Below the pieces are notes generated by a model, which saw only the letters and a program-made list of their open reading frames with translations, was not told the origin of the DNA and searched no databases. From IMG/VR virus record IMGVR_UViG_3300006038_000003, positions 1 to 38,984 of that record: a stretch of DNA of 38,984 bases; one strand, written 5' to 3'. The first letter of the stretch is position 1. Each line of letters begins with the position of its first letter. Shown piece after piece: positions 1-38,984 of the stretch. Source of the stretch: a virus. A program made the translations under genes and the position numbers.

Positions 1-43
1 GGCCGCCACGCTTGATGCTGAAGCAAACGCTTCGGCACCGGAT

Positions 44-118
44 GCTGCTATAGCTCAGGGGTAGAGCACTCCCTTGGTAAGGGAGAGGCCGAGAGTTCAA
101 ATCTCTCTAGCAGCACCA
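44..118 (+). tRNA. tRNA-Thr (GGT anticodon)
   Basis: The acceptor arms GCTGCTA (44-50) and TAGCAGC (108-114) pair perfectly, with discriminator A and an encoded CCA at 116-118. The anticodon arm CTCCC-TTGGTAA-GGGAG places GGT in the loop, and the T arm carries the normal GTTCAAAT loop. The gene is whole although a prophage is inserted in it: from 72 onward the sequence is the attachment core, which also occurs at the other end of the element. Transcription must start in host DNA left of the window, and the phage supplies everything downstream of 120. Confidence 0.97.
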
Positions 119-120
119 TT
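72..120 (+). repeat. attL core (49-bp direct repeat)
   Basis: Identical over 49 bases to 38768-38816. The core begins at the 3' end of the anticodon-stem 5' strand and runs through the T arm, acceptor strand and CCA to two bases beyond. The base before it differs (C here, G at attR), as do the bases after it, which fixes the limits. Tyrosine integrases commonly use tRNA 3' halves in this way. Confidence 0.95.
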
Positions 121-211
121 AAACAGCCTGCAAAATAAGGCTTTTGGCGAACTTCCCAATCGACGCAAACAAGAACAAACGCGCACCGTTGCGCACATTT
201 TTGCACAGTGT

Positions 212-241
212 TTGACACACATGTGGCACAGCCTGTTCTTT
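212..241 (+). promoter_or_regulatory. Possible promoter for nuclease gene
   Basis: A consensus -35 TTGACA occurs at 212-217, and a poor -10-like TTCTTT lies 18 bp downstream. It is upstream of the 52-aa ORF and the nuclease gene. Only the -35 is convincing. It overlaps the possible integrase arm site at 224-233. Confidence 0.25.
224..233 (+). promoter_or_regulatory. Possible left arm-type integrase site
   Basis: TGGCACAGCC here is repeated exactly at 38699-38708, beside the other attachment core, with a shorter match at 38687-38695. It lies about 100 bp inside attL. Phage tyrosine integrases bind short repeated arm sites flanking the core, and this is the only obvious repeat shared by both phage ends. 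Binding is inferred from the repetition alone. Confidence 0.35.
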
Positions 242-266
242 AAGTGTTCTGATTTCGCGGGGCGTC

Positions 267-425
267 ATGGAAGACAAGAATCAGCCGATCCCAATTATCG
301 AATTCATCAAAGCGCTTGCCAGATGGCAGGCTGCCACGGATGTGTCCGAGGAAATACGGCTGAGAAACGAAGGGGAGAAACGCGATGAGAAAGACGCTCG
401 CCGCCGCACTGGCCGTGGCGGTTAA
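267..425 (+). CDS. Small hypothetical protein upstream of nuclease (52 aa)
   Basis: A short ORF that opens with ATG after a GGGG-containing ribosome site and overlaps the next gene by 41 bp in another frame. The product is highly charged, with an N-terminal hydrophobic-amphipathic stretch (PIPIIEFIKALARW) and an Arg/Glu/Asp-rich tail. It has no recognisable domain. The acidic-basic tail is read from the same DNA that encodes the signal peptide of the nuclease. It resembles small proteins that precede genes in other rhizobial prophages, but this is recollection only and the ORF could be non-coding. Confidence 0.45.
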   Translation: MEDKNQPIPIIEFIKALARWQAATDVSEEIRLRNEGEKRDEKDARRRTGRGG

Positions 426-822
426 TCTGTCCAGCACGGTAGACACTTTTGCAGGGCAGGGGGTGTCTTGCGCCTCGCTTATCGTGATCGACGGCGATAC
501 CATCAAATGCGACGGCCAGAACATGCGTCTGCTGGGCGGCGGGGTACCGTTCAAGTCTGGCGTGGATGCTCCCGAAATGGGAAGCCGTGCCAAATGCGAG
601 TTTGAACGGGATCTGGCGCTGAAGGCCAAGGCGCGATTGAAAGAACTGCTGCTGTCCGGTGTGCCTCGCATCGAGGACAGCGGCGCAAGGGACAGGACGC
701 AAAGCCGCCGTCCGCTCGTGAACGTCTATCTTCCAGATGGCCGGGAAGCTGGGCAGGTTCTCATGTCTGAAGGACTGGCGCGAGAATGGCGCCTAAAGCA
801 CCGCATTGATTGGTGCAATTAA
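385..822 (+). CDS. Exported thermonuclease (SNase-like) protein
   Basis: A 145-aa protein with a hydrophobic N-terminal signal (about residues 1-23, ending near TFA). The mature part is a staphylococcal-nuclease-type OB-fold domain: metal-binding IDGDT at 35-39, Arg48 in the MRLLG strand, DAPE at 61-64 supplying the catalytic Glu64, and an RR pair near 108-109 where the second catalytic Arg is expected. A seven- to eight-residue Gly/Pro insertion separates RLLG from VDAPE. The family hydrolyses DNA and RNA phosphodiesters with Ca2+. The start has a GGGAG ribosome site seven bases upstream. An exported nuclease at a prophage end looks like a lysogeny cargo gene, although a role in the infecting cell is possible. 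Confidence 0.85.
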   Translation: MRKTLAAALAVAVNLSSTVDTFAGQGVSCASLIVIDGDTIKCDGQNMRLLGGGVPFKSGVDAPEMGSRAKCEFERDLALKAKARLKELLLSGVPRIEDSGARDRTQSRRPLVNVYLPDGREAGQVLMSEGLAREWRLKHRIDWCN

Positions 823-879
823 TCTGCACCTACGTTATGGGGATCGAGAAACGTCCGTCACTAGCGGATGTTGGCAAGA

Positions 880-910
880 GCCCGCTGGTAGTACGAGGCT
901 GCCGGCGGGC
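880..910. terminator. Hairpin between convergent genes
   Basis: GCCCGCTGG (880-888) pairs with CCGGCGGGC (902-910) through one G-U wobble, with a 13-nt loop. It lies between the convergent nuclease (ends 822) and ParB-like (ends 976) genes. The following GTTCTGTG is only weakly U-rich, so termination is inferred mainly from position. Confidence 0.35.
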
Positions 911-975
911 GTTCTGTGTGATGTTCAAACGTCGTCACGAAGCGATGACGCCACACGACTGTTTAAGACTGCGCG

Positions 976-1830
976 TCAGGCCGCCCTAACAACAGATTGC
1001 CGACGCTTCTTGCATTTCCTGAACCAAGTGACGGCAAGAGCTTTCCAGAATTGGATTTTGTGGGTTACGGCCAACAGCTTCGCCTCTTCCTCCGCAGTCG
1101 TCAGCAAATCGATGATTGCCTCTGTCAGGTCATCGCCAGTGATTTTTTCACTGTACTCTGGATCTGTAAGAAGTAATTCGGCGGCCTTTATTTGTGGCGC
1201 GGTCAGGGGACCTCGGTCGGCATTTGCGACAACCTCTAGTATCTCCCGCGAGACAACTGGCCCGCGTCTTCCAATCATCGCTGCGATTTGTTTGATCGCT
1301 ATGGTTTGCCGAGAACCAGTCCCCGTGTAGGCGTTGGTCGTTTTCAAAACTTTGACGTTCGCGCGAGCGCAGACAAGTTCGATCGTTTGAGCATCCTCAT
1401 CACCAGAAGCAATGGCGGCTTGATGAAGCTGTAGGTTTGTCACTCCGAGCCGATCGGTATTTTGCCCAATAAAGGCCTTAGCTTGTTCCACTGTGCTTTC
1501 AGCTTCCACAATCATAACCGGAATTGCGTCCAGGTGCGGGTTGGAAGCGGCAGCGATAGCCGTATGCTGTCCGTCAAGGACTTTGAGAATGGTCTTACCT
1601 TCCCATTCGGCGTACGCGCAAATAGGGGGCTTGTACTTCGTCCATTCAAAGTTTTCGATTATGCGACGGATCTGCCGCATTCCTTTTTCGCTTACGTTTC
1701 TTTGGTAGGTGGGATCGACGTACAAATCGGATGGACGGACCAATTCGAAAATCGGCATACCCGTCGCTGGCACGTTTGCCGTGAGACCGGCAATACTTAC
1801 GGGCGAAATAACTCTCACATTATCCTGCAT
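976..1830 (-). CDS. ParB/sulfiredoxin-fold domain protein
   Basis: The start at 1830 is chosen because AGAAGGAG lies seven bases upstream; longer in-frame starts have no such site. The 284-aa protein has the ParB-N/Srx signature: a YQR motif (42-44), a helix of charged residues, and DGQHT (86-90), equivalent to the DGxHR nucleotide-binding loop of this fold. The C-terminal half is mostly helical with Arg/Lys near the end, compatible with DNA binding. It resembles the DUF6551-type ParB-like proteins. ParB-fold proteins bind CTP or act as nucleases or regulators. No ParA or parS-like repeat is next to it, so plasmid-style partition is not supported. It is transcribed toward the nuclease gene. 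Confidence 0.75.
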   Translation of the reverse strand: MQDNVRVISPVSIAGLTANVPATGMPIFELVRPSDLYVDPTYQRNVSEKGMRQIRRIIENFEWTKYKPPICAYAEWEGKTILKVLDGQHTAIAAASNPHLDAIPVMIVEAESTVEQAKAFIGQNTDRLGVTNLQLHQAAIASGDEDAQTIELVCARANVKVLKTTNAYTGTGSRQTIAIKQIAAMIGRRGPVVSREILEVVANADRGPLTAPQIKAAELLLTDPEYSEKITGDDLTEAIIDLLTTAEEEAKLLAVTHKIQFWKALAVTWFRKCKKRRQSVVRAA

Positions 1831-1975
1831 CGTGGCTCCTTCTCGCAAAATCGCGGTACGCGTATTTTGTAGGCGACCGCGAGAAGCTCCTTCCAACCCC
1901 GCTTACTCTGAGGATTTACGCGCGATTAACATCCACAGTGGTGTGCCCAGCTTCGGGTCAAATAGTGGATAAGTG

Positions 1976-1998
1976 TAGGTCGGATCATCTCCGACCTA
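1976..1998. other. Perfect 9-bp hairpin upstream of ParB-like gene
   Basis: TAGGTCGGA and TCCGACCTA pair perfectly around the five-base loop TCATC. It lies between the end of the 80-aa membrane protein gene (2019) and the start of the ParB-like gene (1830), both on the minus strand. No U-tract follows on either strand, so it is either a weak terminator or a protein-binding dyad for the ParB-like gene. Confidence 0.4.
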
Positions 1999-2018
1999 AT
2001 GCCTCGAACCAGTACGCT

Positions 2019-2261
2019 CTAACCCGCAAAGTTAAGCACTCCCAACCATCCGATACCGGCCAGAAACGCTGCGCCGAGCGTTTCTTTCGAAACCCAACTA
2101 TCGTCATCGAGCACTGCGGCTGCGACACACATAACAGTTGCAATGGCCTCGATAATAAACATGGCGCCGTCCAGCAAAGCCCATCCGCCCATCAGATCAA
2201 ACCATGCGCGACCGAAATACACCGTGAGACCGAGATAAAATGCAGAAGCCAACCAGTACAT
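2019..2261 (-). CDS. Small integral membrane protein (80 aa)
   Basis: An 80-aa product with about three hydrophobic stretches: residues 2-16, a long one at about 27-50 (GAMFIIEAIATVMCVAAAVL) and one at 63-79. A short polar loop (DDDSWVSKET) lies between the last two. The start follows a purine-rich AAAGGGGG. Family unknown. It shares its direction with the ParB-like gene and may be cotranscribed with it, with a dyad between them. It could be a superinfection-exclusion or other lysogenic protein, but nothing in the sequence shows that. Confidence 0.65.
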   Translation of the reverse strand: MYWLASAFYLGLTVYFGRAWFDLMGGWALLDGAMFIIEAIATVMCVAAAVLDDDSWVSKETLGAAFLAGIGWLGVLNFAG

Positions 2262-2404
2262 TGCATACCCCCTTTGTGTTGCGGGGGAGGTAAGTATTGA
2301 GGATCCATGAAGATTTCTTGTCTGGAAACCCTAAAATTGGACACGTTGTCATACGTTGGTCTTATTCACGCTACCAACTTTAGGGACGCGTCCGCTCAAC
2401 AAGC

Positions 2405-2433
2405 TTGACTCTCTGAGTAGCCAGAACATAATA
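2405..2433 (+). promoter_or_regulatory. Sigma-70-like promoter for left small-gene operon
   Basis: TTGACT (2405-2410) is followed after 16 bp by CATAAT (2427-2432), or after 17 bp by ATAATA. The spacing is close to ideal and it is the best promoter match in the left arm. It sits about 80 bp upstream of the GTG start at 2512. TTAGGG-containing repeats occur on both sides (about 2328, 2380 and 2472) and could be operator sequences. Confidence 0.55.
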
Positions 2434-2511
2434 AGAACACGCACGGCACGGCGGCGTGTGCCTATCGCAAAATTAGGGACAAATTGAACTCTTGAACCGG
2501 AGAATGAGAAC

Positions 2512-2706
2512 GTGCGCCCATTACCGCGAGAACCGGAAGCCGACCCAGTTGACCACATCATTGCATGGCATGACGGCGATAGTCGCGCCGCTATTGAGAC
2601 GCTCATGGAGGACATTCTGCATCTGAGGATGCAACTCGCTCTGGCGACTGCGGCAATGGGGCGAGGCTTTACCAGGGGATGGATGCCGGAGGCGGAGCGG
2701 AAATGA
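2512..2706 (+). CDS. Hypothetical protein (64 aa)
   Basis: GTG start nine bases after GGAG. The protein is acidic and helical, with DPVDHIIAWHDGDSRAAIETLMEDILHLRMQL suggesting one long amphipathic helix, probably an oligomerisation segment. It resembles short conserved proteins in other rhizobial phages and genomes, with no known function. An overlapping ATG ORF in another frame (2504) was judged less protein-like. The next gene starts two bases after its stop, so the two are cotranscribed. Confidence 0.6.
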   Translation: MRPLPREPEADPVDHIIAWHDGDSRAAIETLMEDILHLRMQLALATAAMGRGFTRGWMPEAERK

Positions 2707-2707
2707 A

Positions 2708-3016
2708 ATGCGCCATCGTCGCGGTATCGACCTTACCGGCGCTAGCAACGACAATCTGCCGCCAAAACCAACGGGCATCTTTGTGCCTCAGCGCGACCAC
2801 TCCGCTACCTTGGCCGATCTTCCGCAATGGTATGTTCTCGGTGCCCAATGCTGGCGGTGCAAGCGGGTCGGCATGCTGGACAGGTGGACGATACAGCGCC
2901 GTTACGGCAAGGCCCGGTCGATCATATCGATGGAACCGCTGCTGCGATGTCTCGGATGCCAGAACCGTGAGAAGAACAGCTTTGTCCTCGCAAGGGCAAA
3001 AAGAGATTGGCCATGA
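2708..3016 (+). CDS. Zinc-ribbon-like hypothetical protein (102 aa)
   Basis: Contains two cysteine pairs, CWRC (about 48-51) and CLGC (about 82-85), separated by a basic stretch, as in a zinc ribbon. Trp and Arg residues between them are compatible with nucleic-acid contact. It starts just after the preceding stop and its own stop overlaps the next start (ATGA). Similar CxxC...CxxC proteins occur in rhizobial chromosomes and prophages without assigned function. Confidence 0.65.
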   Translation: MRHRRGIDLTGASNDNLPPKPTGIFVPQRDHSATLADLPQWYVLGAQCWRCKRVGMLDRWTIQRRYGKARSIISMEPLLRCLGCQNREKNSFVLARAKRDWP

Positions 3017-3174
3017 GAAATGAACGTGGCATTGCTGGGCGCACTATGCGTACAAGGAGCCACTACAGTGATAACCCGCATTTCCCGCCAACGCGGAACA
3101 ACGGTTGGCCATGGCCCTTCGCCAAATTAAACGAAGCCATCAAGGACGTTCACAAGACAGGCCTCGACGGCTGA
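3013..3174 (+). CDS. Small basic hypothetical protein (53 aa)
   Basis: The start overlaps the previous stop as ATGA, which indicates translational coupling. The product is basic at the N-terminus and Pro/Trp/Asn-rich in the middle (FPPTRNNGWPWPFAKLNEAI), ending in a short helix. No family recognised. It is the last gene before the terminator at 3274-3301. Support comes from position, coupling and protein-like composition only. Confidence 0.5.
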   Translation: MRNERGIAGRTMRTRSHYSDNPHFPPTRNNGWPWPFAKLNEAIKDVHKTGLDG

Positions 3175-3273
3175 TTTTTTTGGAACCGTTTTTTTCGTCG
3201 CGAGTTTTTACGGCCGGGCGGAACTTCCCCCCTCCGCCCATTGCTCCTAGTGCCCGTTAGTCGGCACGATTAG

Positions 3274-3301
3274 AACCCTCCCCGCCGGAGGGTTTCTTTT
3301 T
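3274..3301 (+). terminator. Rho-independent terminator of the 2512-3174 operon
   Basis: AACCCTCC (3274-3281) pairs with GGAGGGTT (3287-3294) around a five-base loop, followed by TCTTTTT. A second stem, GGGCGGA/TCCGCCC (3216-3239), lies just upstream without a U-tract. Confidence 0.85.
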
Positions 3302-3420
3302 AGGTGAGCTCGAATAACGCCGAGCGTTCTGCATCTGCACGGGGCATTAAGCTGCGGAACAATACCAAGTGACTGATCGTTGATATCGACATTTTTTGAA
3401 CGCATGCCGGGAATTTCGCT

Positions 3421-3657
3421 ATGCCACGGTACTATTTCCACGTCCGAGACGCTGAAGGGCTTTCCGTGGATATGGAGGGAGCAATTCTCTCAACTGATGA
3501 GCAGGCCAGACAAGAGGCCGTTCAAGCCGCAAGAGAAATGCTCTCTGAAAAAATTCTCAAGGACGAAGTCGTAGATGGCAGCTCGTTTGAAGTTATTCGC
3601 GGCGACGGCCATTTGATCGCGAGAATCCCCCTTAAATCTGTTATCCGCTTCAAGTAA
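3421..3657 (+). CDS. DUF6894-like small protein (78 aa)
   Basis: The opening MPRYYFHVRDAEG, followed by a glutamate-rich helix with AxxEAxxxARE spacing and a C-terminal beta segment, matches the DUF6894 family as I recall it. That family is widespread in Hyphomicrobiales and has unknown function. The length of 78 aa is normal for it. No strong ribosome site is visible. It lies after the terminator at 3274-3301 and before a further group of small plus-strand genes. Confidence 0.7.
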   Translation: MPRYYFHVRDAEGLSVDMEGAILSTDEQARQEAVQAAREMLSEKILKDEVVDGSSFEVIRGDGHLIARIPLKSVIRFK

Positions 3658-3770
3658 ATTTTGGCGCGTCATCGCGCTCCACCATAGAGATTTTGCACAT
3701 AGACTCTTCGCTTATCACATGCTCTCATTTAAGGCGGAGAGGATATAGATCAGGCGGGAGGGCTGAACGT

Positions 3771-4070
3771 ATGCCTAAGGGGCTTATTTCAGAGTTGGAG
3801 AAAGCGGCGTCGGACGTGCCGAATCTCACTTCACATCAAGTGAGAACGCTGCTGAATAGAACGATTAATATGGTTCAACGACTTCATGAGGAAGTACCTG
3901 GCGAACCAATCAATCGTGATTTGATGAGCTATCTCCGCACGGCATCTATGGAGACCGGCAAGCTCTCCGAAGATGAAAAGGTGCACGTACTGCTTGATGC
4001 AGCAGAAGGCATACGAATGCTGTTGTCGAAGCGACCAACGAGCTTAGGCGAGATGAGACGGACGAGTTGA
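3771..4070 (+). CDS. Hypothetical helical protein (99 aa)
   Basis: The start at 3771 is preferred over upstream in-frame codons because GGGAGGG lies about nine bases before it. The product is almost entirely helical and mixed-charge (for example LTSHQVRTLLNRTINMVQRL), with no signal peptide, TM or metal site. No family recognised. It is the first of a second cluster of small left-arm genes. Confidence 0.6.
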   Translation: MPKGLISELEKAASDVPNLTSHQVRTLLNRTINMVQRLHEEVPGEPINRDLMSYLRTASMETGKLSEDEKVHVLLDAAEGIRMLLSKRPTSLGEMRRTS

Positions 4071-4119
4071 AGAAACTGCATGCGATAAGCTTTTGCATTG
4101 ACAAGAGAGTGATCTTCTT

Positions 4120-4314
4120 ATGAAGCGCCCACGTCCTCCCCGAGAACGCGCCGCCCGCGCACTGTGCCGACTGAGCGACGTGCCGGAGAACACGGCATTC
4201 AACCATCGGCCGATGTGGGAGAGCTTCTTGCCGGAGGTGGACGCAGTGCTTGAGGCAGCTCTGGGCGCAGACGAGCTTGAGCGGATGAAACAGGACGAGG
4301 TGACGAAGCAGTGA
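4120..4314 (+). CDS. Small hypothetical protein (64 aa)
   Basis: Arg/Pro-rich N-terminus (RPRPPRERAARALCRL), then a segment (PMWESFLPEVDAVLEAAL) that resembles a conserved module in short rhizobial proteins. Function unknown. Its stop overlaps the following GTG start (GTGA), showing coupling to the zinc-ribbon gene. Confidence 0.6.
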   Translation: MKRPRPPRERAARALCRLSDVPENTAFNHRPMWESFLPEVDAVLEAALGADELERMKQDEVTKQ

Positions 4315-4613
4315 GCGATAGACAATTCCCGTCCGAAGACGATCTAGTTGAAGCGCTCAATACGCTTTCCCTAAACGCCGGGAGGATAGCGTGCCCGATA
4401 TGCATGAACCAAACGTGGGAAATTGAGACTGAACCCACAGGGGGGTTACTTTCCATTCTTCCGCTGCCAGGCATCATCGGTTTCAAGCCGTCCAAGTCGA
4501 CCACCATGTCGCCGCTCATTCCATGCCTGGTTCTCGTATGTGAGAACTGCGGCTTTATTCGAGAGCACAGCGTTCCAATGCTGTTGAGGAAATCGAGGTC
4601 CAAACGTGTCTGA
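4311..4613 (+). CDS. Zinc-ribbon protein (100 aa)
   Basis: GTG start overlapping the previous stop, with a GAGG element upstream. Two CxxC knuckles, CPIC (about 28-31) and CENC (about 76-79), flank a hydrophobic, Pro/Gly-rich stretch (LLSILPLPGIIGF). The layout is that of a treble-clef or ribbon zinc site. It is coupled to the next gene by a short overlap. No specific function can be assigned; a role in nucleic-acid or protein binding is the family-level guess. Confidence 0.65.
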   Translation: MSDRQFPSEDDLVEALNTLSLNAGRIACPICMNQTWEIETEPTGGLLSILPLPGIIGFKPSKSTTMSPLIPCLVLVCENCGFIREHSVPMLLRKSRSKRV

Positions 4614-4935
4614 CGAAGGAATTAAGCCGGGGCATAGTGCGGAAGTCTACGAATTCCCGACGGGTTTGAAATCAGGCGGCGGCGGTGGTACGTTTGACGG
4701 CATGGAAGCTCGTGTAAAATCTCTCGAAGACGACATGAAGAAAATCTTGCAGGACACTGCTGAGATCAAGGGCATGTTGCGGTCAGCGCCATCGGCTGTC
4801 GAGTTTGGAGAGTTGAAGGGTCGCGTAAATAGCCTGCCAACAATGGCAAAGGCAGGGACGATGCTCGGGATAGCAACCGCCGTCATTGTCGTCCTCAACA
4901 ATTGGTCGACCATAAAGGCTTGGCTTATCGGTTAA
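4606..4935 (+). CDS. Membrane-anchored coiled-coil protein (109 aa)
   Basis: GTG start seven bases after GAGG, overlapping the preceding stop. The order is a flexible Gly-rich N-terminus (GGGGGTFDGM), a coiled coil (about 33-60), a linker and a C-terminal TM helix (about 84-101, MLGIATAVIVVLNNW) with a short tail. This layout recurs in phage proteins of rhizobia, often annotated as unknown or holin-associated. It resembles the 143-aa protein at 5358-5789 in content, although the order of TM and coiled coil is reversed. Confidence 0.65.
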   Translation: MSDEGIKPGHSAEVYEFPTGLKSGGGGGTFDGMEARVKSLEDDMKKILQDTAEIKGMLRSAPSAVEFGELKGRVNSLPTMAKAGTMLGIATAVIVVLNNWSTIKAWLIG

Positions 4936-4940
4936 TACGA

Positions 4941-4965
4941 GACCCGCTCCGGCGGGTTTCTTTTT
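4941..4965 (+). terminator. Rho-independent terminator
   Basis: ACCCGC (4942-4947) pairs with GCGGGT (4952-4957), followed by TTC and TTTTT. It begins six bases after the stop of the membrane coiled-coil gene. Confidence 0.85.
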
Positions 4966-5054
4966 GCGTGCCCTTTTACCAGCCGTTTACATTGCTATGG
5001 CACGCTAAACCCAAGCGCGAAATGTATTCAGTACGCGCGGCATTTCCCAACTAG

Positions 5055-5076
5055 CCCGCCACACTTGGCGGGTTTT
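5055..5076 (+). terminator. Second rho-independent terminator
   Basis: CCCGCCA (5055-5061) pairs perfectly with TGGCGGG (5066-5072) around CACT and is followed by TTTT. It is about 90 bp beyond the previous terminator, so read-through is blocked twice before the gene at 5136. Confidence 0.8.
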
Positions 5077-5135
5077 GTTGTGCTCTCCAGATGAAATAGG
5101 GTGGACCCAAGTCAGCGAAAGCAGGTCGGGCCAGC

Positions 5136-5348
5136 ATGGAACTTAAATTCAATATCAACCTACTGGACGACGGATCTGTCGTTACCAGGGAAGGCGAACT
5201 TCTGGGGACCTATAATCTTGATGAAGAAGATCATCCGTGGTTCACGCCTGACGGCGAAACAGTGCCAGCGATTTTTAGTCCATTCATTCCATTGTTCTGC
5301 GAACAAATAGAAAACTGGCACAGAGCGAAAAACGCAGAGCAGACTTGA
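5136..5348 (+). CDS. Small acidic hypothetical protein (70 aa)
   Basis: Acidic product with a beta-rich first half (MELKFNINLLDDGSVV) and a helical end containing FIPLFCEQIENWH. It resembles small conserved proteins of rhizobial genomes without known function. It lies alone behind two terminators, so it needs its own promoter, which is not obvious. It converges on the lysis operon with a 9-bp gap that holds a hairpin. Confidence 0.65.
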   Translation: MELKFNINLLDDGSVVTREGELLGTYNLDEEDHPWFTPDGETVPAIFSPFIPLFCEQIENWHRAKNAEQT

Positions 5349-5367
5349 GGCCCTTAACTAAGGCCTC
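5347..5367. terminator. Hairpin between convergent operons
   Basis: GAGGCC (5347-5352) pairs with GGCCTC (5362-5367) at the meeting point of the plus-strand gene ending at 5348 and the lysis operon ending at 5358. No U-tract on either strand, so any terminator activity would be weak or factor-assisted. Confidence 0.4.
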
Positions 5368-5789
5368 TGCCCCTTCTCCATCCGCTGCAAGATGACCTTG
5401 ATTTCTCGAAGGTCTCCGGACTGTTGAGATAGCTGGGTCTGGATGTCCTTGACCGTTGATGCGATGCCCGTCGTGGCGTTCTCGTTGGTCGTGAGGCGGA
5501 AATTCAGGCTGTCTGTTAGGCTGGTGAGCTTTCGAACGTCAGCCTCGACGCTCTTGAACTTCTCGTCGTTCCTCGCCTCGTTCGCCTTAACGTCCACTAG
5601 GCGCTCCTTGTGAAGCTGCTCGTGGTTCGTCCGCCAACCCTGCAAGTCTTCAATGTCACGGCTTTTGTCCACCCAGATTGCAATGCCACCCCCAACCATT
5701 CCGACGAGGGTGACAATCTGGATTATCGTATTGAGGTTCCACTCAAGTTTGGGAGCTCGACTTATCTGCATGTTTGTATTCTCCGCCAT
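5358..5789 (-). CDS. TM plus coiled-coil lysis-region protein (possible holin)
   Basis: 143 aa with one TM helix near the N-terminus (about 22-40, TIIQIVTLVGMVGGGIAIWV) and a long charged coiled-coil C-terminal domain. It is the last gene of the lysis cassette, after endolysin and spanins. Single-TM proteins with a soluble coiled coil at this position are often holins, antiholins or holin partners, so this is the best holin candidate in the window. No dual-start motif is seen and the assignment rests on context. Confidence 0.6.
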   Translation of the reverse strand: MAENTNMQISRAPKLEWNLNTIIQIVTLVGMVGGGIAIWVDKSRDIEDLQGWRTNHEQLHKERLVDVKANEARNDEKFKSVEADVRKLTSLTDSLNFRLTTNENATTGIASTVKDIQTQLSQQSGDLREIKVILQRMEKGQRP

Positions 5790-5829
5790 CCGGTAAGCCT
5801 GCCCTTGAGATGCGATTGAAATTCCAAGG

Positions 5830-6033
5830 CTACCAGCAGCCTTGCTTAGTACCGTGTGAGTTGTGGGAAGCGACCTGATTAGCGAATTGGCGGTCGTCCA
5901 TCGTGATCTTGAGCGCGGTTTCGACCGTCGGCGTCAGCTTGGACCACCCTGCGCACACATTCGACGCGTTCTTCGTCTGGCAACCCGTAATGAGCGCACA
6001 ACTCAGCAGCAGCGGAAGAAGTGATTTCCACAT
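5830..6033 (-). CDS. Rz1-like outer-membrane spanin lipoprotein
   Basis: 67 aa with a type II signal peptide and lipobox LITGC, giving lipidated Cys18. The mature protein is about 50 residues. It starts inside the inner-membrane spanin gene in another frame and extends 49 bp beyond its stop, the classical overlapping Rz/Rz1 layout. The o-spanin is anchored in the outer membrane and joins the i-spanin across the periplasm to fuse the membranes at lysis. Confidence 0.85.
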   Translation of the reverse strand: MWKSLLPLLLSCALITGCQTKNASNVCAGWSKLTPTVETALKITMDDRQFANQVASHNSHGTKQGCW

Positions 6034-6202
6034 TGGTTTCGTTCCTTGATTGGAGAACTTCGACGGTCTTCGTCAGCGTTTCCGTGGCCATCTCGGCGCG
6101 CTGGACACGCTTGCCAACGAAGTAGGAGGCGACCGCCACCACAGCCACACAGAGAAGGCCCCCAGCAGCGATTTTGATCCATCCGGGGACGAGCGACCAC
6201 AT
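5879..6202 (-). CDS. Rz-like inner-membrane spanin
   Basis: The start at 6202 overlaps the endolysin stop (ATGA), giving 107 aa. One N-terminal TM helix (about 9-28, IKIAAGGLLCVAVVAVASYF) is followed by a charged, helical periplasmic domain with two cysteines. Nesting of a lipoprotein ORF in the +1 frame and position directly after the endolysin support the i-spanin call. Longer upstream in-frame starts lie inside the endolysin and were not used. Confidence 0.85.
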   Translation of the reverse strand: MWSLVPGWIKIAAGGLLCVAVVAVASYFVGKRVQRAEMATETLTKTVEVLQSRNETNVEITSSAAAELCAHYGLPDEERVECVRRVVQADADGRNRAQDHDGRPPIR

Positions 6203-6885
6203 CAGGACTTGACCTTCTGCCAGATGCCCCAGAGCGTGAGAGACAGGATCAATACCGCGACGATGACGCGCGCCCACTGCCCGCTCGTCAGTTCATCGCG
6301 CTGGCTGGAGACCGCGTCCACCACGTCGGGGATCGCGGGACCGATCGCAGCGCTGGCGCCGGCAAGACCAGTGCCGCCGATAACGGCCACGTCCTTCTTG
6401 GGTACGGCGCGAGCAGCTTCGACGGTATTGCTGGAAACGAACTCGCCCTTGGCCCAAAGTCCAGCTTCGGCAGCGCGGCGATTGACAAGCCCCTGCACGC
6501 GCTTGCCGCCAGCATTCACCCACTTCATGAGTTCGGCCGGCACGGCGTCGTAGTCGCCGGCGTTCAGCTTTTTCAGTAGCGTGGACTTGTGGAGAGCACC
6601 AGTGTTGAAGTCGAAGGAGACGAGAACGGCGAACTGATTGTCGGTCAGCGGAACCTTGACTAAGGAGTTCACGCGGTTTTCGAACTTGCGCAGATCATCC
6701 TTCAAGATGTCTTCAGCTTCCTTGTCGCTGATCCGCATGCCTTCGCGGACACGCGGGATGCCGGCCGCCGTGGTGTGGCCATATCCGATAGTCCAAATAC
6801 CGGCCACGTCTGGATATGCGACGAGCCGTTTGCCTTCCCACTGCATGATGTGTGAAAGCCCCGCCGCGGTGATGCGTCGTGCCAT
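6202..6885 (-). CDS. GH24 endolysin with C-terminal TM helix
   Basis: 227-aa lysozyme of glycoside hydrolase family 24 (T4/P22 lysozyme fold). The catalytic triad has the exact Glu-x8-Asp-x5-Thr spacing: Glu17, Asp26 and Thr32 within the WEGKRLVAYPD...GIWTIGYGHT segment. It cleaves MurNAc-GlcNAc bonds in peptidoglycan. After the domain (to about 150) comes an Ala/Gly-rich linker and a C-terminal hydrophobic helix (about 205-222). There is no N-terminal signal or SAR segment. The ribosome site is AAAGGA. A terminator for upstream genes lies 27 bp before the start. Confidence 0.92.
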   Translation of the reverse strand: MARRITAAGLSHIMQWEGKRLVAYPDVAGIWTIGYGHTTAAGIPRVREGMRISDKEAEDILKDDLRKFENRVNSLVKVPLTDNQFAVLVSFDFNTGALHKSTLLKKLNAGDYDAVPAELMKWVNAGGKRVQGLVNRRAAEAGLWAKGEFVSSNTVEAARAVPKKDVAVIGGTGLAGASAAIGPAIPDVVDAVSSQRDELTSGQWARVIVAVLILSLTLWGIWQKVKS

Positions 6886-6911
6886 GTTGATGTCCTTTGA
6901 TTGATGGAAAT

Positions 6912-6937
6912 AAAAAAGGCGCCCCGAAGAGCGCCTT
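6912..6937 (-). terminator. Terminator of the 302-aa/174-aa pair
   Basis: On the minus strand AAGGCGC pairs with GCGCCTT around TCTTCGGG and runs into TTTTTTA. It lies 23 bp after the 174-aa gene and just before the endolysin gene, so it isolates the accessory pair from the lysis operon. Confidence 0.85.
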
Positions 6938-6959
6938 GCGATACGTTGTTTATACGAGC

Positions 6960-7484
6960 CTAAATTCTTTGGTCATACTCACGCGAAAAAACAATGCTCG
7001 AGCGTTTTATAACCATGAGAAGCGTCAAGAAAAAATGAATATAAAAGAATACGACCAAAGCCGATCCATACACCCGCGGCGGCTTCAAAAAAAATAAAAC
7101 CAAAGTCACAGTAACGGTGATGACTGAAAGCAATATCAAATAAGATATGTTGCTATTCAATTGCTTAAGCAGCAGGTCCCTGTTCGCTTTGAGTTCTTCG
7201 AAGTGTTTAATCTTTTTTGCGTCGTCAGGCGGCGTCACCCCCCGCAACGCGACGCCGTACATCGCCACTTGAACGCTAAGAAGAAGAGCGGCAAATATGG
7301 AAAACACAGAGATAGAGAGTTCTAAAGCTTTTTCCGGCACCTCTGCTTTGAAGATGACAAACGAGATACCGCACAAAAATGGCGCAAGATAAAAAAGCAA
7401 AAAGTCGTCTCGAACTAGACGGTTACCTTGGCTCAGTGTCTCCAAGTGCGCTTTTATAACAGAGGCAACGTTGATCTTCTGCAT
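6960..7484 (-). CDS. Four-TM accessory membrane protein
   Basis: 174 aa with hydrophobic segments at about 29-45, 54-78, 109-131 and 138-157. A charged cytoplasmic loop (DDAKKIKHFEELKANRDLLLKQLN) sits between the second and third. The start lies three bases after the stop of the 302-aa gene, so the two are translationally linked. The coding DNA is visibly richer in A+T than the phage core genes on either side, which suggests separate origin. No family recognised. Paired soluble-sensor and membrane-effector genes are common among phage-defence and abortive-infection systems, and that is the leading guess, not an observation. Confidence 0.75.
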   Translation of the reverse strand: MQKINVASVIKAHLETLSQGNRLVRDDFLLFYLAPFLCGISFVIFKAEVPEKALELSISVFSIFAALLLSVQVAMYGVALRGVTPPDDAKKIKHFEELKANRDLLLKQLNSNISYLILLSVITVTVTLVLFFLKPPRVYGSALVVFFYIHFFLTLLMVIKRSSIVFSREYDQRI

Positions 7485-7487
7485 GGC

Positions 7488-8396
7488 TCAAGTTTTCACT
7501 CCAGCGTAAAAGGTTTCCATGAGGCTGTCTGTCTCTTGCACCAGACTTTGCAATGTTGGGTGACCATTTGCGTCAGTCTGAATACTATCGGTGACATCAA
7601 TGAGGCCCGCATCGCCGCCGCTACCAAATATCCCAACCACCCGGCGTTTTTTCCCAAATTTGACGTCCGCCCTAACACCTTCATAAGACGCCCCGTCGAA
7701 TTCTACAAACCCATCACCGTCCTCAGGAAGCATGTCCTTTAAGTCGTTAAATCTAGCCAGCATCGCATTGCGCTTCTTTGCACGAACCGTGATTTCGTAA
7801 TCTACTTCTTCTAACGACTTGCCGAACCACGACTTTTCAGCGCTATCGGAGAACTGCTTTGGTCGTGTGAACGTCAGCGCCTTTACTGGGGCCTCACCAC
7901 TGATGGCATTAGCTGGCGCGAGAATCGGGAAACGAAGAGAATAATCTGGAAATTTACTCTTGAAAAACTCGCCCATGGCTTTCTGAACGAAGCTAACACA
8001 GGATCTGCCCTGGAAGGATTGAAAGGCCGCGAATGCGCAGTTAGAGCCACTAGGGACCCAAAACTGGAAGTAAAGAGGCACTTCCTCCAGATCATCCGTC
8101 TTTCGAAGATATTTCGGTTTTCTCGTCTTGCGGTCTTTTATCTTACTCTCGAAACCGTGCGTTCCATAGCTAATGTAGCCATGGACGGTTCTAATGGATT
8201 CTGTTTTGAGCGGCTCGAAGTACCACGTTCTTTGAGCGTCCGTCTCATCGGTAGGTTCTTCTTTTTGTCCAACAAACTCATCTACGAACTCCAGAAGGTC
8301 GCATGGGTCTCCACCTGGCCCGATCAAAAGGGGATTGTCGTCTCCCTTCTTCTTTACGGTCATTTTGTAAAATCGAAGTCCAATCGCAAACGCCAT
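7488..8396 (-). CDS. 302-aa accessory protein, partner of TM protein
   Basis: Soluble 302-aa product with no TM or signal. Segments that look conserved are VPLYFQFWVPSG and AFQSFQGRSCVSF (about 105-138) and, near the C-terminus, GKKRRVVGIFGSGGDAGLID (about 247-266). I recall similar motifs in proteins of bacterial genomic islands, but no domain name or activity is known to me. No nuclease, ATPase or kinase motif is evident. It has a good ribosome site (AAGGG eight bases before ATG), lies in an A+T-rich block, and precedes the membrane gene by three bases. A role as lysogenic cargo is inferred. Confidence 0.75.
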   Translation of the reverse strand: MAFAIGLRFYKMTVKKKGDDNPLLIGPGGDPCDLLEFVDEFVGQKEEPTDETDAQRTWYFEPLKTESIRTVHGYISYGTHGFESKIKDRKTRKPKYLRKTDDLEEVPLYFQFWVPSGSNCAFAAFQSFQGRSCVSFVQKAMGEFFKSKFPDYSLRFPILAPANAISGEAPVKALTFTRPKQFSDSAEKSWFGKSLEEVDYEITVRAKKRNAMLARFNDLKDMLPEDGDGFVEFDGASYEGVRADVKFGKKRRVVGIFGSGGDAGLIDVTDSIQTDANGHPTLQSLVQETDSLMETFYAGVKT

Positions 8397-8433
8397 CTTA
8401 TTACCCTTAACCGAGAAACAAGTTGGAAAGCTA

Positions 8434-8718
8434 TTAGAGGTTTAGCGATTCGACAAATACAACCGGCAAACCCTTGAGTTTACTGGATTTACTTAGAGCA
8501 CCTTTTTCGCCGCTGCACTTCGCGTACTGCCGCCTAACTTCCCCTGATTGTGATTTCAGATAGGTTGCAACTTTTCGGCAGCGACAATAAAAAGTGCCGC
8601 CGCGCGTCCCCTGAAACAGGCCGCGGCAGGAGGCCTCGTCGCCATATTGCGTGCGACGGGCCTCTTTTGGTTCCTGCGCCTGATTGTGGGTTATTCGTGC
8701 CGGGTTACGGCTCTTCAA
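8434..8718 (-). CDS. Possible small Cys/Arg-rich protein after tailspike
   Basis: An open frame starting at a TTG that overlaps the tailspike stop, about 94 aa. The internal part (RTQYGDEASCRGLFQGTRGG then TFYCRCRKVATYL) is protein-like, with a CRC pair and a basic helix, and ends in VVFVESLNL. There is no ATG and no convincing ribosome site, so the start is uncertain. The DNA also holds a perfect terminator-like hairpin on the opposite strand (8630-8668). It may be a real gene coupled to the tailspike or a structured non-coding tail. Confidence 0.4.
   Translation of the reverse strand: MKSRNPARITHNQAQEPKEARRTQYGDEASCRGLFQGTRGGTFYCRCRKVATYLKSQSGEVRRQYAKCSGEKGALSKSSKLKGLPVVFVESLNL
8630..8668 (+). 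terminator. Plus-strand terminator-like hairpin
   Basis: GAGGCC-T-CGTCGC (8630-8642) pairs with GCGACGGGCCTC (8653-8664) over 12 bp with a single bulged T, followed by TTTT. It would stop rightward transcripts. No plus-strand gene ends nearby, so it either guards the late operon from antisense reading or is a chance effect of coding DNA. Confidence 0.5.
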
Positions 8719-11005
8719 TTTCAGCGACGCGAAGGCGAAGAGATTGCAGCTCCGCAATTACGTTCGCCATGACTTCGGAGGTGCTGGCTTGCATCGTCTG
8801 GTAAATAGGTTCGCCGCCTTCGCCCACGGCGTCTTTATCGCCACTCACGGAGATGCGTGAAACTTCCGCAAATTCATGGGCGATAAAGCCATCTTGCTCA
8901 ACGCCCCCCATAAAGAACCGACGCGGTCTCAAGGCGTCTATAAATGCACCAGAGTTTTCCACATCTCTGATATCGGTTTTCAGGCGATAGTCCGACGATG
9001 TCGCGTAGGTTGTCGCGCTTGCGGTGACGTTGACACTACCGACCAGGGTACCAGACCGATACCATCCCGTCACAACCCCGTCAGCATCGCGGTTTACGCC
9101 AAGGGCACCAGAACCAGTATTGCTTAGCCACATTGCGTAGTTCTGGCCAACTGGCGTTGATTGCGACCCGCTACCTGCTGTGAACGCTTGAATAGCACTA
9201 GCGCCAACATTGTTGGTAAGTCGGCTTGTAAGCACGTTCAGGAAGGTGTTCCCATAGTGCTGGAAGTTCACTGTATTGGCGTTCAACGTCATTGCAGTCA
9301 TCATGTCGCGGAAGCCATTCCCGAACACGCGAACCGTAGTGGACGGGTCCCCAACTATTCCAAAGACCTTCACGCCGTTCAAGGTTATAGAGCCGCTCAA
9401 ACTCTGGTAGTTGCCTCGAACAGAGTTGCCGCAAATGTCGCCGTCTTGCACCTGTTCCAAGATGATGTGCTCCACCGTCGCAACATCAACGCGGCCGACG
9501 CGGTAAGAGAACTCATTGTTGGATATCAGGAACTGCCTGGCGTTGTAGAGATAGACCGCATAGTCGAACACCCCGATGTGGTTGCCGTGGATCCGGTACT
9601 GATTGATCTTGCGGTATCCGTTATGGAAGTGAATCCCGTGCCAGCAAGCTTGAATGTCATTGCCTGTGAACCAGAAGCCTTCAACGTCGCGAACATACGC
9701 GCCCCACTGGGCGCCAAACAATTCGCACCCCTCAACACGGAACGTTGCGGTATTGTAAACCGTCTCGTCATTGTCGAAATAGATGCAAGCCGTCATAGGG
9801 AAGGATGCTTCGGTCGAACCTGAAATACTCGTCTGGTTCTGGATAAAACAGTCCTTGATGTAGCCGCAGTGCACAAAATTAAGATAAATTCCCTTGTCGA
9901 ATTTGCCTCCGTTTGTGGCCCGGATATGCAGCCGCTCCGCGACGAATTTCGTCGTAAAGTATTCGCTGAGGCCGAGACCTTGCCAGCTCACCGAAAGGAC
10001 TTTCCCTGTTGAAAGGTCGGACTGTACGTCGATAGCAAAGTCTTCGAATACGATCTTTTGCGAATAGCTAGTGGCGGTGACTTCGATACCGCTCGATGCC
10101 GACCCGGGTAGAAATCTGATAGTCGATCGGTCTCGACCAAAACCTCGCATGCAAGCACCGCCCGAACGGGTCAGCTTGGCGTCACAGGCATAAGTGCCGA
10201 TAAGCTTGATGACTTGGCCAAAATCAAGAGAGGCTTGGAGCGCGAGCGTATCTGGAGTGACACCATCCGCCACCGCGCCAAGCATCTGTGGTGCAACTTC
10301 CGTTTCGTCCAGTACCCAGTACCCGCCGCTGGTGGCGTCGGTCGATCCATCGGGCATGAACCTGTCGGTTGAGCGGAAATACGAAAGTGCCGGATATCCA
10401 GAAAGATCGGCAAAGCTGATGCGGCGATAATTTGCGCCACCGACGAGGGTTGAAGGCACCGCGTAGTTTGGAGCGAAAAATTGCACGAACAAGCGCTTGG
10501 TATTCGCATCAATCGTAGAACCTGCAGCTACAGCGCGGCTGGTGTATCGCTGCAGAGAATTATCTGCTTTCTCGCCCTGTTGTTCCGTAGCCGCGCCAAT
10601 TTCATCAAGAAAAGTTTCGGCGTCCTCTGCCCCGGATACGCCCTGAACGAAATCAGAAACGGCATATGTTGTCGCGTGCCCTTCGTCATCAACGAAGATC
10701 GGGACGCGGTTCAGGCCAGATGCGACGGCATCCAAGCCGGCAAGGTTCTCGCCAATGATCACGTCCTGAATATTCGCCACAAGGTTCTGGAACGAAATAC
10801 TGGAGTAGGCATCATGCTGCTCGTTCCAAGCCCAGAAATAGGTCACCTCTGCACCTTGGACGGACGGTACCTTCATGAGCGAGCCGAAATCGGGCTTTAG
10901 AACAAGCTCGAGCCCGTCACGCTCAATCGTCAAGCCGTTGTCGGCAGTGATGCGAGCAGGGAACCGCGGGAGGACGCGCATGCGCAGAGCGGTGACATTC
11001 GACAT
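8705..11005 (-). CDS. Tailspike with S74 intramolecular chaperone
   Basis: 766 aa. The N-terminal part (about 1-230) is a virion-attachment region. A right-handed beta-helix follows (about 240-620), with repeated short strands and Asn/Gly turns as in polysaccharide-degrading tailspikes. The C-terminus carries the Peptidase_S74 domain: SSDYRLKTDIRDVEN marks the Ser-Asp autocleavage site (about 670), and the last 30 residues form the coiled coil that trimerises the spike. It should bind or degrade surface polysaccharide of the host. The start overlaps the preceding stop (TAATG). The enzyme class is inferred from the fold pattern. Confidence 0.88.
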   Translation of the reverse strand: MSNVTALRMRVLPRFPARITADNGLTIERDGLELVLKPDFGSLMKVPSVQGAEVTYFWAWNEQHDAYSSISFQNLVANIQDVIIGENLAGLDAVASGLNRVPIFVDDEGHATTYAVSDFVQGVSGAEDAETFLDEIGAATEQQGEKADNSLQRYTSRAVAAGSTIDANTKRLFVQFFAPNYAVPSTLVGGANYRRISFADLSGYPALSYFRSTDRFMPDGSTDATSGGYWVLDETEVAPQMLGAVADGVTPDTLALQASLDFGQVIKLIGTYACDAKLTRSGGACMRGFGRDRSTIRFLPGSASSGIEVTATSYSQKIVFEDFAIDVQSDLSTGKVLSVSWQGLGLSEYFTTKFVAERLHIRATNGGKFDKGIYLNFVHCGYIKDCFIQNQTSISGSTEASFPMTACIYFDNDETVYNTATFRVEGCELFGAQWGAYVRDVEGFWFTGNDIQACWHGIHFHNGYRKINQYRIHGNHIGVFDYAVYLYNARQFLISNNEFSYRVGRVDVATVEHIILEQVQDGDICGNSVRGNYQSLSGSITLNGVKVFGIVGDPSTTVRVFGNGFRDMMTAMTLNANTVNFQHYGNTFLNVLTSRLTNNVGASAIQAFTAGSGSQSTPVGQNYAMWLSNTGSGALGVNRDADGVVTGWYRSGTLVGSVNVTASATTYATSSDYRLKTDIRDVENSGAFIDALRPRRFFMGGVEQDGFIAHEFAEVSRISVSGDKDAVGEGGEPIYQTMQASTSEVMANVIAELQSLRLRVAEIEEP

Positions 11006-11349
11006 TAGCGAACAACTCCATCAAGAATGGGCTGAATGGCAATAAGCTCTTGTTCCGTTACCCCATCGCGGGTGACGGTAATGCCGACTTCGTAACTGCC
11101 GGCACAGATGCGGGAGATATCCGAAACAGGGAAATGCCACTGGATGATGCCTTGGCCAACGTCAACAGCTTTGCCGTTTTCGAAGGTGGCGGTGAGGATA
11201 GCTGAGCGGCAGGTATTATCCCGAAGCTCAAGCCTGAACGTGACGCCGGATAAATCCGTGATGATCTCTTCCGTGTCGTCATTGATCAGTTCAAGGGTTC
11301 CGATCCAGTCGGCACGGTTCGAGATTGCTGGAAGCGTTCCGTTGTACAT
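11005..11349 (-). CDS. Beta-rich tail-fibre-associated protein (114 aa)
   Basis: A short beta-sandwich-like protein (ISNRADWIGTLELINDDTEE, then GVTFRLELRDN and VGITVTRDG). Small domains of this kind (BppU-like or Ig-like) often link spike or fibre components in phage tails. It sits between the collar-domain fibre and the tailspike with overlapping or near-overlapping junctions on both sides, so it is almost certainly a tail-tip or spike adaptor. No specific family is claimed. Confidence 0.75.
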   Translation of the reverse strand: MYNGTLPAISNRADWIGTLELINDDTEEIITDLSGVTFRLELRDNTCRSAILTATFENGKAVDVGQGIIQWHFPVSDISRICAGSYEVGITVTRDGVTEQELIAIQPILDGVVR

Positions 11350-11350
11350 C

Positions 11351-12289
11351 TCAGAGCCTTATGTAAATCGTCATTGCCTTGGATGGCTGTAGGTTGTTGT
11401 GGGCCGCTCCGCCGCCTGTGGCATTAAGCGTCAGATCGACGTACGCTTCCTGCGTGAACAGCCCGCTTGGATCAGTCCCGCCCTGCGCGAATGCGCCGAA
11501 GTTGCCCGGAGTAAGGGGAAAACCCTGCATGTTGTTACCCATGTTGTGGCGATGTGGCCGCTGGGTTAGCTCGTGTCCGTGGCGCGGCATCTGCTCAATG
11601 GTCAACGTGTGGGTTGCGGCACCACCAGACCAGCCTAGCACCGTCGCGCTGGCTATCTTGCCAGCGGCAATGTTCCCCATGGTATCCATGCCTACGAGGG
11701 CAGAACCGCGCCAGTCCGGTAGCGAAAGAGGTTTATTCGAGCTCCAGTCAGCCGATGCGCTCGGTCCTCTGCCGCCTGCAATAACCAAACTCGGATCGGC
11801 ATTCCAAAGGTGCTCAAACAGTGCCTGGCAGTCAGAGTTTGCCCTCTCGGAAGCCCCTGATGTGGTAGAACCGATAGTGCGGCCATTGCAGCGAACAAAC
11901 CCGGTTCTCAGGCCTTCGCCGTACCTCGCCAGCATGTCTCCTGTGGAGTAGACCGAATCCGGGTCGATAGGAGAGGGTGCGCCGCCGCCACCGCCTGACG
12001 GGCCAATGATGGGAATACCGTCAGCATCGACAACCAAGACTCCCTGCGCCGTGGTAATTCGAACACGGAAGAATTCATCCGCTTCATCGAAGTAGACCGG
12101 CGGCCAGAAGCCATTGCCGTCGGTTGTCAACGGGTTCGGATGCGCATTGATGCTCCCGAGGTCAAACGACTTGTAGACCGTGATCGGCGTAGTCGTGCCG
12201 CCCAGATAAAAATAGGCGCGCGCACCAATATGTGGCCGGCCATTCGGATCGTGAATTTGCGTGTTGGACTGGTACCAGAAACCCGCCAT
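11351..12289 (-). CDS. Tail fibre / collar-domain protein
   Basis: 312 aa. The N-terminal domain (about 1-95: IHDPNGRPHIGARAYFYLGG, ending in a Gly-rich linker) looks like the particle-binding part. The C-terminal part has the phage tail-collar signature: GFVRCNGRTIG, LPDWRGSALVGMD, a His-rich segment (QMPRHGHELTQRPHRHNMG) and NNLQPSKAMTIYIRL at the end. Collar domains form metal-binding fibre tips that recognise receptors. It lies directly after the spike-base protein gene. Confidence 0.88.
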   Translation of the reverse strand: MAGFWYQSNTQIHDPNGRPHIGARAYFYLGGTTTPITVYKSFDLGSINAHPNPLTTDGNGFWPPVYFDEADEFFRVRITTAQGVLVVDADGIPIIGPSGGGGGAPSPIDPDSVYSTGDMLARYGEGLRTGFVRCNGRTIGSTTSGASERANSDCQALFEHLWNADPSLVIAGGRGPSASADWSSNKPLSLPDWRGSALVGMDTMGNIAAGKIASATVLGWSGGAATHTLTIEQMPRHGHELTQRPHRHNMGNNMQGFPLTPGNFGAFAQGGTDPSGLFTQEAYVDLTLNATGGGAAHNNLQPSKAMTIYIRL

Positions 12290-12298
12290 GTCAGCACC

Positions 12299-12565
12299 TC
12301 ACCAGACGGCCACGATGCCGGTTGCGGTCGTTCCTGTGGCCTTGATCTTCGTCGGAGCCAAAGGATAGGGAATGCCTGCCAGCATTGTGAACGGCACTTC
12401 CTGCCCATTACCGGACATGACCATGACGACGACGCCGTCAGCGCCGACCATTACTGCGCGCGGCACAGTTGCGAGGTCGTTTGCATCGCTCGGCGTAACC
12501 GCAATTGCATACCGCGCTGGGCCAACCTCAGTGATGTCTTTGAGATAAGGATCTGCTGCAGCCAT
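12299..12565 (-). CDS. Spike-base protein (GTA Rcc01079-like)
   Basis: 88 aa with the start at 12565, chosen because GGAGG lies about five bases upstream; the in-frame ATG at 12577 lacks such a site. The sequence pattern (AIAVTPSDANDL, PRAVMVGADG, KIKATGTTATGIVAVW) matches small beta-sandwich proteins annotated as spike-base protein of the RCAP_Rcc01079 family, which anchor the capsid or tail spikes of the Rhodobacter gene transfer agent. Here it should anchor the fibre encoded next. An intrinsic terminator lies only 14 bp upstream. Confidence 0.85.
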   Translation of the reverse strand: MAAADPYLKDITEVGPARYAIAVTPSDANDLATVPRAVMVGADGVVVMVMSGNGQEVPFTMLAGIPYPLAPTKIKATGTTATGIVAVW

Positions 12566-12579
12566 TGAGGCCTCCATAG

Positions 12580-12605
12580 AAAAAGGCGCCTCAAGCGAGA
12601 CGCCT
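12580..12605 (-). terminator. Intrinsic terminator in the leftward late path
   Basis: On the minus strand AGGCGTCTC pairs with GAGGCGCCT (one G-U) around GCTT and is followed by TTTTT. It would end leftward transcription coming from the late head genes or from antisense of the plus-strand insert, immediately before the spike-base gene. Confidence 0.85.
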
Positions 12606-12656
12606 TCACTTCAATGTGTGGTTGATGCATAATCCGCCCGGCTCTGGGGGATATTT

Positions 12657-13088
12657 ATGAAACTCAAATTACTAAGGTTGGCGCTGGTCGCTGCTGCGGC
12701 ATCATTGTCACCTTTCGCAATTCAGGCCCAAAATGTCCCTCTCCTCCTGTTTGACGGAGAAAAGGGCCAAGTGTTCGCCGGATGCCTGAACTGCAACAAA
12801 TTTGACGACGCTGCGGTCTGTAACAAATTCGGCAAATACGGATCAAAGTTTGAAGACCTAAGTATCTGGAACCAGTTTGGTGTGTTCGGGTCTAAATTCG
12901 AGACAAACAGCCCTTGGAATAGCTTCGGTGAAGGCCTGAGAATTGTGGACCAGAACGGAAACTATTACGGTCGCTTCACTCTTGGTTTGACCGATCGATC
13001 CGCTGTCCCGCTGGTGTCGTCTATCCTGTCTGCCTATAAAGCGATGGGAGACCTGGACGCCCTTCGTGACCTCTTGTGTGAACAATAA
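12657..13088 (+). CDS. Secreted tandem NxFGxxGSKF repeat protein
   Basis: 143 aa with a Sec signal peptide (cleavage after about residue 24, IQAQ). The mature protein opens with GCLNCNKFD and then has about three copies of a 20-residue unit containing N-K/Q-F-G-x-x-G-S-K-F-E (NKFGKYGSKFED, NQFGVFGSKFET, then NSFGEG). It ends in a conserved-looking GNYYGRFTLG and a Cys-containing helix. I recall such GCLNC plus FGxxGSKF proteins as a widespread exported family of unknown function. The ribosome site is GGGGG. It is encoded opposite to the surrounding late operon, as expected of a lysogenic conversion gene with its own promoter. Confidence 0.8.
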   Translation: MKLKLLRLALVAAAASLSPFAIQAQNVPLLLFDGEKGQVFAGCLNCNKFDDAAVCNKFGKYGSKFEDLSIWNQFGVFGSKFETNSPWNSFGEGLRIVDQNGNYYGRFTLGLTDRSAVPLVSSILSAYKAMGDLDALRDLLCEQ

Positions 13089-13137
13089 CGAATCTTTTGC
13101 CAGTCGACACCAATTAGAAACAGGGCATAATCGCCGT

Positions 13138-13383
13138 ATGCAAATCGACCACGACCGCAACGAACCGAAGATCGACAGAACACCTGGCCCTTGGCGCTGG
13201 GTATTCCCTGTGCTTCTCGTTATGGTCGTGATCAACGCCATTACCGGAACAATCAGTTGGCCGTCTTTCCTTGGCGGTCTGGCCGTCGGTGGCGTTTTGG
13301 CCGCCTGGGCGATCGAGGTAACCGGGAACAAGGTTCCCGATTCTTGGCGTCGTAAATCACCGAACCGGGACAGGCACATTTAA
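13138..13383 (+). CDS. Small two-TM membrane protein (81 aa)
   Basis: The start at 13138 gives a short charged N-terminus followed by two hydrophobic helices (about 19-36, RWVFPVLLVMVVINAITG, and 43-62, FLGGLAVGGVLAAWAIEV) and a basic tail (SWRRKSPNRDRH). It follows the secreted repeat protein by 49 bp on the same strand and overlaps the 3' end of the convergent ejection gene by 27 bp. Function unknown. An exclusion or envelope role is possible from topology and pairing. Confidence 0.65.
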   Translation: MQIDHDRNEPKIDRTPGPWRWVFPVLLVMVVINAITGTISWPSFLGGLAVGGVLAAWAIEVTGNKVPDSWRRKSPNRDRHI

Positions 13384-15477
13384 CTCAAGCGGCGCGCGCT
13401 TGGCGCCACCGCTAGGAAGACGCCCCGTCCCAGCCGTCGACAACGTGTTCAAGATGGCGGTTGCCATCCCTCTCTTCGTCGCATCATCCATTTTCGTGCT
13501 TGCCGCCACCGTCAGGAGACGGCGCGCTTGCTCTGGGTCAGTCGTCATCAACGATCGGCCAACCTTTTCGATGACACGAGGCGGTAGGCCTTTCCCTTCG
13601 TTCAACGCTCTCGTTACAGCACCGATCGCCGCCGCCTTCCATCCGCCGCTAAACAGGTTCGTCAACACGGCAGGGTCGAAGTTGGCGATATCGTCCATGT
13701 CAGCCAGATTGTCAGCAGTTCTTGAACCGCCCGTTGCCTGATTGAGCGTTTCGAACATCCGCTGTTCACGTCCGATCCTGCGGCCGAGCTGGTCAGCCTG
13801 ATCAGGAGAGGCAATGGCCTGAAACTCTTCCCGGTTCTTTGGAGTGTTGAGAGACCGGGCCTTGTTTGTCGTTGGACTGCCGGCGGCACTTTCAACACGG
13901 GCAATGAGCGGATCAGCATAACCGGCTCTGAACGCGGCCTGTTCATCAGGCGTCATCTGCGAAAACCGCTCAATGGTATCCGCCGCGCGTTGACGGCCTG
14001 ATGTGGCGGCACTTCCTTCGGCTACAGCGTCAATCACGCCGCTGCGCGTCCGGAAGGTATCATTGGCAGTCCTGAAAGCCGGAGATGCATCCTCAAGTGC
14101 AGTATCGACCAGACGTTTCACCTGATTCAGAGCGAACGCGCGGTTTCCGGCTCCCTGCGCATCCGAGCGAGCAATCAAGTCGTCCAGATCGAGCTTCGCG
14201 CGGAACAGCGTGTTGAAGTCCGTCACCTGGCTGTTGCCGTCGGAAAGCATCGATCGAACGCGAGTGAGTGCGCCCTCAATGCTGTCGTTGGCGATCCGGT
14301 CGCGTGGGCTGACGATCTGGTTAACGCCCGGACGAATGGTTTCATCAATATGCTCAAGGATAGGCGTGACGTTGACCGCCCCCGCTTCTTTCCGTGCGGT
14401 GCTGTAAAGCGCATTGGCCTCTGCATCCCGAGCGGTGGTCAGGGAGGCCGCGCGCTGAGCGGCTGTGTCGGTCGCGTCAAAGCCTTCAGCAATCGCATTG
14501 GCAAGCCTGTCGCCCTGACCTGCTTGACGGGTCAGGAGCTGCCCGACAACCTCCTGGCGGGCATCGTTGGGCGTTCTGGCCACGGCGGAGAGCATGCGCT
14601 GCCCGCTGTGACCGAGGGCGTCAACAAGGGCGTATTCGCCCTGACCGTCATCGGCCGCCAGACGCATGATGCTTTCGATCTCTTCTGGCGATTTTCCAGA
14701 GCGCTGCAATGCTGTTCCAATTGCCCGGTTAGCGGAAGCGTCGGGTCGAAGGCGCGACGTGATGGGTGATGCGAGCGAACGAAGGAACGATCCGCCCCCC
14801 GCAATGGCGTATGGAGCGGCCGCGCCAAGTCCTGCACCAGTGAAGGATCCGACACCCGACCTTGCCAAACGGTTCAGAAAACCTTCTTCGCCACTGCCAA
14901 ATCCCTGTGCGCCGCCAAGAACGGCACCTTCACCCGCGCCAGCCGCAGCAACACGCCCCAAGCTCGCCCCGCGCTCAACCGCATTGGCGGTAGCCGACAA
15001 TCCGCCCTTCGCAAGACCAACACCGCCCGTAACGCCGCCGCCGATCTGACCGGCGAGACGATAACCGAAGCGATCCTTGCTATCGGCCGCATCCGTTGCT
15101 CGCTGCGCGTCAAGATTGGCATTGTACCGTTCCGACAGGCTGCCTCCGTCCTTGCCGGTACCGAATACCGGATTGAACAGCGCATCACCAGCCGCAGCGG
15201 CTTCATCGGCAAGACCGAAGGACAACGTGTCGGCGGCACCGCGAACGAAGCTGTCGACCTTGCCCATAAAGCTGTCGCGTGGATCTTCAGGCTTTTCCAC
15301 CGTGGCCTTAACTGTCGGCGGGGCAGGTTGCGCCGGCTGGGCTTGATCGGCCTGCGGAGAAGATGCGTCAAGTGTCTTGGCAATCTCTTCCACCGTCGCG
15401 CTCTGCTGTTCCGGCGACAGGTTTTTGAAGCTGTCATCGACCGTCACGCGCCGGCCGCCGATGTTGAGAACCGTCAT
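13357..15477 (-). CDS. Ejection / internal virion protein (706 aa)
   Basis: The start overlaps the previous stop (ATGA). The N-terminus reads MTVLNIGGRRVTVDDSFKNL, an opening often seen in large phage internal proteins of alphaproteobacteria. It is followed by a Pro/Gln/Ala-rich linker, a Gly/Ala-rich glycine-zipper-like region (about 120-240) and long helical stretches. Such Gly/Ala-rich helical proteins are ejected with the DNA and form a channel across the envelope (P22 gp16 or gp20 analogues). It follows the other two ejection-type genes. There is no sequence evidence of enzymatic activity. Confidence 0.75.
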   Translation of the reverse strand: MTVLNIGGRRVTVDDSFKNLSPEQQSATVEEIAKTLDASSPQADQAQPAQPAPPTVKATVEKPEDPRDSFMGKVDSFVRGAADTLSFGLADEAAAAGDALFNPVFGTGKDGGSLSERYNANLDAQRATDAADSKDRFGYRLAGQIGGGVTGGVGLAKGGLSATANAVERGASLGRVAAAGAGEGAVLGGAQGFGSGEEGFLNRLARSGVGSFTGAGLGAAAPYAIAGGGSFLRSLASPITSRLRPDASANRAIGTALQRSGKSPEEIESIMRLAADDGQGEYALVDALGHSGQRMLSAVARTPNDARQEVVGQLLTRQAGQGDRLANAIAEGFDATDTAAQRAASLTTARDAEANALYSTARKEAGAVNVTPILEHIDETIRPGVNQIVSPRDRIANDSIEGALTRVRSMLSDGNSQVTDFNTLFRAKLDLDDLIARSDAQGAGNRAFALNQVKRLVDTALEDASPAFRTANDTFRTRSGVIDAVAEGSAATSGRQRAADTIERFSQMTPDEQAAFRAGYADPLIARVESAAGSPTTNKARSLNTPKNREEFQAIASPDQADQLGRRIGREQRMFETLNQATGGSRTADNLADMDDIANFDPAVLTNLFSGGWKAAAIGAVTRALNEGKGLPPRVIEKVGRSLMTTDPEQARRLLTVAASTKMDDATKRGMATAILNTLSTAGTGRLPSGGAKRAPLELNVPVPVR

Positions 15478-17384
15478 TCCTCAATGCTCCATTTTACACC
15501 AGACGAAGTTTGACTACCCGCCGTTGCGGTCGATCCCTTTGCCTTGGCACGAGCGTTGGCGATGCCGCGCGTCACGACACCACGAAGCTCTGTGAGCGCG
15601 GCCTGATAGTCTTCCACGCTTTGGGCTGTATTGAGCCGCGCCATCGCTTCGGTTGCCTTTTGGCCTTCGATTTCGGTGATTGCGCCACCGCCTTTAAGGG
15701 CATTGAACGCCTGCAGGAACGTCTGGCCGTTGATCTGATCCATTTTCGACTGAACGCGCGCCGCGTCAGAAGTCAGATTCGGCGTGCGGGAATTGATCGG
15801 GCCAAGCATGCTCGGCAGGTATGCGTCGTTGGCCAGACTGTCGATCGTCGCCAGCATCTGGTCAGACGCGGACTGGATGGCAGGAAGAGCGGCCTTCGCC
15901 TCCGAACGGGCCTTGCCGTCTGCGGTCTGTTCGGCTGCACCGGCCACGTCCTTGTCGCGTGTGTCGATCACTTGGCCGGTTCGGCTGTTGCGAGTGACAA
16001 CGGTTGTCCCAAGGTCGTTGCTCGAAATGCCGGGAGTGAGCTTAATGCCATCTGGGACTTCTACTCGGCGCACGCCGCCGCCCTTTAACGGCTGGAACGC
16101 GACGGTGTTGCCGTCAGCATCCTCACCGTAGACCAGATTTAGACCTGCTTCGCTTCCGCCTAAACCTTCGGTCTTCGGATCTTTCGGGAACCGTCCAACC
16201 GCCTCGATAGCACCGCTTTGCTGATTGGCGCGCGCCAGCGTTCCATCAGGAAGCGTGACAAACTGCCAAGGCTCGCTTGCCTTCTGGCCTTCAACATTGG
16301 CAGCCCAGAGCTTTAGACCAACATCGCGGAGATTGCGGTCGCGGAGCATGTACTGGATCAGGTTCGGGTCAACGCTGCCACGCTGCACAGGCGTGATACC
16401 CTGAGTAATCATGCCCGTGCGGGGTGTCTGCGCATTCACCGCTTGTGCCTGAGCCTGAGGCTGTGGCTGCGGCGCAGTTGCCGACGCCATGGTATAGGGC
16501 GCAGCGTCAGCACGCGGCTCAACCTTCACCATCGGGTCAATGTAGTCAGACGCGGGAGCAGCAGTCTCTATAGCCTGAGCGGCCGGCGCAGCAGTAGAAG
16601 CCATACCCGCCGATGGATCGAGGCTTGCCACTTCCGTTGGCGCACCCTGAAACCGGGATACGTAAGACGAGGCAAGCCCCATCCGTCGCGCGGTCTCGCC
16701 ACCTGGCTGATCGTAACCGGCGAATTTCCACGCGTTGTTCATGAGCCGCTGTGCCTCTTCAGGGCTTTGTGCCGAGTTGAGCGACTGGATAAGCTTCGGG
16801 TCTTCCTGAACGAAAAACGCGGCCTGTGTTGCAGGAGAGATATTCCCCGGCTCTTCGCCGCGCTGCCGGGCGAAATTATACAGATTGTTCAGTCGCTCAT
16901 TGCGCCAGGACAAGACGCCGCCGGCCGTGCCCGCCTGCCCGCTCTGGCTGGGATCAGACCACGACCGATTTGCATTTTGGGGAGACCATCCGCTTTCAGC
17001 CTGTCCAGTCGCCGCGACCGCAGCAAGACCATAAGGGTTCGTAAGACCGGCAGACTTCACGCCGCCGATGAAATCGTCATAGACGTTACCCGATCCGGAC
17101 GCCGCAACCTTCGGGGACGTTGCAGCAATCTCTCTGGCCGCGCCGGGGAGAGGCATAGGCGCGGTTCCGTTGACGTTGCCAAGCAGACCAGAGAGAAAGC
17201 CGACAGCGGGCTGCTGTGCGGGCGTGGCGCCCTGAATGCGATCTGCAAGCCCGTTGAAAGACGCGTCGGCGCGGCGCTGATCGCCGTAACCCTGAAGTGC
17301 CTTGCCAAGACTTGCCATCCAAGACGAACCGTCGCCCTGCGGAATGGAAACGCCGGGGACAAGAAGACTTGCGATTTGGGCCAT
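15474..17384 (-). CDS. Ejection protein with lysozyme-like domain (636 aa)
   Basis: The start at 17384 overlaps the previous stop (TAATG); longer in-frame starts run into the upstream gene. Residues about 100-260 have the pattern of a phage tail lysozyme domain (YDDFIGGVKSAGLTNPYGLA, GQAESGWSPQNANRSWSD, AGGVLSWRNERLNNLYNFA, DQPGGETARR), with Glu of the GQAESG motif as the likely catalytic acid. The rest is low-complexity and helical. It probably opens peptidoglycan locally during DNA entry. The adjoining genes encode other ejection proteins. Confidence 0.8.
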   Translation of the reverse strand: MAQIASLLVPGVSIPQGDGSSWMASLGKALQGYGDQRRADASFNGLADRIQGATPAQQPAVGFLSGLLGNVNGTAPMPLPGAAREIAATSPKVAASGSGNVYDDFIGGVKSAGLTNPYGLAAVAATGQAESGWSPQNANRSWSDPSQSGQAGTAGGVLSWRNERLNNLYNFARQRGEEPGNISPATQAAFFVQEDPKLIQSLNSAQSPEEAQRLMNNAWKFAGYDQPGGETARRMGLASSYVSRFQGAPTEVASLDPSAGMASTAAPAAQAIETAAPASDYIDPMVKVEPRADAAPYTMASATAPQPQPQAQAQAVNAQTPRTGMITQGITPVQRGSVDPNLIQYMLRDRNLRDVGLKLWAANVEGQKASEPWQFVTLPDGTLARANQQSGAIEAVGRFPKDPKTEGLGGSEAGLNLVYGEDADGNTVAFQPLKGGGVRRVEVPDGIKLTPGISSNDLGTTVVTRNSRTGQVIDTRDKDVAGAAEQTADGKARSEAKAALPAIQSASDQMLATIDSLANDAYLPSMLGPINSRTPNLTSDAARVQSKMDQINGQTFLQAFNALKGGGAITEIEGQKATEAMARLNTAQSVEDYQAALTELRGVVTRGIANARAKAKGSTATAGSQTSSGVKWSIEE

Positions 17385-18055
17385 TAGAACAGTCCTTTGA
17401 TACCGGTACCGAGGCTGACGAGGTTTGTAAGGAACCCGCCTTTCGCCGCGGCGTTCGCTTCCTTGCCCTGAGCCCATTGATTGTTGACACCAAGGAGGCC
17501 CTGCGTGACTGAACTTTCCAATCCAAGGCGGTCTCCCGCAGTATTCTGGTAGAGGCTTGAAAGCCCTCCCAAGGCACTCCCTTGCCCACCTGCCGCAGAA
17601 AGGCCTTGCGACGATGCGCCCGATAGCCGATCAAGCCACGACCCGTATTCCTGATTGGCCATGCCTTGGCCATAGTCGGTGAGGGCAGTCAGTGTGTTGC
17701 CGCTGTTTAGCATGCCGGCGGAGCTGGCTCCTCTAAGGGCTGCCTGTGTCCCCTGATCAAGCGCGAACTGATAACCGGGGCCTGTCTGGAAAGCACTCGT
17801 TGCCGCGGCATTTCCATCCGATCCATTCAGGCCCAGAGCATTGCCGTACATCGACGTTGCGGCGTTGCCGGTATCAATATACGGCTGATAGTTCGAAACT
17901 GCCTGATTGAGCGCGCTCTCGGACTTCTGTTCCCCGGTGTCGATAATCGAGTTACCAGTGTTCTGCAGGTTGGTAATAAGGGTTTTGTTCTGGTTGGCGG
18001 CCCCCATCGTTGCCTTGCCTTTGTCCAGTCCAAACAAGCTGCTGAGAAAACCCAT
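17384..18055 (-). CDS. DNA transfer / ejection protein (223 aa)
   Basis: The start at 18055 overlaps the stop of the 52-aa gene (TAATG), excluding the upstream in-frame extension. The protein is Gly/Ala/Ser/Asn-rich with MGFLSSLFGLDKGK at the N-terminus, NYQPYIDTGN and GPGYQFALDQG motifs in the middle, and YGQGMANQEYGSWLDRL (about 130-150). This matches small ejection proteins (P22 gp7/gp14-like DNA transfer proteins). It is expected inside the virion and to be ejected with the genome. Confidence 0.8.
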   Translation of the reverse strand: MGFLSSLFGLDKGKATMGAANQNKTLITNLQNTGNSIIDTGEQKSESALNQAVSNYQPYIDTGNAATSMYGNALGLNGSDGNAAATSAFQTGPGYQFALDQGTQAALRGASSAGMLNSGNTLTALTDYGQGMANQEYGSWLDRLSGASSQGLSAAGGQGSALGGLSSLYQNTAGDRLGLESSVTQGLLGVNNQWAQGKEANAAAKGGFLTNLVSLGTGIKGLF

Positions 18056-18213
18056 TACAAACCTCCTGCGGCGACGCGCTCTTCGACTTCGCGCAGGTGG
18101 CGGTCGAGTTCTTTCAGATAAAGGTACCAATCCTTGTTCATCCGCCCGTTTGCCTCAACCAAGGGCTGGTTCGGCGGTGGAAGCGGGACGAGGGGCTTTA
18201 ATGTTGACGCCAT
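18055..18213 (-). CDS. Small structural-operon protein (52 aa)
   Basis: Starts at an ATGA overlap with the gp10-like gene and stops at a TAATG overlap with the next gene, so it is certainly translated in the late operon. Pro-rich N-terminus (STLKPLVPLPPPNQPLV), then an amphipathic charged helix (WYLYLKELDRHLREVEERV). Short proteins of this kind precede ejection proteins in many podovirus-like prophages, with unknown role. A tail-needle-adjacent or assembly role is possible. Confidence 0.75.
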   Translation of the reverse strand: MASTLKPLVPLPPPNQPLVEANGRMNKDWYLYLKELDRHLREVEERVAAGGL

Positions 18214-19640
18214 CAGCGTGACCTCGCTTCACCGTCCATGGCGCCGCCGAGCAATCCGACATAGACAGGATCTGAAACCTCGAATCTCCATACCCTTCCA
18301 TAGCGGGACGCACCGCCAGTTCTATTGATGGTTACTGGTGTTGCGTGCTGCGCCTGCCTGCCAAGAGGGCGATGCAATGGTTTACCAAACGAGTTTCCGC
18401 CGTCGTCGGACCATGAGATTTTACAGACCGGGTCCGTGTCGATCGGCTCGTCGCCTGTCACGAGGCCCTGACCGACGATGACATCGAAGTCTGCGCGAGG
18501 AATGGCCGCTCTGTTCGGAAAACCACTGACAGGCAGGGAAGTAGCCGTCATCACAAGATGGTCGCTACCTTCCCGCTGATAGTCAGGGTCAAGAAACCAG
18601 ACATCACCCGTTTCTCGGTCACCAATCACCCATCTGCCGAATGCCTGCGTCGAGCAGACACCGCGCCAACGATTCGACAGATAGCTTTCCCGCTCATGCC
18701 AGAACCCGGTACCAACCTCATAGGTCCATGAGAAATCAGGACCGGTTACCGTGGCCCAGAAATGGCCGCTGGCAATGCCGACAGTTACATCGATGTTCGA
18801 TTTGTCAGCCACCTTCTCAATAAGCCGGTCAAGATCAGGCGTTGAAATGCGCTGTGTCTGATAGCCTCCGTCGATCCGGTACACGGCATTGTCATCACCG
18901 ACGAAGATCAGCGCCGGAAAGCCGTATTCGTTTCCAGCAATTGCAAAGGTACCAGCAATGCCGCGAGAGATGACAGAAGCTCGCGAGAACGGCGAACCAG
19001 TGGCGTTACCCGCGTTCTGCCAAACCTCGATCGAGGACGGCCCACATAGGTAAAGCAGCTCACCAAAGGCAACCGCGCGATAGATGCCGCCGGGATGGCT
19101 TTCCGCCTTTCCGAAATCAAGTGCACTCACAGTCTTGTCGTTGATAGCAGAGACGAAGAACCGGCCGTCACGAATTGCCCAGATGAAATAGCCGTCCATA
19201 AAGTCGATAGACAGCGCTTGGGGCAAATCGCCATCGTTGATGCTGACCGGGGCACCAGTACTGCTAACGATGAATGTATCATCCTCTGTCGTCACCAGAA
19301 TATCAGGGATTGGGGCCTTGTTGTTGCGGGCAAATGTCACCCGGCCAGCGCTTGGCAGGCTGCCGAGATCGGAAAACACGTAATTCGTGCCATCGAACGT
19401 GACCGTCATCAATCGGTCCACAAGGGCAACGTAAAGGATTCCGTTGTGATAATGAAACCCACGGCATCCGGCGTATAATTCCGTGCTGGCCGCCCGACGA
19501 AGACCGGGGGAGCGACGGCGGACGAACTGCTTGCGTGCCCCATTATCCAGCGCTTCGGCGTAGCAGTTGATCAGCCGACCCGATCCCTCACCCGGACGCG
19601 CACCCGGAGCAGTGGACGTCGGAAAAACGATATCGACCAT
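18213..19640 (-). CDS. P22 gp10-like packaged-DNA stabilisation protein
   Basis: 475 aa, close to the 472 aa of P22 gp10. Beta-propeller-like, with repeated short strands: GRLINCYAEALDNG near the N-terminus, DGTNYVFSDLGSLP, PVSINDGDLPQALSIDFMDGYFIWA, and a C-terminal SGFPNRAAIPRADFD segment. The family forms the tail hub that plugs the portal after packaging. Position after the head-completion genes and before the ejection genes agrees. Both junctions are overlapping start/stop pairs. Confidence 0.85.
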   Translation of the reverse strand: MVDIVFPTSTAPGARPGEGSGRLINCYAEALDNGARKQFVRRRSPGLRRAASTELYAGCRGFHYHNGILYVALVDRLMTVTFDGTNYVFSDLGSLPSAGRVTFARNNKAPIPDILVTTEDDTFIVSSTGAPVSINDGDLPQALSIDFMDGYFIWAIRDGRFFVSAINDKTVSALDFGKAESHPGGIYRAVAFGELLYLCGPSSIEVWQNAGNATGSPFSRASVISRGIAGTFAIAGNEYGFPALIFVGDDNAVYRIDGGYQTQRISTPDLDRLIEKVADKSNIDVTVGIASGHFWATVTGPDFSWTYEVGTGFWHERESYLSNRWRGVCSTQAFGRWVIGDRETGDVWFLDPDYQREGSDHLVMTATSLPVSGFPNRAAIPRADFDVIVGQGLVTGDEPIDTDPVCKISWSDDGGNSFGKPLHRPLGRQAQHATPVTINRTGGASRYGRVWRFEVSDPVYVGLLGGAMDGEARSR

Positions 19641-19978
19641 TAGAAATACTCGCTCGGGGTGACGTCATCCGGAACCAGCGTTGCCGCGGTAATCTGACGT
19701 ATGGACAACTCGGCTTCAGCACGCGATGCGGGGTTTCGCGCCACGCCGAACCGCGGTGAGCACTCGTCGGCAATGATGGTGGCCAGAGGCCCGACAAGCT
19801 CGTCTTCGAACTTGTCCTTCTCCGTCGTGAGGATGCCTTTACGGCTTAGTGCGCTCAGCTGCCCGTCGATGTACTTGTCAACGACATCAATGTCTTCCGG
19901 TGCAGGAGCCTGTCCGGCGCCGCCATCGGCTTGGAGAAGCTCGAGGACCGCAACAATCAAATCATGTCTTGTCTTCAT
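19640..19978 (-). CDS. Head-completion / tail-accessory protein (gp4-like)
   Basis: 112 aa, mostly helical (MKTRHDLIVAVLELLQADGG, DVVDKYIDGQLSALSRKGI), ending in DDVTPSEYF. Size and position directly upstream of the gp10-like gene fit the P22 gp4-type adaptor that binds beneath the portal. No peptidoglycan-hydrolase motif is seen. It overlaps the preceding gene by 17 bp and the following one at TAATG. Confidence 0.7.
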   Translation of the reverse strand: MKTRHDLIVAVLELLQADGGAGQAPAPEDIDVVDKYIDGQLSALSRKGILTTEKDKFEDELVGPLATIIADECSPRFGVARNPASRAEAELSIRQITAATLVPDDVTPSEYF

Positions 19979-20237
19979 CGATCGCTACCACCGTAAGCTC
20001 ACGCGTCGCTGAATGCTCGCCCTGCGGCTTGTCAACAAAGCTGTCTGTGAATTCGAAATGATGGCCTTCGGGAAGGCGCATCATCTGTTGCCTTTGCCAT
20101 GCGTTGAGGGCTGGCTTTGCCAGTTCCAGTTCCAGTTCCAGGCCCTGGTCTTCGGTGACGTATCCACCGCGCACCGTAATGGCGGCAGAGATCACTTCAC
20201 CGGGGCTGAGGACGGCGATTTCCTGTTCTTCGGCCAT
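19962..20237 (-). CDS. Small virion-region protein (91 aa)
   Basis: The start at 20237 is chosen because GGAG lies eight bases before it. The first half is beta-like and acidic (EIAVLSPGEVISAAITVRGG), then a run of alternating Glu/Leu encoded by a short tandem CCAGTT repeat, and a polar C-terminus. Family unknown. Its place between capsid-associated and gp4-like genes implies a head or connector role. Confidence 0.65.
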   Translation of the reverse strand: MAEEQEIAVLSPGEVISAAITVRGGYVTEDQGLELELELAKPALNAWQRQQMMRLPEGHHFEFTDSFVDKPQGEHSATRELTVVAIDEDKT

Positions 20238-20255
20238 CGCCGTCACTCCTGTTTT

Positions 20256-20591
20256 TTAGGCGGCCACGTATTCGGCCTTGTCCTCGTCGGACATGCCATT
20301 AAAGGCTTCAGCATCGGCCTTCGTCAGGCCTTTCTTCAGCTCATCGTCGCCGCGTTTGATAGAATACCGACCGCCGGCGATGTGGACCGCCTTCAGCGAG
20401 GTGTTGTCATCGTCAGCTGTCTTCGTGTCCGACTTTTCAGCCTTGGTGGCGACTTCGAAGAACGGGTTGCCGTTGAACCTGCCGATATCGGCGTCCTTCA
20501 CCTCAACGGACTTGCCGTCCTTGAAGGTGTAGCCGAAGGCTTTCACCTCGTCGGCGCCACTGTCGCCGGCAACGTATTTCACCTTGCTCAT
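20256..20591 (-). CDS. Head-region hypothetical protein (111 aa)
   Basis: Mixed-charge protein. The N-terminal half (VKAFGYTFKDGKSVEVKDAD) and C-terminal helix (KADAEAFNGMSDEDKAEYV) resemble small head proteins encoded after the capsid gene in rhizobial phages. The start overlaps the stop of the 146-aa gene (ATGA). A minor head or decoration role is inferred from order. Confidence 0.65.
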   Translation of the reverse strand: MSKVKYVAGDSGADEVKAFGYTFKDGKSVEVKDADIGRFNGNPFFEVATKAEKSDTKTADDDNTSLKAVHIAGGRYSIKRGDDELKKGLTKADAEAFNGMSDEDKAEYVAA

Positions 20592-21028
20592 GCGCCCTGG
20601 CTCCTGTTGTTGTAATGCGCCCAGTTCCGCGGATTGATGAATTCAACGACGAATTCAACAACGCCGGTCGTGGCCGCTGTGCCGGTCTGGGTGAACTTGG
20701 CAAAGAACGTGGTGTCGTTTGCCAGTTCAACGCCGAGTTCGGCGCCAGTGCCTGCCTTGAAGCCGGTCGTGCCGGCCGCTGCGTTCGTAGAGGTGACCAG
20801 ACCGTCATCATCAACAGTAGAGCCTAGAACAAGAACGTTCGTGGTGCCTGCATTGAAGGCGGTTTCGATGCGGGCATAAGCGCGCAGCGGGATGCATCCC
20901 TTTTCCAGCGTGACGACGGGAACGCCCGTTGCCATGTTCTTCTGGTCGAAGGTTACACGACGGCGCCATGCGCCGACGCCAACATCTTCAGGATGCTTGA
21001 TCGGGTTTGTCCAAATCGGATTAGCCAT
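20588..21028 (-). CDS. Putative head decoration protein (146 aa)
   Basis: Thr/Ala/Gly-rich beta-sandwich-like protein (NVLVLGSTVDDDGLVTSTNA, TGTAATTGVVEFVVEFINP) encoded 20 bp after the capsid gene. Proteins of this size and composition right after a capsid gene commonly decorate or stabilise the shell. No named family is claimed. Confidence 0.7.
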   Translation of the reverse strand: MANPIWTNPIKHPEDVGVGAWRRRVTFDQKNMATGVPVVTLEKGCIPLRAYARIETAFNAGTTNVLVLGSTVDDDGLVTSTNAAAGTTGFKAGTGAELGVELANDTTFFAKFTQTGTAATTGVVEFVVEFINPRNWAHYNNRSQGA

Positions 21029-21047
21029 TGCTCTGATCCTTTCCTGA

Positions 21048-22169
21048 TCAATCGCCGGTCGCGGCGAAGTAGCCGGTTACGAGACCGCGCTGCTTGCCAA
21101 CCACGTTCGTGAGGGTGCCGTCGGTAAGCTCGACGGTACGGCCGGCGTCACCGATAGTGTAACCGAGCTTCTTCATGCCCCACTTGCCGAACATGCCGAG
21201 GCCGGTAACCTGGCCGTAATCGTCCTTCTGCTCACGGGAGTTGTATCGGGACTTGATGCCCCATCCGAGCGCTTCCTGACCGAGCATGAGTGCGGGACCG
21301 AGGTTTGCACCCGCATTGCCGACGCCGGCGAGAATGGGCGCGTCATCGACTTCGTGAACGACAACACCGTCCCATTCACGGTCGCCGCCGAGGAACATGC
21401 CTTCGGATCGACGGGCAACCGACTGCTGGCGCTCACTCTCGTTCATGGAGGCGACGAAATCGCGCATCATGAGGGAGTTGACGAAGCAGATGTAGAAGCG
21501 GCGGTTTTCGCTCTCGCTGATGCTGGTCGGCGTGATGCGCGGACGAGCCGAAAGTGCAACACGCTTCATCAGCGACACAGATTCCTTGGTGAACTTGCCG
21601 GTGGATGCTGACACGTTAGCAAGAGATGCGGCATGGTTGGCGGCCACGTAGTTGGACAGCGAATTGCCGTACAGCACGCGGTCCTTGTTGTTGGTGTGCC
21701 AGGTGTTCTTGTCGGCGGCCGAAGCTTCCGAATAAGCAACATCTAGGTTTTGGCCAACATCCTGCAGGCGGTCGATGACTTCGAACTTGATGTCTTCGTC
21801 AGCCCATGTCTTCAGGGCACCTTTCGACGCCTTGCGAAGATCGATCGCCGCAAGGTCAACATCCAGCTCGTGGAGCGAAATGCCCTTCTTACGAAGATCC
21901 CAGTTCACCTTGTCGCCGTATTCGCCAAGCTTGTCTTCATGGCCTCGCAACGGCTGGCGGCCCTTGATCGAGCCCTTCTGCAAGCTGGTGATAAACTCGA
22001 AAGTGATGCCGTTGCCCTGCTTGGAAGCAAAGTCTTCCTTCATCACGATCGGGTTGGTGGAGCCGGTCCCGGCGTAAGCCGCGAACGGGTTCGTCTGATA
22101 GAATTCGACACTGAACTGATCGTCCCAGATTGTCGGGATCAGACCTTCAGTAGCGCGGGTTTCTGCCAT
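21048..22169 (-). CDS. Major capsid protein, N4-gp56/DUF4043-like
   Basis: 373 aa. The N-terminus (TEGLIPTIWDDQFSVEFYQT, ASKQGNGITFEFITSLQKG, GHEDKLGEYGDKVNWD) and the central SARPRITPTSISESENRRFYICFVN have the pattern of the DUF4043 / N4-gp56 major capsid family, an HK97-fold group found in podovirus-like phages and some GTA relatives. Gene order scaffold-capsid-head protein supports it. This family differs from the P22 gp5 coat family, although portal and tail hub are P22-like. Confidence 0.88.
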   Translation of the reverse strand: MAETRATEGLIPTIWDDQFSVEFYQTNPFAAYAGTGSTNPIVMKEDFASKQGNGITFEFITSLQKGSIKGRQPLRGHEDKLGEYGDKVNWDLRKKGISLHELDVDLAAIDLRKASKGALKTWADEDIKFEVIDRLQDVGQNLDVAYSEASAADKNTWHTNNKDRVLYGNSLSNYVAANHAASLANVSASTGKFTKESVSLMKRVALSARPRITPTSISESENRRFYICFVNSLMMRDFVASMNESERQQSVARRSEGMFLGGDREWDGVVVHEVDDAPILAGVGNAGANLGPALMLGQEALGWGIKSRYNSREQKDDYGQVTGLGMFGKWGMKKLGYTIGDAGRTVELTDGTLTNVVGKQRGLVTGYFAATGD

Positions 22170-22195
22170 TGCAGTCTACCTTCTGATTTGAAGCG

Positions 22196-23041
22196 TCAGC
22201 GCTTCATGATGTCGGTGAGCGAGCGTGGGCCGCCGTATTCCGGGCCTCCTCTTGGTCCACCCGAAGGCGCACCTGAAAAGTCGGTCGGAAGTGGCGCGGC
22301 CTGTGCCGCCGGTTGCTGGGTCTGTTGGGACTGTGCCTGTGGCTGCTGCTGACCGCCCTGCATTGCGGCAAGCCGTTTCTGAAACCATGCTTCCGGGTCA
22401 TCACCGACTTCGGCAAATGCCGTATGTCGTTTGTGCCACGTCATAAGCACCTCAAAAGGATGCTTCGACTGGATCATTTCAGCGATAACCCGTTGGCCTT
22501 CCGGCGTGGTCGCGGCCTGTTCGATTGCTTCTTTCGCAGCGTCCACCTTCTCCTGGCCATGCGATTGCACGGCCATGTTTTCAGAGACGAATTCCTTCAT
22601 ATCCAGAATAGCCGTCTGAACCGGTGTAAGCTGCTCCTGCATGTAACCGTCAGGATTGTCGAACAATGTCGGTTTTGGCTGCTGCTGTGCTGGCTGCTGA
22701 GGCTGGGAAAGACTGGCGATGCGCTCTTCCAGTTCCTTCAGCTTCTTTTCATAGCGCTCTTCGGTTTCCTTGCGCTTGCCGCGCTCGGCGTCGAGTGCCT
22801 GAATTGGAACGTGTCCCGGTTGCTGGGTGGCGGCGTTTTCAGCCTGACCCGGCGCTGAGGCTTGTTCCTTGCCAGCGAAACGGCCTTGACCGTCTCTCTG
22901 CTGCCCTTGTTCCGTCGTCTGTCCCGAAGGAGCGGTGGCGGCGGTCGTTGCAGCATTTGCAGTATCGGTTTCAGTCGAGTTTTCCGAAGACGCAGAAGCG
23001 CCCCGGCCCGACATGATGTCGTCCAGCGATTGCTCAGTCAC
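22196..23041 (-). CDS. Scaffolding protein
   Basis: 281 aa, GTG start eight bases after GAGG. The N-terminus is disordered and Ala/Thr/Gln/Gly-rich, followed by a Lys/Glu coiled coil (about 85-112), Gln/Pro-rich linkers and a basic short C-terminal end (RSLTDIMKR) that would contact the capsid protein. The ends carry similar motifs (SLDDIMSGRG and SLTDIMKR). Composition and location between portal and capsid genes are typical of scaffolds, which assist assembly and are absent from mature heads. Confidence 0.85.
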   Translation of the reverse strand: MTEQSLDDIMSGRGASASSENSTETDTANAATTAATAPSGQTTEQGQQRDGQGRFAGKEQASAPGQAENAATQQPGHVPIQALDAERGKRKETEERYEKKLKELEERIASLSQPQQPAQQQPKPTLFDNPDGYMQEQLTPVQTAILDMKEFVSENMAVQSHGQEKVDAAKEAIEQAATTPEGQRVIAEMIQSKHPFEVLMTWHKRHTAFAEVGDDPEAWFQKRLAAMQGGQQQPQAQSQQTQQPAAQAAPLPTDFSGAPSGGPRGGPEYGGPRSLTDIMKR

Positions 23042-23128
23042 AGTGTTTTCCTCGTTCGTGAAGATTACGTTTGCCCGATAAACCCGGCACCGGTTCGTTG
23101 CCCGTTCAGGTCGGCACCACCACGCAGA

Positions 23129-25090
23129 TTAACGGCCTGCGACCGGCTGCCCGTTCACCCCGGCACCGGGTAGGATCGACCATGGAACCGGGCCAAGCCC
23201 TGCCAAGGTCGTTTCAAGGCGGGTCTGATCAGTTTCCGCCATGATCTTTTGCGTGCTGGCTTCCGTGTTCCGGATGTCAGCACCTGCTTTTGCGTATTCG
23301 ATCTCGGATGCACCAGAGCCCCCGTCAGAGGGCATCATGGTTTGGCGAGCATCTGCCATCGCTTTTTCTGCTTGCGCGTTTCGCAGGTTCGCTGTGGCCT
23401 GCTGCGCGGCCACTTCCGCCTGTGCCCCGGCGATTGCCATAGGGTTCGGTGGCTGTTGTTCAGCATCGCCAATCGCCTTGAGCAATTCGCCCTTGGAACG
23501 AAGGTTCGGCGCTGCTGCGATGACCGCCTTGAACGGAATTTCACCCTTGGTGTCCATCCGCTTCAGGTCAACGATCAGGCTGAACTGCTCATCCATCAGC
23601 GCACCGACGGCCGGCGCATCATCAAGGATGATATCAATGTCGATTTCAGCGAGCTTGCCCTGCATCATTGAGACGTTTGCACCTTCAGGAACTGCTCCAG
23701 GAGGCATAGACATCGGGTTGGTATTCAGGCCCACCCACCGAAGATTGCGCATGTCGTCGGTTACGCGTATCCAGCGCTCGCCCGTCCAGAACTGACGAAT
23801 GCGGTTCCACATCTTGCGGTACGCGTCCATGTCCATCTGACGCAGCGCATCGGTAAGCAAGCCCATCTGGGTCTGGCCGCCTTGCTGTTGAGCGATGATG
23901 GCACGGCCCGACTGTTGACCAGCCTGCTTGCCCTGCATCGCTGCATTCGGCCCCATTACCTCGAAGACCGCCATGGCCTGCTCAAGCAATTGCATGTGGC
24001 CTTGGGACTGGTCGTTCGTCGGAATGATACCGAAATCTTCTCCGAACTTTGCCGGCCCGGTCAGCGTGATGTGTCCGTCAGCCTTCTGAAGCTGCTTCTT
24101 GTTTTCCTTCACATTCGAGTTGTAAGCGTCGTTGCCGAACGTCTGGCGCGACGTATCCAAGTGCAGCTTCTTCGACCGGCGCTTGTTGATTTCGTCCTGC
24201 GGGTCAACCAAATCCCGGATTGGACCATAGCGGCCATTGTCACGGTCGGTGTAGGACGAACGCCAGGCATACGGATGCTCGCGCTCTCCGTTCTCATCCA
24301 GCCACGGCGAAGGTCCGTCGCGAAGAATGCCGCCCTTGGTGAACTCGGCATAGCTCCATTGACCATCCTGACCGATGAAATACATCTGGATGACGCGGAT
24401 GCGCTTGCGGCGCGCGCTGTGCACCCATGAGAACTTCGGCTTGTCGTCAAAGGTCTCGCCCGTAGTGGCGATCGATACCGTTTCATCGAAAACAGCCGCT
24501 GCGCCTTCACCATACCGTCGCACGGCCTCTTCCCGGTCCATCCAGATGATGAGCCCAAGATAGGTTGCATCAGAGAAGTCATCTTCCGAACTGTGCGGGT
24601 CCCAGAACATACGATCCCACGCGCAGCGCGTGAGCTTCACATCGTAGTCTGGTTCCGTCATCGTCGTGGACGACAACAGCGAAGAGCGCTTCATGCGAAC
24701 CGTGATCTCGACACCGCCCCAGCCTGCCTTGAGCATGTCGCCCCAGACCAGAGACTTGATGTCAGAATAGCCCTGATCATCGCAGACATAGCGCAGTGAG
24801 TCCGTCACCGCCTGCGAATCCTGCTCATGCATAGGCGTGCGAGGCAATGCTCGCGGCTGAGTGCGCTGCTGCCGCTCCAGACCCTGAAGATAGTCGATCT
24901 TGTTGCGGATCAGGTTGAACGACACCACCGGCTGGCCACGCTTGCGCAGGATTTCGGCTTCGCGCTCGGTCCACTGGCGATTGTTGTAGTAGTCGAGGTA
25001 CTTTTCAGCGCCCTTTCTCGACTTGTCAGACCCGTCTTCGGCGTCGGTGAACATGTCGATGAGCCATCCATGAAACTGAATGTCTTCCAT
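23129..25090 (-). CDS. P22-type portal protein
   Basis: 653 aa with the start at 25090, an ATGA overlap with the terminase stop; the longer TTG frame inside terL is less likely. The N-terminal EKYLDYYNNRQWTEREAEIL, VSFNLIRNKIDYLQGLERQQ, GWGGVEITV and DPHSSEDDFSDATYLG are the pattern of the P22 portal family (725 aa in P22). The C-terminal part is helical and Ala/Gln-rich like the barrel. It forms the dodecameric DNA gate at one vertex. A +1-frame extension continues past its stop to 23065. Confidence 0.9.
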   Translation of the reverse strand: MEDIQFHGWLIDMFTDAEDGSDKSRKGAEKYLDYYNNRQWTEREAEILRKRGQPVVSFNLIRNKIDYLQGLERQQRTQPRALPRTPMHEQDSQAVTDSLRYVCDDQGYSDIKSLVWGDMLKAGWGGVEITVRMKRSSLLSSTTMTEPDYDVKLTRCAWDRMFWDPHSSEDDFSDATYLGLIIWMDREEAVRRYGEGAAAVFDETVSIATTGETFDDKPKFSWVHSARRKRIRVIQMYFIGQDGQWSYAEFTKGGILRDGPSPWLDENGEREHPYAWRSSYTDRDNGRYGPIRDLVDPQDEINKRRSKKLHLDTSRQTFGNDAYNSNVKENKKQLQKADGHITLTGPAKFGEDFGIIPTNDQSQGHMQLLEQAMAVFEVMGPNAAMQGKQAGQQSGRAIIAQQQGGQTQMGLLTDALRQMDMDAYRKMWNRIRQFWTGERWIRVTDDMRNLRWVGLNTNPMSMPPGAVPEGANVSMMQGKLAEIDIDIILDDAPAVGALMDEQFSLIVDLKRMDTKGEIPFKAVIAAAPNLRSKGELLKAIGDAEQQPPNPMAIAGAQAEVAAQQATANLRNAQAEKAMADARQTMMPSDGGSGASEIEYAKAGADIRNTEASTQKIMAETDQTRLETTLAGLGPVPWSILPGAGVNGQPVAGR

Positions 25091-26586
25091 CAGGCTACTT
25101 TCCAATCTGGGGAATCGTCATCGTCTTCCGGCTCTTTGAACCAGTCGCGCTGCGCATTGTCGTTTTTCTTGGTGTCCTTGATGACCACATACGGACGCGA
25201 CATGCAGGCATAGCGCGCCTCGTCGGCAATGTGGTCTTCACTGGTCGTGTCCAGGTCTTCGGGCCTGTTAGGGTCGTGCTGGAGCAACGGCACGGTTCGG
25301 ATGAAGTCCTTGCACGTCGAGAACACGTAGAGCCCCGGCCTATCGCCGTCGCCTTTCATGCGCCCACGCATCTGGTCCCAGCCACCCATCGCGCCATGTG
25401 CTGCAATGCGCTTGTTGTCAGCCGGTCTGAAAACCACCTTGAAATCAGTGGCGCGGGACAGGCGTTCATAGATCGACGGGCCGCCATCTTCACTGAAAAC
25501 AGCGGGGTCGAGCACGCCGTATGAGATGGCCTCCGTTGGAGGCTTGATCATCTTTTGGCCGTCGCTGAATTCCGCGCCTTCTCTAGTGGCTATACCAATG
25601 CCGACTTCTTCAGCCGTCAGCTTGAGGCCAACGTTCGCTTCACCTTCCTTGCAACCGTACCATTCCCGGTAACGAACGATCGAGCCGCGCGGTATCAACC
25701 CGCTTTCCGCCTGATAGTCGTCGCCGGCGATGGCCCACCAGCCGACAGAAAACGGTTTTGCCGAGCCCCAGTCCATGGAGCGAAACCGCGTCCAGTCCTT
25801 CGGCACAGCAAATGGCCGAACAATGTGCTTCGAGCTATTCCAGCAATCGAAGAACGCGCCTTCCACTGCATTCCAGTCGCCAGACAGCCACGCTTTAACA
25901 AGCTGCTCCGAGCCAACCAGATACAGGTTGTTGATGTATTCTGGGTCGTTCTCCAGCAGCAGCTTGTTATCCTGCACCCGGGATGGGATGTAGACATAGC
26001 GGTGCGTTTTCCCATTGGGCAGCAGCCGGGACAGCGGGACCATTCCCTGCGGCGCCTGATCAATATAGCGCTGCTTGATCCAGTGCTGTCCAGCGCCGCC
26101 GGGGTTGCCCGTCAGGATCAACTGCGTAGGAACGCCCCTTGCCGATCGAAGAACGCCAAACAGACGGTCAATCGGCTTACTGTCTGGATACAGGCCCGCT
26201 TCTTCAATGCAGGCGTCAGAGACGTTCTGTCCCTGATACTTGTCCGCATCCTGCACTCGCTCGAGTGGGCGAAATCGAAGCCGGCCGCCACCCGGGAAAG
26301 TCCATGTCTTCTTTTGGTCATTCCAGCCCGCGCCGATCTTGCCGTAAATCTCCTTGCTGCGGTCAATAGCGTCATCGAGCATCGGCAATTCGCGCCGGCA
26401 GAACAGAGCATTGAATGCGGAACCGTACATGGCTGCCTTAATGGCATACTTGCCCAGAACGCCGTCAGTCTTGCCACCACCGCGCGCGCCGCCGAAGAAT
26501 ATCTCTCTGTAAGGGCAATCAACCAGCGCGCTCTGTGGGCCCTCCTGCGGCGACCACGCAATGCGCCTAAGCTGGATTTGCCCCAT
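25090..26586 (-). CDS. terL: Terminase large subunit
   Basis: 498 aa. The ATPase domain has a Walker A GGARGGGKT at 32-40 and a Walker B-like DACIEEAG near 124-131. The C-terminal nuclease domain carries acidic residues in FRSMDWGSAKPFSVGWW, SYGVLDPAVF and DHIADEARYACM. It packages DNA into the prohead through the portal. It overlaps the small subunit gene by 20 bp upstream and the portal start downstream. P22/Sf6-like relatives package by a headful mechanism, so that mode is likely here. Confidence 0.93.
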   Translation of the reverse strand: MGQIQLRRIAWSPQEGPQSALVDCPYREIFFGGARGGGKTDGVLGKYAIKAAMYGSAFNALFCRRELPMLDDAIDRSKEIYGKIGAGWNDQKKTWTFPGGGRLRFRPLERVQDADKYQGQNVSDACIEEAGLYPDSKPIDRLFGVLRSARGVPTQLILTGNPGGAGQHWIKQRYIDQAPQGMVPLSRLLPNGKTHRYVYIPSRVQDNKLLLENDPEYINNLYLVGSEQLVKAWLSGDWNAVEGAFFDCWNSSKHIVRPFAVPKDWTRFRSMDWGSAKPFSVGWWAIAGDDYQAESGLIPRGSIVRYREWYGCKEGEANVGLKLTAEEVGIGIATREGAEFSDGQKMIKPPTEAISYGVLDPAVFSEDGGPSIYERLSRATDFKVVFRPADNKRIAAHGAMGGWDQMRGRMKGDGDRPGLYVFSTCKDFIRTVPLLQHDPNRPEDLDTTSEDHIADEARYACMSRPYVVIKDTKKNDNAQRDWFKEPEDDDDSPDWKVA

Positions 26587-27037
26587 GCTGCTTTTGCCAC
26601 TCTTCTTCGTTCATCGGCTTTGCGTTGACAACGAAGTCAAGCGCTCCAGTGAGGTCCACATCCAGCTTGTCGCCATAGACTTTCGGCCGGAGCTTCCCAG
26701 CCATCCATTTGCGGGCGTCTATCTGTAACCGGCGGTGTTCGATCATGTCGCCCTTGGAGACTTCGAGAACTTCGCCATCCTTATTCAGTTTGGTCTTCGT
26801 CCCCTCTATCGGCGTGTTCGCAATGTCTAGGATTTCATCAAAGAGAACATCAGCCTGGGCTTCGCGCGCACGCGCGTACTGGTCGCGGAACTCGTCGTGA
26901 GATGACAACCACCTAAACACCGTAGCCTTGTGAGGCATGTTATCGCTTGCGCAGATCGAATTAAGGCTTTTGCCCTCTGCCAAGCGTTCACAGATCGCGT
27001 CTGCGACTTTCACGCTGTATGATGAAGGTCTTGCCAT
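26567..27037 (-). CDS. terS: Terminase small subunit (Sf6 gp1-like)
   Basis: 156 aa. An N-terminal HTH region (VADAICERLAEGKSLNSICA, KATVFRWLSSHDEFRDQYARA) and central helical oligomerisation segment match the Sf6-type small terminase pattern. It recognises the packaging site and recruits TerL. The ribosome site is AAGGA. It is the first gene of the leftward late operon and is divergent from the plus-strand gene at 27127. Confidence 0.88.
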   Translation of the reverse strand: MARPSSYSVKVADAICERLAEGKSLNSICASDNMPHKATVFRWLSSHDEFRDQYARAREAQADVLFDEILDIANTPIEGTKTKLNKDGEVLEVSKGDMIEHRRLQIDARKWMAGKLRPKVYGDKLDVDLTGALDFVVNAKPMNEEEWQKQHGANPA

Positions 27038-27126
27038 TCGATATCCTTGACGAAGTTAAACCTGTACGTGCATATTCCGGCGGCCAACCGGCAACGCTAC
27101 GTTTACTATCGAAGAAGAAGAGACCT

Positions 27127-27411
27127 ATGAAATACTCTTACGACTTTCAGTACCTGCCCAAAGGTGCCGTTCGCCCATCCGATGATGGAGTGGTTGTTCC
27201 CGTCCAGACAGACGATGCCGGATTTCTTTTGGCACCAAATGTGGGCGACTATGTTCAGATGATTCAGATGGCAGACACGGAAGGCAACGCTCAGTTTGCT
27301 GGTAGAGTCAAATCGAGATTGTTCACCTACATGGGCGCGCAGCATTGCTCCGTTAATATCGTCATTGAAGAGGTTGACGATGCGATTTGGGGTTCACTGA
27401 TAAAAGAATGA
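27127..27411 (+). CDS. Hypothetical protein divergent from terS (94 aa)
   Basis: The start at 27127 is preferred because of the purine-rich GAAGAAG upstream; an extended frame from 27019 overlaps terS. The product is beta-rich (MKYSYDFQYLPKGAV, GDYVQMIQMAD, FAGRVKSRLFTYMG, VNIVIEEVDDAIWG), compact and without TM. It resembles small rhizobial hypothetical proteins. Its orientation opposes the late operon, so it is probably expressed in the lysogen or early. Confidence 0.65.
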   Translation: MKYSYDFQYLPKGAVRPSDDGVVVPVQTDDAGFLLAPNVGDYVQMIQMADTEGNAQFAGRVKSRLFTYMGAQHCSVNIVIEEVDDAIWGSLIKE

Positions 27412-27490
27412 CTCACGGCTAGGCGGGACGCTTCCATGTCTCGTCTGGCATCTAAGCAGACATTCATGGCACGGGCTGCGGAGAACTGGC

Positions 27491-28207
27491 ATGTCGGATG
27501 AGAAACTTCCTGATTATCCAAATAGTGACAATAGAAGTTTCGGTTATGAAGTCGCTCGTACCACGATTGACGCTGCTGCCTCTGCGATCCCCGGCGGAAG
27601 TTATGCGGTCGGTAAACTTGTTGAACGATTCGTCGCCGCTCCGTTGCAGAAGAGGCGCGACGAGTGGTTCGAGAGAGTTGGTGCTGGCCTTCGCGAGCTT
27701 GAAGAGCGGTTTGACGGGTTTGACCCCTCTTCGCTTGACGAGAACGAGGATTTCGTTTCCGCGGTATTCGAAGCGACCCAGGCCGCTATGAAGACTTCAC
27801 GCCACGAGAAATTAGAAGCTCTGCGTAACGGAATACTGAATATCGCTGCAGGCCAAACGGTAGACGAAATATTGCGAGGTACGTTCTTCTCTTATATTGA
27901 CAGGTTCAGTCCGGCTCACATCAGGGTACTGAAGTTGCTGTCAGACCCGGCCTCCTCCGAAGAGATGCGCGCATTCGCGCAGAACACGTACATGGGGTCT
28001 CAGCTAAGCGGATTGCAAAAAGCTATTCCTTCAAGCGAAATAGATTTTGCAGGTCTCAAAAGAATACTGGCAGAATTAGATCGTGAGGGCCTGGCGGATA
28101 GTGCCAGCATGCACGCAATGGGAACAAGCCAAGGCTTACTGTCTAAAAGATCAACCAACGACGGCGACGCTTTTCTTCGATTTGTCTCAAACCCTTTCGA
28201 GAAATGA
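27491..28207 (+). CDS. Helical accessory protein of unknown family (238 aa)
   Basis: The start follows GGAG by seven bases. A hydrophobic-amphipathic N-terminal stretch (SAIPGGSYAVGKLVERFVAA) is followed by a helical domain with segments APLQKRRDEWFERVGAGLRE, ENEDFVSAVFEATQAAM and HEKLEALRNGILNIA, then FSPAHIRVLKLLSDP. I recall these segments from standalone proteins in many bacterial genomic islands, without a function. It sits between terminase and early genes, outside the phage core transcription plan, as a likely cargo gene. A phage-defence role is a guess from context. Confidence 0.75.
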   Translation: MSDEKLPDYPNSDNRSFGYEVARTTIDAAASAIPGGSYAVGKLVERFVAAPLQKRRDEWFERVGAGLRELEERFDGFDPSSLDENEDFVSAVFEATQAAMKTSRHEKLEALRNGILNIAAGQTVDEILRGTFFSYIDRFSPAHIRVLKLLSDPASSEEMRAFAQNTYMGSQLSGLQKAIPSSEIDFAGLKRILAELDREGLADSASMHAMGTSQGLLSKRSTNDGDAFLRFVSNPFEK

Positions 28208-28229
28208 CCGGACAAGAATCCTCTCCCGA

Positions 28230-28243
28230 TCTTGCTCGGTGGT
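28230..28243 (+). repeat. 14-bp direct repeat, copy 1
   Basis: TCTTGCTCGGTGGT is repeated exactly at 28547-28560. The two copies bracket the small membrane protein gene at 28323-28541, which may mark insertion or duplication of that unit. Confidence 0.6.
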
Positions 28244-28322
28244 CAGCCCCTTCGCCAACCTTGCGCGAATGTCTCGTGCCGTGCATTCTTGAGTACTGGC
28301 ATGGGTAACCTTGAGGGATGGG

Positions 28323-28541
28323 ATGATCTGGGCTTCAGTCGTTTTCGGTGCGCTGTCTGCTGCTTCTTGGCTGCTATCCGCTGTGATTTCGCCAGTAATA
28401 ACGGCTACCTATTGGGATGGACCACCTGCCCCTCTAGTGAGGCGCATGAAGCTGGGGTCAGGCTTTAACGCAATCGGAGCGCTTTTCGGATCGATTGCTG
28501 TCGGCCTTCAGGCGTATTCAACATATCTCACGATGCCCTGA
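28323..28541 (+). CDS. Small two-TM membrane protein (72 aa)
   Basis: Hydrophobic helices at about 1-22 (MIWASVVFGALSAASWLLSAVI) and 48-68, with a Pro-rich loop (YWDGPPAPLVRRMKLG) between. The start at 28323 follows GAGGGATGGG. Similar YWDGPP-containing small membrane proteins are common in rhizobia, with unknown function. It is flanked by a 14-bp direct repeat and convergent with the zinc-ribbon gene at 28563. Confidence 0.65.
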   Translation: MIWASVVFGALSAASWLLSAVISPVITATYWDGPPAPLVRRMKLGSGFNAIGALFGSIAVGLQAYSTYLTMP

Positions 28542-28546
28542 CCCGC

Positions 28547-28560
28547 TCTTGCTCGGTGGT
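28547..28560 (+). repeat. 14-bp direct repeat, copy 2
   Basis: Exact second copy of the 28230-28243 sequence, six bases after the stop of the small membrane protein gene. Confidence 0.6.
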
Positions 28561-28562
28561 GG

Positions 28563-28805
28563 TCATGGGGTGGCGTAAATCCTGTGGGCACATACCGGGC
28601 AATCCACACTCAGGTAGTCACCGTCGCGCTGATCAGCGGTGAACTTCGCGTCACGGCGCTTGAATTCCACAATGGTCAAGCAGTTTCTGCATGTTGACCG
28701 GTAGGTTTTCTCTTCCGGCGCCTGTCCGCGCTTGATGATCTTGATCCCAGACGTGCCGCCGGCAGCATAGAGGTCTTCGCGCTGGTCGTAGACTTTCTCG
28801 CTCAT
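28563..28805 (-). CDS. Zinc-ribbon-like small protein (80 aa)
   Basis: The start at 28805 has GGAGAG just upstream and is preferred to the in-frame ATG 12 bases earlier. The C-terminal two thirds hold CRNC (about 39-42) and CPVC (about 70-73), a likely zinc ribbon with an intervening basic segment (VEFKRRDAKFTADQRDGDYL). It is downstream of and codirectional with the 113-aa gene, so the pair may be the distal end of the early leftward operon. Function unknown. Confidence 0.65.
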   Translation of the reverse strand: MSEKVYDQREDLYAAGGTSGIKIIKRGQAPEEKTYRSTCRNCLTIVEFKRRDAKFTADQRDGDYLSVDCPVCAHRIYATP

Positions 28806-28835
28806 CGCTCTCTCCATGTGGGCGGGTGAATGGGG

Positions 28836-29177
28836 TTAGGCGGCGACGGCCGGCGAACTGTAGTCGAAGAACCAGCCGTTGTAGTCTGCCGTCTCTGGCC
28901 CGAATTGCTCTGCCTTGGGCAATTCACCGATCTCGGCCCAATACTGCGGGGTGGCGCCGCAATAGAGCCGCTTGTCACCGTCGCCAGATATCTGCCAATC
29001 GCTGATCCATTCGCCCTTGGCATTGTCGGGATCGTAAGACGCCCAACCCTCTTGGGACTTGTAGAAGTTGACAGCCGATGCATCCCATCTGGCTTGTACA
29101 ATCCCGAAGTCAGCAGTGAGGACGAGAACCCACTGGCCATCCTTGGGCGCATTGTCCATGGTCTGCCAGTTGAGCAT
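28836..29177 (-). CDS. DUF551-like hypothetical protein (113 aa)
   Basis: The start at 29177 follows AGGGGATGAGTG. The opening LNWQTMDNAPKDGQWVLVLT, followed by aromatic-rich beta strands (WASYDPDNAKGEWISDW), resembles the short DUF551-type phage proteins whose pattern is W-x-x-[MI]-x-x-A-P-[KR]-D-G-x-x-[VI]-L. Function unknown. It lies at the left edge of a 510-bp stretch without genes. Confidence 0.65.
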   Translation of the reverse strand: MLNWQTMDNAPKDGQWVLVLTADFGIVQARWDASAVNFYKSQEGWASYDPDNAKGEWISDWQISGDGDKRLYCGATPQYWAEIGELPKAEQFGPETADYNGWFFDYSSPAVAA

Positions 29178-29687
29178 CACTCATCCCCTGAAACGTATGC
29201 AGCCCCACCTTGTTACGGGCGGGGCTGGTGAAATGGCTAACCGGCCTTATCAATCAAACAGATGAGATAGGTGGCCCGGCAGACCCTCTTTCTCCGTTGC
29301 TCCCTCTATTGAGGTAAGCCGAGCGCTTTCGCCTCTCGTGATATCTGCAGGCGACCGCTGGGCCGCTTATAGATGTTCGGTGTCGCAACTTGCTGCTATC
29401 CCAGAACAGCACCGAACATCATCGCCCGATTTGCTGCAAGCCGTTGATCCCTCAACTTACCCCGGGTTCTGTGCCAGCTTTCGCTACGAAACACAGACAG
29501 GCCGTTCGACTTGCATTCCGTTGCCCTGTTGGGCGAATAGCTGCCGGTATTTTACATAGCCCCGGCAGGCTCTCCTCTTTCGAGCTTCAGTGACGTAATA
29601 TCCCGGGAGCGCCAGTGCATCGCGCGACCTCAGATCAATGAAGACGTCAGTCAAGCCATATGAAGGCGGCGCTCCCGACCTTAGCAG
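29178..29687. other. Gene-free stretch with nested inverted repeats
   Basis: About 510 bp with no convincing gene on either strand; the plus-strand frames are short and lack ribosome sites and protein-like patterns. It contains four stem-forming repeats: AGCCCC/GGGGCT (29201-29206 and 29221-29226), an 11-bp perfect arm pair GATGTTCGGTG/CACCGAACATC (29372-29382 and 29410-29420), CTGCCGG/CCGGCAG (29541-29547 and 29562-29568), and a 10-bp pair CGGGAGCGCC/GGCGCTCCCG (29604-29613 and 29668-29677). This suggests a structured RNA, an operator or replication region, or a decayed insertion. None can be chosen from sequence alone. Confidence 0.5.
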
Positions 29688-30707
29688 TCAAACAAGAGAT
29701 GGGAGTCCCTCGAGGTGACCATTTTCCCCTTGTCTGAAATAGAGAATTTCTCCACCAGAAACCGCGACCTTGAGCCGTATGCCGAGGCTTCGAAAAACTT
29801 CCCGCTCATTATATGGAAGAATAGAACAAAGCGCCCGTCCTACATCAGTCAAAATGTACACTGGCACGGCCGGCCTACCATCATGGTTCGTAAGGGGACT
29901 ATTGCCATTTCCAAAAGAAATCGAATTGCTTTTCATGATCCCTATTCCAATGGAATCACCACTAAGATACCAGAAGGGTTCGCCGGTGCTCAAAAAAGCC
30001 TCAGTAAAGACGCTGAGATGTCCGGCAATTCCTGGATCGGCAATCAGCCCAGCGCTTATTAATGAAATTTTTTCGTGGAAAGCGAGGGTTCCGGCAATCG
30101 AAATCGCAATAGCGTTCCTATTAATTCTGGAAGCCGATAAACGCTCAAAAATTGCTGCAGTAGGAGCGTCAAGCTCATCAGTTGCACGCAAAACTTTTGC
30201 GCTGAACGTACCAGGTTTGCGTATCTCTGCCGAAAGAACTCGACCCCAGCGTTGACGAAGCTCATCAGAGGAAGCATCTTCGGCATAGCGCTCAAATGCG
30301 TCCATAAATTCTTCATCTATCGTCGAAGGCCCGTTTGAAGCCTGCTGTTCTGAAGGCGGGCTTGTCCGGAGATCCTCAAGCGCTTCCGCGACTACCGCAT
30401 CCTTGTTGATTTGTTGTCGACCAATTTTTTTGAAATGGCCTTCAAACGCCCTTTTAGCGAACTCGTCATCCAGGTTCATTCGGTCCAAGCCATATCTAAC
30501 CGCGGCATCAATTAGCTGTCGTTCACCTTCGTTCTTTGCCCTACGTCTTTGAGCAACCCCTTCCAACCAAGCGCTGCCGAGATCGACTGCGCCCCCAAGG
30601 AGCCGATCCATTGAGGATACAGCTCTACTTTTTGCGGAAGCCTTGACACCAGTTTCGGTAAGCTCCGCTGATATGGAAGTTTCGCTATCAAGATGATCTT
30701 CACTCAT
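29688..30707 (-). CDS. DUF2806-like accessory protein (339 aa)
   Basis: The start at 30707 follows a G-rich GAAGGGGAAGGG; an upstream in-frame ATG lacks a ribosome site. The pattern fits DUF2806 as I know it: a helical N-terminus, FAKRAFEGHFKKIGRQQINK, then the signature DEEFMDAFERYAEDASSDELRQRWGRVLSAEIRKPGTFS split over about 135-175, and a beta-containing C-terminal domain that may sense a ligand. The family has no proven activity but recurs in genomic islands. The gene is visibly A+T-rich relative to its neighbours. It is likely cargo of the prophage, possibly defence-related. Confidence 0.75.
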   Translation of the reverse strand: MSEDHLDSETSISAELTETGVKASAKSRAVSSMDRLLGGAVDLGSAWLEGVAQRRRAKNEGERQLIDAAVRYGLDRMNLDDEFAKRAFEGHFKKIGRQQINKDAVVAEALEDLRTSPPSEQQASNGPSTIDEEFMDAFERYAEDASSDELRQRWGRVLSAEIRKPGTFSAKVLRATDELDAPTAAIFERLSASRINRNAIAISIAGTLAFHEKISLISAGLIADPGIAGHLSVFTEAFLSTGEPFWYLSGDSIGIGIMKSNSISFGNGNSPLTNHDGRPAVPVYILTDVGRALCSILPYNEREVFRSLGIRLKVAVSGGEILYFRQGENGHLEGLPSLV

Positions 30708-30823
30708 GCCCTTCCCCTTCGAGGAGTACATGATCATCGATCAAATGATTCCGAGCAACCTGTGTGACAGAGCTATATTGCTTTAGCTTTAAATCGCTGT
30801 GAATAGCCCCGGCTCTTCAGCCG

Positions 30824-31438
30824 CTACGCAGCGGGTATTTCTTCGGAGGCTGTCCACGAACGCAAACCCGATCTTATTGATTTGCCCTCGTGTTTTGCCT
30901 CTTCGTGGGCCACCTGTAAACCGGCCTCAAAGGGCCAGATTGTTCCGCTCTGGCGAACGCCATCCTCAATTATTTGCAACGACCGAACAATCCACCGCTG
31001 CACTGTTCGTTTAACCCACGCCTTTTTTTGCGGGTTTCGACGGTTCCGATTGGTGAGATACCGGCTCCAGTCCCATCCGCGGGCCTTCACCTCGGCATAT
31101 GCAAGCAAAACCTGGCGGGCTTCTTCATCCCAGATGAAGCGCCTGATCCAGTCAAATGCTTCTTCCATCCGAGATATCCGTTCCCTTGAACACTTGGCAC
31201 GGCGTTCGGTTCTGCGGCGCTCAGCTGCAACCATATCTTTCTTCCACCGGCCGCCGTCTGCGATGTCTTCACGTTCACGGGCGAAGTTTTCCGCCGGCGT
31301 GTGGATGTAATCCGGCATGGATGATCCGAAGGACTGCGGCCCGACGCGCACCGGTAAGGCGATATCGGTTTCGAACGCTTCAATCAGTCGCTCGAGAATG
31401 CTGTTTTGCGCTTCGGTCACGGATGCGTTTTTGCTCAT
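30824..31438 (-). CDS. DUF6362-like HTH protein, end of early operon
   Basis: 204 aa. A basic N-terminal half (REREDIADGGRWKKDMVAAERRRTERR) is followed by a helical region (RISRMEEAFDWIRRFIWDEE...LLAYAEVKARGWDWSRYLTN) and KKAWVKRTVQRWIVRSLQII, which looks like a helix-turn-helix with a recognition helix. The arrangement resembles DUF6362 proteins, small phage proteins with a transposase- or sigma-like HTH. It is the last gene of the overlapping early leftward operon and a candidate late regulator, by position only. Confidence 0.65.
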   Translation of the reverse strand: MSKNASVTEAQNSILERLIEAFETDIALPVRVGPQSFGSSMPDYIHTPAENFAREREDIADGGRWKKDMVAAERRRTERRAKCSRERISRMEEAFDWIRRFIWDEEARQVLLAYAEVKARGWDWSRYLTNRNRRNPQKKAWVKRTVQRWIVRSLQIIEDGVRQSGTIWPFEAGLQVAHEEAKHEGKSIRSGLRSWTASEEIPAA

Positions 31439-31860
31439 GCAATAGGTTCCTTTTGCAGAATGGCCCGCGCCAACTCGATACCGATCGCGGCGGTTTGTTT
31501 CGATAGGGCTCCACCGACTCCCACAGAGAGACGTAGAGCGGCTTGCTTGATCTGTGCGACGTCGACAGCGGAAAACGCGCCAATCGCTTCCCTCGCATCA
31601 CTGTGGGGGAAATGGACGGCAAGGAAGCGCCAGACCGACCAGAGATATATGTCATCGAAGCAAACAGGGTTGCTCGCCTGAATGCAGCGAACGGCCGTAC
31701 CGGTCCTGTCGATATCCTTCCGCATCAGACGCGCGACTTCCCGGCCGCCGTAAACCACATTGGCCGGTCGTGGGTCACGCTTCAGATGATACGGCAGCAC
31801 CTTGACGCCGTAGCCTTCAAGGAAGCGATGAACATTGATGCCGTTTGGTGATCGGTTCAA
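31435..31860 (-). CDS. Early operon hypothetical protein (141 aa)
   Basis: TTG start that overlaps the preceding stop (TTGA), with GGGGTGAG just upstream; no ATG is available in the first half. Mixed alpha/beta product (NVHRFLEGYGVKVLPYHLKR, PVCFDDIYLWSVWRFLAVHF), Trp- and His-containing, no TM. It resembles unnamed early proteins of other rhizobial prophages. It is coupled to the next gene by ATGA. Confidence 0.6.
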   Translation of the reverse strand: MNRSPNGINVHRFLEGYGVKVLPYHLKRDPRPANVVYGGREVARLMRKDIDRTGTAVRCIQASNPVCFDDIYLWSVWRFLAVHFPHSDAREAIGAFSAVDVAQIKQAALRLSVGVGGALSKQTAAIGIELARAILQKEPIA

Positions 31861-32318
31861 ATCTCACCCCGCGCGGCCTTCTCGGCCAGATACTGCGCCG
31901 GATCGATCTTGCGAACCTCAGAGGCGGCGCCGAACGTTCCCAGCTTGTGATCTCGATACGTACGCTTCGCCACCGGATCGAATTTCGCAGCGGCAACGGT
32001 CCGCACCCAGCCGACTGCCTTTGCGGCGTTGACCTTCATCTGGTGTTCCTGCTTCGGCGTCATCTCGCCGTGCTGCTGCTCGGCCTGGCGCTTCTCCCGA
32101 CGGCGCTGCTTCTTCGATTTCTTCTCTGGCTTGCCCCAGAGGACCTTCTTGTTGCTGCGGCGCTTGTCCGGGCGGTTGGCGTCGTCGTTATCTATCCGGT
32201 CAAGTGCCTTCCACGCCGCGGCATTGGTTTCAAATGGGCCTTCCACCAGCTTGCCGGCGGCGTTGACGATTTCGAACTGGCCATCGTTGTTTCGGGTGAT
32301 GCTGAGGATCTGGGTCAT
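31857..32318 (-). CDS. Early operon basic protein (153 aa)
   Basis: The start at 32318 is chosen because TGGAGGG lies seven bases upstream. The first 45 residues form a small beta/alpha unit (TQILSITRNNDGQFEIVNAA), followed by a strongly basic stretch (DKRRSNKKVLWGKPEKKSKK, about 55-85) likely to contact nucleic acid, and a mixed C-terminus (AKRTYRDHKLGTFGAASEVR). No family is assigned; similar proteins occur in rhizobial prophages. Confidence 0.6.
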   Translation of the reverse strand: MTQILSITRNNDGQFEIVNAAGKLVEGPFETNAAAWKALDRIDNDDANRPDKRRSNKKVLWGKPEKKSKKQRRREKRQAEQQHGEMTPKQEHQMKVNAAKAVGWVRTVAAAKFDPVAKRTYRDHKLGTFGAASEVRKIDPAQYLAEKAARGEI

Positions 32319-32383
32319 CGTCCGGCCCTCCATTTACGGGTAACCAGCTGCAGCTTGATCTTGATGATTTCGAGCAGGATCAT
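32315..32383 (-). CDS. Tiny coupled ORF (22 aa)
   Basis: ATG preceded by GGGAGGG, overlapping the upstream stop (ATGA) and ending in an ATGA overlap with the downstream start. The product is MILLEIIKIKLQLVTRK plus WRAGR, a hydrophobic-basic helix. It may be a functional micropeptide or merely keep ribosomes moving to the next gene. The double coupling is the only support. Confidence 0.4.
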   Translation of the reverse strand: MILLEIIKIKLQLVTRKWRAGR

Positions 32384-32826
32384 TTCGCCCTCCCAAAAAT
32401 GTGCGGCAGGAGCTTGTGAATTTTCTTGACGGCCTTTTCGTCCTCGCGCGCCGCGTACTTCTCAATCCGCCGATACATCTCTTTTTCGATACGTCCGGAT
32501 GTTTCGACGCCGATCGCGAAGAACTTGTCGCGCAATGCGATCATTTCCTCCCGGGTGGCTCCGGCCGCGATAACGAGGGAGCGATGTTGCCGAGACTTTA
32601 GGTACGAACGACCGGCCGTGGCCGGCTCTTCGAAGGTGTATGTCTTTGGCATGACATCCTTGACATTGAGGATATGGAAGATCTCGGCCTTACGGTGACG
32701 GTCCCATCCGCCGCCACGAGATGAAAAGCGTTCGAGATGCTCCTGAAAGTCCCGGTTATAGGGCCCATAGTGCTCGTCAAAGGCCAGAACCCACTGGCCC
32801 GGTTCGATAGGTACGAGGCTGCTCAT
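32380..32826 (-). CDS. Early operon hypothetical protein (148 aa)
   Basis: The start at 32826 is fixed by an ATGA overlap with the previous stop. N-terminus PIEPGQWVLAFDEHYGPYNR, Trp- and Tyr-rich beta segment, a central basic loop (GGGWDRHRKAEIFHILNV), then a Lys/Glu-rich helical C-terminus (RDKFFAIGVETSGRIEKEMY, DEKAVKKIHKLLPHIFG). Resembles unnamed early phage proteins. Function unknown. Confidence 0.6.
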   Translation of the reverse strand: MSSLVPIEPGQWVLAFDEHYGPYNRDFQEHLERFSSRGGGWDRHRKAEIFHILNVKDVMPKTYTFEEPATAGRSYLKSRQHRSLVIAAGATREEMIALRDKFFAIGVETSGRIEKEMYRRIEKYAAREDEKAVKKIHKLLPHIFGRAK

Positions 32827-33119
32827 GCGATGAGTTCTCCATAAACCCGGCACTTGAAGCCGGTGCGATTTTCATCTGGGGCGAATTTGAAGAAGGACAC
32901 GATGGCCCAGTCGTTAGCGGGCCAAGGGCAGATAAGAACGGCATTCTCGCCCATCAGATCGCCAAGCGTCTGGTCATAGGCGGCTCGTTTATGGCGCCAG
33001 CGCTTGGGGCGGGGATCAAGCGCCAAGCCGTAAGCCAGGCCGTTCGACTCACCGAAGCCGGTGAACACGAAGCGACGGCCATCAGAATCCAGGTAATTGC
33101 AGATCGGGCGCAGGATCAT
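32823..33119 (-). CDS. Early operon hypothetical protein (98 aa)
   Basis: Compact beta-rich protein (DGRRFVFTGFGESNGLAYGL, NAVLICPWPANDWAIVSFFK, GFKCRVYGELIA) with several Trp and Phe. Overlapping start/stop pairs on both sides. No domain recognised. Its place in the leftward early operon suggests expression soon after infection. Confidence 0.6.
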   Translation of the reverse strand: MILRPICNYLDSDGRRFVFTGFGESNGLAYGLALDPRPKRWRHKRAAYDQTLGDLMGENAVLICPWPANDWAIVSFFKFAPDENRTGFKCRVYGELIA

Positions 33120-33391
33120 GCTGCACCTCTGGGATTGTGATGTTGGAGGGCATTCACACGGTCAATCTGCGCGAACACAGCTGCGGAAAAGCTTTTCACT
33201 TCCCGGTCGATGTCGGCATGCGCCATTCCCTGGACCTGGAGGCGAGCATAAAGCCGCCGGCAGGTCATTTGCCAAAAACGTTCGGCAGCTGCGCCCTGTC
33301 TGATCATGAGAATGCGGGCCGTCTCCCTGATGAACAGGACTTCGTGATCAACTGGGAAAGGAATGATTTTCGCGGTTTGAGCCGTTTCCAT
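33116..33391 (-). CDS. DUF6074-like small protein (91 aa)
   Basis: The start at 33391 follows GGGAGGG by seven bases and overlaps the previous stop (TGATG). The opening METAQTAKIIPFPVDHEVLF and the following helical segment (RETARILMIRQGAAAERFWQ...VKSFSAAVFAQI) match the DUF6074 pattern as I recall it, a short rhizobial family of unknown function. Confidence 0.7.
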   Translation of the reverse strand: METAQTAKIIPFPVDHEVLFIRETARILMIRQGAAAERFWQMTCRRLYARLQVQGMAHADIDREVKSFSAAVFAQIDRVNALQHHNPRGAA

Positions 33392-34248
33392 CAAGCCGCC
33401 CTCCCATTTCTGGAACCGTCGCCATTCCCATGGGGCCCTGCCCCTTGGAACCCCGCTGGGGGATGATCCCCCAGACCCACCATCAACCCCGCTGCGCGAG
33501 CTTGATGCATGTTGATCGTGGCTTCTGTCGGCGGCGGATTTTTTTCTTTTGAAATGGGTGGTCCAGACGTTGAGACAGGTGTGTCGCCATTCCTGAATAC
33601 TTCTACTCGCGACGGACCTGTCTCACGCTGGCGATACCACGTCGCACGGGACACGCCGGCCGCTATCCAAGGCTTGAGATTTTCAGCAGATGATGCCTCG
33701 TAGGAACCGCGAGGAACTGTGCCTTTCGACTGTCGATTTTGTTGCTGCCGGATTCGATCGCGCTCTTGCTTGATCCGCTTGCTGATCGCCTTTCTCTCTT
33801 CTTCCGACACGTCACATGCGCCGATCGTCTTCAGGCCAAGCTCATCACGCTCTTTCATCGTGACGTGCAGCATCTTGGCGACCGATTCCGCGCCGAGCAT
33901 GTATTTTCGCCCGCGAGAGATCCAGACGATTTCAAGGATGTCTTCGTCAGAAATCCACGGCGCCCATGTTTTGCACCAATCAACTACAGATTGGGATCGT
34001 GGAGTGGTGGCGACGGCGTGGATATATGCCAGGCACAGTTCCTTGTCGTCGGTGCCTTCGGGATCAGGAATGCCACGGCTATGCCTATGGCGGATAATTG
34101 CCTCAATCTCGCGCAGCCGCATCATTTCCAATGAGAACGTCCATTGAAAGCGAGGATCGCGCTTCCGGTTGGGTTGCTCCTTCATGATGACTTTGCCGAA
34201 CAGCACCTGCCGTGAACCGTCGCGCGCTTTGCGGTAGGTTGCCTTCAT
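33391..34248 (-). CDS. Early operon HTH-containing protein (285 aa)
   Basis: The start is set by GGAGGG eight bases upstream and an ATGA overlap. The protein is basic. Order: N-terminal helical domain (about 30-115, with TWxPWISDEDILEIVW-like residues), a segment resembling a replication or sigma-like HTH (GAESVAKMLHVTMKERDELG, about 117-136), a charged coiled coil (EEERKAISKRIKQERDRIRQ), a second HTH-like segment (LKPWIAAGVSRATWYRQRE, about 203-221) and a disordered Pro/Gly tail. It is the longest early protein and the best candidate for a replication-associated or regulatory DNA-binding protein, but no enzymatic motif is present. Confidence 0.65.
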   Translation of the reverse strand: MKATYRKARDGSRQVLFGKVIMKEQPNRKRDPRFQWTFSLEMMRLREIEAIIRHRHSRGIPDPEGTDDKELCLAYIHAVATTPRSQSVVDWCKTWAPWISDEDILEIVWISRGRKYMLGAESVAKMLHVTMKERDELGLKTIGACDVSEEERKAISKRIKQERDRIRQQQNRQSKGTVPRGSYEASSAENLKPWIAAGVSRATWYRQRETGPSRVEVFRNGDTPVSTSGPPISKEKNPPPTEATINMHQARAAGLMVGLGDHPPAGFQGAGPHGNGDGSRNGRAA

Positions 34249-34403
34249 CCGAAAGCCCTCCGCACCATCTTCATGTTACGGGCTTCCTCGACGGCTTCAC
34301 GAGCATGAGGCATGGAAAGGCTAAACCGTGTCGCCAACTCCTGGGCGGGTTCCGGTGGCCATGTGGATAGGTTTGAAAGCCAGATAGCGGCGGTGGTAAT
34401 CAT
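34245..34403 (-). CDS. Small early protein (52 aa)
   Basis: Overlaps the regulator gene upstream (ATGA) and the 285-aa gene downstream (ATGA), so it lies in an unbroken translational chain. Hydrophobic helix then LATRFSLSMPHAREAVEEAR, which could be a single HTH-like unit (helix-turn-helix with SMPHAR at the turn). Function unknown. Confidence 0.6.
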   Translation of the reverse strand: MITTAAIWLSNLSTWPPEPAQELATRFSLSMPHAREAVEEARNMKMVRRAFG

Positions 34404-34651
34404 CGCGGCACCTGCGGCATCTGGCTTGACTGGTACAGATCAGGGCGAAGGTCAGACTTGGAAATCGTCCCATTCGTGATCCGGTCAATGCCGGCAGCTA
34501 TCTCGGCTGATACGCGACCTTTACGTTTCGCGGACCAGATTGCGTTTTGAGATTTGCCGATCATGGTTCCGAGCTTTGCTTCGGAGCCTGCGAAGGCAAT
34601 CGCTCTCTCAATGAGCATCGTCACGTGCTTTGGGTTTGTCTTGTGTGTCAT
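34400..34651 (-). CDS. YdaS/Cro-like regulator (83 aa)
   Basis: Short HTH protein (MLIERAIAFAGSEAKLGTMI, then GKSQNAIWSAKRKGRVSAEI and ITNGTISKSDLRPDLYQ), the pattern of YdaS/Cro-like repressors with a terminal LRPDLY box. It is divergent from the CI-like repressor and is the first gene of the early leftward operon. It presumably opposes the repressor in the lysis-lysogeny switch. Its start codon lies three bases from the operator repeats at 34654-34681. A later in-frame ATG (34618) is a possible alternative start. Confidence 0.8.
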   Translation of the reverse strand: MTHKTNPKHVTMLIERAIAFAGSEAKLGTMIGKSQNAIWSAKRKGRVSAEIAAGIDRITNGTISKSDLRPDLYQSSQMPQVPR

Positions 34652-34653
34652 CG

Positions 34654-34681
34654 CAACTCATTTCTACTCATTAATGAGTTG
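34654..34681. promoter_or_regulatory. Repressor operator, left (leftward early operon)
   Basis: CAACTCATT (34654-34662) and AATGAGTTG (34673-34681) are inverted arms. A further ACTCATT at 34666-34672 makes a perfect 14-bp palindrome with AATGAGT. The same half-sites recur at 35430-35471 on the far side of the repressor gene. On the minus strand TTGATT-N17-TAGAAA overlaps them and could be the early promoter, which would give a nearly leaderless transcript for the Cro-like gene. Confidence 0.65.
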
Positions 34682-34751
34682 CCAATCAACACATATTTAA
34701 CTTGCGTCCTCTAAATGACCCGCAATAGTGTTGCGTTCAGAGGTGCATTGC

Positions 34752-35432
34752 ATGAGTGACGAAGCAAAAGACGGCGCAGAAAAACAAAGAGCACTCGCGA
34801 GAGGCGGAGAGATAAGACGCGCCCGAGAAGCGAAAAACATGAGCCAGGCCGACTTGGCTGTGGCGACGGGCGTTTCTCAACAAACCATAGACAGGATTGA
34901 GCGTGGCGCGGTGCTTCACTCGCGTTCATATCCAGTCCTTCGGCAGTATCTGCAGTTAGATATTCTCGGCTACGACACGTGGCCCTACGAGGAAGGCGAG
35001 AACCCCGGCTATCGGAAAAGTTCGTTAACTCAGTCTCTTAGGGAGGGCGCTGCTGTAGAGAAGGTGTTTACAGGGATGATACCAGTCATCTCCAACCGAG
35101 GCGGCACTATCCATCTGGCAGACGCTATACCGAAAGTATTCCCGTTCGAATTCGCTGACGGCGTGACTGCGTTTCTCGTTACCGATAGCGAGATGGAGCC
35201 GGTTTTGAAGGTAGGAGATATCGTCGTTGTTAATCCGCATATACCTCCTCGAATTGGCGATGAGGTTGCGTATGCGAGGGACAGTATTGCTTACATCAGG
35301 ACGTTCGTTGCAGAGCATGATGACCACTGGCTTGTAAAAAGTTGGAACCCTGAAACCGAGACGAAAGTCCTTAAGGGCCAATCGCTTAAAGACCTTGATG
35401 TCATAGTCGCAAAATATAATCGCAATCGGTAA
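34752..35432 (+). CDS. CI-like repressor with degenerate S24 domain
   Basis: 226 aa with the start at 34752. N-terminal HTH_3/XRE domain (about 20-54: GEIRRAREAKNMSQADLAVA, SQQTIDRIERG) and C-terminal LexA/S24-like domain (about 110-225: VTAFLVTDSEMEPVLKVGDI, GDEVAYARDSIAYIRTF). In active S24 repressors the motif is G-D-S-M-E-P and a later Lys is the base. Here the motif reads DSEMEP at 145-150, so an ungapped alignment puts Glu where Ser is expected, and Arg183 replaces Lys. The domain probably dimerises but may not self-cleave. It should maintain lysogeny by binding the flanking repeats. Confidence 0.88.
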   Translation: MSDEAKDGAEKQRALARGGEIRRAREAKNMSQADLAVATGVSQQTIDRIERGAVLHSRSYPVLRQYLQLDILGYDTWPYEEGENPGYRKSSLTQSLREGAAVEKVFTGMIPVISNRGGTIHLADAIPKVFPFEFADGVTAFLVTDSEMEPVLKVGDIVVVNPHIPPRIGDEVAYARDSIAYIRTFVAEHDDHWLVKSWNPETETKVLKGQSLKDLDVIVAKYNRNR

Positions 35433-35474
35433 CTCATTTTGTGTGTTGACGTTTAACACACTAATGAGTTAATT
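35430..35474 (+). promoter_or_regulatory. Repressor operator and promoter, right
   Basis: TAACTCATT (35430-35438) and AATGAGTTA (35463-35471) form an outer dyad, with an inner dyad GTGTGTT/AACACAC (35441-35447 and 35455-35461). A sigma-70-like promoter TTGACG (35446-35451)-N17-TTAATT (35469-35474) lies across it, 29 bp before the ORF6N start codon. Repressor bound here should silence the rightward operon. The left arm overlaps the repressor stop codon. Confidence 0.65.
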
Positions 35475-35502
35475 GTTCGTTCATCAACTCGATGGAGCGA
35501 AC

Positions 35503-36306
35503 ATGCATACCGTAGAAATCCATGGGAATGCACTTCCGGTAACCGCCTTCAACGGCGTGCGCGTGCTGACGACCGAACGCCTGGCTAAGGTGTTCGGCGC
35601 GTCCACAACTCAGGTCATCAATAATTACGACCGTAACGTCGACCGCTTCGAAGAGGGAAAACACTTCTTCAAGGTCGACGGCGACGATCTGCGCGACCTG
35701 AAGAACAGCATCTCTTTTAGGGATGCTGTTGGTAAAAACGCGAAAAGCCTCATGCTCTGGACTGACCGCGGCGCATCCCGCCACGCCAAGATCCTCGATA
35801 CTGATATGGCGTGGGACGTTTACGGCGAGCTCGAGGAAGCCTACTTCGCGAACCGTGCCGATCGTCGCCCAATGACGATGGCAGAGATGGCCCTGCAGAA
35901 TGCGCAGGCACTAGTTGACATGGAACGTCGGCAGGCTGAAAACGACGCCAAGCTTGATGCTGTGGTTTCCGAGATTGCCGAGATCAAGCAGGCCCACGCG
36001 ATCCTCGATCGCATGCCGACCGACTGCGAAGGCATAGAACGCATCCGGAAGCGGATGAACAAGGAATACAGCCTGTCCGTCCCAGTGGTCGACAAGATCA
36101 TGCGCGACAGCCCTTTCGCTCCGACGGTTCGCGTTCTTGTCCGCAACCAACACGCCGAAGGTGCGCACAATTCTGGCTTCGCAATCAAGGAAGTCTCGGC
36201 AATCTTCAAGCGCTTTGTGAGCGAATGCCGGCACTCGGCTGGCGCGCTCCATACTCACCCCTACATCGACGGCCGGTTCAAGCTGATCCTGCCAAAACGC
36301 GAATGA
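35503..36306 (+). CDS. ORF6N-domain antirepressor-like protein
   Basis: 267 aa with the start at 35503, after GATGGAG. The N-terminal ORF6N domain is visible (EIHGNALPVTAFNGVRVLTT, then FGASTTQVINNYDRNVDRFE and EGKHFFKVDG, about 1-65), followed by a helical coiled region (about 120-170) and a C-terminal alpha/beta domain (VDKIMRDSPFAPTVRVLVRN). ORF6N proteins are DNA-binding KilA-N relatives that often act as phage antirepressors. The repressor-controlled promoter in front and the degenerate protease of the repressor make an antirepressor role plausible. Confidence 0.82.
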   Translation: MHTVEIHGNALPVTAFNGVRVLTTERLAKVFGASTTQVINNYDRNVDRFEEGKHFFKVDGDDLRDLKNSISFRDAVGKNAKSLMLWTDRGASRHAKILDTDMAWDVYGELEEAYFANRADRRPMTMAEMALQNAQALVDMERRQAENDAKLDAVVSEIAEIKQAHAILDRMPTDCEGIERIRKRMNKEYSLSVPVVDKIMRDSPFAPTVRVLVRNQHAEGAHNSGFAIKEVSAIFKRFVSECRHSAGALHTHPYIDGRFKLILPKRE

Positions 36307-36361
36307 TGCCCTGCTGATTTTTCAGCGTCCCCAATTCACCTGACAATTTGGAGATACCATT

Positions 36362-36865
36362 ATGCCGAACACGATTCCGGCCGCCGGCGAAGCTATGCCC
36401 GTTGAAGTGCAATCCCCGAAAATGCGGATCGATGCCCTTCTCGAAGAAGCAGCGAAAATAATCCGGGATACTCCCGATCTGATGATAGACCACGTAACCG
36501 CTAACAAGCACGGCGTTTACACCAGTTTGACGATTCCCGGTACCGAGGAACATCCGTGGACCAAAGCGCGCCGGTTGATGAAGGAGCTTTCGGCCACGCT
36601 GGACGATTGCGACGATGCAACGTGGTTTGCCCACGTCATGCCCCCGCGACCGCCAGTATTCAACGCCTTCGGTGCCTATCCCATGGGGCAGAAGCCGGAT
36701 GAACTGCCGATTGATCACATCGAGCGCCTGTCATGGGAACTTTCCGAGGCTCTAAATGGCTACCAGCACGGCCAGTTTCAGGCCGTGGTTCTTCCGTCCG
36801 CATCCGCTGGCCATACGGTCATGCTCACCAAGATTGGCGTGTTCGATCTGAGGGCCAAAGCATGA
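36362..36865 (+). CDS. Hypothetical protein (167 aa)
   Basis: The start follows GGAG at 36350-36353. Mixed alpha/beta protein; after a Pro-rich N-terminus come DALLEEAAKIIRDTPDLMID, EHPWTKARRLMKELSATLDD and HIERLSWELSEALNGYQHG, suggesting helical packing. It overlaps the next gene (ATGA) and is part of the rightward repressor-integrase operon. No family recognised. Confidence 0.6.
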   Translation: MPNTIPAAGEAMPVEVQSPKMRIDALLEEAAKIIRDTPDLMIDHVTANKHGVYTSLTIPGTEEHPWTKARRLMKELSATLDDCDDATWFAHVMPPRPPVFNAFGAYPMGQKPDELPIDHIERLSWELSEALNGYQHGQFQAVVLPSASAGHTVMLTKIGVFDLRAKA

Positions 36866-37089
36866 AGACCGCGCCAACCCTTCACCCCTCGATCGTTAAG
36901 GCCAGCCTTGCAGCCAAGGCGGCGGAAATGGAAGTCCAGGCAGCCGCGGAATATCTCGCGGATGCAATGGCCCGCATTCACGGCGGAAAGTGGAAAATAG
37001 ACATTGCCCACGAACATCACTTCGTCATGATCTTTAACCGCGCCCGCGACAACGACCCGATTAAACCGAAGGAAGGGGGCGTAGTATGA
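36862..37089 (+). CDS. Small hypothetical protein (75 aa)
   Basis: The start at 36862 overlaps the previous stop (ATGA); the longer upstream frame is not used. Ala-rich helix (LAAKAAEMEVQAAAEYLADA) followed by WKIDIAHEHHFVMIFNRARD. No motif assigned. It overlaps the next gene by four bases. Confidence 0.6.
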   Translation: MKTAPTLHPSIVKASLAAKAAEMEVQAAAEYLADAMARIHGGKWKIDIAHEHHFVMIFNRARDNDPIKPKEGGVV

Positions 37090-37514
37090 CGACCCGTAAC
37101 GGAATCCCCGAGCAATTCCTTCGCCCCGAGCAGGATTGGCTAAACGAACTGGATATGACGGCGTTCGAAGGCCGTCAGTTCAACGCGGTTTACGATGCTC
37201 TGTCGCTTGCGATAACCGGAATTTCCGGCGTCATGAACCAGCCCAGAAGCAAATCTGACAGAGGTCTCAACCCCGCAGGCAAGTACCTCAGCACGATGTT
37301 CGAGTTCATGCACTCCGAGCGGACGAGGCTGATCGAGACGCTGAACCACAAGAAGCCCAACGAAGATGACGAGGCACATATCCGCATGTGCATACTCGTT
37401 CAGTACGAGGCGGAATGCGAAGACATGAAGGCAAGCGAGCTGGCGGCCTTCGTCAAGTCGTTCGACACAAGTACCCCTGTGGATAATGGGAATAACGGGG
37501 AGAACGACGGATGA
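37086..37514 (+). CDS. Hypothetical protein (142 aa)
   Basis: Helical, acidic protein (FNAVYDALSLAITGISGVMN, MFEFMHSERTRLIETLNHKK, IRMCILVQYEAECEDMKASE) with a polar Asn/Gly tail. The start and stop overlap its neighbours, which links it to the integration module. Function unknown. Confidence 0.6.
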   Translation: MTTRNGIPEQFLRPEQDWLNELDMTAFEGRQFNAVYDALSLAITGISGVMNQPRSKSDRGLNPAGKYLSTMFEFMHSERTRLIETLNHKKPNEDDEAHIRMCILVQYEAECEDMKASELAAFVKSFDTSTPVDNGNNGENDG

Positions 37515-37882
37515 GCGTCTTGCCGGAATGGACAAAGGCAATGCTTCCAGTCGGGATGGATGACGCCGCAACGCTGTTGGGCGTCTCCCGTCGCTTCCTT
37601 ACCAATCTCGTCAAGACCCATCGGCACTATGAGAAGCGCGGGGCAAAGAAGGTTTTTTACCCCGAGCACATCGTTTTGCTGCGGGAAAGCTTGAAGGAGA
37701 AATCCCCGTGTCGAACCTCGAACTCAAACAGCGCAACGGGGTCTGGTACGCGTCTGGCACAATCGCCGGCCAGCGCATACGAGAAAGCCTTGGAACTCGC
37801 GACAAGAAAGTCGCAGAAGAACTCCGGGCGCAATACGAAGCGCGCGTCTGGAAACGTCATACCTATGGCGAGGAAGCCGTAA
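37511..37882 (+). CDS. Excisionase-like HTH protein overlapping int
   Basis: 123 aa. The N-terminal half is a winged-helix/HTH (about 15-56: GMDDAATLLGVSRRFLTNLV, YEKRGAKKVFYPEHIVLLRE) like phage excisionases and MerR-type HTH_17 proteins. The C-terminal half (about 66-123) is Ser/Asn/Lys-rich, ends in GNVIPMARKP, and is read from the same 175 bp that encode the integrase N-terminus in another frame. The basic tail resembles those of rhizobial int-associated HTH proteins as I remember them, so the long overlap may be genuine. A directionality-factor role is inferred from the fold and position. Confidence 0.65.
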   Translation: MSVLPEWTKAMLPVGMDDAATLLGVSRRFLTNLVKTHRHYEKRGAKKVFYPEHIVLLRESLKEKSPCRTSNSNSATGSGTRLAQSPASAYEKALELATRKSQKNSGRNTKRASGNVIPMARKP

Positions 37883-38748
37883 GGCTGTTTGAAGAAGCGG
37901 CGACGAGCTACATGCGGCAGGGCGGCGAGGCCCGGTTCCTGCCGCCGATCATCAAATACTTCAAGGGGAGGGCGGTCGGCACCATCAAGCCGGCCGAACT
38001 GCGTTCTATGGCGCTGACGGTTTTCCCGACTGCGGCACCGGCCACCCGGAACCGCCAGGCTATCGTTCCCGCGCGCGCCGTGATGAACCATGCCCATGAT
38101 CTGGGGTGGTGCGGCGCTATCAAGGTGAAGATGTTCGAAACGCCGAAGTCGAACAAGCATCAGCCGGTTGACCGGAAGTGGCTGGATGCCTTCCTTGCGC
38201 AATCCGACAAGGACAAGCTGTGGCATCTTTCGGCGCTAGTGCTGTTCATGAACCAGACGGCGGCCCGCGTGTCGGAAGCCGTGAACCTCATGGGCGAACA
38301 CGTCGACCTGTCGGAACGAGTGGCCGTTCTGGCCAAAACGAAGACGGAAGAATGGTCGGTGCGGCACCTGACGGCCGAACTCGTTTCAAGAATGGCGGGG
38401 CTGGATATCCAGAAGGGGGAGCACGTTTTCAGCTATACGGACCCGAAGTCCGTAAACAAGCGCATCGCAGCGGTTTGCGATCGGGCGAAGATCGAGAAGA
38501 GAACGACCCATTCCGCTGGGCGGCATTCGTTTGGCACGAACGCCATGAAGCTGCCAGACGCGGATATCAAGATGGCGATGGACGCCGGCGGCTGGAAGTC
38601 TGCAAAGCTATTTTTGGAAACCTATGTGCACAGCAAGAACGCTGGCAAAACGCTTGCGGAAAAGCTCGACAAGCAAAATGGGCTCATTGGCACAGATTTG
38701 GCACAGCCCAAAGAGAAGAAGGCATATCGTTTTGGAAAGAAAGGGTAA
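37708..38748 (+). CDS. int: Tyrosine recombinase (phage integrase)
   Basis: 346 aa; GTG start with AAGGAG eight bases upstream. The N-terminal arm-binding and core-binding domains (about 1-150) are followed by a catalytic domain with the full set of residues: Arg187 (TAARVSEA), Lys210 or Lys212 (AKTKTEEW), His268 and Arg272 in HSAGRH, Trp296 (GGWKS) and the nucleophile Tyr306 (ETYVHS). It recombines attP with the tRNA-Thr attB. The gene ends 19 bp before the attR core, and its 3' end carries candidate arm sites. Confidence 0.95.
   Translation: MSNLELKQRNGVWYASGTIAGQRIRESLGTRDKKVAEELRAQYEARVWKRHTYGEEAVRLFEEAATSYMRQGGEARFLPPIIKYFKGRAVGTIKPAELRSMALTVFPTAAPATRNRQAIVPARAVMNHAHDLGWCGAIKVKMFETPKSNKHQPVDRKWLDAFLAQSDKDKLWHLSALVLFMNQTAARVSEAVNLMGEHVDLSERVAVLAKTKTEEWSVRHLTAELVSRMAGLDIQKGEHVFSYTDPKSVNKRIAAVCDRAKIEKRTTHSAGRHSFGTNAMKLPDADIKMAMDAGGWKSAKLFLETYVHSKNAGKTLAEKLDKQNGLIGTDLAQPKEKKAYRFGKKG
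38687..38708 (+). promoter_or_regulatory. Possible right arm-type integrase sites
   Basis: TTGGCACAG (38687-38695) and TTTGGCACAGCCC (38697-38709) lie in tandem 12 bp apart, inside the 3' end of int and about 60-80 bp from the attR core. The second matches 224-233 at the left end over ten bases. Confidence 0.35.
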
Positions 38749-38767
38749 ATTCCGGTTTGCCCGTTTG

Positions 38768-38816
38768 CCTTGGTAAGGGAGAGGCCGAGAGTTCAAATCT
38801 CTCTAGCAGCACCATT
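38768..38816 (+). repeat. attR core (49-bp direct repeat)
   Basis: Exact copy of 72-120, representing the 3' half of tRNA-Thr displaced by integration. It is not a functional tRNA, because the acceptor 5' strand, D arm and 5' anticodon stem are missing. Confidence 0.95.
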
Positions 38817-38917
38817 TTCCCCAATAAAATCAGAAGTTTACACAACGTGCCGGTGGGTCTTGTGCACGATGTCGGCTTGCTTTTTCGCGCATTCTGCACT
38901 GGTCTCGGTAAATGTGA

Positions 38918-38945
38918 AAACCGCGCCTCTTGCGAAGCGCGGTTT
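38918..38945. terminator. Host terminator right of the prophage
   Basis: AAACCGCGC (38918-38926) pairs with GCGCGGTTT (38937-38945) around a 10-base loop. Several A's precede it and T's follow, so it may act on both strands. It lies in host DNA 100 bp beyond attR and could be the original tRNA-Thr or neighbouring gene terminator. Confidence 0.55.
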
Positions 38946-38984
38946 CCATTTCCGAATATTCTGTTGCTGCCAGAGCGGGACGAA

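What the first reader, a model, noticed from the sequence alone, without database searches (positions are those of the whole stretch)
27127..30707. Accessory block between terminase and early operon
Three plus-strand genes and three minus-strand genes, including a DUF2806-like protein and a 238-aa helical island protein, interrupt the otherwise leftward gene order. Gene direction, base composition of the DUF2806-like gene, a 14-bp direct repeat and a gene-free stretch all suggest stepwise cargo insertion. The DUF2806-like and 238-aa proteins are both of kinds I associate with genomic islands.
Basis: partly seen in the sequence, partly recalled or inferred. Interest (0 to 1): 0.55.

Follow-up and report, generated by a model that had tools for sequence, protein, structure and literature searches.

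The report
Phage cargo slots around structured RNA
Between its early genes and its DNA-packaging genes this bacterial virus carries swappable extra genes, and the seemingly empty stretch among them is a conserved, folded, uncatalogued RNA-like element that sits at the same junction in many otherwise different viruses of root-associated bacteria.

Summary
The block is real. The window is a prophage record (integrase, repressor, att repeat). None of the six block proteins was found in the seven nearest records, while TerS/TerL stay 63-97% identical; one of them (L002) also keeps p204/p141/p158 at 91-96%. Cargo exchange is well supported; the DUF2806 and 238-aa genes look like ordinary morons.

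Window 29346-29430 (minus) is an 85-nt structured, probably pseudoknotted RNA-like element with strong covariation (14 of 25 pairs with two-sided changes; shuffles 4.8). It has no Rfam match. I hold 22 distinct sequences of it; in 19 of 20 loci examined a terminase large subunit gene follows on the same strand, best matching several different profiles. Five of 13 scanned genes in the slot before it are NusG-family. With a hairpin and two boundary strings it forms a noncoding scaffold between whose parts cargo is swapped; the "14-bp repeat" is a second copy of one boundary string.

Most likely it is an optional module of a late-operon leader RNA controlling late transcription. That function is inferred. 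Against it: four of six loci with one NusG type, and four loci with p204 relatives, lack the module.

The parts
29346..29430 (-). Late-leader RNA module (LLR): outer stem, long hairpin with inner hairpin, loop CUGGG pairing with downstream CCCAG (pseudoknot)
   Evidence: 26 CM matches in 28 sources; covariation; no Rfam match
29431..29537 (-). 5' domain of the leader: TTCGCCCAACAGGGCAACGGAATGC (29513-29537) and a closing stem TGCAAG/CTTGCA (by eye)
   Evidence: the 25-nt string is identical in window, L002, L003/L008, L089, L115, L118; the stem reads TGCGAGG/CCTCGCA in L003, L089, L115, L118
29200..29227 (-). Hairpin T, CAGCCCCGCC-loop-GGTGGGGCTG, downstream of the LLR
   Evidence: fold -20.9 kcal/mol, z -4.66; exact in L002, L003/L008, L084, L089, L091 and on an Agrobacterium plasmid; 15 Agrobacterium plasmid records; no T run
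28803..28819 (-). Boundary string C (ribosome-binding site and start, CCATGGAGAGAGCGATG)
   Evidence: found with at most 2 mismatches at 10 places in 9 phages, before mostly different genes
28546..28566 (-). Boundary string B (ATGACCACCACCGAGCAAGAG, would read MTTTEQE)
   Evidence: 21/21 identical in 9 phages; frame ends within 20 codons in 7 of 9
28227..28244 (-).
28246..28302 (-). Relic: 5' stub of a terminase-small-subunit-like gene (MPVLKNARHETFAQ...)
   Evidence: longer open frames with the same start in L075 and L081; a stub also in L002; the terminase likeness is read by eye
27127..27411 (+). Cargo gene, 94 aa, phrog_12676 (unknown function)
   Evidence: E 1.5e-32
27491..28207 (+). Cargo gene, 238 aa, helical in a poor model; distant relatives in a Pseudomonas phage and on plasmids
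28323..28541 (+). Cargo gene, 72 aa, hydrophobic (reading from sequence)
   Evidence: open frame only; no Pfam hit above cut-off for the longer 76-aa frame
28563..28799 (-). Gene in the slot between C and B, 78 aa, phrog_2834
   Evidence: E 2.3e-10
28836..29180 (-). Gene in the slot between hairpin T and C, 114 aa, no family
29688..30737 (-). Cargo gene, 349 aa, DUF2806, between p204 and the leader RNA
   Evidence: PF10987 E 1.5e-12; absent from L002, where about 240 bp without detected similarity lie there
30824..31438 (-). p204, phrog_6836: gene in the late-regulator slot; candidate late regulator
   Evidence: phrog_6836 E 2e-12; DUF6362 only below cut-off

Best explanation
The interval is the early-to-late junction of a temperate phage of Rhizobiaceae. 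Its recurring parts are noncoding: a modular structured leader RNA on the late strand (5' domain, pseudoknotted LLR, hairpin T) followed by short boundary strings C and B, in the same order in nine phages. Unrelated cargo genes are exchanged between these landmarks, some against the late direction (moron type). Proposed mechanism: transcription from the early side passes the late-regulator gene (a NusG-family protein in some phages, p204 here), then makes the leader RNA; the folded RNA helps load or retain regulator and RNA polymerase so that the terminator-like hairpins that follow, and the long cargo and late operon, are read through. Shown: structure by covariation, position, order, cargo turnover. 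Inferred: that it is transcribed as a leader on this strand, that it acts in cis, that p204 is the regulator, and antitermination itself.
For: Covariation: 96.2% of cells paired, 14 of 25 pairs with two-sided change against 4.8 (sd 1.4) in shuffles and at most 4 in slid versions; 10 pairs on a plain MAFFT alignment of 11 sequences. Position: TerL downstream on the same strand in 19 of 20 loci examined, with six different best-scoring terminase profiles, some of them related to each other. Neighbours: 5 of 13 scanned slot genes carry PF02357 NusG; three of these five were also scanned with PHROGs and hit 'transcription antiterminator'. Terminator-like hairpins follow the RNA in L095, L096, L112 (by eye). 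Scaffold order in nine phages. Cargo turnover.
Against: Of six loci with the L112-type NusG gene four lack the LLR (best 10.8 bits with filters off), though all six keep a conserved stretch after the gene. Four genome loci with p204 relatives at about 50% (L062, L064, L065, L069) show no LLR in the 1.3-1.5 kb held after them. Of the seven nearest records only L002 has an LLR that the model sees. No promoter enrichment upstream: 4 of 20 against 2.7 expected. Covariation does not tell the strand (10 G-U against 11 A-C cells). Single-sequence folds are only mildly better than shuffled in most (z -0.3 to -3.5 in eight). The pseudoknot helix has one covarying pair. Hairpin T has no T run. L108's NusG gene is not adjacent. 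L097, a weak match, shows no TerL nearby.
Confidence: 0.5

Rival explanations
1. Ordinary moron block: the six genes are independent lysogenic-conversion cargo, and the noncoding DNA between is only spacer or promoter DNA of these genes.
For: Cargo not found in relatives; low GC3 of four genes; promoter-like TTGACG-18-CATATT at 27047 upstream of the plus genes.
Against: The spacer is kept where the genes are not, and covaries across phages with other cargo. The promoter scan found 1 site against 3.0 in shuffles.
Confidence: 0.13
2. The LLR is a separate trans-acting small RNA, comparable to the short RNA that lambda makes in front of its late genes (recalled), ended by the following hairpin.
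For: Terminator-like hairpins directly follow the LLR in L095, L096, L112 (by eye).
Against: In L070 (annotated gene) and L072 (209-aa frame) a gene starts 31 and about 21 nt after the RNA, as for a 5' leader. No consistent promoter upstream.
Confidence: 0.15
3. The LLR is a small mobile structured insertion (REP/MITE-like), tolerated at this junction.
For: Presence/absence next to very similar flanks: L127 and L132 have it, L128-L131 do not. The copy in L132 is weaker (50.7 bits).
Against: One copy in each of eight whole virus records searched, and the junction position in 19 of 20 loci; in 297 Rhizobiaceae genomes five strong matches and one doubtful one, one per genome. Compensatory changes show selection on the fold.
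Confidence: 0.15
4. The LLR is a self-cleaving ribozyme that processes the phage transcript.
For: Pseudoknot with long nearly invariant unpaired strings; hammerheads are known at phage-like genes of Agrobacterium (PMC3088659, passages).
Against: No match to any Rfam family even at E<=5; cleavage cannot be tested here.
Confidence: 0.07

Closest known systems
LoaP (NusG paralog) and the dfn leader RNA hairpin of Bacillus velezensis (PMC12691694, passages read)
   Same: NusG-family antiterminator, structured leader RNA, then intrinsic terminator, then a long operon
   Different: LoaP recognises a small UNCG-type hairpin; here an 85-nt, probably pseudoknotted module at a phage late operon, and in the window no NusG protein but p204
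HK022 put RNA (PMC9378689, abstract start in search listing)
   Same: A phage RNA element that lets polymerase pass terminators is the proposed role
   Different: put serves early genes and acts alone; its fold is recalled to be different; the LLR lies before the late genes
Lambda Q and the late promoter region (PMC6606751, abstract start in listing)
   Same: Position: last early gene, short noncoding region, then late genes (lambda order recalled)
   Different: Q acts at a DNA site in the late promoter; here the conserved feature is an RNA-like fold and no promoter was found
GOLLD and ROOL ornate RNAs (PMC12286853, abstract start in listing)
   Same: Structured noncoding RNA; here tRNA genes lie at the junction in L115, L110, L065, L003. 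Their phage and tRNA links are recalled
   Different: Recalled to be several hundred nt and to have Rfam families; no Rfam match here
Lambdoid morons and boundary sequences (recalled)
   Same: Foreign cargo, partly in opposite orientation, inserted at conserved joints
   Different: Here the landmarks include a conserved structured RNA

Membership tests
Moron (cargo genes of the block) | Present in one phage, absent from close relatives at the same place | tested here: met
   0 of 6 block proteins in L002-L008 at E<=1e-5
Moron (cargo genes of the block) | Composition unlike the phage | tested here: inconclusive
   Low GC3 in DUF2806 0.43, p238 0.51, phr12676 0.52, TM72 0.51; not in znr78 0.70, p114 0.72
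Moron (cargo genes of the block) | Own promoter and terminator | tested here: inconclusive
   1 promoter-like site (27047 +) against 3.0 expected; terminators 3 against 5.7
Moron (cargo genes of the block) | Expressed from the prophage | not testable with these tools
   needs RNA-seq
DUF2806 (PF10987) | Score above the curated cut-off | tested here: met
   48.3 bits against 24.5; profile positions 10-100 of 221 matched
Known Rfam family | Match at the family's gathering score | tested here: not met
   Only the tRNA at 44-115; none at E<=5 in 27000-31000; only tRNAs, in four of ten related loci
LoaP-type antitermination | NusG-family protein encoded with the target operon | tested here: not met
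   Window p204 has no NusG hit; 5 of 13 scanned slot genes do
LoaP-type antitermination | Intrinsic terminator in the leader | tested here: inconclusive
   Hairpin T without T run in the window; terminator-like by eye in L095, L096, L112
LoaP-type antitermination | RNA-dependent read-through | not testable with these tools
   needs in-vitro transcription
HK022 put | Read-through without phage protein | not testable with these tools
   needs in-vitro transcription

The most novel reading that the evidence does not exclude
A new class of pseudoknotted phage RNA module that plugs into late-operon leaders of Rhizobiaceae phages and works with interchangeable late regulators (NusG paralogs, phrog_6836 and others of unknown function): an exchangeable RNA part for late-gene antitermination, kept or moved while terminases, regulators and cargo are swapped around it.
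Probability: 0.4. Interest if true: 0.8.

Novelty: new variant of a known kind. Interest (0 to 1): 0.6.

Why it matters
Late-gene control is little understood in phages of Rhizobiaceae (my judgement, not from a call). A covarying RNA-like element at the head of the late operon, shared by phages with different terminases and different regulator-slot genes, gives a concrete handle: it marks the junction, points to the gene just upstream as candidate late regulator (p204/phrog_6836 and others of unknown function), and makes antitermination directly testable. It also shows how cargo exchange may work at one locus: noncoding landmarks, one of them a ribosome-binding site, between which genes are swapped without breaking the operon.

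Tried and rejected
Direct homology of the 238-aa protein and the DUF2806 protein: none. Defence-system models: no convincing hit (best E 0.032). The search for related loci for both proteins in viral contigs: none confirmed. Structures: AlphaFold of the 238-aa protein alone (mean pLDDT 38.4) and of p204 with four sequences (44.0) are too poor, so I ran no fold search. 16S rRNA likeness of ATGCAAGTCGAACG in the leader: noticed from memory; taken as coincidence because the homologous string in L003, L089, L115 and L118 differs there. R2 in 397 genomes of the order: 0 matches, but without a positive control in the set. Prediction that NusG genes of the L112 type are always followed by the LLR: failed in 4 of 6. 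Promoter search upstream of the RNA: no enrichment. Weak genome hits L098-L100 (25-29 bits) set aside as chance; L086 and L114 are false pattern matches. One search used a wrongly written structure (outer stem one column off); one search replaces it.

Literature: ten searches. In the rows listed (titles and starts of abstracts) I saw no paper describing this RNA; the lists are capped and the library lacks most subscription journals. Passages of two papers were read. DUF2806 occurs in two papers, both on E. coli with mcr genes (listing only).

My confidence in the best explanation was lowered from 0.55 to 0.5 on checking, because the p204 relatives without LLR had been left out.
Full report
WHAT THE WINDOW IS. 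The window is a virus record of 38,984 bases, a prophage: tRNA-Thr at 44-118, a repeat of its 3' part near 38768, an integrase at 37708-38748 + (PF00589), an S24-type repressor at 34728-35432 + and a lysozyme at 6202-6885 -. Early genes and late genes are both read leftwards; terS (Sf6 type, PF20901 E 9.2e-45) lies at 26567-27037. That the host belongs to Rhizobiaceae is inferred from relatives.

THE OBSERVATION. GC: DUF2806 gene 0.490 (GC3 0.43), 238-aa gene 0.508, 94-aa gene 0.484, against 0.558 for the window; znr78 (0.570) and p114 (0.580) look native. The direct repeat is real.

IS THE BLOCK VARIABLE? TerS of the window found 41 viral loci. tblastn of 24 window proteins (terL to the right end) at E<=1e-5 shows, in the seven nearest records (L002-L008), TerS 63-97% and TerL 77-97% identical, and none of the six block proteins. 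L002 keeps p204, p141 and p158 at 91-96%; L006 and L007 keep p158 only (69%, 65%); L003 and L008 keep neither p141 nor p158 and only a p204 at 25%. Nucleotide comparison with L002: homology stops at window 27047 and resumes at 30807; between lie short conserved islands: 28246-28326, 28542-28573, 28802-28835, 29188-29236 and 29347-29547, the last (93%) the only long one. The DUF2806 gene lies between p204 and that last island; L002 has about 240 bp without detected similarity there. So the genes are exchanged and the islands between them are kept.

THE ISLAND IS A STRUCTURED RNA-LIKE ELEMENT. Part of 29347-29547 also matched Rhizobium phage RHph_Y1_10, in an unannotated gap, and three genomes. 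Reading the minus strand, six sequences gave a common fold with compensatory changes. With eleven sequences and a structure that includes a pseudoknot (loop CUGGG with CCCAG; a C-G in place of U-A in two), 96.7% of cells pair and 10 pairs have two-sided changes against 2.4 in shuffles. Pattern scans of viral contigs and a covariance model (R1) gave 26 matches at E<=0.01 in 28 sources, L003 and L114 being without; 11 of the 26 had built the model. Of 22 distinct rows, 96.2% of 548 cells pair, 14 of 25 pairs have two-sided change (shuffles 4.8, sd 1.4; slid versions at most 4), covariation score 0.236 against 0.090. These rows were aligned to the model, which leans towards its structure; one search used a plain MAFFT alignment. 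The pseudoknot helix alone rests on one covarying pair. Ungapped length varies (84-87, once 91 nt), which argues against coding. Limits: 10 G-U against 11 A-C cells, so covariation does not give the strand; z-scores of eight single sequences are -0.3 to -3.5. Rfam: no match in the window region even at E<=5.

DISTRIBUTION. R1 in 297 genomes of the family of Rhizobium tubonense: 9 with a match at E<=0.01; I accept five strong ones (59-95 bits) and G344 (33 bits) with doubt, and set aside three (25-29 bits). R2 in 397 genomes drawn from the order: none, without a positive control. Among 50,697 phage records only RHph_Y1_10 matched by blastn. Many relatives lack it: of L002-L008 only L002 has one that the models see.

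POSITION. I examined 20 loci reaching far enough for a TerL downstream on the same strand. Nineteen have one: window and L002, L070 (annotated), L073, L084, L087, L088, L089, L109, L115, L116, L118, L119, and L091/L120, L110/L121, L112/L122, L111/L123 (same RNA sequence as L095), L108/L124, L096/L125. L120's best profile (phrog_5902) is of unknown function, with terminase phrog_2 second. L097/L126, the weakest match, shows none in its open frames (not HMM-scanned). L074, L113 and L117 end too soon; L072/L090 were judged only by likeness to L088. Best-scoring terminase profiles are phrog_979, 15, 38, 4758, 3717 and 9; some overlap on the same proteins, so they are not six independent lineages, but the element clearly does not go with one terminase type.

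THE GENE BEFORE IT. Of 13 regulator-slot genes scanned, five carry the NusG domain: L095/L111 (8e-17), L096 (9e-15), L112 (8e-11, with KOW), L118 (2e-9), L108 (1e-5); three of these were also scanned with PHROGs and hit 'transcription antiterminator'. In L108 the gene ends about 950 nt before the RNA, with another frame between; in L118 about 650 nt; in the others 165-180 nt. Eight have no NusG hit: window p204, L115 and L003 (phrog_6836), L070 and L109 (phrog_15385), L073 (phrog_37864), L089 (phrog_21451), L072 (phrog_9306); L109 and L003 were scanned with PHROGs only, and L003 has only the divergent element. Slot genes of the other loci were not scanned. I take the slot as that of the late regulator (inference).

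TESTS THAT FAILED. Loci with the L112 NusG-like gene: six including L112's own record. All six have a conserved stretch of about 170 nt after the gene and then a terminator-like hairpin (by eye). The LLR is present in L127 (L112's record) and L132 (50.7 bits), and absent from L128-L131 (best 10.8 bits with filters off). A search with the L118 protein found only its own record. Likewise four genome loci with p204 relatives at about 50% (L062, L064, L065, L069) have no LLR in the 1.3-1.5 kb held after them. So the LLR is an optional module. This weakens any claim that it is required for antitermination and leaves the insertion-element reading open.

THE SCAFFOLD. Downstream of the LLR lies hairpin T (CAGCCCCGCC-8 nt-GGTGGGGCTG; z -4.66), exact over 26 nt in window, L002, L003/L008, L084, L089, L091, with one change in L115 and readable in L118, and in 15 Agrobacterium plasmid records at 94-97% over about 35 nt. 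Then boundary string C, a ribosome-binding site at ten places in nine phages before mostly different proteins, and string B, identical over 21 nt in nine phages though its reading frame ends within 20 codons in seven. The order (LLR or its variant, then C, then B, then the terminase genes) is the same in window, L002, L003, L084, L089, L091, L110/L121, L115 and L118 (coordinates); T was not found in L110/L121, and L003 has a divergent element that the model does not recognise, whose likeness I read by eye. These nine are the loci in which I found C and B, out of all loci held. Genes in the slots differ: p114 in the window, a DUF3307-like frame (name recalled) in L003, a 183-aa frame in L084 and L089, a tRNA-Gln in L115. 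This fits several steps of exchange.

THE CARGO. DUF2806: nearest full-length relative 43% in Paracoccus phage vB_PkoS_Pkon1, another 40% in a genome of the same family as R. tubonense, weaker ones on plasmids. The 238-aa protein: 29% in a Pseudomonas phage, 26-38% on six plasmid records. Their function remains open; lysogenic conversion or exclusion of other phages is my guess, and no call supports it.

VERDICT. Selection for the fold is well supported (I put 0.9 on it); its function as a late-transcription leader is the most likely reading (about 0.5) but untested.

Noticed in passing
L127-L132, about 170 nt after the NusG-like gene: A second conserved noncoding leader (86% mean column identity over seven sequences incl. 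L095) between the NusG-like gene and a terminator-like hairpin; no Rfam match in L112; covariation not tested.
   Followed up: partly
near L002 6185 (+), L108 487 (-), L110 325 (-), L081 2996 (-): Another conserved string (ending GGTCCGACTAGGGCA, up to 2 changes) near the same junction in L002, L108 and L110: perhaps a further leader module.
   Followed up: partly
L075-L081; window 28246-28302: The first 14 or so codons of an MPVLKNARHE small-terminase-like gene survive in several genomes with unrelated sequence after about the same codon: a recurrent breakpoint or a functional site (packaging or attachment?).
   Followed up: partly
window 28546-28566 and eight other phages: String B is 21/21 identical though its frame is usually truncated: selection on DNA or RNA rather than protein.
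   Followed up: no
L115 6220-6295, L110 36-112, L065 2213-2283, L003 5539-5610: tRNA genes lie in the same junction of four phage-like loci; L065 has no LLR.
   Followed up: no
L107 2501-2535 (Agrobacterium plasmid pAtAF1_95): Hairpin T occurs in a noncoding region some 600 nt before a vapBC pair.
   Followed up: no
window 72 on and 38768 on: Attachment repeat: 3' part of tRNA-Thr repeated beside the integrase gene; the record seems a whole prophage.
   Followed up: partly
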